Below are positions 1 to 64,000 of a stretch of 64,000 nt of DNA, piece after piece. Position 1 is the first letter of the stretch. Each line of letters starts with the position of its first letter. Both the position numbers and the translations under genes were made by a program. The notes below the pieces were generated by a model. The model ran no database searches and was not told the origin of the DNA. It was given only the letters and a program-made list of their open reading frames with translations. Source of the stretch: an uncultured Bacteroidia bacterium (GTDB lineage: Bacteria; Bacteroidota; Bacteroidia; Bacteroidales; UBA932); assembly GCA_902801205.1 (NCBI GenBank), contig CADCHE010000006.1:244545-308544 (forward strand), read 5' to 3'.

Positions 1-1
1 G

Positions 2-736
2 TGGACGCTCGTGCTCACCGCCGGCCTGCTCGCCGCCATCGCCCTGTACCATTCCCTGCTGCTGCCCCGTCCTGCGGAGGACCGCACGGCCGCTCACAAG
101 ACGGGCCGCGAGGTCCTTACCGAGTTCGGACGCGCCTTCGGCTCCTTCTTCACCAAGCCGGGCATCTGGCTGGCCGTGGCGTTCATGCTCCTGTACCGCC
201 TGCCGGAAGCCTTCTCGGTGAAGATGCTCTATCCCTTCTTCAGCGACACGGCCGCTGCCGGCGGACTGGGGCTCGACAAGGCCGCCTTCGGCCTCGTTTA
301 CGGGACGGCCGGCGTGGTCGCCCTGCTGCTCGGCGGCATCCTGGGCGGTCTAGACATCGCCCGGCGCGGCCTGAAGGCCTGCCTGCTGCCGATGGCACTG
401 AGCCTCGCGCTGCCCTGCGCCGTCTATCTTTTCCTCGCGGCGGTCCAGCCCTCCTCCCTGTGGACGGTGGGGGCCTGCGTCGTCTTCGACCAGTTCGGCT
501 ACGGCTACGGCTTCACCGCCTACACGGTCTATATGATGCGCTTTGCGGAAGGTCCGCTCAAGACTTCCCACTATGCCATCTGCACGGGCTTCATGGCCCT
601 GTCGATGCTGCTCCCCGGCACGGTGGCCGGTTATCTGCAGGAGTGGCTCGGCTATGTCGGATTCTTTATTATGGTAATGATATGCTGTTTCGCAACTGTT
701 TCCGTTACATTGCTTGCGCGTCGGCGCTTGTCCTGA
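2..736 (+). CDS. MFS permease, AmpG-like, 5' end cut by window edge
   Basis: The last 244 residues of a major facilitator inner-membrane transporter; the start lies left of the window. About six hydrophobic helices are visible, separated by a charged loop (roughly residues 20-45 of the visible part) that would be the central cytoplasmic loop. The downstream gene is the exo-muramidase NamZ and it starts 55 bases before this stop in another frame, so the two are almost certainly co-transcribed and translationally linked. AmpG-type permeases import muropeptides or GlcNAc-anhydroMurNAc, which fits this position. The AmpG label rests on overall MFS character plus context; another sugar or siderophore MFS remains possible. 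Confidence 0.75.
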   Translation, partial: WTLVLTAGLLAAIALYHSLLLPRPAEDRTAAHKTGREVLTEFGRAFGSFFTKPGIWLAVAFMLLYRLPEAFSVKMLYPFFSDTAAAGGLGLDKAAFGLVYGTAGVVALLLGGILGGLDIARRGLKACLLPMALSLALPCAVYLFLAAVQPSSLWTVGACVVFDQFGYGYGFTAYTVYMMRFAEGPLKTSHYAICTGFMALSMLLPGTVAGYLQEWLGYVGFFIMVMICCFATVSVTLLARRRLS

Positions 737-1944
737 GCCTCGCCGCGTCCGCGCAGGTGAAACCCGGCATCGAAGTGCTGGAGTCCCGCGGCTTCGAAGG
801 CCTCATCGGCAAACGTGTCGGCCTGGTGACCAACCCCAGCGGCGTGGACCGGAACCTCCGTTCCACCATCGACATCCTGTACAACGCGCCGGAAGTCCGG
901 CTGAAGAAGCTCTTTGCCCCCGAGCACGGGGTGCGGGGCGACGCCTATGCCGGCTCCTACGTCCCCGATACGAAAGACCCGGCCACCGGCCTGCCCGTCT
1001 ATTCCATCTATGGCCCGCACCGCAAACCGACCGCGGAGATGATCTCCGGGCTGGATATCGTCGTCTACGACATCCAGGACATCGGCAGTCGGTCCTACAC
1101 TTTCATCAGCACCCTCGGCCTGGTGATGCGCGCCTGTGCCGAACAGGGGGTGGAGGTGATGGTCCTCGACCGGCCGAACCCGCTCGGTGGAAACAAGGTG
1201 GAGGGATGCCTGGTGGAAGACGGCTTCCATTCCTTCGTGAGCGAATTCAAGATCCCGTACATCTACGGCCTGACGGTGGGCGAACTGGCGATGCTGATCA
1301 ATGAAGAAGGCCTCAACTGCGGCGAGAAGGGGAACGAACCGCCCCTCAAGTGCAAGCTCTCCGTGATCCCGATGGCCGGCTGGCGGCGCGACATGCGCTA
1401 TCCCGACACCGGCCTGCCGTGGGTGCTCCCTTCGCCGAACATCCCGTATCCGCAGTCGGCCGTGAACTACCCGTCCGCCGGTATCGCAGGCGAGTTCCAG
1501 GGGTACCTGAACATCGGCATCGGCTACACGCTGCCCTTCGAGGTGTTCGCTGCGGAGTGGATCGACGCTGACGCCTTGAAGCGGAAACTCGACAGTTACG
1601 CGCTGCCGGGCGTCGCCTTCCGCACCATCCATTTCAAGCCCTTCTCGGGCTCGCTGGCGGGCAAGCTGATCCACGGCGTCCAGTATCATTATACCGATTT
1701 CGAGGCGGCCACTTGCACGCTCACGCAGTTCTATGTGATGCAGGCCGTCAACGAACTGTATCCGGAGAAAAACCCCTTCAAGCTGTCTGCAGGGCGGAAT
1801 TCAATGTTCGATAAAGTTTGTGGTACGGATTATGTAAGGATTCAATTCGGAAAGCGGTTGAAAGTGGAAGACATCCTCGACCGGTGGTGCCGGGACGTGG
1901 ACTCCTTCAAGAAGCTTTCCCGAAAGTATTATTTATATCCATAA
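682..1944 (+). CDS. namZ: Exo-beta-N-acetylmuramidase NamZ (DUF1343)
   Basis: 420 residues of the DUF1343 family, for which exo-N-acetylmuramidase activity is established (NamZ/YbbC): release of MurNAc from the non-reducing end of peptidoglycan fragments. The start at 682 gives a Sec signal peptide (hydrophobic residues about 9-24, ASA-Q cleavage), so it acts in the periplasm or outside. Family signatures include VGLVTNPSG near residue 50, FAPEHGVRG near 82, DIQDIGSRSYTF near 133, VLDRPNP near 168 and PSPNIPYP near 256. The same frame is open to the window edge, but that upstream part is only a shadow of the permease gene. It lies between an AmpG-like permease and, 1.7 kb on, the AmgK/MurU pair, so released MurNAc could be imported and re-used. 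Confidence 0.93.
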   Translation: MLFRNCFRYIACASALVLSLAASAQVKPGIEVLESRGFEGLIGKRVGLVTNPSGVDRNLRSTIDILYNAPEVRLKKLFAPEHGVRGDAYAGSYVPDTKDPATGLPVYSIYGPHRKPTAEMISGLDIVVYDIQDIGSRSYTFISTLGLVMRACAEQGVEVMVLDRPNPLGGNKVEGCLVEDGFHSFVSEFKIPYIYGLTVGELAMLINEEGLNCGEKGNEPPLKCKLSVIPMAGWRRDMRYPDTGLPWVLPSPNIPYPQSAVNYPSAGIAGEFQGYLNIGIGYTLPFEVFAAEWIDADALKRKLDSYALPGVAFRTIHFKPFSGSLAGKLIHGVQYHYTDFEAATCTLTQFYVMQAVNELYPEKNPFKLSAGRNSMFDKVCGTDYVRIQFGKRLKVEDILDRWCRDVDSFKKLSRKYYLYP

Positions 1945-1964
1945 CAATCTAAAACCAATATATT

Positions 1965-3557
1965 ATGAAAAACATTCTTCGCATAGCAGCCGCATCAATA
2001 GTCGCCCTGGCGATGGTTGCAGCACCTGCAGACACTTACGCACAGTCCAGAAGTTCTTCGGGCTCCCGGAGCACCTCCACGACACGCAATAGCGGATCTT
2101 CCGCTTCATCTTCCCGCAGTTCGTCTTCCTCCAGCAATCGGGGGTCTTCCTCCGTCAGCCGGAGCACGTCTTCCTCCAGCAATCGGGGTTCTTCCTCCGT
2201 CGGCCGGAGCACGTCTTCCTCCAGCAGCCGGGGTTCTTCTTCCGTCGGCCGGAGCACTTCGGGCAGTTCTTCCCGCTCTTCGGCACCGGCGACCTCGGCT
2301 TCCAGCCAGGACAACCGCCGGACCTCGACGGGCACCGCCTCGCGCGGCACGTCCTCTTCTTCCCGCAGTTCTTCCTCCGCCCGGAGTTCGTCTTCCGCCA
2401 GCACCCGGAACAGCGGCGCGACCGCCACTTCCCCTGCTGTGACGACTTCCGGCCAGGACAACCGCCGGACCTCGACGGGCACCGCCTCGCGTGGCACGTC
2501 CTCCTCTTCCCGCAGTTCTTCCAGCCGGGTCGCCCGGCCGGTAGAGTCCACCGAGCGTGCGAATGTCGCCGCTTCTTCCCGTGAGCGTTCCGCTTCTTCG
2601 AGAAGTTCCGCTTCCCGCAGCGCCGGCAATTCCGCCCGTGAGCAGGCTGCAGCCCGCTCCGCCGTCGGTAACGCCACCCGCGAGGGACTCAGTACGGTCA
2701 ACGGCCAGGTCCGTGGCGGCGCCCGCGCCGCGAACGGCGTGGCTCCCGAGACCCGCAACGACTTCCTGCGGATCGGCGACGACCGCAACGTCCACCGGAT
2801 CCCTCCGCGCGAGCGTGACTTCCTGACCTATGACCGTCCCGGTCACTTCTGGGGCCACAATCCGCACTATTTCGGATACCGGGTCCACTATCTCCCTCCG
2901 CGCTACCGTCGCTACACTTACTGGGGAATCGACTATTGCTTCTATGACGGAATCTGGTATCGCCCTTACGGCGGCTGGTACGTCATCTGCCGTCCTCCTT
3001 TCGGTGTCACCGTCGACATCGCGGTCTCCAACCTGGTCTTCTCCAGCGTCCGCTTTGCCTACTATTGCAACGCGTACCGGCAGTACCGTGCCATTGACGA
3101 GAACAACCGTATCATCGACGAGCAGAACCGCATCATCGCCCAGAACAACGCCACCATCGCGGCGCAGAACCGTTCCGTGGCCCTGAATACGATGCTCGCA
3201 AACGATGCGGCCTCCCTGGCGGACCGCCTCGGCCTCGTGCAGAGCTACGCGTACGCCGACCAGCCGTACTACTATCAGGACGGTGTCTTCTACATCGTCG
3301 GGAAGAGCGGGAAATACGAGGTGATCGTGCCTCCGGCCGGCGCCCTGGTCTCCGAACTTCCGGACGACTACGACATCATCACCCTCGACGGCATGGAGTT
3401 CTACAAAGTGGACGACACCGTCTACAAGATGAGCCTCGTGGAGGGCAAACCCTATCTCGAGGTCCTGGGCCAGATGTACGGCACCCTTGCCAGAAAATAC
3501 AATTACAACTACAACAACGTGACTGCCAATCCTTCGATTGCGCTCGAGCAGCTGTAA
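1965..3557 (+). CDS. Secreted serine-rich protein with DUF6515-like C-terminal region
   Basis: 530 residues. A Sec signal peptide (about 1-27, TYA-Q) is followed by some 200 residues made almost only of Ser, Arg, Gly and Thr, including three 15-residue tandem units and a 23-residue unit present twice. From about residue 265 there is a folded-looking part rich in Tyr, Trp and Arg (YWGIDYCFYDGIWYRPYGGWY), then a hydrophobic stretch, an Asn/Gln/Ile heptad-like segment (about 375-400) and a compact C-terminal domain with YYYQDGVFYIV and GKYEVIVPPAGALVSELP. The C-terminal part resembles the Bacteroidota DUF6515 family. It starts 20 nt after namZ and is followed by a strong terminator. A surface or periplasmic, possibly wall-associated role is inferred from composition and location only. 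Confidence 0.85.
   Translation: MKNILRIAAASIVALAMVAAPADTYAQSRSSSGSRSTSTTRNSGSSASSSRSSSSSSNRGSSSVSRSTSSSSNRGSSSVGRSTSSSSSRGSSSVGRSTSGSSSRSSAPATSASSQDNRRTSTGTASRGTSSSSRSSSSARSSSSASTRNSGATATSPAVTTSGQDNRRTSTGTASRGTSSSSRSSSSRVARPVESTERANVAASSRERSASSRSSASRSAGNSAREQAAARSAVGNATREGLSTVNGQVRGGARAANGVAPETRNDFLRIGDDRNVHRIPPRERDFLTYDRPGHFWGHNPHYFGYRVHYLPPRYRRYTYWGIDYCFYDGIWYRPYGGWYVICRPPFGVTVDIAVSNLVFSSVRFAYYCNAYRQYRAIDENNRIIDEQNRIIAQNNATIAAQNRSVALNTMLANDAASLADRLGLVQSYAYADQPYYYQDGVFYIVGKSGKYEVIVPPAGALVSELPDDYDIITLDGMEFYKVDDTVYKMSLVEGKPYLEVLGQMYGTLARKYNYNYNNVTANPSIALEQL
2124..2258 (+). repeat. Three tandem 45-bp units inside the serine-rich gene
   Basis: Units begin at 2124, 2169 and 2214, each starting TCTTCCTCCAGCA and ending with CGGAGCAC. 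They differ at a few positions and encode 15-residue repeats of the type SSSS-x-RGSSSV-x-RST. The unit length is a multiple of three, so copy-number change would keep the frame. Confidence 0.9.
2307..2522 (+). repeat. Pair of 69-bp direct repeats inside the serine-rich gene
   Basis: 2307-2375 and 2454-2522 are near identical (two mismatches seen), offset by 147 bp, which is 49 codons. Each starts CAGGACAACCGCCGGACC and encodes QDNRRTSTGTASRGT followed by a serine run. The near identity at DNA level, including synonymous positions, suggests a recent duplication or gene conversion. Confidence 0.88.
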
Positions 3558-3584
3558 TCCCTGGAAATATCTCCTATAATGGAA

Positions 3585-3611
3585 GATGGCCGCCCGCGGC
3601 CATCTTTTTTT
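3585..3611 (+). terminator. Intrinsic terminator after the serine-rich gene
   Basis: Perfect 8-bp GC-rich stem GATGGCCG/CGGCCATC with a 4-nt loop CCCG, followed by seven T residues. It closes the permease-namZ-serine-rich unit. Confidence 0.93.
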
Positions 3612-3619
3612 GTGTGAAA

Positions 3620-3651
3620 TTGGCAAATAAAGAAACAGTTTGTTAAATTTG
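3620..3651 (+). promoter_or_regulatory. Promoter of the amgK-murU-mscL unit
   Basis: A Bacteroidota-type -7 box TAAATTTG at 3644-3651 has a TTG at 3620-3622, 21 nt upstream. The box lies only 20 nt before the ATG at 3672 and overlaps the earlier in-frame GTG at 3651, which argues for 3672 as the true start. Confidence 0.65.
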
Positions 3652-3671
3652 TGGGAAGGATCGATCTTTAC

Positions 3672-5087
3672 ATGGAAAAACTCCGTCACCTTTTCGAACA
3701 ATATACGGGGCGCCCGGCGACCGATGTCGACGAGCTGACCTCCTCCGGCAGCAACCGCCGGTACTACCGCCTGCGCGGGGGCGACCTGAGCATCGTCGGC
3801 GTCGTCGGTACGAACCTGGAAGAAAACAATGCGTTCATCTACCTGAGCCGCCATTTTCTGGAAAAAGGCATCCGCGTGCCCAAGGTGCTGTCCGTCAGCG
3901 AAGACCGCATGCGGTACATCCAGGAAGACCTGGGCGACGAACAGCTCTACCAGGCGGTTTCCCACGGGCGCGAGAGTGGCGAGTACAGTTCCATGGAGAG
4001 CGAACTGCTTTGCCGGACGATGGCCCTCCTGCCGAAACTCCAGTTCAAGGGTGCGGAAGGGATCGACTGGTCGGTCTGCTATCCCGAACCGGCCTTCGGG
4101 GAGCGGATGGTGATGTTCGACCTCAACTACTTCAAGTACTGTTTCCTGAAGGCCACCGGCCTGGAATTCAACGAAGTCCTGCTCCAGAACGACTTCGAGC
4201 GGCTGAAGGACGACCTGCTCCTCGACATGGGCGACACCTTCATGTACCGCGACTTCCAGGCGCGCAACGTGATGCTCAAGGACGGGAATCCCTATTTCAT
4301 CGACTTCCAGGGCGGCCGGCGCGGCCCCATCTACTACGACGTCGCCTCCTTCGTGTGGCAGGCCCGCTCGCGGTATCCCGAGTCACTGCGCCGTAAGATG
4401 GTCCAGACCTATCTCACGGCCCTCAAGGCCTATACCGCCGTTGACGAGGCGGTCTTCGAAGAGCGTCTCCGCCTGTTCGTCCTCTTCCGGACGCTACAGG
4501 TGCTGGGTGCCTACGGATTCCGCGGCTATTTCGAGAAGAAGCCGCACTTCCTCGCCAGCGTGCCCTACGCCCTCGGCAACCTGCGCCGCCTGCTGCAGAA
4601 GCCGTTCTCCGACTATCCCTATCTGAATGAGATCCTGACGAAACTGACGACGATGTCCCAGTTCAACGAGATCGCGGAGGACCGCCGGCTGGAAGTCCGC
4701 ATTTTCAGTTTCGCCTACAAGAAAGGCATTCCCGTCGACAACACGGGCAACGGCGGCGGTTATGTCTTCGACTGCCGCGCCGTCAACAATCCCGGAAAGT
4801 ACGAGCATTACCGCCAGTTCACCGGCCTGGACCGGGAGGTGATCCAGTTCCTGGAGGACGACGGCGGCGTGACCCGCTTCCTGGACCATGTCTTCTTCCT
4901 GGTGGACGCCCACGTCAAGCGTTTCATCGAGCGGAAGTTCACGCACCTGCAGGTCTGCTTCGGGTGTACCGGCGGCCAGCACCGCTCGGTCTACTGCGCC
5001 GAGAAACTGGCGGCCCATCTTTCTGAAAAGTTCGACATCAAGATCACCGTCTCCCACCGGGAGCTGGACATCGAAAAGATCCTCTGA
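3672..5087 (+). CDS. amgK: AmgK-type amino-sugar kinase fused to RapZ C-terminal domain
   Basis: 471 residues. Residues about 1-330 are an aminoglycoside-phosphotransferase-fold kinase: SSGSNRRYYR as nucleotide loop, YRDFQARN with the catalytic Asp near 194, and IDFQGGRRGP with the metal-binding Asp near 211. This pattern fits AmgK, which makes MurNAc/GlcNAc-alpha-1-phosphate from the free sugar. Residues about 338-471 match the C-terminal domain of RapZ, with FSFAYKKGIP, FDCRAVNNPGKYEHYRQFTG and FGCTGGQHRSV all intact. In E. coli that domain binds glucosamine-6-phosphate and regulates GlmS; the RapZ N-terminal nucleotide-binding domain is absent here. The next gene, one base on, is MurU-like, which supports the kinase assignment. 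The fusion suggests a kinase tuned by an amino-sugar signal (inference). Confidence 0.88.
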   Translation: MEKLRHLFEQYTGRPATDVDELTSSGSNRRYYRLRGGDLSIVGVVGTNLEENNAFIYLSRHFLEKGIRVPKVLSVSEDRMRYIQEDLGDEQLYQAVSHGRESGEYSSMESELLCRTMALLPKLQFKGAEGIDWSVCYPEPAFGERMVMFDLNYFKYCFLKATGLEFNEVLLQNDFERLKDDLLLDMGDTFMYRDFQARNVMLKDGNPYFIDFQGGRRGPIYYDVASFVWQARSRYPESLRRKMVQTYLTALKAYTAVDEAVFEERLRLFVLFRTLQVLGAYGFRGYFEKKPHFLASVPYALGNLRRLLQKPFSDYPYLNEILTKLTTMSQFNEIAEDRRLEVRIFSFAYKKGIPVDNTGNGGGYVFDCRAVNNPGKYEHYRQFTGLDREVIQFLEDDGGVTRFLDHVFFLVDAHVKRFIERKFTHLQVCFGCTGGQHRSVYCAEKLAAHLSEKFDIKITVSHRELDIEKIL

Positions 5088-5088
5088 C

Positions 5089-5838
5089 ATGAAAGCGCTC
5101 GTCTTCGCAGCCGGACTCGGCACGCGGCTCCGACCGCTGACGGACACCTTGCCCAAGGCGCTGGTGCCGGTCGGCGGCAAGCCCTTGCTCTACCATGTGG
5201 TGCACCGGCTGAAGGCAGCGGGTATCGACGAGATCGTCGTCAACGTACACCATTTTCCGGACTCCATCATCGGGTACATCCGCGAGCAGGATGGGTTCGG
5301 CATCCGCGTGCATGTTTCCGACGAGCGGGACTTCCTCCGTGAGACGGGCGGCGGCATCGCCTATGCGCGCCCGTTCCTGGAAGGGGAGCCTTTCCTGGTA
5401 CACAACGTGGATATCCTCTCCGATCTGGACCTGGATTGGTTCCGCGCCCAGGCGCGCCCTGACGCCCTGGCCACCCTGCTGGTCAGCGAGCGGCAGACGC
5501 AGCGCTACCTCCTCTTCGACGGGGAGATGCGCCTGGCGGGATGGACGAACGTGGCGACGGGCGAGGTGAAGAGCCCGTATCCGTCGCTGGACCTGTCCAA
5601 ACTGCGGAAACTGGCCTTCGCGGGGATCCACATCGCCGGGCGGGACATCTTCCGGGTCATGGACGAGGACGGCTGGTCCGGGCGTTTCTCCATCATCGAC
5701 TTCTATCTGCAGGAGTGCGCCCGGCATCCGGTCTACGGCGCCGTGCCGCCGCAGCTCCGCCTCGTGGACGTGGGCAAGCTGGAGACCTTGGCGCATGCGG
5801 AGGCTTTCCTGCAGGAATTATCGCAACTCCCTCATTAA
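5089..5838 (+). CDS. murU: MurU-like sugar-1-phosphate nucleotidyltransferase
   Basis: 249 residues, nucleotidyltransferase (NTP_transferase) fold. The N-terminal signature [20 protein letters not shown] is complete, followed by [14 protein letters not shown], then [12 protein letters not shown] carrying the metal-binding Asp pair. Together with the preceding AmgK-type kinase the likely reaction is MurNAc-1-phosphate plus UTP to UDP-MurNAc, the salvage route that bypasses MurA/MurB. The start ATG lies one base after the amgK stop, so the two are tightly coupled. By sequence alone a GlcNAc-1-P or mannose-1-P transferase is possible; the MurU call depends on the neighbour. Confidence 0.85.
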
Positions 5839-5851
5839 TTTTCAATACATT

Positions 5852-6286
5852 ATGGCTAAATCAAATTTCTGGTCCGAGTTCAAGGACTTCGCCATGAAGG
5901 GCAATGTCATCGACATGGCAGTGGGTGTCGTCATCGGCGGCGCATTCGGTAAAATCGTCACCTCCCTGGTGAACGACCTCATCATGCCGGCGGTCGGTGC
6001 GCTGATCGGCGGATTCGATTTCACGAACCTCAAGGCGGTCATCCACAAGGCGGTCATGGCGGGCGACGAGGTGGTCAAGCCTGCGGTTACGCTCAATTAT
6101 GGCAACTTCATCCAGGAGACGGTCAACTTCCTGATCATCGCCTTCTCCATCTTCCTCTGCATCAAGGCGATCAGCAAGCTGCACAAGAAGGAGGAAGCGC
6201 CGGCCGAGCCTGCGGCCCCGGCGCCGAAACCGGACGATGTGGTGCTCCTCGAGGAGATCCGCGACCTGCTCAAGAAGGAGAAGTAG
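5852..6286 (+). CDS. mscL: Large-conductance mechanosensitive channel MscL
   Basis: 144 residues, the usual MscL length. The N-terminal amphipathic helix and first membrane helix ([31 protein letters not shown], written here as the family hallmark around residues 10-40) are followed by a periplasmic loop, a second helix near 90-110 ([16 protein letters not shown]) and the cytoplasmic KKEE bundle. It opens under membrane tension to release osmolytes. It is the last gene of the amgK-murU unit (13-nt gap) and its 3' end overlaps the end of the convergent nhaC by 17 bp. Confidence 0.97.
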
Positions 6287-7769
6287 TCGCTTCTTTCCGG
6301 AAAATCTTATACCCGATGATGGCCACGAAAATGCTCATCATCGGGCTTATTATATTGAAGAAACAGAAGGGAGCATAGGCCAGGGTGGGGACGCTCAGGA
6401 TCGTTGCCTGTGTCATGCCGCAGCTGCTCCACGGGAAGATCGGGGAGGTGACGGTGGCGGAGTCCTCCACCGTGCGGCTCAACAGCCGGTTCTCGTAGCC
6501 GCGTTCCTTGAACGTGTCCTTGAACAGGTTGGATGTCAGGATGATGGACAGGTACTGGTCGGAGACGATGCCGTTCAGCAGCGTTCCCGCCGCAGCAGTG
6601 GAAGCGACCATCCCGGCGCGTTTGCGCGTGAGGGGGAGCAGGAGGGAGGCGATGCGGCGGAGCATCCCGCTGGCCTGCATGCTGGCACCGAAGCACATGG
6701 CGCAGATGATCAGGAAGACGGTGTTCAGCATGCCGAGCATGCCCCGCGTGGTGACGAGGGCATCGACTTCCGCGTTGCCGGTGTGGACGGAAACGGTGTT
6801 GTAGATGGTCTCGATCGTTCCGGCGAGCAGGATGCGCGTTTGGGAGGCGGGACCGGTGACCGCTTCGCCGATTTCGCGGATGACGCCGGGCTGGAAGACG
6901 AGGGCGGCTCCCGCCGCGAGCAGGGTGGACAGGGCCAGGACGGCCAGAGCGGGCATTTTCCGGGCGATCATCACCGCGGTGGCCAGCGGGACGAGCATCA
7001 GCCAGGGAGACAGGAGGAACCGGGACGACAGGGCGTCTTCGAAAGAGGCGATGGTGCCGGCGTCCGCGGCCGGATGCAGCCAGCCGATGACGGAGAAGGC
7101 GACCAGCGCGATCGTGATGGACGGGATGGTGGTCACCAGCATGTAGCGGATGTGGGTGAACAGGGGAACCTTGTTCAGCGAGGCGGCCAGGACGGTGGTG
7201 TCCGACAGGGGCGAGATCTTGTCGCCGAAATAAGCCCCCGAGATGATGGCGCCGGCGATGAGCCCGTCACTGAATCCTTCCGCCTTTCCGATGCCCATCA
7301 GGGCGACGCCGATCGTGGCGATGGTCGTCCAGGAACTGCCGATCATCAGCGAGACCAGGGCGCAGATGATGCAGGCGGCGGCCAGGAAGATCTTCGGATG
7401 GATGACCCGGATGCCCCAGCAGATGAGCGTGGGGACGACCCCGCTCATCGTCCAGGTGCCGGATACCGCGCCGATCAGGAAGAGGATGAGGATGGCGCTG
7501 CCGACGTCGGCGATGTGCCCGCTGATGGCTTCTTCGAACTTTTCCCAGGGGATATGGAAGAAACGCATCGACAGCCAGATGCAGACTCCGGCCGAGAAAA
7601 GCAGGACGACCTGGCTGGCGCCGAGGATGGCATCGCTGCCGAAAATGCTGATATTCAGTGCAAGCAGGGCGACCAGCACGATCAGTGGGATCAGGGAGAT
7701 GCAGGTCTGCTGCCATTTTTTCTGGAGCATGTTCCGTTCGTTTTGGGGACTGGCCGGCAAGTTAGTCAT
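6270..7769 (-). CDS. nhaC: Na+/H+ antiporter, NhaC family
   Basis: 499 residues with about a dozen hydrophobic segments. Typical NhaC features are [19 protein letters not shown] near the middle, [20 protein letters not shown] and the late [16 protein letters not shown] and [15 protein letters not shown]. It is expected to exchange sodium for protons across the inner membrane. ATG at 7769 is chosen because it gives a complete N-terminus just after an AT-rich leader; an alternative ATG at 7730 would remove 13 residues. The gene is transcribed away from the peptidase-glycosidase gene and converges with mscL. Confidence 0.93.
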
Positions 7770-7777
7770 TATTTTCT

Positions 7778-7785
7778 TATTTTTG
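7778..7785 (+). promoter_or_regulatory. -7 box of the S58-GH43 gene
   Basis: TATTTTTG, a match to TAnnTTTG. It ends 5 nt before the ATG at 7791 and 23 nt before the in-frame ATG at 7809, making 7809 the more comfortable start unless the mRNA is leaderless. No clear upstream -33 box was seen. Confidence 0.45.
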
Positions 7786-7808
7786 TGTTTATGAGAAAGC
7801 AATCCAGA

Positions 7809-9824
7809 ATGAATATCGGGCCTGCCTGCCTGTTGGCCGCGGCCCTTCTGCTCTGTCTTCCTGCAGCCGGCGCACCGCCCCGGAAGCGGATGCGTGACTG
7901 GGGACTGACTCCCGGCGTGATGCATCCGGGCGCACACAATGCCATCACCGACGTCCCCGGCGTCAAGGTCGGTCACCTGACGAAGATCGGCGGGGAGGAT
8001 ATGCGCACGGGAGTGACGGCTGTCTTGCCGCATGGCGGCGACCTCTTCCGGAAGAAAGTGCCCGCCGCCGTCTATACGGGAAACGGATTCGGCAAGCTGG
8101 CCGGGTCGACGCAGGTCGCCGAACTCGGCTGCATCGAGGCCCCGATCCTGCTGACGAACACGCTGAACGTGCCGGAGGCCTTGAGCGGCGGTATCGAGTA
8201 CATGCTCGGGCTGCCCGGGAACGAAGACATCGGATCGGTCAACGTCGTGGTCGGCGAGACCAACGACGGTGTGCTGAACAACGTCCGTGCGCGGTATGTC
8301 ACCAAAGAGGATGTGCTGCAGGCCATCACTTCCGCCCATGACGGGCCGGTGGAGGAAGGGAACGTGGGCGCCGGCACGGGGACCGTCGCGTTCGGTTACA
8401 AAGGCGGTATCGGCACCGCATCCCGGGTCCTTCCGGCGTCGCTCGGCGGCTACACCGTCGGCGTGCTCGCCCAGACCAATTACGGGGGCAACCTCCAGAT
8501 CGACGGCATCAAGGCGGACGAACTGCTGGGCCGGACGCCGTACCGGCAGCAGATCGCCGCGCAGGATGTCGACGGGTCGTGCATGATCATCGTGGCGACG
8601 GACGCGCCTGTGGACGCCCGGAACCTGGAGCGGATGGCCAAGCGGGCCGTCATGGGCCTGGCCAAGACGGGCGGCATCGCCGCCAACGGCAGCGGCGACT
8701 ATGTCATTGCCTTCTCCAACTGCCCGGACAACCTGATCGACCCTTCGGCCGGCCTGTACAAGCCGGTCCTGCTGCCGAACGAAGCCATGTCCCCCCTCTT
8801 CATGGCCACGATCGAGGCGGTGGAGGAGGCGTTGTGGGATTCGCTCTTCGCCGCGGAGACGATGACCGGCCGGGACGGCCGTACCGTTCCTGCGCTCGAC
8901 CCGTCCGCACTCGGGCTGACCTATGCGCCCAAGGACGCCATCCGCGCCTGCGACCTGCGGGTCCGGGATCCCTTCATCATCGTGGACAATGGAGCTTACT
9001 ACTTGATATCCAGTAAGAAACAGAAGGACGGGACCCGCTGCTTGCAGGCTTTTGAAAGTGCCGACCTCGAATACTGGTTCCCGAAAGGAATCGTCTCGGA
9101 AGTCCCCGAAGGGTACCTCGGAACACACGACTGGTGGGCTCCGGACACATATTATTATAACGGGAAATACTATGTCTTCGTGACGATTTCCAACCCGGAT
9201 GCGGGCATCCTGCGGGGAACGACCATTTTCCGCTCCGACGACGGAGTGCTCGGCCCTTACCGTCCCCTTCTTACCGGCGACCGGATCAACGTGACGCCGG
9301 AAGGATACCAGTGCCTGGACGGGTCCCTGTATATCGACCCCAAGGGCCGTCCCTGGATGGTCTACTGCGTCGAGTGGAACGGACCCAATGTGCAGGACTA
9401 CGTGGGCGAAATCTGGGCCGTCCGCCTGAAGAAGGACTTCACCGGTACGGAAGGGAAACCGCACCGCCTGTTCAAAGCCTCCGAAGCCCCCTGGCTTGCA
9501 GAGGATGTCGGGAACAAGGTGACGGATGCGCCGTTCATCGTAACGGACCCTGCGACGGGCCGCCTGATCATGATGTGGTCCAGCTTCGGGCCGACGGGCC
9601 ATGCCCGCTACGGCATCCTCCAGTCCTATTCCGACAACGGCATCCTGGGGCCCTGGGTACACACCGACAAGGTGCTCTTCACCGAGGATGGCGGGCATTC
9701 GATGGCGTTTACCGATCTGGAAGGGAACCTGCGTATCTCCTTCCACTGCCCGAACAGCGGGACGGAGACGCTCACCATCAAGCGCGCCGTCATATCCGAC
9801 GGGCTGTTGAAGCTGACGGATTGA
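7809..9824 (+). CDS. Secreted fusion of S58 (DmpA/BapA) peptidase and GH43 glycosidase
   Basis: 671 residues from the ATG at 7809 (677 if 7791 is used). A signal peptide (about 1-22) is followed by a DmpA-family N-terminal nucleophile peptidase, residues about 28-365: DVPGVKVGH, ETNDGVLNN, GNVGAGTGTVAFGYKGGIGTA, and DGSCMIIVATDAP, where the Gly-Ser bond at Ser 257 is the family autocleavage site and Ser the nucleophile. With no stop or frame change it runs into a complete GH43 five-bladed propeller from about 378: LRVRDPFI with the catalytic base Asp 387, DWWAPDTYYYNGKYYVF, CLDGSLYIDPKGRPWMVY, SEAPW, VTDAPFI and DGGHSMAF. The GH43 part has no signal peptide of its own. I know of no standard family with this order. 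It could be a real fusion or a deletion/assembly join of two neighbouring genes. Confidence 0.9.
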   Translation: MNIGPACLLAAALLLCLPAAGAPPRKRMRDWGLTPGVMHPGAHNAITDVPGVKVGHLTKIGGEDMRTGVTAVLPHGGDLFRKKVPAAVYTGNGFGKLAGSTQVAELGCIEAPILLTNTLNVPEALSGGIEYMLGLPGNEDIGSVNVVVGETNDGVLNNVRARYVTKEDVLQAITSAHDGPVEEGNVGAGTGTVAFGYKGGIGTASRVLPASLGGYTVGVLAQTNYGGNLQIDGIKADELLGRTPYRQQIAAQDVDGSCMIIVATDAPVDARNLERMAKRAVMGLAKTGGIAANGSGDYVIAFSNCPDNLIDPSAGLYKPVLLPNEAMSPLFMATIEAVEEALWDSLFAAETMTGRDGRTVPALDPSALGLTYAPKDAIRACDLRVRDPFIIVDNGAYYLISSKKQKDGTRCLQAFESADLEYWFPKGIVSEVPEGYLGTHDWWAPDTYYYNGKYYVFVTISNPDAGILRGTTIFRSDDGVLGPYRPLLTGDRINVTPEGYQCLDGSLYIDPKGRPWMVYCVEWNGPNVQDYVGEIWAVRLKKDFTGTEGKPHRLFKASEAPWLAEDVGNKVTDAPFIVTDPATGRLIMMWSSFGPTGHARYGILQSYSDNGILGPWVHTDKVLFTEDGGHSMAFTDLEGNLRISFHCPNSGTETLTIKRAVISDGLLKLTD

Positions 9825-9863
9825 GTTTTCTGCGGAAGTAGCGTTACATAACGGACTTTTTGC

Positions 9864-9871
9864 TAATTTTG
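9864..9871 (+). promoter_or_regulatory. -7 box of the SEC-C gene
   Basis: TAATTTTG ends 5 nt before the ATG at 9877, implying a very short or absent 5' leader. No convincing -33 box. Confidence 0.5.
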
Positions 9872-9876
9872 CGGCG

Positions 9877-11043
9877 ATGAAACGCAGTACGGAAGAAATC
9901 AGCAAGGCGCTGGAAGCCTTCCCGAAGATGGACCTGGAGGATATCCGGAACTTCTTCGGGGCGGCGGTCCCGTCACGCGTGTGCAAGCGGGACTTCGTCG
10001 AGCAGTTGGGCGCCTTCATCGTGGACCGCCCCGCGGAGTGGCTCGGCAGGATGCCGGAGCGCGACCTGCACCTGCTGTCGACGCTGGTGAAGGCCGGCCC
10101 CGACGTGCCCGTGGAGGTGGATTACCCCGATTACCCCTCCGTCCTGGAAACGGTCCGGCTCCTCTCTTCCGACAACTCCGATCCCGAGATCCAGCGCCTG
10201 TGGATTTCGAAGGAACTGTACGATGTCGTCGCACCGCACCTTGCCGACGCCCTGGAGGCGGGGGAGAAGGACGGTTCGTTCGAACTCGACCGGGCGATCC
10301 TGGGTTACCTGAACCTTTACGGCGCCCTGCCCGCCGCGCATATGCGGGTGGTGATGCAGGACTACTGGGAATACACCGGCCGCGGCCGGTACCGCGATTT
10401 CCTGCGCCGTTTCGAAGAAGCCCCGGCCGCCAAGCTGTGCCGGTACATCATCGATGGCGAAGAATATTTCGTCGCTCCCGGCATCTCCGACCCCGAGTCG
10501 CTGGTGCTGCGGCAGGAGGAGAATGCGGAGAAGATCGACGATTTCCCCGCCTATTCGGTCCAGGAGGTGCTGGAGGCCGGCAGCGAAGCTCCTTTCTTCA
10601 CGTTCCGCCTCGGGTCGCCGCAGGGCCAGGCCCTGCTCGGCCTGCTGCACGACCTCGGCTACAACGACGCAGAGTCGCGCCGCGACGCGCACGACATCTG
10701 GATGACCTCCCAGATGGTCGAGGAGGGCGATACGACCGAGGCCATCTTCGCCAGCGTGAACCGGGTGCAGGACGAGATCGAGTCGTTCGACTTCTACAAC
10801 GAGGCGATGCAGGTCATCGCCGATTATGCGAACATCCTGCCCAAGTGGCTGCTGATGGGGCATTGTCCCGACGAGGTCCATATGATGAAGGTGGTCCTCC
10901 GCAGCGACTCCGGCCAGCTGGAGCGCATCGTGAAGGAGAATCCGACGATGGGGCTTTTCGTCCCGGCGGCGCCCCTGTATGCCCCCTGTCCCTGCGGCAG
11001 CGGCCTGTCCTACAAGTTCTGCCACGGAAAATACATGAACTGA
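9877..11043 (+). CDS. Unknown cytoplasmic protein with C-terminal SEC-C zinc motif
   Basis: 388 residues without signal peptide or membrane segment, acidic and mostly helical in composition. The only recognisable motif is the last 17 residues, CPCGSGLSYKFCHGKY, a SEC-C type zinc site (CxCGSGxxxKxCHG) like that at the end of SecA. The rest shows repeated short helices with Glu/Asp-rich faces and no catalytic signature. SEC-C motifs occur at the end of many unrelated proteins and do not by themselves give a function. It stands alone between the S58-GH43 gene and convergent trmD, with its own -7 box and a stem-loop after it. Confidence 0.85.
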   Translation: MKRSTEEISKALEAFPKMDLEDIRNFFGAAVPSRVCKRDFVEQLGAFIVDRPAEWLGRMPERDLHLLSTLVKAGPDVPVEVDYPDYPSVLETVRLLSSDNSDPEIQRLWISKELYDVVAPHLADALEAGEKDGSFELDRAILGYLNLYGALPAAHMRVVMQDYWEYTGRGRYRDFLRRFEEAPAAKLCRYIIDGEEYFVAPGISDPESLVLRQEENAEKIDDFPAYSVQEVLEAGSEAPFFTFRLGSPQGQALLGLLHDLGYNDAESRRDAHDIWMTSQMVEEGDTTEAIFASVNRVQDEIESFDFYNEAMQVIADYANILPKWLLMGHCPDEVHMMKVVLRSDSGQLERIVKENPTMGLFVPAAPLYAPCPCGSGLSYKFCHGKYMN

Positions 11044-11070
11044 CCCTGGGTGGAAAGGGTATGAAAGCAG

Positions 11071-11096
11071 CAAAGTCCGCTTCGCAGCGGACTTTG
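11071..11096. terminator. Perfect 11-bp stem-loop between convergent genes
   Basis: CAAAGTCCGCT and AGCGGACTTTG flank the loop TCGC. It lies 27 nt after the SEC-C stop and about 95 nt beyond the trmD stop. No T run follows on either strand, so it may be a factor-dependent terminator or an mRNA 3'-end stabiliser rather than a classical intrinsic terminator. The rest of 11044-11190 is AT-rich without a recognisable gene. Confidence 0.5.
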
Positions 11097-11190
11097 TCGG
11101 TTATTCAGTAGTGTATTAGTATATCGCCTTGTATAAAGGTCTTGCAGTTAGAGTTTTTGCTTTCACCTGCAAAAATAATCATTTTCTTCT

Positions 11191-11901
11191 TCAATCCAAG
11201 GATTTCGTATTATTTTCCGCCGGCTTCTCTTCCAGCAGGCCGGGGCGCAGCTGTTTCGTGCGCAGGAGGGCCTGCTCGTCCTGCCAGGCGCGGATCCGTT
11301 TCGGATTCCCGCTGAGCAGCACCTCCGGCACTTTCCAGCCTTTGTAGTCGGCCGGCCGGGTGTAGACGGGCGGGGAGAGGAGGCCGTCCTGGAAACTGTC
11401 GCTCAGGGCGGACGTCTCGTCGGTGATGGCGCCGGGCAGGAGGCGGACGATCGCGTCGGCCAGCAGGGCCGCGGGGATCTCGCCGCCGCTCACGACATAG
11501 TCGCCCACCGAGATTTCCCGGGTGACCAGGTGCTCGCGGATCCGGTGGTCGATGCCTTTGTAGTGGCCGCAGAGCAGGATGATGTTCTCCTTGAGGGACA
11601 GTTCGTTGGCAACGGGCTGGGTGAGCAGTTCCCCGTCCGGGGAGAGGTAGATCACTTCGTCGTATGTCCGCTCGGCGCGGAGTTCTTCGATCATCTTTTC
11701 GACGGGCTCCACCATCATCACCATGCCGGCGTCTCCGCCGTAGCAGTAGTCGTCCACGCTCAGGTGCGGACCGATGCCGTATTTCCGGATGTTCCAGACA
11801 TTGATTTCCACGACGCCCTTCTTGCGGGCGCGGCCGACAATGGAGTGGGCCAGCGGGCTTTCGAGCAGTTCGGGTACAACTGTCAGAATGTCAATGCGCA
11901 T
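11191..11901 (-). CDS. trmD: tRNA (guanine-37-N1)-methyltransferase
   Basis: 236 residues, SPOUT-class trefoil-knot methyltransferase that makes m1G37 next to the anticodon to prevent frameshifting. Diagnostic motifs are [13 protein letters not shown] at the start, [40 protein letters not shown] (SAM pocket) and [11 protein letters not shown], then [19 protein letters not shown]. The upstream in-frame extension was not used because the family begins at MRIDI and a -7 box lies at 11923-11930. It is divergent from the DUF349 gene. Confidence 0.97.
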
Positions 11902-11922
11902 ATTCTTTTTTGATTCGTTTTG

Positions 11923-11960
11923 CAAAAATAGGAAAATTAAAAGGAAAAATGGTATATTTG
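11923..11960. promoter_or_regulatory. Divergent -7 boxes for trmD and the DUF349 gene
   Basis: Minus strand: TATTTTTG at 11923-11930, 22 nt before the trmD ATG. Plus strand: TATATTTG at 11953-11960, 51 nt before the DUF349 ATG. The two boxes are only 22 bp apart, so polymerase binding at one should interfere with the other. Confidence 0.5.
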
Positions 11961-12011
11961 TAAGTCGCAAGAATTGCTTGCGGCCATGTGCAACTCAAAA
12001 AATACTGCGTT

Positions 12012-14141
12012 ATGAGCGAGGAAAAGATTCCTGAGGCCGGCAACCAGGCCCCAGATGTAGCGGAAACTTCCAAGACCCTGAAAGAGAAACTTGGCGAGTT
12101 GGCGGACAAGGTCCAGGACACGTTGGGAGAGATCGGTGACAAGATCGAAGATGTCGCCGAAAAGCTCGACGATCTCTCGGACCGCGCCGAAGACGTGATC
12201 GACGACCTGAAGGATAAGGCCGCCGACGCGTGGGACGACGTAAAGGATGCCGCTGAAGGCCTGAAACAGCAGGTCGCCGAAAAATTGGACGACTTGAAGG
12301 AAGCCGTGAACGAAAAAGCCGAACCCGCTCCTGCGCAGGAGGAACCGAAGCCCGAACCGGAAGAAGCGCCGAAGGCGGAGGAATCCCAGGAAGAGCCGAA
12401 GGCCGAACCTGAGAAACCGGTCGACCTGGCCGCCCTGAGCCTGGCGGAACTCTCCGACCTGTTCGACAAGCTGTCGCAGGATGAAAACCGGATGACCCGC
12501 TACAAGGAGGCGGAGGCCATCAAATCCGCTTTCTACAAGCGTCTCTCCAAGGAGAAGGCGGAGGCCGGTTTCGGTGCTGCCGTCGACGAGCCGTCTTCCC
12601 GTGAGGACGTGGTCGAGGAGGCCGAGGCACCTGCCACCGACACTGAACGCGAGAATCCTTTCTCCGCCATCGAGATGGCTTTCAAGGGCGTCTACGCCAA
12701 CTACAAGCGCGAACGCGCCGAATACAACCGCCAGCAGGACGCCCGCCGCGAAGAGAACTTCGTGAAGAAGCAGGCCGTCATCGACGAGCTCAAGGCGCTG
12801 GTCGAGGCGCAGGAGGACGTCAACTCCACGTTCCCGGCCTTCCGTGAGCTCCAGAACCGCTGGCGTGAGATCGGGCCGGTCCCTGCGACCAAGTTCCGTG
12901 ACCTGAACGACAGCTACCAGTACTATGTCGAGAAGTTCTACGACATGGTGAAGATCAACCGCGAGCTCCGTGACCTGGACTTCAAGAAGAACCTGGAGGC
13001 CAAGCAGGAATTCTGCGAGGCGGCGGAGAAGCTGGCGGAGAACGAGAACATCGTCGCTGCGTTCCACGAACTGCAGAAGCTGCACGAGCAGTGGAAGGAG
13101 TTCGGCCCCGTGGCGAAGGAGTTCCGCGATTCGATCTGGGACCGTTTCAAGGCGGCCACCGCTGTGATCAACAAGAAATACCAGGCCTATTTCGAGGGCC
13201 AGAAGGAAAAGCAGCACGAGAACCTCGAGGAGAAGACGCGCCTGTGCGAGCAGGTCGAGGAGATCGCCGCGAAGGAGGTCGCCACTTCCAACGAGTGGAA
13301 CACCCTCTCGGCGCAGATCGAGGAAATCCAGAAGAAGTGGCGGACGATCGGCTTCGCGACGAAGAAAGACAATCAGAAGATCTACGACCGTTTCCGCGCC
13401 GCCTGCGACAAGTTCTTCACCCGCAAGCGCGAATACTATGCGCAGTTCAAGGACACGATGTCCGAGAACGTGGAGAAGAAACTGGCGCTGATCGAGCAGG
13501 CCGAGGCCCTCAAGGACAGCACGGAATGGAAGAAGACGACGGAGGCCCTGATTGCCCTGCAGAAGCAGTGGAAGGAGATCGGAGCCGTGCCGCGCAAGCG
13601 TTCCGAGCAGCTTTGGAAGCGTTTCCGCGAGGCGTGCGACACCTTCTTCGAGGCCCGCGACAAGAATGCGAAGCCCGAGAACGACTACTACGGCAACCTG
13701 AAGGCGAAGCGCGCCCTCGTCGAGGAGATCCGCGCCTTCGAACTGCCGGAAGGCGGCGACGCCCTCGCGGCGGCGCAGGAGTTCCTCTCCCGCTGGCAGT
13801 CGATCGGCTTCGTGCCGTTCAAGGAAAAGGAGAATATCCAGAATGCCTTCTCCGAGGCGATGCAGGCCAAGTTCCCTGACTTCCAGATCCGGGGAAGCCG
13901 TCCTTCCGGCGGCCGCGGCCCTGCACAGCGCAAGCCGCTGTCCGAGAAGGACCGGCTGGTACAGGAGTACAACAAACTGCAGCAGGACATCGATACGTAT
14001 GAGAACAACATCGGTTTCTTCTCTGCATCCAAGAACTCCGAGCCGCTTATCAAGCAGATGCAGGAGCGGATCGAGGCTGCAAAACTGGAACTGAAGGCGT
14101 TGGAGGAAAAGATCCGTCAGGCTGAGGCGAGCGAGGAGTAG
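12012..14141 (+). CDS. DUF349 repeat coiled-coil protein with amphipathic N-terminus
   Basis: 709 residues. Residues about 20-105 are a run of acidic/basic heptads (LGELADKVQDTLGEIGDKIE and so on) like LEA or YtxH-type amphipathic helices. A Pro/Glu/Ala linker (about 107-140) follows, then a conserved LAALSLAELSDLFDKLSQ segment. From about 215 there are at least four DUF349 repeats recognisable by LQNRWREIGPVP, LHEQWKEFGPV, IQKKWRTIGFAT, LQKQWKEIGAVP and FLSRWQSIGFVP, each followed by a helical F/R-rich segment. A C-terminal coiled coil ends the protein. No enzyme motif. Function is unknown; it is the first gene of a unit with yidC and the YggS gene. Confidence 0.9.
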   Translation: MSEEKIPEAGNQAPDVAETSKTLKEKLGELADKVQDTLGEIGDKIEDVAEKLDDLSDRAEDVIDDLKDKAADAWDDVKDAAEGLKQQVAEKLDDLKEAVNEKAEPAPAQEEPKPEPEEAPKAEESQEEPKAEPEKPVDLAALSLAELSDLFDKLSQDENRMTRYKEAEAIKSAFYKRLSKEKAEAGFGAAVDEPSSREDVVEEAEAPATDTERENPFSAIEMAFKGVYANYKRERAEYNRQQDARREENFVKKQAVIDELKALVEAQEDVNSTFPAFRELQNRWREIGPVPATKFRDLNDSYQYYVEKFYDMVKINRELRDLDFKKNLEAKQEFCEAAEKLAENENIVAAFHELQKLHEQWKEFGPVAKEFRDSIWDRFKAATAVINKKYQAYFEGQKEKQHENLEEKTRLCEQVEEIAAKEVATSNEWNTLSAQIEEIQKKWRTIGFATKKDNQKIYDRFRAACDKFFTRKREYYAQFKDTMSENVEKKLALIEQAEALKDSTEWKKTTEALIALQKQWKEIGAVPRKRSEQLWKRFREACDTFFEARDKNAKPENDYYGNLKAKRALVEEIRAFELPEGGDALAAAQEFLSRWQSIGFVPFKEKENIQNAFSEAMQAKFPDFQIRGSRPSGGRGPAQRKPLSEKDRLVQEYNKLQQDIDTYENNIGFFSASKNSEPLIKQMQERIEAAKLELKALEEKIRQAEASEE

Positions 14142-14147
14142 GGGAGA

Positions 14148-16016
14148 ATGGACAAGAATACGATTATCGGACTCCTTCTGATGGGGTTGGTCCTGTTCGG
14201 ATTCACCTTCTATCAGAACAAGCAATATCAGAAGCAGGCGGCCTGGCAGGCCCATCTGGACTCCATCGCCGCCGTGGAACAGTACAAGGCGGATTCCGCT
14301 GCGGCGGCCGTTGCGGCGGTCACCGATACGGCTTCGGTGCCGGTCTTCACGGCCGGCCCTTCCGGCGCCGTCTACAAGGATTCCCTCCTCTCCAGCTCGC
14401 ATGACGCAGCCGGCGAGCTGGTCACCTTGGCCAACGAGCGGATCGAAGTCGTCTTCACGACAAAGGGCGCCCAGCCCTACTCGGCCCGCCTGAAGGAATT
14501 CCAGAACTACGGCGGATCGGAACTGTATCTCTTCCGTCCCGAGGCGAGCCACCTGGGCATCCAGGTCTATGCCGGCGAAAACATCAACACCGCCGATTTC
14601 AACTTCACCCTCGTCGAAAAGACGGACTCGTCCGTCACGATGCGCCTGCCGTTCTCCGGCGGCGGATACATCCAGCAGGCCTATGTCCTGCGGAAGGATT
14701 CCTACAGCGTGGACGACCGGATCTCCTTTGTGGGGATGGAAGGCCTGATCCCGCGCAACGTCTCCTCCCTGGACATCGACTACTTCGTGACGATGCCCCG
14801 CATGGAGAAAGGCTACCGCAACGAGGTGCAGTACTCGAAACTGAACTATTATTTCGACGGCGAGAAGAAGCCTGAGATCCTCGGACGGGGCGGCCGTTCC
14901 GCGCAGCGGCGGGTCGACAACCGGATCTCCTGGTTTGCCTTCCAGCAGCAGTTCTTCTCCGCGATCGTCCGGGCACCGCAGGAGTTCTCCTCTTCGGAGT
15001 TCAACATCGCCTTCCAGCCCGAGGACGATCCCGACCGTAACCTGATGACCTGCGAGGCGCGTCTCCGGACCGACTTCAAGGCCGGTCAGCCGGAGACGGT
15101 GCTCCCGCTCGAATTCTACTTCGGCCCGAACCACTTCCGTACCCTCAAGTCGTATGACCACAAGTACGAGAAGATCATTCCGCTGGGCGGCTGGCTTGTC
15201 GGCTGGTTCACGCGGTACGTCATCATCCCGCTGTTCGACTTCCTGCACCGCTTCATTTCGAACTTCGGCATCATCATCCTCCTGATGACCATCTTCATCA
15301 AGATCGTCGTCTTCCCGTTCGCGTACAAGTCCTATTCTTCCTCCGCCAAGATGCAGGCCATCAAGCCGGAGATCGACAAACTGAATGCGAAGTATCCCAA
15401 GCAGGAGGACGCGATGAAGAAGCAGCAGGCGCAGATGGACCTGTACCGGCGCGCCGGCATCAGTCCGATGGGCGGATGCCTCCCGATGCTGCTCCAGTTC
15501 CCGATCCTGTGGGCGATGTTCCGCTTCTTCCCGGCTTCGATCGAGCTGCGTCAGCAGCCGTTCCTCTGGGCGGACGACCTGAGCGCCTATGATTCGATCG
15601 TGGACTTCGGCACGCGGGTCCCGCTGATCGGCGACCACCTGTCGCTCTTCGCCCTCCTGATGGCGGTGTCGATGTTCTTCTATTCGAAGATCACGACCGG
15701 GCAGCAGCCGGGTTCCGACGACCCGAACATGGCGAGCATGCGCTTCATGAGCGTTTGGATGATGCCGATCATGATGTTCTTCATCTGCAACAACCTGTCG
15801 TCCGGATTGAGCTACTATTACCTCCTCTCCAATCTGATCACGATGGCTGAGACCTGGGTCATTAAGAAATGGTTCGTGCATCCTGAGGAAATCATGGCGC
15901 GCCTGAAGGCATCCGAAGGCCAGAAACCTGCCAAGAGCAAGTGGCAGCAGCGGCTGGAAGAGGCGCAGAAGATGCAGCGCCAGATGGAGCAGCAGAAAAA
16001 GAACGGAAAGCGATGA
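14148..16016 (+). CDS. yidC: Membrane protein insertase YidC/Oxa1
   Basis: 622 residues, usual length for Gram-negative YidC. An N-terminal membrane anchor (about 4-22) is followed by the large periplasmic beta domain (to about 350) and the conserved core: a helix near 365-390 (ISNFGIIILLMTIFIKIVVF), the cytoplasmic hairpin with MQAIKPEIDKLNAKYP and YRRAGISPMGGCLPMLLQFP, and three further helices. A basic tail ends in KKNGKR. It inserts and folds inner-membrane proteins with or without SecYEG. ATG lies 6 nt after the DUF349 stop. Its stop overlaps the next start as ATGA. Confidence 0.98.
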   Translation: MDKNTIIGLLLMGLVLFGFTFYQNKQYQKQAAWQAHLDSIAAVEQYKADSAAAAVAAVTDTASVPVFTAGPSGAVYKDSLLSSSHDAAGELVTLANERIEVVFTTKGAQPYSARLKEFQNYGGSELYLFRPEASHLGIQVYAGENINTADFNFTLVEKTDSSVTMRLPFSGGGYIQQAYVLRKDSYSVDDRISFVGMEGLIPRNVSSLDIDYFVTMPRMEKGYRNEVQYSKLNYYFDGEKKPEILGRGGRSAQRRVDNRISWFAFQQQFFSAIVRAPQEFSSSEFNIAFQPEDDPDRNLMTCEARLRTDFKAGQPETVLPLEFYFGPNHFRTLKSYDHKYEKIIPLGGWLVGWFTRYVIIPLFDFLHRFISNFGIIILLMTIFIKIVVFPFAYKSYSSSAKMQAIKPEIDKLNAKYPKQEDAMKKQQAQMDLYRRAGISPMGGCLPMLLQFPILWAMFRFFPASIELRQQPFLWADDLSAYDSIVDFGTRVPLIGDHLSLFALLMAVSMFFYSKITTGQQPGSDDPNMASMRFMSVWMMPIMMFFICNNLSSGLSYYYLLSNLITMAETWVIKKWFVHPEEIMARLKASEGQKPAKSKWQQRLEEAQKMQRQMEQQKKNGKR

Positions 16017-16678
16017 TCGCCGAGCGTTTACAAAGCATTCAATCGGAACTGCCATCAGGAGTTGAACTGGTGGCAGTTTCCAAATTCCACCCTGCCGGTG
16101 AAATCCTCGAGGCCTATGCGGCCGGGCAGCGGGCGTTCGGCGAGAACCGTCCGCAGGAGTTCGCCGCGAAGGTGCCTTCCCTGCCGGCCGACATCCGCTG
16201 GCACTTTATCGGCCACTTGCAGACCAACAAGCTCAAGCTGGTCCTTCCGTATGCTGCGCTGGTGCAGTCCGTCGATTCCCGCCACTTGCTGGATGCCATC
16301 CAGGCATGGGGGGCGGCGAACGGGCGCATCGTCCCGATCCTGCTCGAGCTGCATCTGGGCGCGGAGGAGACCAAGGGCGGGTTCACGCAGGAGGAAATCA
16401 TGGCGGTGATGGACGAATACGCCTCCGGTGCCGCATCGCTGTCCTGCGTGCGGATCCGCGGCCTGATGGGCATGGCGACGAACACTGACGACGAGGATGT
16501 CGTACGGTCGGATTTTGCCCGGATCCGCGCCTTCAAGGACCGGCTTTCCGCCTTGCATCCGGCCCTGGCCGACTTCACCGAACTCTCGATCGGGATGTCC
16601 GGCGACTGGCGGATCGCCCTTGAATACGGGGCGACGATCGTCCGCATCGGCACGGCTATCTTCGGCCCGCGCAAGTAG
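16013..16678 (+). CDS. PLP-binding protein, YggS/PLPBP family
   Basis: 221 residues, fold-type III PLP-binding barrel. The PLP lysine is Lys 24 in LVAVSKFHP; further signatures are FGENRPQEF, WHFIGHLQTNK, RIRGLMGMAT and LSIGMSGDWRIALEYGATIVRIGTAIFG. Family members buffer PLP and affect amino-acid and keto-acid homeostasis; no catalytic reaction is firmly assigned. The start at 16013 overlaps the yidC stop by ATGA, showing translational coupling. Confidence 0.95.
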   Translation: MIAERLQSIQSELPSGVELVAVSKFHPAGEILEAYAAGQRAFGENRPQEFAAKVPSLPADIRWHFIGHLQTNKLKLVLPYAALVQSVDSRHLLDAIQAWGAANGRIVPILLELHLGAEETKGGFTQEEIMAVMDEYASGAASLSCVRIRGLMGMATNTDDEDVVRSDFARIRAFKDRLSALHPALADFTELSIGMSGDWRIALEYGATIVRIGTAIFGPRK

Positions 16679-16698
16679 GAATGCCCCTTTCCCGAGCT

Positions 16699-16731
16699 AA
16701 AAAAAGAAGCCGGCCAGTGATGGTCGGCTTC
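16699..16731 (-). terminator. Terminator of the OmpA-type lipoprotein gene
   Basis: On the minus strand a 10-bp stem (GAAGCCGACC pairing with GGCCGGCTTC, one G-T pair, loop ATCACT) is followed by seven T residues. It lies between the convergent yggS and ompA genes and may stop plus-strand transcription too, although there the stem is not followed by T residues. Confidence 0.85.
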
Positions 16732-16760
16732 TTCGGATATGCCCCGCGGGCGGGAATCGA

Positions 16761-17444
16761 TTACTGCAGCTTGCCTTCTTCGGCGGCCTTGATCATGTTC
16801 TCGTTGGCGGAGATGTAGATCTCGACGCGGCGGTTCTGGGCGCGGCCTTCGGCGGTGGCGTTGTCAGCCACGGGCATCAGATAGGACTTGCCTTCGGTCG
16901 TCATACGGCCGGCGTCGATGCCACAGGACTTCAGGTAGGCGGCGACAGATTCAGCACGCTTGTTGGAGAGCTTCTCGTTCACGGCGTCGGAACCGGTGTT
17001 GTCGGTATGTCCGAGGATCGTGATGTCCGTCTCCTTCATATCGGCCATCTTGGCGGCGAAAGTGGAGAGCTCCTTCTTGGAAGCAGCGGAGAGCGTGGAA
17101 CCGTTGGTCGGGAAGAGGATACCGCTGTTGAAGGTGACCTTGATGGCCTGGAGACCGTTCTGGTCCTTGACCGTTTCGATCTGGGCGTTCTCGAGCGCGG
17201 CCAGTTCTTCGGCCTTGTTCTGCATCTTCTTGCCGATGGCGGCGCCGGCACCCGCACCGACCGCCGTACCGATGGCGGCGCCGATGGCGGCACCCTTGCT
17301 GTCACCGAGGACGGCGCCGAGGCCGGCACCGATCACGGCACCCGCACCGGAACCGATGAGGGTTCCTTTCGCGGTCTTGGACATCGTCGAGCAGCCCTGG
17401 AAAACAACGGCTGCGCAAAGGAAAGCTAAAACAACCTTTTTCAT
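16761..17444 (-). CDS. OmpA-family lipoprotein with glycine-zipper
   Basis: 227 residues. A lipoprotein signal (lipobox VFQGC, acylated Cys about residue 17) is followed by an alanine/glycine-rich glycine-zipper region (about 27-75, repeated GAxIGAxxGAxxG) that probably inserts in or packs on the outer membrane. The OmpA C-terminal domain (about 105-215) has ILFPTNGSTLS, ITILGHTDNTGSDAVNEKLSNKRAESVAAYL and GRAQNRRVEI, including the Asp and Arg that bind diaminopimelate in peptidoglycan. It should tether outer membrane to wall. ATG at 17444 gives the signal peptide; the longer frame lacks an ATG. Confidence 0.95.
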   Translation of the reverse strand: MKKVVLAFLCAAVVFQGCSTMSKTAKGTLIGSGAGAVIGAGLGAVLGDSKGAAIGAAIGTAVGAGAGAAIGKKMQNKAEELAALENAQIETVKDQNGLQAIKVTFNSGILFPTNGSTLSAASKKELSTFAAKMADMKETDITILGHTDNTGSDAVNEKLSNKRAESVAAYLKSCGIDAGRMTTEGKSYLMPVADNATAEGRAQNRRVEIYISANENMIKAAEEGKLQ

Positions 17445-17456
17445 CTTTTTTTGATT

Positions 17457-17489
17457 TAAAAATAGCCGGGCCTTCTTCAAAGACCCGGC
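17457..17489 (-). terminator. Stem-loop between gap and the OmpA gene
   Basis: On the minus strand GCCGGG and CCCGGC form a stem around a 13-nt loop, followed by TATTTTTAAA. It is well placed to end the gap transcript. However, a -7 box at 17502-17509 lies upstream of it, so the same hairpin would sit in the 5' leader of any transcript starting there. Confidence 0.6.
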
Positions 17490-17501
17490 CTTGAATTATC
17501 G

Positions 17502-17509
17502 CAAATATA
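17502..17509 (-). promoter_or_regulatory. -7 box for the OmpA-type gene
   Basis: TATATTTG on the minus strand, 57 nt upstream of the ATG at 17444. The predicted leader contains the stem-loop at 17465-17489. Confidence 0.45.
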
Positions 17510-17523
17510 AAATATATTTTTGA

Positions 17524-18534
<1,011 letters not shown>

Positions 18535-18590
18535 TTAAAAGTTTGTTCGTATGTTCGTTCTACCATCGCAGTCTCCCTGCAAAAGTGGTG

Positions 18591-18627
18591 CAAAATTACC
18601 AAAAAATTGGTGGATTTCATATATTTG
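18591..18627. promoter_or_regulatory. Divergent -7 boxes for gap and surE
   Basis: Minus strand: TAATTTTG at 18591-18598, giving a gap leader of about 68 nt. Plus strand: TATATTTG at 18620-18627, 19 nt before the surE ATG. The intergenic region of 124 bp holds nothing else recognisable. Confidence 0.5.
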
Positions 18628-18646
18628 TAGATGAAAATAAACGAAT

Positions 18647-19507
18647 ATGGCTCCAGAACTCAATATTTTGGTTACGAACGACGACGGGTACCGTTCGAAA
18701 GGACTTGACATCTTGACAGATATGCTCCGGCCGATGGGACGCATCACCTCCATCGCGCCGAAATACCATCAGTCCGGCATGTCGATGGCGGTCTCCATGG
18801 GCTGCAAGGCGATCGCCTACCGCCCGCTGCCCGCCGACGGCCTGGCCTTCCGCGCCTACATCGACGCCACGCCGGCCAGCTGCGTCAAGTATGGTCTCGA
18901 CAACATCATGGTCGACGACCGCCCCGACGTCGTCGTCTGCGGAATCAACCACGGGTCCAACGCGGCGACGGCCGCCAACTATTCCGGGACTCTCGGTGCG
19001 GCGGAGGAAGCGGCGCTGAACGGCATCATGGGGATCGGCGTGTCGCTGGACACCTTCCGTCCGGATGCGGACTTCTCCGCCGTACAACAGTATTTCCCGG
19101 CGATTTTCCGCAAGCTGATGGACAACCGTCCCGAGCGCCGGGGCATCTTCTACAACATCAACTTCCCCGACCTGCCGGCCGACCGGATCAGGGGCGTGCG
19201 CGTCGGACACGAGGGCTGCGGCCACTGGGAACGCGAATTCCAGCCCTGGAACCTCGACCAGTTCAGCCGGCGCGGTATCGTGCCCGTCGAGGCGGGTGTG
19301 CCGCTGGACCCGCCCTGCGAGGAAGGGGAGACGCTCTACATGATGGTCGGGGACTTCGTGGACGATTCGCCCGCGTCGGACACCCTGGCCGACCACCATC
19401 TGCTCCAGGCCGGGTATATCTCGATCGTGGCGCACCGCGTCGACAATACCGATTATGACGAGATCGCCCGCCTCGCTGCGACGGGCTTCAACGAGGATTT
19501 CCGATGA
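18647..19507 (+). CDS. surE: 5'/3'-nucleotidase SurE
   Basis: 286 residues. SurE-family metal-dependent nucleotidase that removes phosphate from nucleoside monophosphates and short polyphosphates. The N-terminal ILVTNDDGYRSKGL carries the metal-binding Asp pair; VSMGCK, DATPASCVKYGL, VCGINHGSNAATAANYSGTLGAAEEAALNG and YNINFPDLPADRIRG follow in order. Cytoplasmic. The stop overlaps the lpxB start as ATGA. Confidence 0.96.
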   Translation: MAPELNILVTNDDGYRSKGLDILTDMLRPMGRITSIAPKYHQSGMSMAVSMGCKAIAYRPLPADGLAFRAYIDATPASCVKYGLDNIMVDDRPDVVVCGINHGSNAATAANYSGTLGAAEEAALNGIMGIGVSLDTFRPDADFSAVQQYFPAIFRKLMDNRPERRGIFYNINFPDLPADRIRGVRVGHEGCGHWEREFQPWNLDQFSRRGIVPVEAGVPLDPPCEEGETLYMMVGDFVDDSPASDTLADHHLLQAGYISIVAHRVDNTDYDEIARLAATGFNEDFR

Positions 19508-20679
19508 AGTACTTCCTGATCGCCGGAGAGGCCTCCGGAGACTTGCACGGGTCGAACCTGATGCGCGGGCTCTTCGCGGAAGACCCCGGTGCCGACATGC
19601 GCTTCTGGGGCGGCGGGCTGATGGACGCCGCGTACCGGGAGCACCGTCCGGGGACGGGTTTGCTGGAAGACTACCGGGCGGGCGCCGTCATGGGCTTCTC
19701 GCAGGTGCTGCTCCATCCCCGCATGTTCGCCCGCCGGCTGGCCCGCTGCAAGGACGACATCCTCGCCTGGAAGCCCGACGTGGTGATCCTCATCGACTAT
19801 CCGGGCTTCAATTTCCGTATCGCCGAGTTCGCCCACGGGGCGGGATTCCGCGTCTACTACTATATCGCCCCCAAGGTGTGGGCTTCGCGCGAGCGCCGCG
19901 TGGAAAAACTCAAGCGCTACGTGGACAAGCTCTTCATCGTGTTCCCGTTCGAGATCCCGTATTTCACGGAAAAGGGGGTCGACTTCGTGTACAAGGGCAA
20001 TCCGCTGGTCGATGCCGTGGACGGTTCCGATGCCCTCCGGGAGCCGCGTGAGGCGTTCCTGGCGCGGACCGGCCTGCCGGACCGGCCGATGATCGCCCTC
20101 CTGGCCGGTTCGCGGACCGGCGAGATCCGCACGATGATGCCGACATTCGCCGCCTTTGCGGAGCGGATGCATGCCCTGCCCGCCTATGCGGACTGGCAGT
20201 TCGTCGTCGCGGGAGCCCCTTCCCGCTCGATGGAAGACTATGCGGCCTGGACGGAAGGACGTCCGTACATGCACGTCTTGTTCGGGGAGACGTACGGGGT
20301 GATGCGCCATGCCCGCGCCGCCGTCGTCAATTCGGGTACCGCCTCCCTCGAGTGCGCCCTGATCGGCACGCCGCAGGTCGTCGCCTACAGCGGGTCGCGC
20401 CTGAACTACCTGATCGGCCGGATGATCATCAAGGTGCGTTTCATCAGCCTCGGCAACCTGATCCTCGACCGCGCCTGCTTCCGGGAGCTGTTGCAGGACT
20501 ATTTCACACCGGAGAACGTGCTGGAAGAGGTCTGCCGCCTGATCGAGGATGAAGATTACCGTGCCCGGATGCTGGAAGGCTACGCGGAGATCCGCCGCGC
20601 GCTGGGCTCCTCCGGCGCTTCCGCCCAGGTGGCCGCGGCGATGCTGGAAGACTTGCAATCAACCCAAAAAGAAATATGA
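19504..20679 (+). CDS. lpxB: Lipid-A-disaccharide synthase
   Basis: 391 residues, GT19 family. It joins 2,3-diacylglucosamine-1-phosphate and UDP-diacylglucosamine to lipid A disaccharide at the inner-membrane face. Conserved blocks: IAGEASGDLHGSNLM at the start, FWGGGLMD, VVILIDYPGFNFRIAEFAH, YYIAPKVWASRERR, DFVYKGNPLVDAV, ALLAGSRTGEI and AVVNSGTASLECALIGTPQVVAY. Coupled by ATGA overlaps to surE before and to an unknown secreted protein after. Confidence 0.97.
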   Translation: MKYFLIAGEASGDLHGSNLMRGLFAEDPGADMRFWGGGLMDAAYREHRPGTGLLEDYRAGAVMGFSQVLLHPRMFARRLARCKDDILAWKPDVVILIDYPGFNFRIAEFAHGAGFRVYYYIAPKVWASRERRVEKLKRYVDKLFIVFPFEIPYFTEKGVDFVYKGNPLVDAVDGSDALREPREAFLARTGLPDRPMIALLAGSRTGEIRTMMPTFAAFAERMHALPAYADWQFVVAGAPSRSMEDYAAWTEGRPYMHVLFGETYGVMRHARAAVVNSGTASLECALIGTPQVVAYSGSRLNYLIGRMIIKVRFISLGNLILDRACFRELLQDYFTPENVLEEVCRLIEDEDYRARMLEGYAEIRRALGSSGASAQVAAAMLEDLQSTQKEI

Positions 20680-21821
20680 TGAAAGAGTTCAAAGGAGGCC
20701 GGGCCCTGCTGCTGGCCCTGCTGCTGCTTGCCGGCGCGTCCGCTTTCGCTGCGGAGCCGGTCCGTCCCGGCTCGCTCCCGAGCGCCGTCCGCGCAGAAGG
20801 CGCGAACCACCATGTCCAGGGCATCGCCATCGACCGGGAGGCGGGCCGGATGTACTTCTCGTTCACGACCAGTTTCGTGAAGACGGACCTGCAGGGCCGC
20901 GTGCTCGGCTCCATCGACAAGATCCAGGGGCACCTGGGCGCGATCACCTTCAATCCGCAGGACCGGAAGGTCTATGCCTCGCTGGAGTGCAAGGACGACG
21001 TGATCGGCCGCGGCCTATCCGACTTCGCCGCCGGCCAGTCGATGTTCTACATCGCCATCATCGACGTGGACGCCCTGGACCGGGTCGGCGTCCATTCCGA
21101 AGGGACGGACATTTTCAAGGTGGTCTGCATCCGGGAGGCCGGGGCGGACTACAACGCCAAGGTGACGGTGGAAGGCCGGACGCTCGATCACGCCCTGGGC
21201 TGTTCAGGCATCGACGGCGTGACGATCGCTCCGAAGATGGGCGCGCGCTCCGGCAGCCGGAACTACCTGTACGTGGCGTATGGCATCTACGGCGACACCG
21301 CCCGTGAGGACAACAACTACCAGGTGCTGCTCCGGTACGATTTCCGTGCGCTCAATGCACGCGCGCTGCCGGTCTCGTTCGGTACCTTCTATGCCGGCGG
21401 CCCGGCGCATCCGCTGGACAAGTACTTCATCTACACCGGCAACACGACCTGGGGCGTGCAGAACATGGCCTACGACCCCTCCACGGAGCACCTGTTCCTC
21501 TCGGTCTACCGCGGGAGCAAGGACCGCCTCCCCAATTACGACCAGTTCATCGTTCCGATGTGGGAGAAACCCGTCCGCAGAATGCTGGAAGGCGTCCCTT
21601 ACGTAAAGAAACCGCAGAAGGTCGTGGGCAGTGCCGCAATACCGGTGCCGGGCTGGTATTTCAGCCGCGGTTCCACGGGCCTCTGCCCGGTCGGGGACGG
21701 ATGGTGGTATATTTCGGAAAATGGCCGCGACAAGCAGACCGGACGGCAGGTCTGCGAGGCGCACCTGTACCGCTGGACGGGTTTCAACGGGACGAAGGTG
21801 CCTTTCGTCCGCGAACCATAG
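20676..21821 (+). CDS. Secreted beta-propeller-like protein of unknown function
   Basis: 381 residues from ATG 20676 (a second ATG follows directly). Signal peptide about 1-26 (ASAFAA). The mature part has repeating short beta-strand patterns typical of six- or seven-bladed propellers: HHVQGIAIDREAGRMYFSF, GSIDKIQGHLGAITFNPQDRKVYASLE, GIDGVTIAPKMG, GVQNMAYDPSTEHLFLSVY. No catalytic motif recognised. The start overlaps the lpxB stop as ATGA, unusual for a secreted protein of no known lipid A role. The 3' end overlaps the convergent GH25 gene by 38 bp. Confidence 0.85.
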   Translation: MMKEFKGGRALLLALLLLAGASAFAAEPVRPGSLPSAVRAEGANHHVQGIAIDREAGRMYFSFTTSFVKTDLQGRVLGSIDKIQGHLGAITFNPQDRKVYASLECKDDVIGRGLSDFAAGQSMFYIAIIDVDALDRVGVHSEGTDIFKVVCIREAGADYNAKVTVEGRTLDHALGCSGIDGVTIAPKMGARSGSRNYLYVAYGIYGDTAREDNNYQVLLRYDFRALNARALPVSFGTFYAGGPAHPLDKYFIYTGNTTWGVQNMAYDPSTEHLFLSVYRGSKDRLPNYDQFIVPMWEKPVRRMLEGVPYVKKPQKVVGSAAIPVPGWYFSRGSTGLCPVGDGWWYISENGRDKQTGRQVCEAHLYRWTGFNGTKVPFVREP

Positions 21822-22608
21822 ACATGCCCGCCGGCAGGACGCTGAGGTCCACTTTGCCCGGGACGCCTTTCACGACGGCGCGGTCGGTGCACTGCCAGAG
21901 CGTCCATCCCTTGTAGGCCGGATGGTCTTTCCGGTAATGGGCGATCCAGAGCGGGTAGCGTTCCGTGATTTCCTTGCCCAGATGGTCTTTCGCAAAGGAA
22001 GCGCCCGTATAGACGACGGGCGTCTTTCCGTAATGCGCTTCCACGGCCTGCAGCCATTGCAGCGCCCGTTCGTTGAGCTGCTGCTTCGTGCAGCCCCGGT
22101 GGAGGGTCTCGATGTCCAGCACCGGCGGCAGGTCGTTCTTGCGCAGCGGCCCTACGCTCCGGATGAAATGTTCGGCCTGCAATGCACCGTCCTTCGAACT
22201 GCGGAAGAAGTGGTAGGCGCAGCGCGGCACGCCGTTCCGGGCGGCTTCCTTCCAGCGTGTTTCGAAGTCCTTGTCGCACAGGGACGTGCCTTCCGTCGCC
22301 TTGAGGCAGACGAACCGGACGGGCCGGATCTCCTTGGCGTCGAACGGGTTGCGGACCGTATGGCGCTGCCGGTCCGTCAGTACGTAGAGCGAATCCCAGC
22401 GGATGGGACCGGCATTGTGGTGCGAGAGGTCGATGCCGTAGTCCCAGGATCCGGGCGGCACCTTGTCGCCCCGGTCCGGGCTGGCGTGACGGCCGATGCG
22501 GCCGGTCAGCACGACGGCGAGTGCGACGATGAAAACCAGTACGGCTGCCACCGTCCGGGGACCGACGGCGATCTTCCTGCGTTTCTTCTTCCTCTTTTTT
22601 GCTGGCAT
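21784..22608 (-). CDS. GH25 muramidase with N-terminal membrane anchor
   Basis: 274 residues. A very basic N-terminus ([11 protein letters not shown]) and one hydrophobic segment (about 18-38) form a signal anchor. The GH25 lysozyme domain runs from about 57: [10 protein letters not shown] with the first catalytic-face Asp, [33 protein letters not shown] with the Asp-x-Glu pair, [15 protein letters not shown] and WTLWQCTD. It should cut MurNAc-GlcNAc bonds in peptidoglycan. ATG at 22608 is chosen over 22617 because the latter lies inside the -7 box at 22615-22622. Confidence 0.94.
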
Positions 22609-22614
22609 GGTTCG

Positions 22615-22641
22615 CAAAAATAGTTATTTTTCCTATATTTG
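22615..22641. promoter_or_regulatory. Divergent -7 boxes for GH25 and rubrerythrin genes
   Basis: Minus strand: TATTTTTG at 22615-22622, ending 6 nt before the GH25 ATG and so deciding that start. Plus strand: TATATTTG at 22634-22641, 28 nt before the rubrerythrin ATG. The boxes are 11 bp apart. Confidence 0.55.
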
Positions 22642-22669
22642 TTTTTCGGACAATCAAAATCAAGACGAT

Positions 22670-23209
22670 ATGGAATTAAAAGGAACCAAGACAGAGAAGA
22701 ATCTGCAGGCTGCGTTCGCCGGTGAGAGCCAGGCGCACACCAAGTATCAGTACTATGCCTCCAAGGCGAAGAAGGACGGGTATGTCCAGATCGGCACCCT
22801 GTTCGAGGAAACGGCCAGGAACGAGAAGGAGCATGCCAAGATCTGGTTCAAGTTCCTGCACGGCGGTGCCGTTCCGGCGACCACCGAGAACCTGAAGGAC
22901 GCCGCCGCCGGCGAGAACTTCGAGTGGACGGACATGTACGCCACGTTCGCCAGGGAAGCCCGCGAGGAGGGTTTCGACGAGATCGCCCGCCTGTTCGACG
23001 CGGTCGGCGCCATCGAGAAGGTGCACGAGGAGCGTTACCGCAAGCTGCTCGACAACATCGAGAAGGAGGTCGTCTTCTCCCGTGACGGAGACGCCATCTG
23101 GGAGTGCTCCAACTGCGGACACATCGTGGTCGGCCCCAAGGCCCCCGAGAAGTGCCCGGTCTGCAACCACCCGCAGAGCTATTTCATGCTGAAGGCGACG
23201 AACTATTAA
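22670..23209 (+). CDS. rbr: Rubrerythrin
   Basis: 179 residues. The ferritin-like diiron domain (about 1-140) has the Glu/His ligands in [56 protein letters not shown]. The C-terminal rubredoxin-like iron site is [12 protein letters not shown] and CPVCNHP. It reduces hydrogen peroxide in anaerobes. First gene of a five-gene plus-strand run, 10 nt before the C1 peptidase. Confidence 0.97.
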
Positions 23210-23219
23210 CAGATCCGAT

Positions 23220-24398
23220 ATGAGAAAGATGATCCTCGCCGCCGGTGTCGCGGCGCTTTTCTCCTGTGCATACACCCTGTCCGCCCAGGCCCCCGAGTAC
23301 AAGTTCACCGTGGTGACGGAGAATCCGGTCACCTCCATCAAGAACCAGAACCGCTCCGGCACCTGCTGGTGCTTCTCGGGGCTGAGTTTCCTCGAGTCGG
23401 AAGTCATCCGCATCAAGCACATCAAGGACACGGCCGCGTATCCGGACTTCGCCGAGATGTTCGTCGTGAGCCACTCCTACAAGGACCGTGCGGACAAGTT
23501 CATCCGGACCGACGGCAACATCGGCTTCAGCGCCGGTTCCGAGTTCGGTGACGTGCTCCATGTCGCCGAGGACTACGGCCTGGTGCCGCAGGAGGCGATG
23601 CCCGGCCTGCAGAAACTGCCCGTGCACGGCGAGCTGGACGCTACGACGCGCGCCTATGTCGACGCCATGGTGAAGAACCCCAACAAGGTGCTTTCCCCGA
23701 ATTGGAAGAAGGGTTTCAATGCGACGGTCGACGCCTTCCTGGGCGAGGCCCCTGAATCTTTCGAGGTGGACGGCAAGACCTATACCCCCGCCACTTACCG
23801 CGACGAGATGGGCATCGTTCCCGGCGACTATGTCACGCTGACGTCGTTCACCCACCATCCCTTCTATACTTCCTTCGCAGTGGAACTTGCCGACAACTGG
23901 CGCTGGGACACGGCGTTCAACGTGCCGATCGACGAGTTCATGGAGGTCCTGTACGGCGCCCTGGAGAAGGGCTATACCGTCGCCTGGGGAACCGATGTCA
24001 GTGAGCCCGGCTTCACCCGTGACGGCATCGGCGTACTGGTTGCGTCGCGCCTGTCCACCGCCGGTTCCGACCAGGAGCGCTGGGTCGGCCGCGACGGCGA
24101 GAAGAAACCCGCCGGCGAGGTGTCCCTGCCCGAGGAACTGCCTGTCACCCAGGAGTCCCGCCAGGAGCAGTTCGACAACAAACTGTCGACCGACGACCAC
24201 GGCATGCACATCTTCGGCATCGCGAAAGACCAGAACGGCACCCGCTATGTGATGGTGAAGAATTCCTGGGGCACGACCGGAAAGTACCAGGGCATCTGGT
24301 ACTGCTCCGATTCCTTCGTCCGCGCCAAGTCGATGGAGATTGTCGTGCACAAGGACGCCCTTCCGAAGGAACTGAAGAAGAAAATGGGCATCAAGTAA
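23220..24398 (+). CDS. Secreted C1-family cysteine aminopeptidase (PepC/bleomycin-hydrolase-like)
   Basis: 392 residues, signal peptide about 1-22. Papain-fold active site: oxyanion Gln 43, nucleophile Cys 49 in SGTCWCFSG, His in DDHGMHIFGIA and Asn in MVKNSWGTTG near 345. Middle part YGLVPQEAMPGL and the C-terminal FVRAKSMEIVVHKDALPKEL are as in Bacteroidota peptidase C1 PepC-like proteins. It is shorter than cytoplasmic bleomycin hydrolase (about 450). Exported aminopeptidase for peptides in the periplasm or outside; substrate not determinable. Stop is directly followed by the pssA ATG. Confidence 0.94.
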   Translation: MRKMILAAGVAALFSCAYTLSAQAPEYKFTVVTENPVTSIKNQNRSGTCWCFSGLSFLESEVIRIKHIKDTAAYPDFAEMFVVSHSYKDRADKFIRTDGNIGFSAGSEFGDVLHVAEDYGLVPQEAMPGLQKLPVHGELDATTRAYVDAMVKNPNKVLSPNWKKGFNATVDAFLGEAPESFEVDGKTYTPATYRDEMGIVPGDYVTLTSFTHHPFYTSFAVELADNWRWDTAFNVPIDEFMEVLYGALEKGYTVAWGTDVSEPGFTRDGIGVLVASRLSTAGSDQERWVGRDGEKKPAGEVSLPEELPVTQESRQEQFDNKLSTDDHGMHIFGIAKDQNGTRYVMVKNSWGTTGKYQGIWYCSDSFVRAKSMEIVVHKDALPKELKKKMGIK

Positions 24399-25121
24399 AT
24401 GAGCCTGGTCAAGCACATCCCCAATACAATCACCTCCCTGAACCTGCTCTGCGGGGTCATGGGGGTGATCTTTGCGCTGGAGGGCCGTCTTGACGCCGCG
24501 TTCGTGCTGATGCTGCTGGCCGCCCTGTTCGACTTCTGCGACGGGCTGGCGGCACGGGTGCTGCACGCGTATTCCGACATCGGGAAGGAGCTCGATTCGC
24601 TCTGCGATGTCGTGAGTTTCGGCGTCCTTCCGTCTGTGATGCTGTTCTCCCTGTGGGGCCGTCCGCTCTGGCCGCTGGGCTTCCTGCCCCTGCTGCTGGC
24701 GGTATTCTCCGCCTTGCGGCTGGCCAAGTTCAACCTGGATGAACGGCAGCATGACGGCTTCATCGGCCTGCCGACGCCGGCCGCAGCGATGATCTGCGGT
24801 GCCCTGGCCCATTGCGCGTCGACGACTCCGGGCGGATTCCTGTCCACGTTGGCGGCATCCTCCTGGTTCATTCCCGCCCTCGCGCTCTGCCTGAGCGCCC
24901 TGCTGGTCTGCGAGGTGCCGATGTTCGCCGTCAAGTTGGGTGGCGGAAAGGCTGTCCCGGAATCCCGCAAGCGCCTCTGGATCGCTTTCGCCGGCTGGGT
25001 AGTGATGAGCATTGCACTGACGGTGGTGGCCGGCGCGAAATGGTCGCTCGTCGTCTTGCTCAGTTTTGCGGGCTATGTCCTGCTCAACCTCATCCTCCCC
25101 GTTTTCCTCCGGAAGGACTGA
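24399..25121 (+). CDS. pssA: CDP-diacylglycerol-serine O-phosphatidyltransferase
   Basis: 240 residues, about seven membrane helices. The CDP-alcohol phosphotransferase motif is complete near residues 46-70: DFCDGLAARVLHAYSDIGKELDSLCD (Asp-x2-Asp-Gly-x2-Ala-Arg-x8-Gly-x3-Asp-x3-Asp). It makes phosphatidylserine, the precursor of phosphatidylethanolamine. No spacing to the upstream peptidase gene; stop and next start overlap as TGATG. Confidence 0.96.
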   Translation: MSLVKHIPNTITSLNLLCGVMGVIFALEGRLDAAFVLMLLAALFDFCDGLAARVLHAYSDIGKELDSLCDVVSFGVLPSVMLFSLWGRPLWPLGFLPLLLAVFSALRLAKFNLDERQHDGFIGLPTPAAAMICGALAHCASTTPGGFLSTLAASSWFIPALALCLSALLVCEVPMFAVKLGGGKAVPESRKRLWIAFAGWVVMSIALTVVAGAKWSLVVLLSFAGYVLLNLILPVFLRKD

Positions 25122-25762
25122 TGGCCGCCGGTAAAACAATCCTTTACGTTCATGGAATGGGCGGAGGCGGTGACAGCCGCATTCCGTCCATTCTCCGTGA
25201 GGCCCTCGCCGGGGAGGCGGAAGTCGTCGTCCGGACCTACGATTTCCGTCCGGAGACGGCCACGGAGCAGCTTTCGGACTGGTTTTCCAGACTGCAGCCC
25301 GATTTGGTGGTCGGTGAGAGCATGGGAGCGCTCCATGCCATCGCCCTGAAAGGGGTCCCGCATCTGCTCGTCAGCCCTGCCTTGGGTGCCGCATGCTGGT
25401 TCCGGGTGATGGCGGTGCTCGTCCGCATCCCGGGCATGACATCCCTCTTCGACCGGGTCTGGCATCCGCGCGAGGGGGACCGGCAGCCGCTCCATTTCGT
25501 CCGCGCGAACCTGCTGGGCTGGCTGGATTGCCGCCGCCGGGCGCTGCGGAATGCGACGCGGGAGGGCGGCACCGATTATTTCTTCGCCTTCTTCGGCCGG
25601 CATGACCATTACCGTCGCAGCGGGGTCGTCAGCATCCGCACTTGGAAGAAGTTTTTTGGGCCGGGTTCCTGGACGGTCTATGACGGTACCCACTTCATGG
25701 AGGAACCGTTCATCCATGCGCTCCTCGTACCCAGGATCCGGGAAATCCTCGGCCTTCATTGA
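25121..25762 (+). CDS. Small alpha/beta hydrolase, YqiA/esterase-like
   Basis: 213 residues, cytoplasmic. TILYVHGMGGGGDSRIP forms the oxyanion loop, LVVGESMGALHAIAL the nucleophile elbow (Ser about 69), FFGRHDHYRR and YDGTHFMEEPF carry the likely acid and His. The short length and late His resemble the YqiA-type esterases. Substrate unknown; its position between pssA and an acyltransferase suggests lipid or acyl-ester substrates (inference). Start overlaps the pssA stop. Confidence 0.85.
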   Translation: MAAGKTILYVHGMGGGGDSRIPSILREALAGEAEVVVRTYDFRPETATEQLSDWFSRLQPDLVVGESMGALHAIALKGVPHLLVSPALGAACWFRVMAVLVRIPGMTSLFDRVWHPREGDRQPLHFVRANLLGWLDCRRRALRNATREGGTDYFFAFFGRHDHYRRSGVVSIRTWKKFFGPGSWTVYDGTHFMEEPFIHALLVPRIREILGLH

Positions 25763-25779
25763 TCCTAAGTCCTTGTATC

Positions 25780-26784
25780 ATGGCCTCTTGGTGTAAAAGA
25801 AACATCATCCGCCCCGTCCGCAACACGGTGCTTTATGTGTTGTCCAGTTTTTTGTTCATGGTGGCGCCGCTCATCCCCCGGAAGTGGCAGCTTGGTCTGC
25901 ACGGCCGGCTGAGCAGGCTCGTCTACCGCTTGAGCAAGAAGCAATCGGATATCGTGGTGGAAAACCTGACCAAGGTCTATGGTCCCGAACGGGAGGAAGG
26001 GGCTTACTGGCGACTCGGACAACGGGTTTTCGAGTGCCTGGCGCTCACCTTCACGGATTATGCGCGGTGGGGAGCCCGTCGCAGCTGGAGTTTCTTCCGC
26101 CGTTATTTCAAGGTGACGGGGGAGGAGCACCTGCGGGCTGCCTACGAGCGCGGGAAGGGTGTCCTCTGCCTCATCCCCCATACTGCGGGCTGGGAGTTTT
26201 CCGCGATCCTCCCTCCGCTGCTCGGTTACAAGACGGCCGGTGTGAGCAGCCGGATCAAGAATCCTGCCCTGAACAAGTTGATGATCCGGCATCGCGAGAG
26301 CCGGGGCATGCGCAATATCACGCGCAATCATTGCTACGATGCGCTTGTGGACCTGTTGCGGGCGGGGGAGTGCCTGATCATCATGACCGATCAGGACAGC
26401 AAGAACATCCGGGGTGCGTTCGTGGAGTTCATGGGCATCAAGGCGTATACGCCGATCGGCTGTTCCCGGCTTGCAGCTGATACGGGGGCTGCGGTGGTGC
26501 CGATGTGTACGCTGCGAGGCGATGATGGCTCCTATACGTTCGCGATCGATCCGGAGCTTCCGCGCATCAAGGCGCCGGACGGCAGCTATGACATCCTAGC
26601 CAATACGAAGAAGCAGAACGATGCGCTGTCGCAGATGGTGTTCGACCATCCGGACCAGTGGGTCTGGTTCCACAAGCGCTGGGAGACGACGCCCGAATCG
26701 CTGGCGCGTTTCCTGGAGGCGAAGCGGCAGGCGAAAGAGCGTGCGGCGAGGCCAAGGGAAGCAAGGAGCCGGGTAAAAAAGTGA
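25780..26784 (+). CDS. LpxL/HtrB-type lysophospholipid/lipid A acyltransferase
   Basis: 334 residues with an N-terminal membrane segment (about 14-32). The acyltransferase histidine motif is in LCLIPHTAGWEF (His about 130), followed by TAGVSSRIKNPALNKLM, NITRNHCYDALVDLLRAGECLIIMTDQDSK and the late VWFHKRWETTP, the usual LpxL-family end. It transfers acyl chains to Kdo-lipid A or a related lipid. ATG at 25780 follows a 17-nt spacer after the hydrolase gene; the earlier ATG at 25759 overlaps that gene. Confidence 0.92.
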   Translation: MASWCKRNIIRPVRNTVLYVLSSFLFMVAPLIPRKWQLGLHGRLSRLVYRLSKKQSDIVVENLTKVYGPEREEGAYWRLGQRVFECLALTFTDYARWGARRSWSFFRRYFKVTGEEHLRAAYERGKGVLCLIPHTAGWEFSAILPPLLGYKTAGVSSRIKNPALNKLMIRHRESRGMRNITRNHCYDALVDLLRAGECLIIMTDQDSKNIRGAFVEFMGIKAYTPIGCSRLAADTGAAVVPMCTLRGDDGSYTFAIDPELPRIKAPDGSYDILANTKKQNDALSQMVFDHPDQWVWFHKRWETTPESLARFLEAKRQAKERAARPREARSRVKK

Positions 26785-26878
26785 GCCGGGCGGGTTGTCC
26801 TGGCAACCCCGTGGCCGCCCGTGGCCTCGTGAACGGGAGGGGCCCGCCGCGAAGCGGTGGGAGGGATGGAGCGAAGCG
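26785..26878. other. 94-bp GC-rich gap between convergent genes
   Basis: Contains two small palindromes built on GCGAAGCG (CCGCGAAGCGG and AGCGAAGCGCT, about 26849-26880) and a repeated CGTGGCC. No T run and no obvious gene. Could serve as a structured 3' end for the acyltransferase and aminotransferase mRNAs; not assigned to a known repeat family. Confidence 0.4.
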
Positions 26879-28081
26879 CTACAGTGTGCGGCCCGGGTAG
26901 GCCTGCAGACCGGCTTCCAGCACGTCCATCGCCTTGTCCAGGAGCGGCAGGTCGAGCACGTAAGCCAGGCGGATGTGGTTCACGCCGCAGCCCGGAGTCT
27001 TGTAGAACGACTTCGCCGGGGTGACCATCGTCGTGCAGCCGTCCATCCGGAAATCGGTCAGCATCCACTTGGCGAAGGCTTCGGCATCATCCACGGGAAT
27101 CTCCGCGACGGTGTAGAAGGCGCCCTGCGGGACGGGGGAGTAGACCCCTTCCATCGCGTTCAGCCGGCGCAGCGCCAGGTCGCGGCGGGCGATGTATTCC
27201 TGCTTCACGGCGTCGAAATACTCCGGCGGCGTGTCCAGCGCGGCGATGGCGGCCAGCTGTCCGTAGATGGGCGGGCAGAGGCGGGCCTGGGCGTATTTCA
27301 TCGCGGCCTTCATCACTTCGGGGTTGCGCGAGATCAGGCAGCCGATGCGGCAGCCGCAGAGGTTGTAGCGTTTGGAGACGGAGTCGAGCAGGATGACGTT
27401 CTGCTCGAGACCGGGGATGTGCATGGCCGAGAAATGCGGCTCGTCGGCGTAGCAGAATTCGCGGTACACCTCGTCGGAAATGAGGAAGAGGTCGTGCTTG
27501 CGGGCCACCTCTCCAAGGGCCAGCATGCTTTCTTTCGAGTACAGCGTACCGGTAGGATTGCCCGGGTTGCTGAGCAGGATGGCTTTCGTACGCGGGGTGA
27601 CCAGCTGTTCGAACGCTTCGACGGGCGGTACCTGGAAGCCGGACCGGATGTCCGTGTGGACCGCCTTTAGCGTGATTCCGTTCATGAAGCAGAACGTGTT
27701 GTAGTTCGTGTAGAACGGCTCCATCACGATGATCTCGTCCCCTTCGTCACAGGTAATCGCCAGGGCCATGTTCACGGCCTCGCTGCCGCCCACCGTGGTG
27801 ATGATGTCGGGCAATTCGATGTCGATCCCGATCCCCCGGTAGTATTTCTCCACCATTCCCTTGCGCAGCTCGATGAGGCCGGCGGAATTCGAGTAGGAGA
27901 TATGGTCGAGGGTGTTTTCCTTGACGGCGTCGAGGGCGACCGTGGGCGACTTGATGTCCGGCGCACCGACGTTCAGGTGGAAGACTTTGGTTCCGCGGCT
28001 CTTCGCTTCATCGGCGAAGGGAACCAGCTTGCGGATGGCCGAGGCGGGCATCAATTGGGATTTTTTCGAGATGGTTGCCAT
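26879..28081 (-). CDS. Class I/II PLP aminotransferase (aspartate aminotransferase-like)
   Basis: 400 residues, fold-type I. FHLNVGAPDIKSP near the start, ISYSNSAGLIELR, TTVGGSEAVNMAL (phosphate loop), AILLSNPGNPTGTLY with the conserved Asn, LISDEVYREFCY with the Asp/Tyr pair, SVSKRYNLCGCRIG with the PLP lysine, and the C-terminal VNHIRLAYV with the carboxylate-binding Arg. Substrate not resolvable; aspartate or aromatic amino acids are usual. ATG at 28081 (MATISKK) preferred; a -7 box lies 32 nt upstream. Confidence 0.92.
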   Translation of the reverse strand: MATISKKSQLMPASAIRKLVPFADEAKSRGTKVFHLNVGAPDIKSPTVALDAVKENTLDHISYSNSAGLIELRKGMVEKYYRGIGIDIELPDIITTVGGSEAVNMALAITCDEGDEIIVMEPFYTNYNTFCFMNGITLKAVHTDIRSGFQVPPVEAFEQLVTPRTKAILLSNPGNPTGTLYSKESMLALGEVARKHDLFLISDEVYREFCYADEPHFSAMHIPGLEQNVILLDSVSKRYNLCGCRIGCLISRNPEVMKAAMKYAQARLCPPIYGQLAAIAALDTPPEYFDAVKQEYIARRDLALRRLNAMEGVYSPVPQGAFYTVAEIPVDDAEAFAKWMLTDFRMDGCTTMVTPAKSFYKTPGCGVNHIRLAYVLDLPLLDKAMDVLEAGLQAYPGRTL

Positions 28082-28113
28082 AGAATGTCGATCGTTTTGC
28101 TTCAATGATACTT

Positions 28114-28141
28114 CAAAGATAGTGAGTTTTTCTTACCTTTG
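28114..28141. promoter_or_regulatory. Divergent -7 boxes for aminotransferase and lipoprotein genes
   Basis: Minus strand TATCTTTG at 28114-28121; plus strand TACCTTTG at 28134-28141, 29 nt before the lipoprotein ATG. Both are good matches to TAnnTTTG; -33 boxes not clear. Confidence 0.5.
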
Positions 28142-28170
28142 CATTGTTTGGTTGAAAAAGTTGCTCAGAT

Positions 28171-29046
28171 ATGGGAACGATCGGTTACTGCAAACGTTTT
28201 TTCCGTCCATGGCTGCTTGCAGCGGCGCTGGGTGTCCTTTCCCTCCCGTCCTGCGTCCGTCGGACGGACCAGGGATATGCCGCCGTCCGCTATGTCGGTC
28301 GCTTGATGGCGGACTCCCTGTCGTACGTGCAGCGGCTGGGCGCCCAGTCGGGCAAGGCCTCCGGGACCGTCTTCATCCTCGGTGATCCGGAGCAGTGCCT
28401 GCGCACGGTCGGGGATCTCCTTTCCGCGGACAACTTCGACAACATCGACGGCGCCGCCCGGCCGGATGGCCTGAAGGATTTCGCCGGTGAGCGGTTCTGT
28501 GTCGTCTTCGACTGCGCGAACGCCCCGTATGAGGGCTACCTTCCCGCCCGCGACACCCAGTTCCTGCGCGAATCCGCCGTCCGGATGGCGGTCGCGGCAC
28601 TGGATACGCTCTGCCGTCCCGACCGCTATAACCCCGCCGCTTCGGCCTTCCAGGCGCCTGCAAAGGTGCTGATCGTCTGCTCGCCGCTGCTGGACCGCCA
28701 TGCTGTACCCGACATCCGTGACTTCCTGGAGCGTGCCGGGGCGCAGGTCCCCGTGCTCAGTTCGCCGGACACGGCGGCTGTCTATGCCGCCGACCTGTTC
28801 CGCCTCATGCGGGAACGCCGTCTTTTCACCCACACTGTCGCCCAGCCTGCGGCCGACCTGTATATGACCTACCCGGTCCGGGACCTGCAGTTCGCTTCCC
28901 GGACGGACTCGACCGGTGCTTTCCTGCCGTCCTACAAGTACTCCCGCCCTGCGGGGGACCTGGCGTCGACGTTCTCCGTCATCCGCCTGCGTGAGGATGT
29001 GCCGGCCTTTAAACTGCAAGATGTCTATGTACAAAATAAGTATTAG
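28171..29046 (+). CDS. Lipoprotein of unknown function
   Basis: 291 residues. Signal peptide with lipobox LPSC (Cys about 28). The mature protein mixes beta and helical segments without any motif I recognise (GTVFILGDPEQCLRTVGDLLSADNFDN, FCVVFDCANAPYEGYLPARDTQF, KVLIVCSPLLDRHAVPDIRDFL). The alternating hydrophobic strands suggest a Rossmann-like alpha/beta fold. Its 3' end overlaps the exonuclease start by 26 bp, so the three genes from 28171 to 30860 form one unit. Confidence 0.8.
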   Translation: MGTIGYCKRFFRPWLLAAALGVLSLPSCVRRTDQGYAAVRYVGRLMADSLSYVQRLGAQSGKASGTVFILGDPEQCLRTVGDLLSADNFDNIDGAARPDGLKDFAGERFCVVFDCANAPYEGYLPARDTQFLRESAVRMAVAALDTLCRPDRYNPAASAFQAPAKVLIVCSPLLDRHAVPDIRDFLERAGAQVPVLSSPDTAAVYAADLFRLMRERRLFTHTVAQPAADLYMTYPVRDLQFASRTDSTGAFLPSYKYSRPAGDLASTFSVIRLREDVPAFKLQDVYVQNKY

Positions 29047-29692
29047 TCCGGAGGAAATCGAGCAGATGGAGCTGGCCGGATTCCCCGGCAAGATCAAGGT
29101 GATTGACAGCACCGGCTTGGATTTCCTGGCCGCCGTCGCCTACCTTCGCCGCCAGAAAGTGCTGGGCTTCGACACCGAATCGCGTCCCAGTTTCTCGCCT
29201 TCCCAGCCGCATTACGGCACGTCGCTCTTGCAATTGTCCGGTGCGCACCGTGCCTTCCTCTTCCGCATCAAGGAAATGGGGGACATCCCCGCGCCGCTCC
29301 GCCGGATCCTCGCGAATCCGGGCATCGTCAAGGTGGGCGCAGCCGTCGCCGACGACGTGCGTGGCCTGCGCAAGCGGCACGATTTCCAGCCCCAGGGCTT
29401 CGTGGACCTGCAGAAAATCGTGTGGGAGTATGGCATCAAGGACAAGAGTGTCAAGAAGATGACTGCCAATATCCTGGGGTTCCGCATCTCCAAGACGCAG
29501 CAGCTCTCCAACTGGGAGGCCGAGCAGCTCTCCCCGGCGCAGCAGCTGTACGCCGCCACCGATGCGTGGGTCTGTCGGGAAATGTATATCAAACTGCTGG
29601 ATTCGCCCAAGGCTCCGCTCACGCCGGAGCAGATGGCGCCGAACCCGCCCAAGAACAATGCCGATGACAAAGATCATACTGAAAAGAGGTAG
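29021..29692 (+). CDS. DEDDy 3'-5' exonuclease, RNase D-like
   Basis: 223 residues (218-223 depending on ATG 29021 or 29027). One exonuclease domain with the DEDD ligands: Asp/Glu in VLGFDTESRP, Asp in VGAAVADDVRGL and YAATD in LYAATDAWVCREMY. No HRDC domain, so shorter than RNase D; similar Bacteroidota proteins are called 3'-5' exonuclease domain proteins. It probably trims RNA or DNA 3' ends in the cytoplasm. Overlaps both neighbours, 26 bp upstream and 29 bp downstream. Confidence 0.9.
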   Translation: MSMYKISISPEEIEQMELAGFPGKIKVIDSTGLDFLAAVAYLRRQKVLGFDTESRPSFSPSQPHYGTSLLQLSGAHRAFLFRIKEMGDIPAPLRRILANPGIVKVGAAVADDVRGLRKRHDFQPQGFVDLQKIVWEYGIKDKSVKKMTANILGFRISKTQQLSNWEAEQLSPAQQLYAATDAWVCREMYIKLLDSPKAPLTPEQMAPNPPKNNADDKDHTEKR

Positions 29693-30860
29693 GGAAGAGT
29701 CCCTGCGCCGGTTCCATCCCTGGGTTTTCTCCGGTGCCATCGCCCAGGTCAGCGGGCATCCCGCCGAGGGCGACGTCGTCGGCGTTTTCGCCGCCGACGG
29801 TACGTTCCTGGCGTACGGCCATTACCAGGTCGGTTCCATCGCCGTCCGCATCCTGAGCTTCAGCGGCGAGGATCCGCTGAAACCCGATTTCTGGGAGCGG
29901 ATGCTCCTGCGCGCCAAGGCGGTCCGTACCGCCGCCGGCCTGACGGGCGATCCGCAGACGGACTGCTACCGGCTGGTGCACGGTGAAGGCGACGGCCTGC
30001 CGGGACTCATCATCGACTGGTACAGCGGCGTCTGTGTGATGCAGGCGCATTCGGTGGGCATGTTCCGGGCCAAGGCGGCCATCTGCGACGCGCTCAAGGC
30101 GGTCTACGGCTCCGCGCTCAAGGCGGTGTACGACAAGAGCTCCGGAACGGCACCTTTCAAGGCCGGGCTCGACCTGGTGGACGGGTACCTGTACAAGGCG
30201 GAAGGCTTCTCGGACGACGAGCAGACGGTCCTCGAGCACGGCAACCGCTTCCTGGTCAACTGGACGGAGGGCCAGAAGACGGGCTTCTTCCTGGACCAGC
30301 GCGAGAACCGGGCCCTTGTAGGTGCCCACGCCCGCGGACGGAACGTCCTGAACCTCTTCTGCTACACGGGCGGATTCTCCGTCTACGCCCTGGCCGCCGG
30401 CGCCGTCCACGTCGACTCCGTCGATTCGTCCCGCAAGGCCATGGACATGGTGGACCGCAATGTCGCCCTGAACGGTTTCGCCCCCGCGTCCCACACCGGG
30501 TACTGTACGGATGCCATCGACTTCCTGCGCGAGGTCCCGGAAGGGAAGTATGACCTGATGATCGTCGATCCGCCGGCTTTCGCCAAGCACCGCGGCGTAC
30601 TGGGCAACGCCCTGCGCGCCTATCAGCGGCTCAACGCCGCCGCCATCTCCAAGGTGGCACCGGGCGGTCTGGTGTTCACGTTCAGCTGCTCGCAGGTGGT
30701 CGACCGCGAGGCCTTCTCACTGGCCGTCTTCTCCGCTGCGGCGCAGACGGGCCGCAGCGTGCGTATCCTGCGCCGGCTCGGCCAGCCCGCCGACCATGCG
30801 GTCAACATCTATCACCCGGAAGGGGAGTACCTGAAGGGCCTCCTGCTGTATGTAGAGTAG
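29664..30860 (+). CDS. Class I SAM-dependent 23S rRNA cytosine methyltransferase, RlmI/RlmK-like
   Basis: 398 residues. An N-terminal PUA domain (KIILKRGREESLRRFHPWVFSGAI) is followed by an EEHEE-like middle domain and a Rossmann methyltransferase with TGFFLDQRENR, VLNLFCYTGGFSVYAL (SAM), VDSVDSSRKAM, IVDPPAFAK and LVFTFSCSQVV with the catalytic Cys. It methylates C5 of a 23S rRNA cytosine. ATG 29664 is used; ATG 29658 is in frame too. Overlaps the exonuclease gene by 29 bp. Confidence 0.93.
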   Translation: MTKIILKRGREESLRRFHPWVFSGAIAQVSGHPAEGDVVGVFAADGTFLAYGHYQVGSIAVRILSFSGEDPLKPDFWERMLLRAKAVRTAAGLTGDPQTDCYRLVHGEGDGLPGLIIDWYSGVCVMQAHSVGMFRAKAAICDALKAVYGSALKAVYDKSSGTAPFKAGLDLVDGYLYKAEGFSDDEQTVLEHGNRFLVNWTEGQKTGFFLDQRENRALVGAHARGRNVLNLFCYTGGFSVYALAAGAVHVDSVDSSRKAMDMVDRNVALNGFAPASHTGYCTDAIDFLREVPEGKYDLMIVDPPAFAKHRGVLGNALRAYQRLNAAAISKVAPGGLVFTFSCSQVVDREAFSLAVFSAAAQTGRSVRILRRLGQPADHAVNIYHPEGEYLKGLLLYVE

Positions 30861-30884
30861 GGTATCTATTTATAAAATAGCCGT

Positions 30885-32117
30885 TTACGGGTGGGCGCTT
30901 ACCGTGGCCCTCTCCTGGAACCGCATGCTGCGGTCGCGGTAGCGGACGCGGATTTCCGTGTCCGGTGCGATGCTTCCCGGCAGTTTCCCGCTCCAGGTAT
31001 GGGGCGATTTCCGGGTCAGCAGGGGAATGTATTCGGGGTTGCGGGACGCGCGGACGCCTTCCTTGGCGAGGGTGCGGTTCCGCGCGATGCCGGTTAGCAC
31101 TTCCGGCGCCACTTCCTCCTTGCGGGGGATGTCGATCCAGCCGCCCGATCCCTTGTAGCGTACCTGCGCCGTGCCTTCCGAACTGCCGCCGTAAATGTTC
31201 AGGACCAGCCGGTCCCCGTCCTTCACCCAGGCGGACAGGCCGTCTTGCCGCCCGACCGCCTTGAAGCGGAGCGAGTATCCTTTCCGGCGGAAGTCGGCGA
31301 TGTAGTATCCGCGCGGCGCGCCGCAGCCCATCAGGGCGTCCGGAATGCCGTCCGGTCCTTTCGGTCCGCGCCAGAAGGTGCCGCAGGAGGCTCCGGCCAG
31401 CACTTCTTCCACCTCCCGTCCGTCGATTTCGGTCAGGAAACGGGCGGCGGTGTGGGTGTGGCCGCACATCAGCAGCAGGTTCGGATGCGCCGCCAGCAGC
31501 GTACGCAGGCTGTCCTGGGCCGCGAATTCGTGGAAGGGGATGTGGACGCAGCAGACCGCGAGCTGCTCCGCGGGTGTCTGCGCCAGCACGCCGCGCAGCC
31601 ACGCCTTCTGGTCTTCCCGGAATCCGCCCTCGTAGTGGGCCTTGCCCTGCAGGCGGACGTCATCCATCAGTATGAACCGGACGCCGCCTGTCACGAAGGT
31701 CGTGTCGGGGGCGCCGATGATCCGGCTGTAGGAGGCCATGTCGCGGGGCCGGTCTTCATCGACCGTCCCGTCGAGGCTGACGACCTGCCCCCGCTTCTTG
31801 CCGTACATGTCGCGGTCGTGGTTGCCCGGGACGGCCGCCCACGGGCAGGGCAGCGAGTCGAGGCTGGCCTTGGAGGGGGCGAGCAGGCGGACGTCGTCGT
31901 TCACCAGGTCGCCCAGGATGATGACGAGGTCGAGGTCGCCCCGTTCGCGCAGTTCCCGGTAGATGCTCGCGCGGGCATAGCCCAGTTCGGTTTCGTTGTC
32001 GACCTGCGGATCGCCGACGAAGGCGACGCGCAGCGGGCCGCGGGCCCCTGCGCAGACGCAGGCCGCAAGGGCCAGTACGCAGGCGGCTGTTTTCATGCAG
32101 AAGGTGTGGCGTTTCAT
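30885..32117 (-). CDS. Secreted calcineurin-like metallophosphoesterase
   Basis: 410 residues, signal peptide about 1-23. The dinuclear metal site is complete: GDPQVD, VIILGDLVND, AVPGNHD, HIPFHE and GHTHT. From about 255 there is a C-terminal beta domain (GYYIADFRRKGYSLRFKAVG and on) as in Bacteroidota phosphoesterases with the MetallophosC extension. Likely periplasmic or surface hydrolysis of phosphoesters; substrate unknown. ATG 32117 (MKRH) or the adjacent 32120; the -7 box ends 7 nt away. Confidence 0.92.
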   Translation of the reverse strand: MKRHTFCMKTAACVLALAACVCAGARGPLRVAFVGDPQVDNETELGYARASIYRELRERGDLDLVIILGDLVNDDVRLLAPSKASLDSLPCPWAAVPGNHDRDMYGKKRGQVVSLDGTVDEDRPRDMASYSRIIGAPDTTFVTGGVRFILMDDVRLQGKAHYEGGFREDQKAWLRGVLAQTPAEQLAVCCVHIPFHEFAAQDSLRTLLAAHPNLLLMCGHTHTAARFLTEIDGREVEEVLAGASCGTFWRGPKGPDGIPDALMGCGAPRGYYIADFRRKGYSLRFKAVGRQDGLSAWVKDGDRLVLNIYGGSSEGTAQVRYKGSGGWIDIPRKEEVAPEVLTGIARNRTLAKEGVRASRNPEYIPLLTRKSPHTWSGKLPGSIAPDTEIRVRYRDRSMRFQERATVSAHP

Positions 32118-32124
32118 CATGCAG

Positions 32125-32132
32125 CAAATATA
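32125..32132 (-). promoter_or_regulatory. -7 box of the metallophosphoesterase gene
   Basis: TATATTTG on the minus strand, ending 4-7 nt before the candidate ATGs at 32120 and 32117. Suggests a very short or absent leader. Confidence 0.5.
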
Positions 32133-32145
32133 ACAAGAATACATG

Positions 32146-32177
32146 AAAAAGGAGGGCGTCCACAAAACGCCCTCCTT
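32146..32177 (-). terminator. Terminator of the SusCD operon
   Basis: Perfect 11-bp stem AAGGAGGGCGT/ACGCCCTCCTT with a 7-nt loop; on the minus strand it runs into five T residues. It lies 22 nt after the last gene of the operon. Confidence 0.93.
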
Positions 32178-32199
32178 GAAAGATCTGCCGAATGCGGGG

Positions 32200-33759
32200 T
32201 TATTCGGGCAGGATATCCGGCTCCATGCCGATGGTGAAGGATTCGATCCGGGTGACCTTGGCTTCGTCGCGCGAGGTATAGGCGCAGAGGATCGTGCCGT
32301 CCGGCGCCATGGCGCCGTCGAATCCGGAGTACTGCTTGACATCGTTGGCCGTCTGCCACTCCGTCCATTGGCGGTTTTCGTCCAGGACGCAGAATTCAGG
32401 CAGTTCGCTTTCGTTGTTGATGCGGATCACGACGAACGTCCCGTCCGGCCTGATGAAGAAGGTGGAGGCTTCCGCAATGGAGCCTGACGACCCTGCGGTA
32501 TATGCCAGCGCATCGGCATACTTGACGAACTTGTTGTCCTGGATGGCGTAGATCTGCATCTTGGCCGCCTTGCTGGAAGCGGCGAAGACGAAGACGTTGT
32601 CGTCCGCATCCTTGCGTATGGTCAGGTTGGTGGGAATGCCGAGGGTCTCTCCTTCGGGCATGAAGTCCTCGATGACCTTCGTCCAGGTGTTGCTCTTCAC
32701 CTTGTAGAGGTAGTATCCGTAATAGTTGAGCGACATGACAACGTACAGCTCATCCCCGACGGGAACGGCCTGGGCGACATAGAACATGCCGGCGTTGGCA
32801 CCGCGGTCGGTACCTTCCCCGTACTTCGGGAGGCCGGGAATGCCGACGGAGGCCTGCCAGGAAGATCCTGCGTAGAACAGCCGGTAAGCATCCCGCTGGT
32901 TGTAGCCCTTCTTGTTTCCCGTGGTGACCACGTGGATCCCACCGTTGTCAAAGAACAGTCCGACGTCCCCCCAGGAGGTGGTGATGGTGCCGTCGGGCCC
33001 CACTTCCTGTTCCGCGACATCTCCCCAGGCGCCGTTCTTGATCGTCTTTACGCCCAGGATGTTCGCGGTCTTTTCACCGTGGATGACCACATAGGGCTTG
33101 CCGCTCGGATCGAAGGCGAACTGGTCGAGGATCGGCTGGCGCGAGGAGTTGTCGGCGATTCCGCTGCCCTGCACATCGAAGGTGCCTCCGTTCCATTTGG
33201 CGACGCTGATGTTGTTGTTCTTTTCAAGCGCGTCGCCGACTTTCAGTTTCCGGTTGTAGGCGATGTAGAGCTGGCCGTCCGAAGGGTTGGCCGCGACTTC
33301 GATGGCGGTGCCGTGATCGGCGTCGGCCGTTTCGGTAAACGAAGGGATCTTGGTCGGAATCAGCTGGAGGATCTTGCCGATTTTCACGACATACGAGGCC
33401 TTCAACCCGGATTTGGTGTTCGTGACGACGATGTCGGCGGGGAAGGTGGCGTCGAACGATGCTTTTCCGGACGCAGGAACGACGGCATCATTCACTTTGA
33501 TCTCATCGTTCTCTCCGGCGGTCAGGGTGGCGACAAACGTTTTGCCGGAGCCACCGCCCTTAACGCGGATGATCATGTTGTCCGAAATGAGTTCCGGTGC
33601 GTAGTCCTTGTCAAGGGCGGCGTTGTCGGCCTTCAGGAGGGCGAAGCTCTTGAGTTCGGCAGGCGTGGTGTCCTTGACTTCCTCTTCCTGCTTCTGGCAG
33701 GAAGACATGGCCAGGGCTGCAAAGAGCAGTCCGCAGGCAGTCCATTTGAGAAGTTTCAT
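32200..33759 (-). CDS. SusCD-operon lipoprotein with beta-propeller
   Basis: 519 residues. Lipoprotein signal with lipobox MSSC (Cys about 20). Residues about 30-130 are an Ig-like beta domain with DNMIIRVKGGGSGKTFVATLTAG, as in SusE-like proteins. Residues about 150-500 show repeating beta blades with a Trp/Gly pattern (VAKWNGGTFDVQGSG, FAFDPSGKPYVVIHG, GIHVVTTGN, LYVVMSLNYYGYYLYKV, DGTFVVIRI, GFDGAMAPDGTILCAY), a six-bladed propeller. No catalytic residues seen, so probably a surface ligand-binding partner of SusD. Fourth and last gene of the operon, followed by a strong terminator. Confidence 0.85.
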   Translation of the reverse strand: MKLLKWTACGLLFAALAMSSCQKQEEEVKDTTPAELKSFALLKADNAALDKDYAPELISDNMIIRVKGGGSGKTFVATLTAGENDEIKVNDAVVPASGKASFDATFPADIVVTNTKSGLKASYVVKIGKILQLIPTKIPSFTETADADHGTAIEVAANPSDGQLYIAYNRKLKVGDALEKNNNISVAKWNGGTFDVQGSGIADNSSRQPILDQFAFDPSGKPYVVIHGEKTANILGVKTIKNGAWGDVAEQEVGPDGTITTSWGDVGLFFDNGGIHVVTTGNKKGYNQRDAYRLFYAGSSWQASVGIPGLPKYGEGTDRGANAGMFYVAQAVPVGDELYVVMSLNYYGYYLYKVKSNTWTKVIEDFMPEGETLGIPTNLTIRKDADDNVFVFAASSKAAKMQIYAIQDNKFVKYADALAYTAGSSGSIAEASTFFIRPDGTFVVIRINNESELPEFCVLDENRQWTEWQTANDVKQYSGFDGAMAPDGTILCAYTSRDEAKVTRIESFTIGMEPDILPE

Positions 33760-33785
33760 ATACACTGTTTTTAAGGGATTAATTC

Positions 33786-34268
33786 TTATTTGTTTATTTT
33801 TTTAACGGTATGGGAGCTGAACTTCTTGCTGGGTCCGGGATACCCGATTCCGACGGAGGGGTCGGATGTCGACGTAAGGCGGATCACCAGGGTGTTGTCT
33901 TTCCCCTCGTCGACGCGATGCTTGAGGTAGTTGATCCGGATGTATTTCAGGTACTCCTTGTTCGAGAACGTGACGCTCTTCTTGGCCGGAAGCACATAGT
34001 CGACCCCCTCCTGGAGGCCATCCCCGGGAACGACTTCAAACTCGACCGTGAGGTCTTCCTCGCGCTCCTGGGAAACCAGCCTCACCGGATACTGCAGGAC
34101 CAGGTTGTCGGCCGAGGAGAGGACGGAGGAGGAAACATCTCCGGACTCGCTGGAGATGGAAACGAAATAGTCGCGGAACACGAAGTCCGACGGGCGGTCA
34201 GAGCATCCTGCAAGGTTCAGGAGCAGGGATGCCGCGATGACGATGATTGATAAGAGACGGTATTTCAT
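33786..34268 (-). CDS. Small SusCD-operon lipoprotein
   Basis: 160 residues; lipobox LAGC (Cys about 22). The mature part is beta-rich: NLVLQYPVRLVSQEREEDLTVEFEV, EGVDYVLPAKKSVTFSNKEYLKYIRINYLKH, NTLVIRLTSTSDPSVGIGYPGP. This is the pattern of the short Ig-like lipoproteins (DUF1735/DUF4843 type) coded between SusD and larger surface lipoproteins; I cannot say which family. ATG 34268 lies 4 nt after the SusD stop. Confidence 0.82.
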   Translation of the reverse strand: MKYRLLSIIVIAASLLLNLAGCSDRPSDFVFRDYFVSISSESGDVSSSVLSSADNLVLQYPVRLVSQEREEDLTVEFEVVPGDGLQEGVDYVLPAKKSVTFSNKEYLKYIRINYLKHRVDEGKDNTLVIRLTSTSDPSVGIGYPGPSKKFSSHTVKKINK

Positions 34269-34272
34269 GGCG

Positions 34273-35862
34273 TTATGATTCGTTTTCGGCTTCGCTGTCG
34301 GTTCCGTTTTTCGGTCCGCCGGTCTTGTAGTCGTCGTAGCCTTCATTCTGCTCCATGGCTTCGTTGTACTGGCATTCCATCCGGTCGATCGGAAGGACGA
34401 ACCGGTAGTCCGGGTATTTGAGGTATTTGAGTTTCGCCGTACTGCTGGAAGGACGGTTCAGGTCCTTGCCCAGCCGCATCATGTCGAAGAAACGGTGCCC
34501 TTCGAAGCAAAGCTCTTTCGTACGCTCCATTTCGATCAGGTTCAGTACGACGTCGGCGCTTCCTGCCTGGACGTCGACGCTGGAAACCGGAACGTTATAC
34601 GCCCGCGCCAGGAGTGCTTTGATGTCGTCGATGGCCGTATTCACGTCTCCGCGGCCCCTGACGGCGGCCTCGGCGTGGATCAGGTACATTTCCGAACAGC
34701 GGAGGACAAAACAGTCGTGCACTTGCTTGTACGGGTCAGTGATTGTCCGGTCATACAGGTATTTGCAGACACAGTTGAAGGGACCGCGGCTGGCGCATTC
34801 TTCCGTGGGCAGGGGGACGTAAGTGAGCAGCGAAGCACGGATGTCGTAGGGGTCGAAGAGGGCCTTGAAGCCGGCGTCCGGGACGAAGTCCGCTCCGAGG
34901 GAACGGGAGTCATCGTAGAAACTGGCGGTAGAGGTGGTGTTGTTCAGCGAATTCATCCGGAGGATGGCTTCGGCTCCATGGTAATCCTGGCTCTTGCGGA
35001 ACATGTCGACATAGCGGTCATGGGGCGTCAAGGGCACTTTGTCCATAACGGCCTTCGCGTGCTTTTCAGCGGCCTCCCACTCGCCGATGTACAGGTTGAT
35101 GCGGGCCAGCAGGGCTTCGCAGGCGATATCTGAAATCTTATAGCAGTCGGAGATGCTGTTGATTTGGCAGTTGGTCTGGGCGGACGCCGGATCGCGCTCC
35201 GCGGCGGATGCGAACAGCTTGCGCGCTTCTTCCAGATCGGAGAAAATGAAAGCGTATACGTCGGCGACGCTCCTGCGGGCTACTTTGTCGTTGAATCCGG
35301 GGACATGGTCCATGATCGGAATCCCGATCTGGCTGTGGTCGGCTTTGTAGTTGTACGGCCAGGCGTAACAGTTGACCAGGTAAAAGTGGGCGAACGCCCG
35401 TGCGAAGCGTGCCTGGGCGAAGATGGTTTCCATCGTCGCTTTCTCGGAGGGGAGGGTGAACCGGTTGCCGTCCATCAGCTTCTGGCCATAATGAAGGATA
35501 TAGTTGGCGGAAGAAACGACAGACCAGCCATCCGCCCACAGGTTGCGCGGGTAGGTGGATACGTGCTCGGCGGTCAGCTCATAGTTATAGGCGAGCAGTT
35601 CCCCTTCTCCGGTATTGACGGTCGTGGCCAGCAGGTCGCCCCGGACGTCGCCGTAGCGGAGAAGGTCCTTGTCGACGAATGACCTCAGTTCCTTATGGAG
35701 TCCTTCTCCGGCTGCTTTGAGCCCATCCAGCTCCGAGAAGAACGTTTCGATCGTGGCTTTCCCGATCTGTTCCACCGTAAGGAATTTCTTTTCGAATTCG
35801 CAGCCACTGATGAAGAGCAGGATGAAGGCTGCCGGAATGATATGTCGTGTTAGGGTTCTCAT
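34273..35862 (-). CDS. SusD/RagB-family outer-membrane lipoprotein
   Basis: 529 residues. Lipobox ISGC (Cys about 21), then EKKFLTVEQIGK and a largely helical SusD fold: FARAFAHFYLVNCYAWPYNY (TPR-like, conserved), IMDHVPGFNDKVARRSVADVYAFIFSDLEEA, YLIHAEAAVRGRGD and the C-terminal ERTKELCFEGHRFFDMMRLG. It caps the SusC channel and binds ligand. It ends in a hydrophilic tail rich in Gly, Asp and Glu. Spaced 6 nt from SusC. Confidence 0.96.
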   Translation of the reverse strand: MRTLTRHIIPAAFILLFISGCEFEKKFLTVEQIGKATIETFFSELDGLKAAGEGLHKELRSFVDKDLLRYGDVRGDLLATTVNTGEGELLAYNYELTAEHVSTYPRNLWADGWSVVSSANYILHYGQKLMDGNRFTLPSEKATMETIFAQARFARAFAHFYLVNCYAWPYNYKADHSQIGIPIMDHVPGFNDKVARRSVADVYAFIFSDLEEARKLFASAAERDPASAQTNCQINSISDCYKISDIACEALLARINLYIGEWEAAEKHAKAVMDKVPLTPHDRYVDMFRKSQDYHGAEAILRMNSLNNTTSTASFYDDSRSLGADFVPDAGFKALFDPYDIRASLLTYVPLPTEECASRGPFNCVCKYLYDRTITDPYKQVHDCFVLRCSEMYLIHAEAAVRGRGDVNTAIDDIKALLARAYNVPVSSVDVQAGSADVVLNLIEMERTKELCFEGHRFFDMMRLGKDLNRPSSSTAKLKYLKYPDYRFVLPIDRMECQYNEAMEQNEGYDDYKTGGPKNGTDSEAENES

Positions 35863-35868
35863 GGCTTG

Positions 35869-38800
35869 CTAAAAACTGAGGTTGACGGCGATGGAGAAGG
35901 TCCGGGGCACCCCGTAAGGGTCCCGGATGGTCTTGTAGCTGTTCCGTTTGGCACTCTGGCCGATGGACCAGAAATACAGGTTGCGTCCGATGAAGGAGAC
36001 GGAACAACTGCTCAGGTGCATCGCTTTGGCCCACTCGCTGGGCAGCGCGTACCCGATGGAAAGGCTGCGGAGCTGGAGGCTGGTCTTGTTCCAAAGGTCA
36101 TACGGCGAGTTGTAATCCGCCAGGGTGTTCGCGTTGTTGTACTCGATGCGCGGTACGCCCGCGCCTTCGCCGGGCGTTGTCCAGTGATCCAGTATTTCCA
36201 CGGGCAGGTTCCGGTCGATGGAACCGGCGTCGTAAATCAGGGTGTAATACTGCCAGCCCCCCAGGGTGTAGTCGAACATGAACTGCGCGTTCCAGCGCTT
36301 CATGATCGTGAAGCTGTTCGATACGCCGCCGTACAGGGTGGGCTGTGAGGTGTACTGGGGCATGTAGACACGGTCGGCGAAATTGGCCGTGTAGGTCAGG
36401 TCGCCATTCTTGTCATAGTACATCCGCCTGCCGCTGACCGGGTCGACGCCGGCGAAGTCGATGAGCCACATGGCGTCTTTTTGCTGGCCCTCGATCCAGA
36501 TATGGTCGAAAAAGCCCGTGTAGGAGTCACCGTCCAGTTTCTTGATGATGTTCCGGTTGCGGGCACCGTTGATATAGGTGCGCCAGGTGAAGTTGTCGTG
36601 TTCGATGTTGGTGGTGTTGAGGACAAACTCCCAGCCCTGGTTTTCGATGATCCCGACATTGTGCTTCACGCCGCCACTGGTAATGACGGAGGAGACCCGG
36701 CCGTCGTAAATGACATCGTGGGTACTCCGGTTGTAGTAGTCGATGTCCAGGCCGATGCGTCCCTTCCATAGTCCTAAGTTGATGCCAGGATTGAAGATGT
36801 AGGTCTTCTCCCAGCTGAGTCCCGGGTTGGCGGGGGAGGACAGCGTCGCCGCCATATTGGCTCCGTACGTCCCGCTCAGGGAATAGGATCCATAGGAAGA
36901 TGAACTGTCGACCCTGGAATTCCCGTTGGCACCATAGGAGACCCGGAGGCTCAGCTGGCTGATCCACGGGACCTGGAAGAACTTCTCCCTGTGCAGGTTC
37001 CACCGCAGGGCCGCGGCGCCGTAGGCCTGCCACTGGCTGTATTCGCTGAATGCGGAATTCCCCTGCCGTCTCCCGGTCAGCGTGAGGGTGTAGCGGTTGT
37101 CGTAGGTATAGTTGAAGTTGGCCAGGTAACTCATGCTTCTGGAGTGGGAGATGTTGGATGTCCCTTTCCGGGTGTCTTGGTTGGCGTATGAGATCTCGCG
37201 GATGAAGTCGTTGCTGAATCCGTTGCCCGTCGCCTGGAGATACGGGTGCGAAGTGTCGATGAATTCGACGCCGGCGACGGCCGAAATCTTGTGGGCGGAG
37301 ATGAATATGCGGTCGTAGTTGACCCGTAGGTCTTCTTTGAAGCGCAGGTCGAATACGCCGTACCGGCCGGAGTAGCCGCTGAGGGATGAATCGTCCGTGT
37401 TCATTCCGGAAAGCGTCATCCTGGATTCATAGCGGGACTCGTAGATGCTTTGGAAATTGGCCGTGCTCTGGGAGGTGAGGGTGACTCCTTCCAGGGGCGT
37501 CTTGTAGATGAGCGTCAGCGCGCCCTCCATCAGGGTGGCGTTCTGGTAATCTTCGTTGTATTCCCGCTCGGGAAGCTTGTTGTACGTGAATCTCCGCTTG
37601 ACGACCTTGTATTCGTCCGAGGTGCTGTAATAGTTGTAGAGCCGGTAGGAACCGTCTTCATTCCATGGAGAATAGATCGGCATGTAGTTTCCGAATCCCG
37701 AGATGGAGAAGACATTGTTGTGCTGGAACCCTCCGGAAAAATGAAGCTCCGCGGAGAGGTTCTTGGTCACCTCGATGGTCGTCTTTTCGCGCAGGTTGAA
37801 GCGGTTCTGGTTGTTTCCGAGGTAGGGGCTTTCCAGCAGGTAGGCACCTGCCGACAGGAAGTGTTTCAGTTTCTCGGTACCTCCCGTGACGGAGAAATTG
37901 GCTTCGATCGTAGACCCCGTCCCGGTGTAGATGTCAAACCAGTCGGTATCGACGTTGGTGAAGGTCTGGTATTCGTTGTCCTGCCAGGGGAAGTTCTTGA
38001 GGTCACGGCCGGAGTTGGTCCAGGCGGTATGGGCGATGTCGAACCACTGCGAGGAATTCAGGTATTTGATCCGTGTGGAAGGGTCGACGTTGTCGATGCC
38101 GTACTGGATGGACGCCTGGAATTTGTTTTTCCCGGCATTCGCGTTCCGTGTGGTGACCAGGATGACGCCGTTGGCACCGTCGGCCCCGTAGAGGGTCGTC
38201 GTGGTGGCATCCTTCAGGATGGTGATGTTCTCGATGTCATCGGGATTGATGTAGGAAAGCGGGCTCACCGTGCTGTACGAACCGGTCACTTGTCCGCTTT
38301 TGGTTCCGGTGTAGACCGGTACGCCGTCGATGACCCAAAGGGGCTCGTTGCTGGCCGAAAGGGAGCCGTCGCCGCGGATGCGGATGCTGATGCTGGTCCG
38401 GGCACCGTTCACGCTGGATTCCGTAACCTGCATGCCGGGGACCATGCCCGCCAGCATGTTGTCCAGGCGGTCATGGGCACGGACCTTGAGGTCCTCTCCT
38501 TTGATCTCGAAAGCGGAGCCGGCGAAGTTCTCGCGTTTTTGGATCACGCCGTATCCGGCGCTGACAACGGCTTCGTTCAGGGCATTGGAGGATTTCATGC
38601 GCACGTTGAAGACGGCGTCTTTTGCCCCATCGAATGTCGCCTGCACCGTTTCCATCCCGATGAAGGCGAACTCCAGCAGCGTCCGGCCGCGGATGACGAT
38701 CGAATAGGTGCCGTCCGCTCCCGCTTCGACGCCTTTCCCGTTGGTTTTATTAACGACGGCTGCGCCGATGAGGGGCTCTCCGGCCTCGTCCGTAATGCGC

Positions 38801-38904
38801 CCCCTCACCGTCTTGTCGCCTTGGGATGCGGGAGTCTGCCCCCATAGTGATCCAAGGGAGAATAGCAGGAAGGCCAGCGCTGTCAAGATGCTTTTTCTGT
38901 CCAT
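35869..38904 (-). CDS. SusC/RagA-family TonB-dependent transporter
   Basis: 1011 residues. Signal peptide about 1-22; a carboxypeptidase-regulatory-like beta domain (about 30-115, VRGRITDEAGEPLIGAAVV); the linker ALNEAVVSAGYGV typical of SusC; a plug domain (about 125-240 with DDIENITILKDATTTTLYGADGANGVILVTT); then a 22-strand barrel ending in the terminal aromatic IAVNLSF. It imports a large ligand across the outer membrane with energy from TonB. ATG 38904 gives the signal peptide; the longer open frame adds no useful N-terminus. First gene of the operon. Confidence 0.97.
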   Translation of the reverse strand: MDRKSILTALAFLLFSLGSLWGQTPASQGDKTVRGRITDEAGEPLIGAAVVNKTNGKGVEAGADGTYSIVIRGRTLLEFAFIGMETVQATFDGAKDAVFNVRMKSSNALNEAVVSAGYGVIQKRENFAGSAFEIKGEDLKVRAHDRLDNMLAGMVPGMQVTESSVNGARTSISIRIRGDGSLSASNEPLWVIDGVPVYTGTKSGQVTGSYSTVSPLSYINPDDIENITILKDATTTTLYGADGANGVILVTTRNANAGKNKFQASIQYGIDNVDPSTRIKYLNSSQWFDIAHTAWTNSGRDLKNFPWQDNEYQTFTNVDTDWFDIYTGTGSTIEANFSVTGGTEKLKHFLSAGAYLLESPYLGNNQNRFNLREKTTIEVTKNLSAELHFSGGFQHNNVFSISGFGNYMPIYSPWNEDGSYRLYNYYSTSDEYKVVKRRFTYNKLPEREYNEDYQNATLMEGALTLIYKTPLEGVTLTSQSTANFQSIYESRYESRMTLSGMNTDDSSLSGYSGRYGVFDLRFKEDLRVNYDRIFISAHKISAVAGVEFIDTSHPYLQATGNGFSNDFIREISYANQDTRKGTSNISHSRSMSYLANFNYTYDNRYTLTLTGRRQGNSAFSEYSQWQAYGAAALRWNLHREKFFQVPWISQLSLRVSYGANGNSRVDSSSSYGSYSLSGTYGANMAATLSSPANPGLSWEKTYIFNPGINLGLWKGRIGLDIDYYNRSTHDVIYDGRVSSVITSGGVKHNVGIIENQGWEFVLNTTNIEHDNFTWRTYINGARNRNIIKKLDGDSYTGFFDHIWIEGQQKDAMWLIDFAGVDPVSGRRMYYDKNGDLTYTANFADRVYMPQYTSQPTLYGGVSNSFTIMKRWNAQFMFDYTLGGWQYYTLIYDAGSIDRNLPVEILDHWTTPGEGAGVPRIEYNNANTLADYNSPYDLWNKTSLQLRSLSIGYALPSEWAKAMHLSSCSVSFIGRNLYFWSIGQSAKRNSYKTIRDPYGVPRTFSIAVNLSF

Positions 38905-38999
38905 AAGCGTTGTTGGGATTCTTCGCTTTATATAACCATGCGTGATTCCGTACAGTTCCTTCCGGTTCGCTGCAGGGGAGGGAATCCAGCGCATTTCTA

Positions 39000-39007
39000 C
39001 AAAAATA
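39000..39007 (-). promoter_or_regulatory. -7 box of the SusCD operon
   Basis: TATTTTTG on the minus strand, giving a leader of about 90 nt before the SusC ATG. A TTTC about 20 nt upstream is a weak -33 candidate. No ECF sigma, anti-sigma or hybrid two-component gene lies nearby. Confidence 0.4.
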
Positions 39008-39054
39008 GAAAAAAATAACGATTACGTGAAATAAAATGTCTCCTTCATCTTTTT

Positions 39055-39085
39055 TTTGCCGGAATCTGAAAAAGTATTATCTTTG
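39055..39085 (+). promoter_or_regulatory. Promoter of tRNA-Cys
   Basis: TTTG at 39055-39058, 19-nt spacer, TATCTTTG at 39078-39085: a full match to the Bacteroidota sigma-ABfr consensus. The tRNA begins 8 nt after the -7 box. Confidence 0.85.
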
Positions 39086-39092
39086 CATTCCC

Positions 39093-39163
39093 GGTGCTTT
39101 GGCCGAGTGGTTAGGCACAGGTCTGCAAAACCTGCTACAGCAGTTCGATTCTGCTAGGCACCT
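39093..39163 (+). tRNA. tRNA-Cys, anticodon GCA
   Basis: All arms fold: acceptor GGTGCTT/AGGCACC (one G-T pair), D arm within 39102-39116, anticodon stem CAGGT/ACCTG with loop CTGCAAA giving anticodon GCA at 39125-39127, T arm AGCAG-TTCGATT-CTGCT. The discriminator base is U, the CysRS identity base. No CCA is encoded. Own promoter and terminator. Confidence 0.97.
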
Positions 39164-39164
39164 C

Positions 39165-39195
39165 AAAAATTCCGGAAGCGATTCCGGAATTTTTT
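39165..39195 (+). terminator. Terminator of tRNA-Cys
   Basis: Perfect inverted repeat AAAAATTCCGGAA/TTCCGGAATTTTT with loop GCGA, followed directly by T residues. Begins two bases after the tRNA. Confidence 0.93.
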
Positions 39196-39226
39196 GTATA
39201 TTGCCCCCGACTAACTACGTAGAGAC

Positions 39227-39889
39227 ATGAAACACATCCTTATCCTTTTGACTGCTCTGTGCTTTTCCCTGCTTCCTGCGCAGGCCGGCCTTCCGGACGG
39301 GCTCCTGGACGATGCTCCGTTCAAGCCCTTCGAAATCACCCTTTCCTACGGCAGCCATCCGTACCATCTGACCCGTTTCGGGGCGTCGATCATCCAGCCG
39401 GGCCGGCTGGTGCACAATTCTGCGCGCTACAAGACGGATGCTACCGTTTCCATGAACACGACCGCGGAATTCGCGTGGTATTTCTCGCCCCGCTGGGCCG
39501 TTACGCAGTTGTTTGGCTACCATAAGATGAAGACGTCCGTCTATGACAGCGCCCGCATGACACCGATGTCGGAGAAATACGTGTACGAGGAAACGCCTTA
39601 CTACCTCTATACCGCGGGAATCCGTTATGTCTATGTGATCCGGAAGCATTATCGCCTGTACGGAGAACTGCAGGCGGGTTACGTATGGAAGAACAAGGAC
39701 CTGAAGTACTTCCAGTTCTTCGAGGGTGAAGCCAAGCGTGGCCTGACGGGGCAAATCATCCCCATGGGCATCCAGACGACCGGGCGGCTGTTCCTGAATG
39801 TCGAACTGATCAGTTTCGGCGAGTACGCCAACACGAGTTCCTACGACGCGACGCTGGGTGTCCGCGCCGGGCTGGGATTCCGGTTCTAG
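39227..39889 (+). CDS. Outer-membrane beta-barrel protein of unknown function
   Basis: 220 residues, signal peptide about 1-20 (AQA-G). The mature part is a row of amphipathic beta strands (FEITLSYGSHPYHL, TTAEFAWYFSPRWAVTQLFGY, YYLYTAGIRYVYVI, YRLYGELQAGYVW, LNVELISFGEY) and ends GVRAGLGFRF with the terminal Phe typical of Bam substrates. About eight strands fit its length. No function can be assigned. 7 nt separate it from the convergent phosphoesterase gene. Confidence 0.85.
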   Translation: MKHILILLTALCFSLLPAQAGLPDGLLDDAPFKPFEITLSYGSHPYHLTRFGASIIQPGRLVHNSARYKTDATVSMNTTAEFAWYFSPRWAVTQLFGYHKMKTSVYDSARMTPMSEKYVYEETPYYLYTAGIRYVYVIRKHYRLYGELQAGYVWKNKDLKYFQFFEGEAKRGLTGQIIPMGIQTTGRLFLNVELISFGEYANTSSYDATLGVRAGLGFRF

Positions 39890-39896
39890 TTTCTTT

Positions 39897-41030
39897 TCAG
39901 CGCAGGACGAACTGCCAGGTCCGGAACGTGGCGTCACCGCCGTAGAAGTCGATGGTGACGTCCTTGTCGGAAACGTTCAGTTTGTAGCTGCCGGCGGCAG
40001 GGGAGTGGGTGTAGGCCCGCAGCCCCGGCCGGTATTCTTCGAAGAGCTCCGCCTCCTCTTCGACCGGTGACCCGTTGTCCAGGGCTTTGCTGCGCATCCG
40101 GAGGATGCCGTATTCCGCCGCTCCCTGGGCGTCGATCACGTACTGCGACAGTTTCTCCTTGGACCAGACGCTGTTCATCGTCATCTGCGTGATGCGTCCG
40201 CCGTCGCCCCACCAGTCGGCGAATTCGGTCCTGTGCGTGTGGCCGCACAGGGCGATGGCGCCGCGCCGGGCGAACGCCGCGCGGAAATGCCGGCGTGCTT
40301 CCGTGTCCTCCTTTCCCGCTCCACCGTGGTAGAACCAGCGGCAGCTGCCTCCGTCGAAGGGGAAGAGCGGGCCGTGGACGATGACGAAGGTGTGCCGGGC
40401 CCCTTCGGTGTCCTTCAGGATGCGCTCTGTCTCATCGTCGTCGGGACGGTTGAAATCCAGCACCAGGAACGCGTCGTCACCGATGGCGAAGTCGAAGGTC
40501 GTCTTGCGGATGTCCTTGCCCAGTTCCCGGCCCATGCGGGCGGGCATGTAATCGTAGTACGCCTGCTCCGCCCCCACGCCTCGGATGTCGTGGTTGCCCA
40601 CGACCGAGACGAAGGGAAGACCGCCGAAATCGGCTTTGAAGCGGTTCATGACGTCGTCCAGCATCTTGGTGTGGACGGCGGCATCCCCGCAGTCACCCTG
40701 TACGAGGTCGCCCATCTGGAGGACCATCCGCGTTTCGTCGCCCGCCAGGCAGGCGGCGCGCTTGACCAGGCGCGGGCAGCGCTCCCGCCACATCTCTCCG
40801 TTCCGGGCGAATTCGGCCCGCTGGACGCGGTTGAGCCATTCGGTCGGTTCATTGTAGAGGGAATGGTAGACGGTGTCCGGTTCCGTGTCGAAATGGGTGT
40901 CTCCGAGGATGATGACGGAATAGTTTTCCCCTTTCCGTCTTCTCCGGGCCTCAGCCGGGTGGAAAGGCCCGCCCAGCGCGAAGGCCGCCGCGCCGGCGGC
41001 GGTGTATTGCAGGAATTGTCTTCTGTCCAT
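39897..41030 (-). CDS. Metallophosphoesterase with Tat-type signal
   Basis: 377 residues. The N-terminus MDRRQFLQYTAAGAAAFALGG has the twin arginine and FL of a Tat signal. The calcineurin-like metal site is complete: ILGDTHFD, QMGDLVQGD, VVGNHD, IVHGPLFPF and CGHTHRTEF. A beta-rich C-terminus (about 300-377) follows. Exported phosphoesterase, substrate unknown; Tat use suggests it folds with its metals in the cytoplasm. Divergent from the DUF1460 gene. Confidence 0.92.
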   Translation of the reverse strand: MDRRQFLQYTAAGAAAFALGGPFHPAEARRRRKGENYSVIILGDTHFDTEPDTVYHSLYNEPTEWLNRVQRAEFARNGEMWRERCPRLVKRAACLAGDETRMVLQMGDLVQGDCGDAAVHTKMLDDVMNRFKADFGGLPFVSVVGNHDIRGVGAEQAYYDYMPARMGRELGKDIRKTTFDFAIGDDAFLVLDFNRPDDDETERILKDTEGARHTFVIVHGPLFPFDGGSCRWFYHGGAGKEDTEARRHFRAAFARRGAIALCGHTHRTEFADWWGDGGRITQMTMNSVWSKEKLSQYVIDAQGAAEYGILRMRSKALDNGSPVEEEAELFEEYRPGLRAYTHSPAAGSYKLNVSDKDVTIDFYGGDATFRTWQFVLR

Positions 41031-41055
41031 GTGCGTGTGGGTGTTTTTACTTTCG

Positions 41056-41083
41056 TAAAGATAGTGTTTTTTTCGTATCTTCG
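41056..41083. promoter_or_regulatory. Divergent -7 boxes for phosphoesterase and DUF1460 genes
   Basis: Minus strand TATCTTTA at 41056-41063 (last base off consensus), about 25 nt before the phosphoesterase ATG. Plus strand TATCTTCG at 41076-41083 (one mismatch), ending 7 nt before the ATG at 41091. Confidence 0.4.
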
Positions 41084-41090
41084 TGCCATC

Positions 41091-41984
41091 ATGCTACGGG
41101 AAATGAGACACATCGGGTTTTCTCTCGCCGTCCTCCTGCTGGGCGGCCTCCTGGCTTTCCGCACCCCGGCGGGACGCGGCGCCGTCACGACGCCCCCTGA
41201 CCGCATCCTGGCGGATTCCCTGCTCGCCGCGCTGGGCGAAGTGCCCGGCCGGACAGTGCCTCAGCTGATGCTGCAGGCGGCCCGCTCCCTGGCCGGGACC
41301 CCTTACGTGGGCGGTACCCTGGAAGGGGAGCAGGAGGAACTGCGCGTATTCCTGACCCGGACGGACTGCATCCTCTTCGTGGAAACCTGCCTGGACCTGG
41401 CGCTGACCGTATCGGAGTGCGGTTCCGGTGCGTCTTTCGACGATTTCGCCGTGCGGATCGCGCGCAGCCGCTACCGCTGCGCTCCGCCCTGGCGGTATTC
41501 CGACCGCCGGCACTATACGACCGAATGGATCCGTGCCGCCTGTGCGCGCGGCGAGATGCAGGACCTCACGCTCGCGCTGGGCGGGAAGGAGTACGCGCAT
41601 CCCATCGGATACATGGGTGCGCATCCTGACCGCTATCCGGCCCTTTCGCGTGCCGCCTCCGACCCGGCTGCCGCGGAAGACCTGCGCCGGATCCGCGCCG
41701 TGGAGGATTCCCTGAACCGGACGCCTTGTACGTACATTCCGCGCGAGGCCGTCGCCGCCTGCCTGGCGGGTGTCCGCAGCGGCGACATCGTCTGCTTCGT
41801 ATCCGCGGTGGAGGGGCTGGACATCTCGCATGTGGGGTTCGTCCTTGTCGAGGACGGCCGCGTCGGCCTGCTCCACGCCTCTTCCGCGGCCGGGAAGGTG
41901 CTTCTCGACCCGCTGACGCTCTCCGCGTATGTCGCCCGCCGCAAGGGGATCGCGGGAATCAAGATTCTGCGCGTGGCGGATTGA
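41091..41984 (+). CDS. DUF1460 N-acetylmuramoyl-L-alanine amidase-like protein
   Basis: 297 residues from ATG 41091; ATG 41103 (MRHIGFS) is possible. Signal peptide ends about residue 31. The DUF1460 family has an NlpC/P60-like papain fold; here the catalytic Cys is in [16 protein letters not shown], the His in ISHVGFVL, and [22 protein letters not shown] is the conserved late block. [14 protein letters not shown] is typical too. Known relatives are N-acetylmuramoyl-L-alanine amidases or L-Ala endopeptidases of Bacteroidota. Acts on peptidoglycan in the periplasm. Confidence 0.92.
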
Positions 41985-42011
41985 GATTCTGCGTTTTTTT
42001 TCGTAGGTTTG
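41981..42011 (+). promoter_or_regulatory. Promoter of glpK-glpF
   Basis: TTG at 41981-41983, 20-nt spacer, TAGGTTTG at 42004-42011, 17 nt before the glpK ATG. The upstream box overlaps the stop region of the DUF1460 gene. Confidence 0.6.
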
Positions 42012-42028
42012 CAAAAACCACATCAGAT

Positions 42029-43501
42029 ATGGCAAAATACATTCTGGCGCTGGACCAGGGAACGAGTTCTTCCCGGGCCATTGTCTTCGATCACGACGGA
42101 AACATCTGTTCCACGGCACAGACGGAATTCACCCAATATTTCCCCAAACCGGGCTGGGTCGAGCACGATCCGATGGAGATCTGGTCATCGGAAGCCGCCG
42201 TCATGGCCGAGGCCGTGAGCCGGATCGGCATCGGCGGCGGGGACATCGCCGCCATCGGCATCACCAACCAGCGGGAGACGACGATCGTCTGGGATGCGGA
42301 AACGGGCCAGCCCGTGTACAACGCCATCGTCTGGCAGGACCGCCGCACGTCTGCTTTCTGCGACGGCCTGCGCGACCGGGCGGATTTCATCCGGGAACGG
42401 ACCGGGCTGATCGTCGACGCCTATTTTTCCGGCACGAAGATCCGCTGGATCCTGGACAACGTCCCCGGTGCGCGGGCGCGGGCCGAGGCGGGCAGGCTCC
42501 GTTTCGGAACCGTCGATTCCTGGCTGGTCTGGCAGCTCACCGGCGGGAAGGTCCATGTCACGGACGTGTCGAACGCCTCGCGGACGATGCTGTTCAATAT
42601 CCACACCCTCCAGTGGGATGCAGACTTGCTCGCGATGCTGGATATCCCGCTGTCGATGATGCCGTCCGTGCGCTCCAGTTCAGAGGTCTACGGCCATACG
42701 CAGACGCCCGTCTTCCCGCAGGAAGTGCCGATCGGCGGCATCGCGGGCGACCAGCAGGCGGCCCTTTTCGGCCAGATGTGTACGGAACCCGGCGCGGTGA
42801 AGAACACCTACGGCACCGGCTGTTTCCTGCTGATGAATACGGGCGGTACGCCCATCCTCTCGCGCAACAACCTCCTCACCACCGTTGCCTGGAAGATCGG
42901 CGACCGCGTCGACTACGCGCTGGAAGGCTCCATCTTCGTCGGTGGCTCCGTGGTACAGTGGCTGCGTGACGGGCTGGGCATCATCCGCAGTTCCGCCGAC
43001 ATCGAAGCCCTGGCGGCATCCGTCCCCGACAACGGCGGCGTCTATTTCGTGCCGGCGCTGACGGGCATGGGCGCTCCGTACTGGGACCAGTACGCGCACG
43101 GCACCATCTGCGGCATCACCCGCGGCACGACGGCCGCGCACATCGCACGGGCTGCCCTGGAGGGCATCGCCTTCCAGACGATGGACATCGTCGGGGCGAT
43201 GGAGAAGGACGCCGGCGTGCGGCTTTCCGAGCTCAAGGTGGACGGCGGCGCCTCACGCAACAACCTGATGATGCAGTTCCAGTCGGACGTGCTGGATACG
43301 GCCGTCATCCGTCCCGGTGTGACGGAGACGACGGCGCTCGGCGCCTGCTACCTGGCCGGTCTCGCCGTCGGATACTGGTCCTCGCTGGACGAGGTCAAGC
43401 GCCAGTGGCGCTCCGAGCGTGTCTTCACGCCTTCCGGCGCCGATACGGCCGCGCTCAAGGCCGGTTGGGCCGACGCCATCTCCCGTACCCTCACCCGATA
43501 A
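42029..43501 (+). CDS. glpK: Glycerol kinase
   Basis: 490 residues, FGGY kinase. [17 protein letters not shown] (ATP), [19 protein letters not shown] (glycerol site, with the Arg and Asp neighbours), [28 protein letters not shown] with the catalytic Asp, [11 protein letters not shown] and [16 protein letters not shown] are all in place. Makes glycerol-3-phosphate from glycerol. 18 nt before glpF; no glpD or regulator gene in the window. Confidence 0.98.
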
Positions 43502-43519
43502 TCCTTCAACCGAACGCAT

Positions 43520-44257
43520 ATGCAACAATACCTCTTCGAATTCATCGGCACGCTGGTGCTCGTCCTGCTCGGCGACGGTGTCTGTGCCGCTACTTCCTTG
43601 AACAAATCCAAGGCGAAAGGCGGCGGCTGGGTCGTCGTCGCCCTGGCGTGGGGATTCGCCGTGATGATGGGCGTGCTGATCGCGGGCCCGGTTTCCGGCG
43701 CCCACCTGAACCCCGCCCTGACGGTCGGCCTGGCCGTCGCGGGCACCTTCCCCTGGGCGTCCGTGCCCGGCTATGTCGTGGCGCAGCTGCTCGGCGGTTT
43801 CGCCGGCGCCTGCCTGGTCTATGTCCATTACAAGGACCACTACGACGCTACGGCCGACGACCCCGATACGATGCTCGGCACGTTCTGCACGATGCCGGCC
43901 ATCTGGAACCCCTGGCGCAATTTCCTCAGCGAGATGATCGCCACCTGCCTGCTGGTCTTCGTCATCCTCGCCCTGGCGACGGACGGCAACCTCTTCCATG
44001 TGGGGCCGTCTTCCGCCTCTCCGGGCGCGCTGGGCTCCCTGCCGGTGACCTGCCTCATCATGTCCCTGGGCATGTCCCTGGGCGGCACGACCGGCTATGC
44101 GATGAACCCTGCCCGCGACCTGCCTCCGCGCTGCGCCCATGCGCTGCTGCCGATCAAGGGCAAGCGCGACAGCGGCTGGTCGTACAGCTGGGTGCCCGTC
44201 CTCGGACCGGTGGCCGGTGCGGTCCTGGCTGCGGGGCTGTACCTGCTGGTCTTCTGA
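43520..44257 (+). CDS. glpF: Glycerol facilitator (MIP family)
   Basis: 245 residues, six membrane helices. Both half-helix NPA motifs are present: SGAHLNPALTVG and GYAMNPARDLPPR; the Asp after the second NPA-R marks an aquaglyceroporin. Inner-membrane pore for glycerol. Located directly after glpK, so uptake and trapping of glycerol are coded together. Confidence 0.96.
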   Translation: MQQYLFEFIGTLVLVLLGDGVCAATSLNKSKAKGGGWVVVALAWGFAVMMGVLIAGPVSGAHLNPALTVGLAVAGTFPWASVPGYVVAQLLGGFAGACLVYVHYKDHYDATADDPDTMLGTFCTMPAIWNPWRNFLSEMIATCLLVFVILALATDGNLFHVGPSSASPGALGSLPVTCLIMSLGMSLGGTTGYAMNPARDLPPRCAHALLPIKGKRDSGWSYSWVPVLGPVAGAVLAAGLYLLVF

Positions 44258-44260
44258 TCC

Positions 44261-44863
44261 ATGCCCGTCCCCGTTGAACGCCATCCTTTCGCTCCGTTCC
44301 TGCCGGAAGGGGCGAAAGTGCTGTTCCTGGGCAGTTTCCCGCCCCAGCCCAAACGCTGGTGCATGGATTTCTACTACCCGAACTGGATCAATGATTTCTG
44401 GCGGGTCTGCGGCCTGCTGTTCTTCGGTGACCGGCATCATTTCGAGGTGCCGGGGGAGAAGCGGTTCGACAAGGAACGGATCGTCGCGTTCTGCCGGGAG
44501 AAGGGCATCGCCTTGTATGACACGGCAACCGCGGTCCGACGCCTGAAAGACAATGCGTCCGACAAGTTCCTGGAAGTGGTGGAAGCGACCGACCTGGCAA
44601 CCTTGTTCGCGCGGCTGCCCCGCCTTGCCGCCGTCGTTACGACCGGGCAGAAGGCGACGGAAGTGTTGCTGGAACGCTTCGGTTGCGCCGAGCCGCCGAT
44701 GGGCGGAAGCGTCCCGCTAGACGGGGCCCAACCCGGCTGCGGCCTCCGATTCTACCGGATGCCGTCTACGTCCCGCGCCTATCCGCTGGCACTGGAAAAG
44801 AAGGCGGCTTGCTACCGCCGTTTGTTCGAGGCGTTGGAAATGCTGCCGCTTCAGCCCTTGTAG
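44261..44863 (+). CDS. Uracil-DNA glycosylase-superfamily protein
   Basis: 200 residues, cytoplasmic. LFLGSFPPQ near the N-terminus is the motif-1 position of the UDG fold, followed by FYYPNWINDFWRVCG; the late FYRMPSTSRAYP sits where the UDG intercalation loop (HPSP-like) lies. Relatives are annotated as UDG-family or MUG-like DNA glycosylases. Excision of a damaged base is plausible but the substrate is unknown. 3 nt after glpF; the 3' end overlaps the convergent sod gene by 13 bp. Confidence 0.82.
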   Translation: MPVPVERHPFAPFLPEGAKVLFLGSFPPQPKRWCMDFYYPNWINDFWRVCGLLFFGDRHHFEVPGEKRFDKERIVAFCREKGIALYDTATAVRRLKDNASDKFLEVVEATDLATLFARLPRLAAVVTTGQKATEVLLERFGCAEPPMGGSVPLDGAQPGCGLRFYRMPSTSRAYPLALEKKAACYRRLFEALEMLPLQPL

Positions 44864-45432
44864 CGGGCGGCGACGGCGTCCCAGTCGATCAGGGGGCGGA
44901 GCGCCGCGATATAGTCGGCCCGGCGGTTCTGCCAGTCGAGATAATAGGCGTGTTCCCAGACATCGATGGTCAACAGGGGCACGAGCCCTTTCTGGAGCGG
45001 ATTCCCGGCGTTCGGTTCCTGTGAAATCACCAGCCGGTCCTTGGCGTCCGCACTGAGGAAGGCCCATCCGGAACCGAACTGGGTCAGGGCCGCCTTGGCG
45101 AACGCGTCCCAGAAGGCGTCGAACGAGCCGAAGTGCGCTTCGATCGCGGCCAGCAGCCTGCCGTCCGGCCGGTTGCCCTCACGCGGGGCGCGCAGGGAGG
45201 TGAAGTACAGGTTGTGGTTCAGCACCTGTCCGGCGTTCAGCCGGAGGGCGCCGGCACTGCGGATGACGACTTCTTCCAGCGGGGCCTCTTCGAGCCCGGT
45301 GCCGGGCAGCAGGGCGTTCGCATTGTCGACATAGGCCTTCAGGTGCTTTCCATGATGGAAGGATAGGGTCTGGGCGCTGATGGCCGGTGCGAGGGCGTCC
45401 GCGGCGTAGGGGAGGGAAATCAATGATAGCAT
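44851..45432 (-). CDS. sod: Superoxide dismutase, Fe/Mn family
   Basis: 193 residues, full family length. Metal ligands are visible: His in SFHHGKHLKAYVD, His in NAGQVLNHNLYF, Asp and His in LTIDVWEHAYYLDWQNRRADYI. GSGWAFLS precedes the last ligand pair. The choice of Fe or Mn cannot be read with certainty. No signal peptide, so cytoplasmic. It follows the NahK-like gene by 12 nt and is probably co-transcribed with it. Confidence 0.96.
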   Translation of the reverse strand: MLSLISLPYAADALAPAISAQTLSFHHGKHLKAYVDNANALLPGTGLEEAPLEEVVIRSAGALRLNAGQVLNHNLYFTSLRAPREGNRPDGRLLAAIEAHFGSFDAFWDAFAKAALTQFGSGWAFLSADAKDRLVISQEPNAGNPLQKGLVPLLTIDVWEHAYYLDWQNRRADYIAALRPLIDWDAVAARYKG

Positions 45433-45444
45433 GGGTATTGTCTG

Positions 45445-46545
45445 TTAAAGGGATTCCAGGAAACGTTGCATCTGCGGCACCTTCGCCTTGGCGGAGCGGT
45501 ACAGCTGCATCTGGTTGCGGGTGCGCACCAGGTTGTGCTCCGGGTAGCGGATCTTGTAATAGGTGTCGCCGTTGAGGTAGTCCGTGAAGAAGCGGACGGC
45601 TTGCATGAAGGGGAAGAGGCAGGCGGCATAGGGCAGGTTCTCCCGTTCCACCGGCAGGAGGAAATCCGCCGTCCCGCGGATGTAGCCCCGTGCGAAAGCC
45701 TCGAAGATGTCCATCCGGAAGTCGACTTTCTCCACCTCCGGCGCGTCTTCCGCGACCGGGTTGGCGGCCGTGCGGAGGAAGTCTCCGAAATCGGAGAAGA
45801 CGTAGCTCGGCATCACGGTGTCAAGGTCGATGACGCAAAGGACGTCACCGTTTTCGTCGAACAGCATGTTGTTGACTTTGGTGTCGCAGTGGCAGACGCG
45901 TTTGGGAAGCTTTCCTTCGCGGTGCAGCTGCTCGGCCCGGCACATGCGCTCCCCGTCGGCGTCGATCTCGGAGAGGATGGCGCGCAGTTCGCCGCTGCCG
46001 TGGGCGTCTGCGTGCAGGCGACCGGCCTTGTCCTCCCGGACGGCGTCCACCAGCTGGCGCAGGCGCAGCTCCATGTTGTGGAAGTCCGGAATCGTCTCCC
46101 CGAGCGCTTCGGGGAGGTCGGCGAGCATCGCCTCGAAATGGCCGAAGGCCTCGCCCGCGAATTCGGAGTAGGTGGGATCCACCGTCTCATAGGTCTTCGC
46201 CCGGTCGATGAAGACGGAGATGCGCCAGTAGCTCTCTCCGTCGTAGTACCAGGTCTTCCCGCCTTCCTTCACGGGGACGAAATGCAGGACTTTCCGGTCC
46301 AGGTCGCTCTCTCCGGCGGCCTCGAGCTTTGCGCGGATGTGCGCCGTGACGGCTTCGATGTTGCGCTGCAGCAGGTCGACGTCCGTGAAGATGTGGTGGT
46401 TGATCCGCTGGAGGACATAGTCGGGGGCTCCCTCCGACGTGGTCACTTTGTACGTATCGTTGATGAGTCCGTTTCCGAGGGGACGGATGTCCAGGATGTC
46501 TCCGTCGAGGGCGAAATGTTTCGCGATTGCAATGAATTTTTCCAT
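45445..46545 (-). CDS. NahK-like N-acetylhexosamine 1-kinase (APH fold)
   Basis: 366 residues. IRPLGNGLINDTYKV forms the nucleotide loop, YVLQRINHHIF follows, the catalytic Asp is in VCHCDTKVNNMLFD and the metal Asp in VIDLDTVMPSYVFSDFGDFLR. This HCDTK-NN and IDLDTVMP pattern is that of NahK, which phosphorylates GlcNAc or GalNAc at C1. Other Bacteroidota members are only annotated as phosphotransferases, so the substrate is a prediction. ATG 46545 agrees with the -7 box at 46567-46574. Second amino-sugar-kinase-like gene in the window. Confidence 0.82.
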   Translation of the reverse strand: MEKFIAIAKHFALDGDILDIRPLGNGLINDTYKVTTSEGAPDYVLQRINHHIFTDVDLLQRNIEAVTAHIRAKLEAAGESDLDRKVLHFVPVKEGGKTWYYDGESYWRISVFIDRAKTYETVDPTYSEFAGEAFGHFEAMLADLPEALGETIPDFHNMELRLRQLVDAVREDKAGRLHADAHGSGELRAILSEIDADGERMCRAEQLHREGKLPKRVCHCDTKVNNMLFDENGDVLCVIDLDTVMPSYVFSDFGDFLRTAANPVAEDAPEVEKVDFRMDIFEAFARGYIRGTADFLLPVERENLPYAACLFPFMQAVRFFTDYLNGDTYYKIRYPEHNLVRTRNQMQLYRSAKAKVPQMQRFLESL

Positions 46546-46566
46546 GTGATGTGGTCTGATCGTCAT

Positions 46567-46616
46567 CAAAGATAGTGAGAAAGAAGCAAAAACCCAACAG
46601 ATTCTGCGTATCTTTG
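46567..46616. promoter_or_regulatory. Divergent -7 boxes for NahK-like and hydrolase-NT5C genes
   Basis: Minus strand TATCTTTG at 46567-46574, 21 nt before the kinase ATG. Plus strand TATCTTTG at 46609-46616, ending 5 nt before the ATG at 46622. Both are perfect TAnnTTTG matches. Confidence 0.55.
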
Positions 46617-46621
46617 CCTTC

Positions 46622-47614
46622 ATGGAAATCCATTCATACGCCCGGCCCGACCTGCTGGCCGGAAAGACGCTCCTCTATCTGCACGGTTTCGCTTCCAGCG
46701 GCGCCTCGGGCAGCGCGAAGACGCTGCGCGTACTGCTCCCGTCTGCGCGGGTGCTCGCGCCTGACCTGCCCGTCGAGCCGGAAGAGGCCCTTGCCTTCCT
46801 GCAGGGCATGTGCGCCCGTGCGCATCCCGACCTCGTTGTCGGCGCCTCGATGGGGGGCATGTATGCGGAACTGCTCTACGGCATTCCTCGCATCCTGGTG
46901 AATCCGGCCTTCGAACTGGCGGACACCCTGTTGAAGAACAACGGCCTCGGCCGGCAGGAATTCCACCATCCCCGCGCCGACGGACAGACCTCGTTCCTGG
47001 TGACGAAATCCCTCCTGGAGCACTTCCGGGCGGTGAGCGGGCAGTGCTTCTCCCGGGCCGCCGAGGATGCCGGCCTGGTCTATGGGCTGTTCGGCAAACA
47101 CGACCGCCTGGTGGACACTTTCGGCCTCTTCTCGTCGCACTATCCGCAGGCGATCCGCTTCGACGGCGACCACTACCTCAATGACGAGGCGGTGCTGTAC
47201 GCCGTACTTCCGGTCGTGCAGTGGATTTCCGACGCCCTGGACGATCGCACGCGTCCGGTGCTCTTCATCTGCCTGTCCGACCGGATCGTCCACCATTCGA
47301 GCGGGCTGCCGAAGGCCTGCCGCCTGCTTTCCCGCTCGTACGACCTGCGGGTGGCCGCCCTGCCGCCGTACAATGCGCCGCAGCAGTGGGCGGAGACGGT
47401 CCGCTGGTGCGAAGAGAACCTCGGCGTGCCGGTGTGGAACCGCGTCGTCCTGACGCCCCGGAAGAACCTGCTGCTGGGCGACTACCTGATCGACGCCGAA
47501 CCGGACCGGGACGGCGCAGCGGATTTCATGGGAACGGTCATCCCGTTCGGGAGCGACACCTTCCGCACCTGGGAAGAGGTGCTGACCTACTTTGACCGGC
47601 TCGGCGGGCAGTAG
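46622..47614 (+). CDS. YqiA-type hydrolase fused to a degenerate NT5C nucleotidase domain
   Basis: 330 residues. Residues about 1-205 are a YqiA/YcfP-type alpha/beta hydrolase: LLYLHGFASSGASG, VVGASMGGMYAELLYG (nucleophile Ser about 79), FGKHDRLVD and FDGDHYLND with Asp and His. Residues about 211-330 resemble 5'(3')-deoxyribonucleotidase (NT5C, HAD fold) in its second half: WCEENLGVPVWNRVVLTPRKNLLLGDYLID, FMGTVIPFGSDTF, TWEEVLTYF. The HAD start that should read DMDGV is LFICLSDRIV here, and IDDR has become IDAE, so nucleotidase activity is probably lost. Function of the joined protein is unknown; the hydrolase half looks active. Confidence 0.88.
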   Translation: MEIHSYARPDLLAGKTLLYLHGFASSGASGSAKTLRVLLPSARVLAPDLPVEPEEALAFLQGMCARAHPDLVVGASMGGMYAELLYGIPRILVNPAFELADTLLKNNGLGRQEFHHPRADGQTSFLVTKSLLEHFRAVSGQCFSRAAEDAGLVYGLFGKHDRLVDTFGLFSSHYPQAIRFDGDHYLNDEAVLYAVLPVVQWISDALDDRTRPVLFICLSDRIVHHSSGLPKACRLLSRSYDLRVAALPPYNAPQQWAETVRWCEENLGVPVWNRVVLTPRKNLLLGDYLIDAEPDRDGAADFMGTVIPFGSDTFRTWEEVLTYFDRLGGQ

Positions 47615-47661
47615 CAACGAAATGAACCTTGTTTGGACCGGCATTTTCGCAAAAGGAAAGA

Positions 47662-47669
47662 TATCTTTG
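47662..47669 (+). promoter_or_regulatory. -7 box of the unknown membrane-protein gene
   Basis: TATCTTTG, 16 nt before the ATG at 47686. A TTTG at 47632-47635 is too far (26 nt) for the usual spacing. Confidence 0.45.
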
Positions 47670-47685
47670 CGAAAACGACCGTATT

Positions 47686-48990
47686 ATGAAGATGATCATC
47701 ATTTATGCCGTCGTCACCCTGGCGGCGCTTGCCCTGTGTGACCTCCTGATCACGCAGCTGGTCAAAGACAAACGGAAGCGGAAGGTAGGGATCACCGTCT
47801 CGGACGTGCTGATCACCGTAGTATCGGGTATCCTGTTGTATCTCTACATGGCGGGCGGCTGCGCGTTGTTCTCTTCGGGCCGCGCGATGGAGAAGGATTG
47901 GATCTACGGGACGCTGCCTGAAAAACTCTGGAACGGACAGCGTACCGATCTGGCCAATGCCGAGTGGAAGCGGGTCTCCGACCTGCTCCAGAACTACGGG
48001 AACCAGGCGATCCGGGCGTTCGAGGACGCCGGAGACGAGGAGGACCTGAACGGTCTGTTCGCCGCTTCCCTGTTCGGCATGGAAGATTTCTACCTTTTGG
48101 GCAGTTCCGCCAGCGAAAAGAAACGGAAGGCGCAGGTGAACGAATTCAAGAAGAACTATGAAGCCGTCCTGGACAACCTGCATGAAAACATGTCGGCTTT
48201 CCTGCAGTCCGGCACCCCCGGAAGTGCCGGTGCCGGATACACCGACGCCCAGCTGTGCAAACTGCTGCTCGGTACGCCGGGCGCCGTCGCAGCGCCGTCG
48301 GCCGAGACCCAGCGTGAAATCGCGCGGAACCTGGTTGCGGGCGCCGTTTCGGGCTACCCGCGTCCGACGGTTTCGTCGTGCTCCTATGACCGGAAGGCGA
48401 AGGAATGGACCGTCCGCATGGACAATGCTCCGACCCAGACCGTCCGCTTCTTCAAACGCGACGACGGTGACACGGATGTCGAATGGACCGGGAACGACGG
48501 TTATGTTCCCAAGCGGATGCCGGCCGGAGCGCAGGAGCCTGCGTCCGCCGGGGCGGTTTCCCAGGAGCCTGCGGAGCCCGGTGTTTATGAAGAAGGGAAA
48601 GAAGGCCTGGGGGACGACGTCGCGGAAAGCACCGATTACACGCTGAAGGGCTTTCTGATCGCCGACGACGGCAGGAAAACGGCCATCGACATGACCATCA
48701 CGGAGGCCGGAGTCGCGGAAGAAGATGACTCGTACGCCCTGGACGGTTTCTACCATTATGAAAGCCAGCCGGCTACGTCCGTTATCCATTTGGAAGGGTA
48801 CGCGCTTTACGGGAAGAACGGATGGGCGGAATGGGTGCTCATTTCCGAAGGGGGGAAGGAACGCTTCAACCTTTCCGTAAGCGGGACCTCAAGTGATGTC
48901 GACGGGACCTGGCGCATGTACCCGGACGCCGAGAGTTGCAAAGCCGGTGGCGACGACTTCGTGAAAAAGATGAAGGTGGAGCTGCATTGA
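47686..48990 (+). CDS. Unknown protein with two N-terminal membrane helices
   Basis: 434 residues. Two membrane segments (about 3-22 and 38-58) enclose a basic loop KDKRKRKVG. A helical region (about 75-200) with KKRKAQVNEFKKNYEAVLDNLHENM follows, then a low-complexity Ala/Pro/Glu linker (about 285-325) and a C-terminal beta domain (about 330-434) with TDYTLKGFLIADDGRKTAIDMTI, YHYESQPATSVIHLEGYAL, ERFNLSVSGTSSDVDGTWRMY. The soluble parts are probably periplasmic. No family recognised. Only 6 nt separate it from the convergent oxidoreductase gene. Confidence 0.82.
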   Translation: MKMIIIYAVVTLAALALCDLLITQLVKDKRKRKVGITVSDVLITVVSGILLYLYMAGGCALFSSGRAMEKDWIYGTLPEKLWNGQRTDLANAEWKRVSDLLQNYGNQAIRAFEDAGDEEDLNGLFAASLFGMEDFYLLGSSASEKKRKAQVNEFKKNYEAVLDNLHENMSAFLQSGTPGSAGAGYTDAQLCKLLLGTPGAVAAPSAETQREIARNLVAGAVSGYPRPTVSSCSYDRKAKEWTVRMDNAPTQTVRFFKRDDGDTDVEWTGNDGYVPKRMPAGAQEPASAGAVSQEPAEPGVYEEGKEGLGDDVAESTDYTLKGFLIADDGRKTAIDMTITEAGVAEEDDSYALDGFYHYESQPATSVIHLEGYALYGKNGWAEWVLISEGGKERFNLSVSGTSSDVDGTWRMYPDAESCKAGGDDFVKKMKVELH

Positions 48991-48996
48991 CCCCCG

Positions 48997-50070
48997 TCAG
49001 GCGTCCGCCGGGAAGACGACCCCGGCCTGGGCGCGGATCGCATCCATCACGCGCAGGCAGGAGACCGATACCTGCAGGCTGTTCCGGGCGGATTCCGTCC
49101 GGCCCTGCTCCAGCGTGTCGATGAATTCCCGGAATTCGCACAGGTATTCGTCCGCGTCGACGGGGACGGAAATGTCTTCGGCCGCCGGTCCGCCGGTCCG
49201 GCCGGACGTGGGGGCGCCGCGGCGCACCAGGGAAACGCTCCGCGTGATGTGGATCTGGTCCAGGAGCAGGATCCCCTTCTCACAGGACAGCTCCGTGGCC
49301 AGGCGCGAATCGGCGGTCTTCGACCAGGAAGCGGTGGCTTCCAGTCCGTCGTAGGAGCAGACGGCGCTGCCTTGCAGGTCGATGCGCATCGGTCCGGAGG
49401 CCGTCGGGACAAGGCAGGTCTGCACGGCCGCCCGGACCTGCTGCGGCTCACCCAGGAGTGCGACCATCGGGTAGAGGGTGTAGATGCCGACATCCATCAG
49501 CGCACCGCCCGCACAGGACGGGTTGAAGGAACTCGGTACGGGGGCGTCCGACGTGCCGGCGAGGATCTGCCGGAGCAAGTCGTATTTCGAGGAGTACTGG
49601 CAGAAGAACGCCGAATAGCGGCGGAGGGCGCCCAGCTCTCCGAGCGCCTGGCGGGCCCGCAGGAAGTTGGGCGTCAGGGTGGAGATCATGGCCTCCATCA
49701 GCAGGACCCCGTTTTCGCGGGCGGCCTGCGCCATCCCGGCGGCCTCGCGCGCGTTCGACGCCAGGGGCTTTTCACACAGGACGTGCTTCCCGTGGCGCAT
49801 GCAGCGGATGGCCAGGTCGTGGTGCGTGTGGTTCGGTGTGCCGATGTAGACGGCGTCGATGTCCGGGTCGGCGGCCATCGCGTCAACGTCCGTGAAGATG
49901 CGCGGGATGCCGTGCCCTTCGGCGAAACGGCGGGCGGCCTCCTCCGTTCGCGAACAGACGGCCTCGGCCCTGAAGCGGGGATCGAGCACCGCGCCGCGCA
50001 GCACCCAGTCCGTGATGCGGCCGGTCCCGACCAGCCCGAATCGAATGGTTCTCATGTGGTTCCGTATCAT
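48997..50070 (-). CDS. Gfo/Idh/MocA-family oxidoreductase
   Basis: 357 residues. N-terminal Rossmann domain IRFGLVGTGRITDWVLRG, AVYIGTPNHTHHDLAIRCM and the signature HVLCEKPLASN with the catalytic Lys; the C-terminal domain has GGALMDVGIYTLYPMVALLGEP. This form is closest to the dihydrodiol-dehydrogenase-like branch acting on sugars or similar polyols with NAD(P). ATG 50070 overlaps the upstream stop as ATGA; ATG 50055 is the alternative. Confidence 0.92.
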   Translation of the reverse strand: MIRNHMRTIRFGLVGTGRITDWVLRGAVLDPRFRAEAVCSRTEEAARRFAEGHGIPRIFTDVDAMAADPDIDAVYIGTPNHTHHDLAIRCMRHGKHVLCEKPLASNAREAAGMAQAARENGVLLMEAMISTLTPNFLRARQALGELGALRRYSAFFCQYSSKYDLLRQILAGTSDAPVPSSFNPSCAGGALMDVGIYTLYPMVALLGEPQQVRAAVQTCLVPTASGPMRIDLQGSAVCSYDGLEATASWSKTADSRLATELSCEKGILLLDQIHITRSVSLVRRGAPTSGRTGGPAAEDISVPVDADEYLCEFREFIDTLEQGRTESARNSLQVSVSCLRVMDAIRAQAGVVFPADA

Positions 50071-50690
50071 TTCATCGCACCGTGCTCTTCCAGATAGGCG
50101 AAGACCTCGTCCATCTTCGCATCCGCACCGGCGGACAGGGTCTCGTAAGGCAGCCGGGGGAGCTGGCGCAGCGTCTTCTCATCGAGCGAAGGGGCGAAGA
50201 GGATCATGCCGGCGGCCTTGTCCTTCAGTTTCAGCGCCGCCGCGGCGACGGCTCCGCTGCTGAACCCGTCCGCGGCGAGGAAGACCAGGTCCCGGTCGGC
50301 GAAGCGTTCGCCCGTCACTTTCGCGGCCAGGTTCCGCACGGTCCGCTCGTTCCCGTCGCAGGCGAACGTGCAGGCGAAGATGCCGCGGCCGGCAAGCGCC
50401 TGCGCCATTTTCCCGGCGAAAGCCGTCTTGAGCGGTTCGTGGAAGAACAGGACGACGGGACGCGTCCCCTCCGATTCGACGGAGCGGCCGTCCTCGTCAC
50501 AGGGCTTGTAGACCTTCCCGAAGGCTTTTTTCCCGTGGAGGTAGTAGCTCAGTTCTTCAGAGACTACGTTCGTCCCTTCACGGGTCGTGATCCTTTCGCG
50601 GACTTTTTCCGGTCCGAAGGCCTTCCATCCGAAAAATCCGAGACTTGCCAGGACCAGCGCGGCGGCCAGGGATAACAGCAACTTTTTCAT
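50067..50690 (-). CDS. Small membrane-anchored or secreted alpha/beta hydrolase-like protein
   Basis: 207 residues. N-terminal hydrophobic segment (about 4-24) as signal peptide or anchor. A reduced alpha/beta hydrolase fold is suggested by VVLFFHEP (oxyanion region), a nucleophile elbow in FLAADGFSSGAVAAAALKL (Ser about 139) and AAGMILFAPSLDEKTL. The usual Asp and His are not clear, so activity is uncertain. Upstream partner of the oxidoreductase gene with an ATGA overlap. Confidence 0.8.
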   Translation of the reverse strand: MKKLLLSLAAALVLASLGFFGWKAFGPEKVRERITTREGTNVVSEELSYYLHGKKAFGKVYKPCDEDGRSVESEGTRPVVLFFHEPLKTAFAGKMAQALAGRGIFACTFACDGNERTVRNLAAKVTGERFADRDLVFLAADGFSSGAVAAAALKLKDKAAGMILFAPSLDEKTLRQLPRLPYETLSAGADAKMDEVFAYLEEHGAMK

Positions 50691-50718
50691 GGCGTTCAAT
50701 CTTTTGGATTCGCAGGTC

Positions 50719-50746
50719 CAAATGTAAGCATTATTTCGTAATTTTG
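50719..50746. promoter_or_regulatory. Divergent -7 boxes for small hydrolase and ClC genes
   Basis: Minus strand TACATTTG at 50719-50726, 28 nt before the hydrolase ATG. Plus strand TAATTTTG at 50739-50746, ending 8 nt before the ClC ATG. Confidence 0.5.
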
Positions 50747-50754
50747 CCTTTTGC

Positions 50755-52548
50755 ATGGCAGAAGTAGACCACATAATGACGAAGCGCGGTTTCCGTTTGC
50801 GCGACTCCCTGAAAAAGATGCCGGAACGGCGGTTGCTGCTGGGACTCAGCCTGGTAGTGGGCGCCCTTGCGGGCCTGGCGGCGGTCCTGCTCAAGTGCCT
50901 GATCCACTGGATCCAGACTCTTCTGCAGTCGGCGGCGGGCGGCGGCACCCTGCTGCTGTACGTCTTGCTGCCCGGCGTGGGCATGATGCTCTCCTTCCTC
51001 TTCTGCCGTTACCTGATCCGCGACGACATCGGCCACGGCGTGACCAAGGCCCTCCATGCCGTCTCCACCAGTGAATCGCGCATCCGTCCGCACAACATGT
51101 GGTCATCGGTGCTCGCCAGTTCCGTGACCATCGGTTTCGGCGGTTCCGTCGGAGCGGAGGCTCCGATCGTCTACACCGGCGCCGCCATCGGTTCCAACGT
51201 CGCGCGCTACCTGGGCCTGTCGTACCGCAACATGACCATCCTGCTGGGCTGCGGAGCGTCCGCCGCCGTTGCCGGCATCTTCAATGCCCCGCTGGCCGGG
51301 GTGCTGTTCACCCTGGAGATCCTCCTGTTCAACATCTCCATGACGTCGATGATGCCCCTGCTCCTTGCGACCGTCTCTGCAACGGTCGTCTCGAGCCTGC
51401 TTCTGGGGACGGACACGCCTTTCCATGTAGCACTGACGCCCTTCTCCATGCGGAACATTCCGTTCTACGTGCTGCTCGGGCTGTTCTGCGGCGGTTGTTC
51501 CATCTATTTCATCCGGATGACCCTGTCGCTGGAAGACCGGATCGGGAAGTTCCGCAACCCCTGGTTGAAATGGCTGTGCTGTGCGGCGGGCCTCGGACTG
51601 CTGATCTGGCTCTTCCCGCCGCTGTACGGCGAGGGCTATGCTTCGCTGGGCGACCTGCTCGACGGCCGTGAACTGACCCTCGACGGGCAGACCCCGCTGG
51701 CCTTCCTTTCGCACGGCCGCTGGTCCGTCCCGGTGTTCTTCCTGCTGATCCTGCTGCTGAAAGTCTTTTCGATGACGCTCACCAACGCGGGCGGCGGCGT
51801 GGGCGGCACCTTCGGCCCGACGCTCTTTGTCGGTGCCATCGCCGGATTCTTCGTCGCCCGGTCCCTCAACCTGCTGCTCGACGGCACGTCGCTGACCGTC
51901 CCGGAACAGAATTTCGTGCTGGTGGGCATGGCCGGCCTGATGGCGGGCGTGATGCAGGCGCCGATGACGGCCATCTTCCTCATCGCGGAGATTTCGGGCG
52001 GCTACGAACTGTTCCTGCCCCTGATCCTGACGTCGACCATCGCGTTCGGTACCACCCGGATGGGCGAGACTTACTCCATTTATACAAAGCGGCTCGCCCT
52101 GCGCGGCGAACTGCTGACGCACGACAGCGACCAGGCCGTCCTCACCCTCCTGAAGGTGGAGGACATGATCGAGAACGATTTCTCCACCGTGCGGATTGAT
52201 GACACGCTCGGGAAGATGGTGGAGACGGTGTCGGAATCTTCCCGCAACCTGTTCCCGGTCATTGACGGGAAGGGGCGCTTCCAGGGGTATGTCTCCCTGG
52301 AGATGATCCGCAAAGAGATGTTCCGGACCGACCTTTACGACAAGAAACACGTATACAACTATATGCTCAGCGCGCCCGAATATGTGTTCGTGGACGAGAA
52401 GATGGAATCCGTCATGCGGAAGTTCGAGCGGACGGACGCCTGGAACCTGCCGGTCGTCCGGCACGACCGCACCTATGTGGGCTTCGTGTCGAAGTCGAAG
52501 ATCTTCTCCGCCTATCGGCAGGAGCTGAGGGAAGTATCCCAGGACTAG
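50755..52548 (+). CDS. ClC-family chloride channel/antiporter with CBS domains
   Basis: 597 residues. About ten membrane helices to residue 440, then two CBS domains (about 455-590, VEDMIENDFSTVRIDDTLGKM and MESVMRKFERTDAWNLPVV). The ClC anion-pathway motifs are GSVGAEAPIVYTG with the gating Glu (GREGP position), GIFNAPLAGVLFTLEI and GGGVGGTFGPTLFVGAIAG; the first motif reads GHGV in place of GSGIP. The gating Glu suggests a Cl-/H+ antiporter. CBS domains may sense adenine nucleotides. 6 nt before tex. Confidence 0.95.
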   Translation: MAEVDHIMTKRGFRLRDSLKKMPERRLLLGLSLVVGALAGLAAVLLKCLIHWIQTLLQSAAGGGTLLLYVLLPGVGMMLSFLFCRYLIRDDIGHGVTKALHAVSTSESRIRPHNMWSSVLASSVTIGFGGSVGAEAPIVYTGAAIGSNVARYLGLSYRNMTILLGCGASAAVAGIFNAPLAGVLFTLEILLFNISMTSMMPLLLATVSATVVSSLLLGTDTPFHVALTPFSMRNIPFYVLLGLFCGGCSIYFIRMTLSLEDRIGKFRNPWLKWLCCAAGLGLLIWLFPPLYGEGYASLGDLLDGRELTLDGQTPLAFLSHGRWSVPVFFLLILLLKVFSMTLTNAGGGVGGTFGPTLFVGAIAGFFVARSLNLLLDGTSLTVPEQNFVLVGMAGLMAGVMQAPMTAIFLIAEISGGYELFLPLILTSTIAFGTTRMGETYSIYTKRLALRGELLTHDSDQAVLTLLKVEDMIENDFSTVRIDDTLGKMVETVSESSRNLFPVIDGKGRFQGYVSLEMIRKEMFRTDLYDKKHVYNYMLSAPEYVFVDEKMESVMRKFERTDAWNLPVVRHDRTYVGFVSKSKIFSAYRQELREVSQD

Positions 52549-52554
52549 TCGCTT

Positions 52555-54714
52555 ATGAAACAGATCTACATTGATTACATCGCCCGGGAACTCTCGGTCA
52601 AGGACTGGCAGGTGGAGAATTGCATCCACCTGTTCGAGGAGGGGAGCACCATCCCGTTCATCAGCCGCTACCGCAAGGAGAAGACGGGTGGCCTGGACGA
52701 CGAGGCCGTCGCCCGGATCAAGCACTGGGCGGACGTCTTCACGGAGATGGAGAAACGGAAGGAAAGCATCCTTTCCACCATCGACGGCCAGGGCAAACTG
52801 ACCGATGCACTCCGTGCGCAGATCGAATCCTGCGTGGTCTCGCGCGAACTGGAAGATCTGTACCTCCCGTTCCGGCCGAAGCGCCGTACGCGTGCCACGG
52901 TGGCCCGCGAGAAGGGGCTGGAACCGCTGGCGGAACGGCTGATGTCATGCGTTCCGGACGATCCCCGGAAAGAGGCGGCTCCCTTTGTCGGCGGGCAGGT
53001 GGCGGACGTGGAGGAGGCCCTCGCCGGGGCGCGGGACATCATCGCCGAGCACCTCTCGGAGTCGGCGCCGGTCCGTGAGACCCTGCGCCGCACGTTCCGT
53101 GCCCGACGGATCGTCGGGTCGCCCACGAAAGCGGCCTCGACGGCGCCCGAGGCGTCCAAGTACCGCTCGTATTTCAACTTCTCGATGCCGCTGCAGCGGA
53201 TCCCTTCGCACAATCTGCTGGCCATGCTCCGCGCCCGCAACGAAGGTTTCCTTTCGCTGGGCATCGATGCGGATCCGGAGCGCTGTACGGCGCGGATGTA
53301 TGACGATTTCTGCCGGACGCGCCGCCGTCCCGCCCCGCGTCTCGCCGAGCAGCTCCACGCGGCGGTCGACGACGCGTACAAGCGCCTGCTGGAGCCTTCC
53401 ATTACCAATGAAGTGCTCTCCGAGGCCAAGGAGAAGGCAGACCTGGAATCGATCGCCGTCTTCGGTGAGAACCTGACCCAGCTCCTGCTTTCCCCGCCGG
53501 TCGGCCAGAAACGGACGATGGCCATCGACCCCGGTTTCCGCAACGGCTGCAAGATCGTCTGCCTGGACGAGCGCGGCGGCCTGCTGCACCACGAGATCCT
53601 CTTCCCGCATCCGCCGCAGAACGAGAAGGTGAAGTCGATCATGCGCCTGTCGGACATGGTGGAAACGTACGGCGTGGAGGTGATCGCCATCGGCAACGGG
53701 ACGGCGGCCCGCGAGACGGAGGAATTCGTCCGCCGGGTGGGCCTTCCGGAGACGGTGAAGGTGTACACCGTCAGTGAAGACGGTGCTTCCATCTATTCCG
53801 CGTCCGAGGTGGCGCGCAAGGAGTTTCCCGACGAGGACGTCACGGTGCGCGGCGCCGTCTCGATCGGCCGCCGGCTCATGGACCCGCTCGCCGAACTGGT
53901 GAAGATCGATCCCAAGTCGCTCGGCATCGGGCAGTACCAGCACGACGTGGACCAGGGGCTGCTCCGCGAGAAACTGGACAACACCGTCGTCTCCTGCGTG
54001 AACCGGGTGGGCGTTAACCTCAACACCGCCAGCGCCTACCTGCTGAGCTATGTGTCGGGCATCGGCCCCGTGCTGGCCGGGAACATCGTCTCCTATCGCG
54101 ACGCGGCGGGGGGCTTTTCGTCCCGGAAGGAACTGATGAAGGTGCCCAAGCTCGGTCCGAAAGCGTTCGAGCAATGTGCGGGCTTCCTCCGGGTCGCCGG
54201 GGCGGAGAATCCGCTGGACAATTCCGCGGTGCATCCCGAGTCGTACCATCTGGTGGACCGCATGGCGGCCGACCTGGGCGTTACGACGAAGGAACTGGTC
54301 GGGAACGAGTCGCTCTGCGCCCGGATCGATCCGGCGAAATATGTGGAGGGCGATTTCGGCCTGCCGACGGTGACGGACATCGTGAAGGAACTCCGCAAGC
54401 CCGGCCGCGATCCCCGCGAGGCGGCGCAGGAGTTCCGGTTCGCCGACGACATCCACGAACTGGAGGACCTCAAGAGCGGCATGGAACTGCCCGGCATCGT
54501 GACGAACGTGACGAATTTCGGCGCTTTCGTCGACATCGGCATTCACGAGAACGGCCTCATCCATGTCTCGCAGATGCGCGGCGCCCTTCCGAAGGACCAC
54601 CGCGGCCCGGTCGACCCCTCCAAGGTCGTGAAACTGCACCAGCAAGTCCGCGTCAGCGTCATCGACGTTGACCTCGAACGCGGCCGGGTCTCCCTGCGGT
54701 TGCTGGGGAAATAA
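52555..54714 (+). CDS. tex: Tex RNA-binding transcription accessory protein
   Basis: 719 residues, full Tex length. The N-terminal helical domain starts at ARELSVKDWQVENCIHLFEEG with TIPFISRYRKEKTGGLDD, then the YqgF-like domain (MAIDPGFRNGCKIVCLDE), helix-hairpin-helix repeats (YVSGIGPVLAGNIVSYRD, KVPKLGPKAFEQCAGFLRV) and the C-terminal S1 domain (MELPGIVTNVTNFGAFVDIGIHENGLIHVSQM). Nucleic-acid-binding factor linked to transcription. The YqgF-like domain in Tex is generally catalytically inactive. Confidence 0.97.
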   Translation: MKQIYIDYIARELSVKDWQVENCIHLFEEGSTIPFISRYRKEKTGGLDDEAVARIKHWADVFTEMEKRKESILSTIDGQGKLTDALRAQIESCVVSRELEDLYLPFRPKRRTRATVAREKGLEPLAERLMSCVPDDPRKEAAPFVGGQVADVEEALAGARDIIAEHLSESAPVRETLRRTFRARRIVGSPTKAASTAPEASKYRSYFNFSMPLQRIPSHNLLAMLRARNEGFLSLGIDADPERCTARMYDDFCRTRRRPAPRLAEQLHAAVDDAYKRLLEPSITNEVLSEAKEKADLESIAVFGENLTQLLLSPPVGQKRTMAIDPGFRNGCKIVCLDERGGLLHHEILFPHPPQNEKVKSIMRLSDMVETYGVEVIAIGNGTAARETEEFVRRVGLPETVKVYTVSEDGASIYSASEVARKEFPDEDVTVRGAVSIGRRLMDPLAELVKIDPKSLGIGQYQHDVDQGLLREKLDNTVVSCVNRVGVNLNTASAYLLSYVSGIGPVLAGNIVSYRDAAGGFSSRKELMKVPKLGPKAFEQCAGFLRVAGAENPLDNSAVHPESYHLVDRMAADLGVTTKELVGNESLCARIDPAKYVEGDFGLPTVTDIVKELRKPGRDPREAAQEFRFADDIHELEDLKSGMELPGIVTNVTNFGAFVDIGIHENGLIHVSQMRGALPKDHRGPVDPSKVVKLHQQVRVSVIDVDLERGRVSLRLLGK

Positions 54715-54720
54715 GCGAGA

Positions 54721-55893
54721 TCATCCCTTTTCCCGGGAGGCGCGGGCCTTTTCGGCATCATAGCGCCGGTCCCAGTCACGGTAGTACTCCATGCGGGGGT
54801 TCTCGAACAGCGACATCTGCTCGTAGGTTTCGTGCGTCAGTTTCGATACCCCGAGCCCTACCTGGCGCAGGGGCGTCACCCCGTCCCAGATTTCCGCGAA
54901 CAGCCGCCGTGCCTCGTTGAGGATGACGGCCGTCACATCCGTCGGCTGCTCCATCTGGCTCTGCCGCTGGATGACGCCGAAGTCCTTGTCCTTGATGAAG
55001 ATCGAGACGGTGGATGCGCGGAAACCGTCCCGGCGGATGCGGTGTGCCACGATGCAGGCGACGCGGAAAAACGCCCGGTCCAGTTCCTCGGGCGAGACGA
55101 GGTCGCGGGAAAAGGTCCGCTCGGCGCTGTAGCTCTTCGCTTCGTGTACCGCCGTTTCGACGGGAGAACCATCCCGGCCGTTGGCGTTTTCGTGCAGTTG
55201 CTCGGCGAATTTTTTCCCGACCATGCGGGACAGCGATCCCGTCCCGAGCGCGGCCAGTTCACCGATCGTACGGATGCCGGAGGCGAGCAGCCGTTCTTCC
55301 GTCTTCTTGCCCACCCAGAGCAGGTCGCGCACGCCGAGCGGCCACATTTTCTGCGGGACTTCCTCACTCCAGAGGGTGTGTACCTTGTCGGGTTTCTCGA
55401 AGTCGGACGCCATCTTCGCCAGCAGTTTGTTGGAGCCGATGCCCACATTGACGGTGAAGCCCAGTTTCGTCTTGACTTCGTCCTTGAGGCGCGTGCCGGT
55501 TTCGACGGCATCTTCCTTTCCGCATCGCCGGCTCATGTCCAGGAAGCATTCGTCGATTGAAAACTGCTGAAGGACAGGGGAATACGACCGGCAGATGTCG
55601 ATGAAGGCATCGGAGCACTGCCGGTACCACGCCCAGTCGCCGGGGACGATCACGAGCTGCGGATATTTCCGCAGGGCCATCGTGACGGGCTCCGCCGTCT
55701 TGATGCCGAGCCGTTTGGCGGGGATGGACGCTGCCGTAACGATGCTCCTGCGGTCGGACGGGTCGCCGGAAACGACGGAGGGGATGAGCCGGAGGTCCTG
55801 TCCGCCTTCGCGGACGAGCTTGACGGCCGCCCAGCTCAGGAAGGCGGAATTGACGTCGATATGGAAGATGATGCGCGCGGAATCCGGTACCAT
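54721..55893 (-). CDS. dinB: DNA polymerase IV (Y family)
   Basis: 390 residues, error-prone translesion polymerase. RIIFHIDVNSAFLSWAA holds the first metal Asp; QFSIDECFLDMS the Asp-Glu pair; VNVGIGSNKLLAKMASDFEKPD and LPL-type helix-hairpin-helix (LWVGKKTEERLLASGIRTIGELA) follow, then the little-finger domain. A C-terminal QMSLF segment near 365 looks like a beta-clamp binding motif. Last gene of a five-gene minus-strand run. Confidence 0.96.
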   Translation of the reverse strand: MVPDSARIIFHIDVNSAFLSWAAVKLVREGGQDLRLIPSVVSGDPSDRRSIVTAASIPAKRLGIKTAEPVTMALRKYPQLVIVPGDWAWYRQCSDAFIDICRSYSPVLQQFSIDECFLDMSRRCGKEDAVETGTRLKDEVKTKLGFTVNVGIGSNKLLAKMASDFEKPDKVHTLWSEEVPQKMWPLGVRDLLWVGKKTEERLLASGIRTIGELAALGTGSLSRMVGKKFAEQLHENANGRDGSPVETAVHEAKSYSAERTFSRDLVSPEELDRAFFRVACIVAHRIRRDGFRASTVSIFIKDKDFGVIQRQSQMEQPTDVTAVILNEARRLFAEIWDGVTPLRQVGLGVSKLTHETYEQMSLFENPRMEYYRDWDRRYDAEKARASREKG

Positions 55894-55898
55894 GGGGG

Positions 55899-56552
55899 TC
55901 AGAGGATTTCGATCTGGCGACGGACCGCTTCCAGATAGAAGGCTTTCCGCTGTTCGCGGGTGACGGGATGGATCTGCAGGGCTGCTTCCGAGCCGGCCGC
56001 GTCCAGGTCGCAGACAAACAGGGACCGGGGCTCGGAAAGGTAGAGCCGGTCGTAACGGATTTCCTGCTTCTGCTGCAGATGGGCGGTATAACGCATGGTC
56101 TTCAAGGCCTCTGCTTCGCCGATCGGGTCCTTGCAGAAGACATAGAGGCCCATTTTGTCGAAGGTGCCGTAGAAACCGTTCCCGACCTTGTACACCTTGC
56201 TCCGGATGATCCGGCGGAGCGGGAGGGCCATCGACCAGTAGGAAAGTTCCTTCGAGCCGATGAGACCGTCTTCGCGGAGACCGTAGGCGTAGCCGCTCTC
56301 GAGGATCTGGCCGAGTTCATCGTCCTCGGGCGTGTCGGAGATGCCCGCCACTTCCTTCAGCAGTTCCTCGTGTGCCTCCTTGCTTTCCGGCATCGCCCGG
56401 GTCACTTCGATGCCGATGGAGCGGTCTCCTTCGGACTGGAGGTCGGGCCGGTCGCGGTTGACGAGCCGGTCGTACTCGGGGCCCAGCAGGGCGGCGAGGG
56501 AAATCTGTGCGTATTGCTCGAAGAAGCAGGTTCCGTATTTGCGTGTAGCCAT
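55899..56552 (-). CDS. Unknown protein with PD-(D/E)xK-like motif
   Basis: 217 residues, cytoplasmic, no membrane segment. Near the N-terminus RPDLQSEGDRSIGIEVTRA gives Pro 36-Asp 37 and, after 11 residues, Ile-Glu 49-Val-Thr 51, which resembles the PD...(D/E)xK nuclease core with Thr in the Lys position. A middle part is rich in basic/aromatic residues (RRIIRSKVYKVGNGFYGTFDKMGLYVFCKD) and the end has RSLFVCDLDAAGSEA. I know similar Bacteroidota proteins only as hypothetical. It lies 5 nt before dinB in the transcript and 5 nt after dtd. Confidence 0.82.
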   Translation of the reverse strand: MATRKYGTCFFEQYAQISLAALLGPEYDRLVNRDRPDLQSEGDRSIGIEVTRAMPESKEAHEELLKEVAGISDTPEDDELGQILESGYAYGLREDGLIGSKELSYWSMALPLRRIIRSKVYKVGNGFYGTFDKMGLYVFCKDPIGEAEALKTMRYTAHLQQKQEIRYDRLYLSEPRSLFVCDLDAAGSEAALQIHPVTREQRKAFYLEAVRRQIEIL

Positions 56553-56557
56553 GGCCG

Positions 56558-57007
56558 TTATTTGTTTTTGGAATCCATGCAGATGGTGACGGGCCCGTCG
56601 TTCACGAGCGCGACTTGCATGTCCGCGCCGAACGTGCCCGTCCCGACTTCCCGGCCGAGGGCGTCGGACAGTTGCCGGCAGAAACGCTCGTAGAGGGGTA
56701 CCGCCGTTTCGTGTCCTGCTGCTCCGACATAGGAGGGCCGGTTGCCTTTCCGGGTCGAGGCCATCAAGGTGAACTGGCTGACAACCAGGGCCTCGCCGCC
56801 GGTCGCGAGGATGCTCCGGTTCATGACGCCATCCGCATCGTCGAAGATCCGAAGGCCCGTTGTCTTGCGGATCAGGTAGTCGATGTCTTCGTCTCCGTCG
56901 TCGTGTCCGACACCGAGCAGGATCAGCAGGCCCGGCCCGATGGCCGACTGGACGGCGCCGTCGATGGTGACGGACGCGGAAGAAACTCTCTGGATGACGA
57001 CACGCAT
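56558..57007 (-). CDS. dtd: D-aminoacyl-tRNA deacylase
   Basis: 149 residues, usual length. [17 protein letters not shown] at the start, [25 protein letters not shown] (catalytic SQxT) and [11 protein letters not shown] with the Gly-Pro motif. Frees tRNA from D-amino acids and mischarged glycine. Follows pyrC by 3 nt. Confidence 0.97.
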
Positions 57008-57010
57008 GGC

Positions 57011-58390
57011 TTACCGGCTGACAGGATGGAAAACAAGGGGGGCGCCGGGCCGGCGGTCCGCCGTCGGGCGGCCGTCGACGATGACCGGAAGGCCGTCGAC
57101 GTAAACGTCTTTGACGGCTCCGTACAGGGTCTCGCCTTCATAGGGAGTCCAGCCGCATTTGTAATCGGCGCCATGGGCACGGAAAGATTCGTCCGGATCC
57201 ACGACGGCCAGATCGGCGAAGGCGCCGGTCTCCAGCCGTCCGCGGCCTTCGATGCCGAGGATGCGGGCGATGTTCTCTGAGAAGGCGGCGGCCACCCGCG
57301 TGAGCGGGATGCCGTGCCTTCGGGCGAGGGTGAGGATGACGGGCAGGGAATGCCGGACAGAGGGAATGCCGGACGGGCAGGACGCGTAGGGACGCCTTTT
57401 CTCCTCCGGCAGGTGCGGCGCATGGTCGGAGCCGAGGGTGTCGAGCGTTCCGTCGGCGAAGGCCTCCAGCAGGGCGTCGCGGTCGGCGGCCGTCTTGACG
57501 GCCGGGTTGCATTTGACCGCACCGCCCAGGCGCTCATAATCCTTGTCCGTGAACCAAAGGTAGTTGGCGGATGTCTCCGCCGTGATGCCGGGGTGGCTTT
57601 TCTTGGCTTCCCGGATCAGCGCGGCTTCTTCGGCGGTGGAAACGTGCAGGATATGCAGGCGCGTGCCCAGCCGGACGGCCATGTCCAGGGCCTTTTCCGT
57701 GGAGCGGAGGCAAGCCTCCCGGCTCCGGATGGCGGGATGGGCGGAGAAGGGGATGGCTTCGCCGTAGCGTTGCCGGGCGGCTTCCAGGCCGGCGCGGACG
57801 AGGCCTTCGTCTTCGCTGTGGATGAGGACAGGCTTGCCTCGGAGGGCGAAGATCTCCTCCAGGACAGCGTCGCGGTCCACCAGCAGGTTCCCGGTGCTGG
57901 AGCCCATGAAGACCTTGATCCCGCCGAACAGGGCGGCGTCTTCGCCCTGCAACGCGGCGCGGATTTCCGCCAGATTGTCGTTCGTGGCGCCCAGGTGGAA
58001 TCCCCAATGGCTCCGGACGGCGGCGGCCCGCTCCCGCTTTTCCCGCAGGGCCGCCAGGGAAACGGTGGGCGGCGTTGTGTTGGGCATGTCCACGAAGGAG
58101 GTGACGCCCCCTTTCAGTGCGGCTTCGGAGCCGCTTGCGAGGTCTTCCTTGGCCGTTCCGCCCGGTTCACGGAAATGCACGTGCGCGTCGATGCCCCCGG
58201 CCAGCAGGAGTTTCCCGCCCAAGTCGTGGTGCGCGGCCTGCGGGAAGGCCCGCTGCGCTTCGCCGGCGGCGTCTTCCGCGCGGTCCGCCTGCCACAACCC
58301 TGCAATCCGCCCGTCACGGACGGCCAGGGCGCCGGGCCCGCAGCGTGCCCCTGTCAACAGGGTAGCGTTCACGAAAAGGACGTCCGTCAT
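57011..58390 (-). CDS. pyrC: Dihydroorotase
   Basis: 459 residues, amidohydrolase fold, closing the dihydroorotate ring in pyrimidine synthesis. GIDAHVHFREPG with the metal-binding HxH, GGVTSFVDMPNTTPPTVS, GGIKVFMGSSTGN (the Lys carboxylated in relatives), VLIHSEDEGL, LHILHVSTAEE, LDTLGSDHAPH with the catalytic Asp, and ADLAVVDPDESF. All core residues are present, so this is an active form rather than a PyrC-like partner. Follows the glycosyltransferase gene with one base between. Confidence 0.94.
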   Translation of the reverse strand: MTDVLFVNATLLTGARCGPGALAVRDGRIAGLWQADRAEDAAGEAQRAFPQAAHHDLGGKLLLAGGIDAHVHFREPGGTAKEDLASGSEAALKGGVTSFVDMPNTTPPTVSLAALREKRERAAAVRSHWGFHLGATNDNLAEIRAALQGEDAALFGGIKVFMGSSTGNLLVDRDAVLEEIFALRGKPVLIHSEDEGLVRAGLEAARQRYGEAIPFSAHPAIRSREACLRSTEKALDMAVRLGTRLHILHVSTAEEAALIREAKKSHPGITAETSANYLWFTDKDYERLGGAVKCNPAVKTAADRDALLEAFADGTLDTLGSDHAPHLPEEKRRPYASCPSGIPSVRHSLPVILTLARRHGIPLTRVAAAFSENIARILGIEGRGRLETGAFADLAVVDPDESFRAHGADYKCGWTPYEGETLYGAVKDVYVDGLPVIVDGRPTADRRPGAPLVFHPVSR

Positions 58391-58391
58391 C

Positions 58392-59111
58392 TTATTTCCG
58401 ATGGAATCTTCTGAATTTCAGTCGCAGGACACCCCAAAAGGCTTCTCCGAAGATGCCGCCGCTCATCTTCGATACGCCCAGTTTGCGGTTGACGAAGATG
58501 ATCGGCACTTCCACGAGTTGGAATCCGAGCCGGTAGGCCGTGTATTTCATCTCGATCTGGAAACCGTAGCCTTTCATGCGGATATCGTCGAGGTCGATGG
58601 CCTCCAGCACCTGCCGGTTGTAGCATTTGAAGCCGGCGGTGCAGTCGTGGATCTTCATGCCGAGGATGGTCTTCACATACATCGAGGCGCAGTACGACAT
58701 CAGGATCCGGCCGATCGGCCAGTTGACGACGCTGATGCCGTCGCAGTAGCGTGACCCGATCGCGACGCCCCCGCAGGCGGCCGCGGCTTCGTACAGGCGC
58801 GTCAGGTCGTCGGGATTGTGCGAGAAGTCGGCATCCATCTCGAAGATGAAGTCGTACCCGGCCTCGAGCGCCCATTTGAATCCGGTGAGGTAGGCGGTGC
58901 CGAGTCCGAGCTTCCCGCTCCGTTCAATCAGGTAGAGGCGCTCCGGGAAGTCATCCTGCAGTTGCTTGACGATCGCGGCCGTCCCGTCGGGCGACCCGTC
59001 ATCGATGACCAGGACGTTGTATGACCCTTCCAGGGAGAAGACCTTGCGCAGGATGGCTTCGATGTTCTCCTTCTCGTTGTAGGTGGGGATGATGACGATT
59101 TTTCTTCCCAT
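58392..59111 (-). CDS. Polyprenol-phosphate mannosyltransferase-like GT2
   Basis: 239 residues, GT2 fold. IVIIPTYNEKENIEAILRKV, VLVIDDGSPDGTAAIV, the donor-site EMDADFSHNPDDL and a DPM1-like IGSRYCDGISVVNWPIGRILMSY. No C-terminal membrane helices, as in short DPM1 types. It should load mannose (or another hexose) on polyprenyl phosphate for exported glycan or protein glycosylation. First gene of the run to dinB, 6 nt after the tricorn gene stop. Confidence 0.93.
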   Translation of the reverse strand: MGRKIVIIPTYNEKENIEAILRKVFSLEGSYNVLVIDDGSPDGTAAIVKQLQDDFPERLYLIERSGKLGLGTAYLTGFKWALEAGYDFIFEMDADFSHNPDDLTRLYEAAAACGGVAIGSRYCDGISVVNWPIGRILMSYCASMYVKTILGMKIHDCTAGFKCYNRQVLEAIDLDDIRMKGYGFQIEMKYTAYRLGFQLVEVPIIFVNRKLGVSKMSGGIFGEAFWGVLRLKFRRFHRK

Positions 59112-59117
59112 AATGCG

Positions 59118-62100
59118 TTATTTCATCATTTCACGGACGGCCGTTTCCAGCTGCGGGTCTTCACCGCGCAGGACAGAAGCGGGATCGTTCTCCACGCGGA
59201 TGTCCGGTTCGATTTCCATGTTTTCGAGATAACGGCCTTCCTTCGTGCCGATGGCGCCCACCTGCGGGATCCCGAAGACCATGCCGTTGATCATGCGCTC
59301 CCACCAGACGGCGGTCATCGTGCCGGCCACGGAAGTGCCGATGATCTTGCCCAGGCCGAGTGCCCGGTAGGTGTAGGGGAAGCCCGATGCGTCGGAGTAG
59401 TTGTCTTCGCAGACCAGCACGCAGGAGGGTTTCGTCCATTTGTTGTATGGCTCGCTGCCGATGTACTGGCCGCGCGGGGTGAAGCGCAGGTATTCCTTCC
59501 CACTGAGGAAGGTGGCCAGGTCGTCATGCAGCCATCCGCCGCCGTTGTGCCGGGTGTCGACGACGGCCGCTTCCGCTGTCCGGTATTTGCCCAGCAGTTT
59601 GGAATAGACTTCCCGGAAACTGGGAGAGTCCATGCCCTGGACGTGGGTGTATCCGACTTTTCCGTTACTCACGCGCTCGGCGATCTCCTCCCGCTGGCGG
59701 ACCCAGCGACGGTAGAGCATGGCGCTTTCGCTGGCGACAGGCTGGACGAAGCATTCGCGGTCCTTCCCGTCCCTGCGGAGCGTGATCCGAAGCTTCCGGC
59801 CGGCCTTGTCGGTCAGCAGCGGGAACCAGCTTTCGCCCGCCTTGACGGCCTGCCCGTCGATGGAGAGGATCAGGTCGCCCGCCTGCACGTCGGCGTCGGC
59901 CAGGTCCAGCGGACCGCCCGGCAGCACTTCCGTGATACGGAGTCCTTCACCGTCGTAGGCTGCATCGAACAGGGCACCCAGCCAACTCATCCGGTGCTTG
60001 ACGGGCGGGTTGTAGCGGGCGCCGGTGTGCGACCCGTTCAGTTCGCCGAGCATCTCGGACAGCAGGTCCTGGAAGTCGAAGTTGTTGTTGAGACAGGGGA
60101 GGAAGGCTTCGTAGTTGGCCTTCATCGCGTCCCAGTCGACCCCGTGCAGGCCGGGATCGTAGAATTTTTCCTGCACCTGCCGCCAGACATGGTCGAACAG
60201 GTACGTCCGTTCCTCCTTGGGCTTGAATTCGTAGTCGCCGGTGAAGGTGATGGCCTTCGTCGCCGCGGAGGCTATGGTTACCTGCGTGATCTGTCCCCCA
60301 GAGAAGATATAGAGGAACTTGTCGTCCCGCGACGGGATGAGCGCACCGCTGACCCCTTTCTTGAGCACTTTGATGTCGCCGGTCTTCAGGTCCTTGAGAC
60401 AGAGGTCGGCCGTTTTTTCCAGCCGCTGCACGTAGAAGAGCTTGGTGCCGTCCTGCGTGAGGTGGAAGTCACCCAGCCGGCCGGACGCGCCCGTCAGCCG
60501 GGTGGTGCGGAATTCCCGTTCTTCCAGCTTGAGTTCCAGTTTCTTGGGCTTCTCGGCTTGGGCAACGGAGTCCTTCTTTTCCTTGGCTTCTTCCTTGGCG
60601 ATCTTCTTTTCGCTCTTGTCGCCGTCTTCCAGGGCCTTCTCAATCTCTTCGGCCTCCTTGTCGCGGAAGAACCGGGCCATCTCGCTGCCGTCGAAGAACA
60701 TGAGGTAGATGTCGTTTTCTGCGCCCCAGCTGCCGTGGCTGCGGTATCCGTCCTTGTCCGACATCCAGGCCATGGCTTTGCCCTTGAGCGTCCACTTGAA
60801 GTTGCCGTCGGAATAACCGCTGCGGGTCAGGTTCGTCACCTCGCCCGAATCGATATCCACGAGGGCCACGTCGCTGTTGTTCCAGCCGCCGTCGGCCTGG
60901 TATCCGGTCAGCAGGTAGTGGCTGTCGGGGCTCCAGGCGAATTCCTGGTCACCGTCCGAATAGGAGTAGTTTGTGCCCTTCAGCAGCGACTTCTCCTTGC
61001 CGTCCTTCTTGGTCTCGCGGATCACGAGTTCGGTGCGGTCGCGCAGGTAGGCCACCCACTCCCCGTCGGGGGAGACTGCCGGCTGGAAGCAGGTCTCGCT
61101 CTCGGGCGTCACGCGTTCTTCCTTGATCTTCGTGGCGTAGGTGAACAGTTTTTCGCCCTTGTCTTCCAAGGTGCTGCGGAAGATGCCCCAGTGCCCGTCG
61201 CGCTCCGATGCGTAGTACAGGGCACGCCCGTCCTTGGAGAAACTGACGCCGCGCTCCTGCTCGGGCGTGTTCGTGATGCGGCGGGTGGTCTTGTATTCCA
61301 CGGAAGTGACGAAGACGTCGCCGCGGATGACTACGGCCACTTCCTTCCCGTCGGGGGAGACGGCCATCGCAGTGGCAGCGCCGTTGAACGTGAGGTATTC
61401 GACCGGATTCTCAGTCTCGTCCTTGTGGACGGTGACGGCCAGTTTTTCCGGCTGTCCGCCCGTCTTGAGGGTATACAGGTCGCCGTTCCAGGAGAAACAG
61501 AGGGTTCCGTTCCGTGCGGCGGAGAGGTGCCGGACCGGATGGCCCCGGAACGAGGTCAACTGCGTGTCTTCTCCGGGGGTAGCGACCGACGAACGGTAGA
61601 CGTTGAAGGTGCCGTCCTTCTCGGAAAGATAGTAATAGGTCTGCCCGTCCGCGGCGAAGACCGGGTTCCGGTCCTCGCCCTGGAAACCGGAGAGGCGGCG
61701 GAAGGTCCCGTCGCCGCTGATCGCCAGCCCATCGCCCGCATCCGCCGCAGGCCGGTAGAGCCAGATGTCGCGGGTGACGGCGGAGGTGTGGTGCTTGCGC
61801 AGCGGGTCCTCGTAGCCCTTGTAGTCTTCATAGACGACGTCTCCCGTCGGGCTGACGCTGAGCGCCATGACGGGCAGCGAGGTCACGGGACGGGGACGCC
61901 CTCCCTCCGGACCTACCTGCCAGAGCTGGGCGGTGCCGGGAAATCCTCCGTAGCGGGCATCGGGCTGGATGGCGGCGGAGAAGACGACCTGTCCGCCGGG
62001 CAGGACGCACAGCGGCGTCTCGTTTCCGGGGTAGTCGGTGAGCCGTTTCGGTACGCCGCCGTCTTTCGAGGTGATGAAAATGTCCTTGGACCCTTCCCGG

Positions 62101-62363
62101 TAGGAGGAGAAGACGATCCGCTCTCCGTCCGGGGTCCAGACCGGATCGCTGTCGTAGGCTTCGTTGGCCGTGATCTGGCGGGCCTCCCCGCCGGCGGCAG
62201 AGACGGTGAACAGGTCACCTTTGTAACAGAATGCGATCTGCTCTCCGTCTGGAGAGATGGCGTTTTTCCGCAGCCAGCGGGGTGTTTCCTGGGCGAAGGC
62301 GGCCGTTGCCGAGAGCATCGCCGCCAAGATCGCCGCTTTTCGTATGTGTCCGAGCATGTGCAT
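59118..62363 (-). CDS. Tricorn-type S41 serine peptidase, secreted
   Basis: 1081 residues from ATG 62363 (62357 also possible). Signal peptide to about residue 25. Two TolB/WD40-type beta-propellers (about 30-660) with repeated SPDGEQIAF/SPDGKEVAV motifs; between them and the protease a very charged Lys/Glu stretch (about 585-625). Then a PDZ domain (about 795-860, GPLDLADADVQAGDLILSIDGQAVK) and the S41 core: VVDTRHNGGGWLHDDLA, VCEDNYSDASGFPYTYRALGLGKIIGT with the nucleophile Ser, and a late acidic block. Periplasmic degradation of peptides. It could be co-transcribed with the following operon, only 6 nt away. Confidence 0.94.
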   Translation of the reverse strand: MHMLGHIRKAAILAAMLSATAAFAQETPRWLRKNAISPDGEQIAFCYKGDLFTVSAAGGEARQITANEAYDSDPVWTPDGERIVFSSYREGSKDIFITSKDGGVPKRLTDYPGNETPLCVLPGGQVVFSAAIQPDARYGGFPGTAQLWQVGPEGGRPRPVTSLPVMALSVSPTGDVVYEDYKGYEDPLRKHHTSAVTRDIWLYRPAADAGDGLAISGDGTFRRLSGFQGEDRNPVFAADGQTYYYLSEKDGTFNVYRSSVATPGEDTQLTSFRGHPVRHLSAARNGTLCFSWNGDLYTLKTGGQPEKLAVTVHKDETENPVEYLTFNGAATAMAVSPDGKEVAVVIRGDVFVTSVEYKTTRRITNTPEQERGVSFSKDGRALYYASERDGHWGIFRSTLEDKGEKLFTYATKIKEERVTPESETCFQPAVSPDGEWVAYLRDRTELVIRETKKDGKEKSLLKGTNYSYSDGDQEFAWSPDSHYLLTGYQADGGWNNSDVALVDIDSGEVTNLTRSGYSDGNFKWTLKGKAMAWMSDKDGYRSHGSWGAENDIYLMFFDGSEMARFFRDKEAEEIEKALEDGDKSEKKIAKEEAKEKKDSVAQAEKPKKLELKLEEREFRTTRLTGASGRLGDFHLTQDGTKLFYVQRLEKTADLCLKDLKTGDIKVLKKGVSGALIPSRDDKFLYIFSGGQITQVTIASAATKAITFTGDYEFKPKEERTYLFDHVWRQVQEKFYDPGLHGVDWDAMKANYEAFLPCLNNNFDFQDLLSEMLGELNGSHTGARYNPPVKHRMSWLGALFDAAYDGEGLRITEVLPGGPLDLADADVQAGDLILSIDGQAVKAGESWFPLLTDKAGRKLRITLRRDGKDRECFVQPVASESAMLYRRWVRQREEIAERVSNGKVGYTHVQGMDSPSFREVYSKLLGKYRTAEAAVVDTRHNGGGWLHDDLATFLSGKEYLRFTPRGQYIGSEPYNKWTKPSCVLVCEDNYSDASGFPYTYRALGLGKIIGTSVAGTMTAVWWERMINGMVFGIPQVGAIGTKEGRYLENMEIEPDIRVENDPASVLRGEDPQLETAVREMMK

Positions 62364-62393
62364 GATCGTTTCCTTGTTCTGCAATGATTCCTA

Positions 62394-62430
62394 CAAATAT
62401 ATAAAATGTCGCCGATTTTGGCTACTTTTG
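62394..62430. promoter_or_regulatory. Divergent -7 boxes for tricorn peptidase and GT2 genes
   Basis: Minus strand TATATTTG at 62394-62401, 30 nt before the peptidase ATG at 62363; this excludes the longer TTG start at 62384 as first choice. Plus strand TACTTTTG at 62423-62430, 21 nt before the GT2 ATG. Confidence 0.5.
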
Positions 62431-62451
62431 CAGCAAACAACATGACAGCTT

Positions 62452-63867
62452 ATGAACCGGATCGATTGTTTCATTCCTTTTATAGATGATGCGCAGGCGG
62501 CCGCGACCGAGCGGGCTCTTTCCGCTGAAGTCGAGGTGGCATCCGTCCATCGGATCGACGCATCCCGTTTCCGCAGCACGGACGCCGTGCGTGAGGTCGC
62601 CCGGAAGGCCACCGCTCCCTTTGTCCTGCTGTACGGCAAGACAACGGAACTGAGCCTGGGCAAGTTCGCCCTCGAGCGCTTCCTGGCCGTCGCCTCCGAC
62701 ACCGGCGCAGCGATGGTCTATGCCGACCATTTCAAGGAGGTCGACGGGGTGCGCTCCTTCGCTCCGGTCATCGATTGCCAGAAAGGGGCGCTGCGCGATG
62801 ATTTCGACTTCGGCTCCGTAACCCTCTGGCGGACCTCCTCCCTGCAGGAGGCTGTTTCCAGGATGGATACGGACTATGCGTTTGCGGGCCTGTATGACCT
62901 GCGCCTGAAGGTCTCGCAGAAGGGGAGTCTCGTCCATATCAATGAATACCTGTACTATGAGATCGAGACGGATACGCGCAAGTCGGGCGAGAAACTCTTC
63001 GACTACGTGGATCCGAAGAACCGGGCTGTCCAGATCGAGATGGAGCAGGCCTGCACGGCGCACCTGAAAGCCATCGGCGGGTACCTGGCGCCGGTCTTCA
63101 AGCCGGTGACCTTCGACGACGGCGGATTCGATGTCGAAGCCTCCGTCGTGATCCCCTGCAAGAACCGGGTGCGGACCATCGGCGACGCCCTGCGTTCCGC
63201 GCTTTCGCAGGAGACGGATTTCCCGTACAACGTCATCGTCGTGGACGACAATTCCACGGACGGCACCGTGGAGGTGATCCGCAGTTTCCTCGATGATCCG
63301 AAACTGGTGTACATCGCCCAGGACAGCACCTACCACGCGATCGGCGGCAACTGGAACGCGGCCTTGCACCATCCTGCCTGCGGCCGTTTCGCCATCCAGC
63401 TCGATTCCGACGATGTGTATGCCGACGCGCATACGGTCCGGAAATTCGTGGAGGCCTTCCACGCGCAGCGCTGCGCGATGGTGGTCGGCACCTACCGGAT
63501 GACGGATTTCGATTTGAACACCCTTCCGCCCGGAATCATCGATCACCGGGAGTGGACGCCTGAGAACGGGCGGAACAACGCGCTCCGCATCAACGGGCTG
63601 GGAGCACCGCGCGGGTTCTATGTCCCGTTGCTGCGGCAGATCAACTTCCCGGTGACCAAGTACGGCGAGGATTATGCGGTGGGTCTCCGGATCAGCCGGG
63701 AGTACCAGATCGGGCGGATTTACGAGCCCGTTTACAACTGCCGCCGGTGGGAAGACAATTCGGATGCAGCCCTCGATATCGAGAAGGTGAACGCTAATAA
63801 TCTGTATAAGGACAGGTTACGCACCTGGGAGCTTGAGGCCCGAATTTTGATGAACAAAAAAAGTTAA
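62452..63867 (+). CDS. Two-part GT2 glycosyltransferase
   Basis: 471 residues, cytoplasmic. The C-terminal half (from about 225) is a regular GT2 domain: [55 protein letters not shown] as the donor DxD and [20 protein letters not shown] with an ED acceptor motif. The N-terminal half (about 1-200) looks like a second, weaker GT-A domain ([27 protein letters not shown]). Sugar and acceptor unknown. It is the last protein gene before the rRNA-like leader, with no terminator between that I can see. Confidence 0.88.
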
Positions 63868-63894
63868 AATTTTTCGAAATTTTTCCCAAAAAAA

Positions 63895-63925
63895 TTTGGA
63901 GGGAAAGAAAAAGTTTGTACCTTTG
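63895..63925 (+). promoter_or_regulatory. Strong promoter, probably of an rRNA operon
   Basis: TTTG at 63895-63898, 19-nt spacer, TACCTTTG at 63918-63925: a perfect sigma-ABfr match, preceded by an A/T-rich tract (63866-63895). TACCTTTGCA is common at Bacteroidota rRNA promoters. Confidence 0.8.
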
Positions 63926-63929
63926 CAGT

Positions 63930-64000
63930 CCCGTTCGGAAACGAGCGGGATTTTTTGAGAAGATCATTGAAAAGACTGAAGGAAGTACAAGCAAGTACCG
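63930..64000 (+). ncRNA. Start of an rRNA operon leader (16S lies beyond the window)
   Basis: At the predicted transcript start an 8-bp stem CCCGTTCG/CGAGCGGG with a GAAA tetraloop (63930-63949) is followed by A and six T. Then comes GAGAAGATCATTGAAAAGACT and a short repeat AAGTAC-AAGC-AAGTAC. The block GATCATTGAAAAG resembles the leader just before 16S rRNA in Bacteroidota. No 16S sequence is inside the window, so the call is by leader character only. Confidence 0.6.

Follow-up and report, generated by a model that had tools for sequence, protein, structure and literature searches.

A single reading frame on the plus strand of the window (the whole 64,000-nucleotide stretch of DNA that was analysed) joins a peptidase of family S58 (DmpA/BapA type) to a glycosidase domain of family GH43. 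Both domains lie in that one frame, their catalytic positions are kept, and no fused relative occurs among the genomes examined. The gene is probably a real, private domain fusion that combines two well-known enzyme families, and probably a recent accident rather than a known kind of dual enzyme. We regard it as reasonably probable that the fusion arose recently and in frame, by deletion, in one species, and that its product would cut itself and supply two independent enzymes.

The fusion gene and its two halves

The features of the gene are as follows.

7791..9824, plus strand: S58–GH43 fusion gene; likely start at ATG 7791 (677 aa), alternative start at ATG 7809 (671 aa)
7791..7874, plus strand: putative export signal, judged by eye from the sequence, with n-region RKQSR, h-region ACLLAAALLLCLPA and small residues AAGA
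7938..8888, plus strand: peptidase S58 (DmpA/BapA) domain, residues 44–360; Pfam PF03576, E 4.6e-109
8478..8480, plus strand: Asn224, predicted active-site residue (BapA Asn207), from alignment to 3n2w
8574..8579, plus strand: Gly256-Ser257, predicted self-cleavage site and nucleophile, from alignment to 1b65 and 3n2w
8691..8699, plus strand: Ser295 and Asp297, predicted active-site residues (BapA Ser288 and Glu290), from alignment
8886..8927, plus strand: junction, with VPALD (residues 360–364) as the S58 end, then PSALGLTYA (residues 365–373), read as a GH43 signal-peptide remnant
8958..9785, plus strand: GH43 domain, residues 384–659; Pfam PF04616, E 2.7e-29; PDB 5c0p, E 5.2e-70
8967..8969, plus strand: Asp387, predicted general base, opening the GH43 motif in RDPF; Asp in 34/34 relatives
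9318..9320, plus strand: Asp504, predicted pKa modulator; Asp in 34/34 relatives
9525..9527, plus strand: Asp573, at the place of the usual GH43 general-acid Glu; Asp in 34/34 relatives

Translation of the frame from 7809 to 9824 (plus strand) gives 671 codons with no inner stop or frameshift. The gene probably starts slightly upstream, at the in-frame ATG 7791, which adds a basic n-region, MRKQSR, before the hydrophobic stretch; the 7809 start misses this region, and 7791 is preferred because MRKQSR makes the better signal peptide by eye. The product would probably be exported via the S58 signal peptide. Both Pfam matches are far above their cutoffs and far beyond chance. An earlier, sequence-only reading of this DNA had described one uninterrupted frame with a signal peptide, S58 and GH43, a description that the 671 open codons, the Pfam matches and the leader (by eye) confirm.

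The S58 half covers the full PF03576 profile (1–307 of 307) at 365.1 bits, against a cutoff of 23.9. Gly256-Ser257 aligns to the Gly-Ser of DmpA (1b65) and to Asn249-Ser250 of BapA (3n2w, residue positions counted by hand on the alignment), and the Asn, Ser and Asp/Glu positions of the family are all present in the alignment to the same two structures; we take Asn207, Ser288 and Glu290 of BapA to be its catalytic residues. Among 64 distinct, near-full-length S58 relatives (shorter rows and rows with unread bases being excluded), Asn224, Gly256, Ser257 and Ser295 are each invariant (64/64), whilst position 297 has Asp in 61 of them and Glu in the other 3. The AlphaFold2 model is of high confidence over most of this half, for which Foldseek finds the DmpA fold (2drh_B at TM(target) 0.90, 1b65_A at 0.86). 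Self-cleavage of a DmpA-type enzyme at Gly-Ser is described in PMC9570944. The domain had been called near-complete, with its Gly-Ser site at Ser 257, and this proved correct; the missing part is the C-terminal tail beyond the Pfam profile, which measures 7–35 residues in the relatives (median 17, 64 rows). The loss of this tail may matter for folding or assembly. Both DmpA and BapA are oligomeric.

The GH43 half matches PF04616 at 102.9 bits (cutoff 32.2) over positions 9–273 of 288. Its description as complete from Asp 387 agrees with the Pfam boundaries and with the RDPF motif. The roles of Asp387 and Asp504 were placed by motif, and Glu522 and His630 are also invariant in the GH43 set, which consists of the 34 relatives whose loci were aligned. 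A conserved Asp/Glu dyad is usual in GH43, as stated in PMC11022575. In the sequence alignment, the place of the general-acid Glu is taken by Asp573, which aligns to Glu in 4qqs and 3kst and to Asp in 5c0p. The replacement is a feature of this genus's GH43 clade, being found in all 34 aligned relatives as well as in PDB 5c0p. With Asp at the general-acid place, the substrate should therefore not be assumed to be arabinose or xylose; the domain is GH43-type by profile, and its sugar is uncertain. The AlphaFold2 model had no alignment rows covering GH43, and its pLDDT in this half is mostly under 60; with these low-pLDDT coordinates Foldseek gives 5c0p as a weak match, at TM(target) 0.51 with 40% identity over the aligned part. 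The support for the identity of this half, and for the five-bladed propeller fold of GH43 in it, comes from its sequence.

The conservation state of the halves was assessed by leave-one-out counts over columns conserved in 95% of the other rows, after removal of a second copy of the window's own DNA (L137). Of 125 near-invariant columns in the S58 half, the fusion departs from the conserved residue at 3 (N78D, G237D and T338V); among the 64 other rows, 53 have a lower count, 3 the same count and 8 a higher one. In the GH43 half there is one departure in 40 columns, at residue 544, with 23 of the 34 other rows below that count, 5 equal to it and 6 above it. By these counts, conservation is no better than usual in either half, and constraint on the S58 half may be relaxed. 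Since the catalytic positions are kept in both, two independent activities, a peptidase and a glycosidase, are likely.

The junction and its occurrence in related genomes

After VPALD-PSALGLTYA the fusion continues as PKDAIRACDLRVRDPF. The nearest stand-alone GH43, that of G220, reads ...FLSSLFGSYA-QDTLRTSDVRVRDPF, its leader apparently ending at SYA; in stand-alone S58 relatives the VPALD position is followed by the variable tail of 7–35 residues and then a stop. PSALGLTYA would be the remnant of an old GH43 signal peptide, which puts the putative break near 8900. No in-frame ATG, GTG or TTG lies between the halves, from 8886 to 8966, and no usual internal start precedes Asp387; the GH43 half seems to have retained the end of its old signal peptide. 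There is no in-frame stop codon between the S58 and GH43 domains. A missed stop or frameshift at the junction was considered and ruled out: the other two frames of 8886–8960, one of which has a stop at 8917, contain no S58-like tail. As the tail is absent in all three frames, no single missed base explains the join.

The junction DNA (8860–9000) is single copy in its own genome apart from short matches. The 33 other genome matches reported measure 14–28 nt, the longest (28 nt, 93%) lying on the S58 side, at 8865–8892. The repeat families reported in the window, 10 direct and 8 inverted, all lie away from the junction. The breakpoint separates two complete domains and preserves the frame. The fusion is taken as real because of this position and the single-copy junction; a misjoin at random would seldom hit such a place and keep the frame, and the assembler has little to misjoin on. 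The third-position GC falls from about 0.9 to 0.63–0.68 just past the junction and then rises again (averages 0.858 in the S58 half and 0.789 in the GH43 half), a drop that is as expected if the halves had different histories.

A search of related genomes for the S58–GH43 order found it in one genome among those examined, the one that holds the window. GH43 is fused in none of the 143 other S58-bearing genomes (a hand count with overlaps removed, 16 + 124 − 6 + 9), a few S58 genes, such as those of G561 and G049, being cut by contig ends so that the C-terminus is out of view. In the genus, the S58 half is present in 17 of 400 genomes at E ≤ 1e-20, the own genome included, and in 8 of 150 more complete ones; these genus samples are nested draws, not independent. 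In the family, 127 of 398 genomes match at E ≤ 1e-60, and 124 have S58 once G000 (the fusion itself) and G077 and G092 (which match in this sample by GH43 only) are removed. In the order, 11 of 314 match, the own genome included. Stand-alone S58 proteins of the same genus reach 75% identity in G305 and 73% in G119; the longest S58 frame among the relatives, 559 aa in G305, is extended upstream, not downstream.

The GH43 half has matches in 48 of the 400 genus genomes at E ≤ 1e-30, the own genome included. Besides the latter, identity exceeds 50% only in G220, G077 and G092 (57–63%); the GH43 of G220, at 63%, is stand-alone and has its own leader. None of these three is among the S58-bearing genomes of the 400-genome sample. 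No GH43 of this kind was found near S58 at E ≤ 1e-5 in 48 S58 loci of named genomes, a set that overlaps the other sampled genomes to some degree and may lack the own genome's records. The order has no counterpart in the 143 genomes or the 48 loci that would make a conserved S58–GH43 family, and no second fused genome was found in the genus, family or order samples or in the named-genome contigs. Viral contigs gave no match, three phage records matched by one domain only, and none of 207 plasmid records has one place covering 80% of the query. Among the literature matches listed there is no S58–glycosidase fusion, which is not proof that none is in print.

Five matches extending past the S58 end were re-checked and proved to be ordinary S58 ends, each closed by a stop: those of G142 (3–386, running over one TAG), of G511 (8–400) and G654 (21–395), both running over several stops, and of L082 (25–437) and L062 (5–377). 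No GH43 lies behind S58 in these five up to E = 1, bar one chance match in G142 (35 residues, E 0.59).

In the window, the fusion gene stands between a divergent Na+/H+ antiporter gene (6273–7769), whose start is 21 bases from ATG 7791, and the gene of a SEC-C protein, followed by trmD and a DUF349 protein gene. The order SEC-C, trmD, DUF349 is kept in G033, G020 and G017, and the gene preceding SEC-C varies; in these three genomes the SEC-C and NTP-transferase blocks occupy separate contigs. The antiporter, MscL, nucleotidyltransferase and kinase genes are ordered as in the window in G033, G017 and G300, where the antiporter adjoins other genes than it does here. G142 keeps this order without an MscL match, and G020 keeps MscL, nucleotidyltransferase and kinase without an antiporter match. 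In all five genomes the block adjoins NigD-like and sigma/anti-sigma genes (one NigD scanned, the rest by eye). Gene order in the genus looks fluid, and the synteny comparison of the join is made against that fluid order.

Other features of these loci were also observed. A histidine-utilisation-like cluster comes next in G033, G017 and G300 (loci L204–L206) and in G020; its histidine ammonia-lyase type gene had no match in the own genome, in a search without a positive control. At 3651–5084 of the window an APH phosphotransferase domain and a RapZ C-terminal domain share one frame beside a nucleotidyltransferase gene, a gene pair that recurs in 13 of 14 other genomes read. The frame at 1965–3557 encodes a protein of 530 aa that has a long repeat region rich in Ser and Arg and what looks like an export leader; its gene contains 57-nt and 80-nt DNA repeats at 2114–2522.

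The S58 genes of relatives occupy several contexts. Their recurrent scanned neighbours are an HflX-type GTPase, TonB, MnmG/GidA, fumarate reductase subunits, an alpha/beta hydrolase and malate/lactate dehydrogenase. In 5 of the 48 loci (L054, L059, L064, L066 and L088) the S58 gene has, at a distance of a few kb, a gene of GH20 hexosaminidase type, scanned in L059; it encodes a sugar enzyme of another family and is no sign of a joint substrate, though not without weight. The neighbourhood gives no firm hint of a substrate shared by the peptidase and GH43.

Origin of the fusion

The lost S58 tail and the retained end of the GH43 signal peptide are best explained by a deletion between exported enzymes, for which we infer the following course. 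A rearrangement perhaps first brought the S58 and GH43 genes together; a deletion would have removed the variable tail and stop of S58, along with the start of GH43 and the greater part of its signal peptide, leaving one gene from two once-separate exported enzymes. The product, exported by the S58 signal peptide, would undergo the self-cleavage of DmpA and BapA, here between Gly256 and Ser257, to give an alpha chain of ~234 residues and a beta chain of ~415 residues, the latter beginning with the peptidase nucleophile and ending with the GH43 domain. The peptidase and the glycosidase of the cleaved chain would work independently. That the beta chain would carry GH43 had been suggested before, and is supported if Ser257 cleaves as in DmpA/BapA. 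Several points weigh against this explanation: an intermediate with both genes side by side is seen in no relative examined, the fusion is present in one genome, constraint on the S58 half may be relaxed, its lost tail may be needed for folding or assembly, and the AlphaFold2 model gives no support to the GH43 half.

The principal alternative, which is unlikely but has a real share of the probability, is that the fusion is real and non-adaptive, its product neutral or decaying and one half, most likely the peptidase, without use. The fusion is private to one species among those examined, and the rarity of S58 in the genus sample (17/400; 8/150 of the more complete genomes) means that the enzyme is dispensable there; the S58 half has lost its tail and has three changes at near-invariant columns, above 53 of 64 other rows. 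Against decay stand 671 codons free of stops and frameshifts, the retention of Asn224, Gly256, Ser257, Ser295 and Asp297, and a GH43 half that deviates at a single column of 40. It is clearly less probable that the junction is an artefact of assembly or strain mixture and that the genes are separate in the living cell. The restriction to one genome would fit this, as would the flanking genes, which are apart in relatives (blocks on different contigs in G033, G017 and G020, the antiporter elsewhere in G033, G017 and G300), but altered flanks need no artefact where gene order is fluid. Junction repeats do not exceed 28 nt, the join is in frame and between domains, and the assembly, in 22 contigs, is 98.72% complete with 0.69% contamination.

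Two readings give the joined activities a purpose. The sequence-only reading had proposed an enzyme with a dual role on glycopeptides or on glycan-amino acid conjugates; a purposeful enzyme of this kind, directed at glycopeptides or at plant glycoproteins that carry arabinose, in which the glycosidase would uncover or follow the peptidase, is the least probable of the explanations. Both halves have intact catalytic positions, GH43 occurs in multi-catalytic proteins, for instance BlArafE (PMC8939339), and GH20 lies near S58 in the five loci above. The proposal finds no support, however, in the relatives examined, none of which has the fused pair, or in the 48 S58 loci, which have no such GH43; the other recurrent neighbours scanned are of housekeeping types, and the case for a dual substrate is one of analogy. 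The two genes are always separate in the relatives examined, as the earlier reading had foreseen for the case that it was wrong, but they are never seen side by side; separate genes speak against a dual function that is old and under selection, and leave the existence of the fusion untouched. Only marginally less doubtful is a peptidase oligomer built by self-cleavage that would display several GH43 domains and act in the gut on glycopeptides or on arabinosylated glycoproteins of plants.

If self-cleavage takes place and both sites work, the gene would be a natural example of a self-processing peptidase carrying a second enzyme, and would show a domain fusion soon after the event, with unfused relatives of both halves in the genus; if they do not work, it would be a chance fusion persisting without function. 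It is a single-species case so far and defines no new enzyme system; its interest is modest, as a snapshot of fusion between two well-known families.

Comparison with known enzymes

With the S58 family (DmpA of Ochrobactrum anthropi, 1b65; BapA, 3n2w; PH0078, 2drh) the fusion shares the full profile, the Gly-Ser site and the active-site positions. The examined relatives carry S58 alone, whereas the fusion has GH43 instead of the C-terminal tail. On the GH43 side, the Bacteroides thetaiotaomicron protein of PDB 5c0p ("endo-arabinase" by title) matches over the whole domain and likewise has Asp in the general-acid position; it consists of a single domain, whereas the fusion carries S58 in front. 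The literature searched yielded no paper naming 5c0p.

Within the genus, the closest GH43 proteins are the stand-alone one of G220 and the GH43–GH43 tandems of G077 and G092, at 57–63% identity and with leaders like export signals. Unlike the fusion, they have no S58 part, and those of G077 and G092 have a second GH43-like part behind the first. These tandem proteins (L097 and L098) are ~650 aa long, with the two GH43-like parts discerned by eye and the first close to the GH43 of the fusion.

BlArafE, according to PMC8939339, has the architecture GH43_22-GH43_34 and acts on arabinogalactan protein. Like the fusion, it ties GH43 to another catalytic domain in one exported chain. Its partner domain is an arabinofuranosidase, for which PMC8939339 reports a cooperative substrate, whereas the partner in the fusion is a peptidase.
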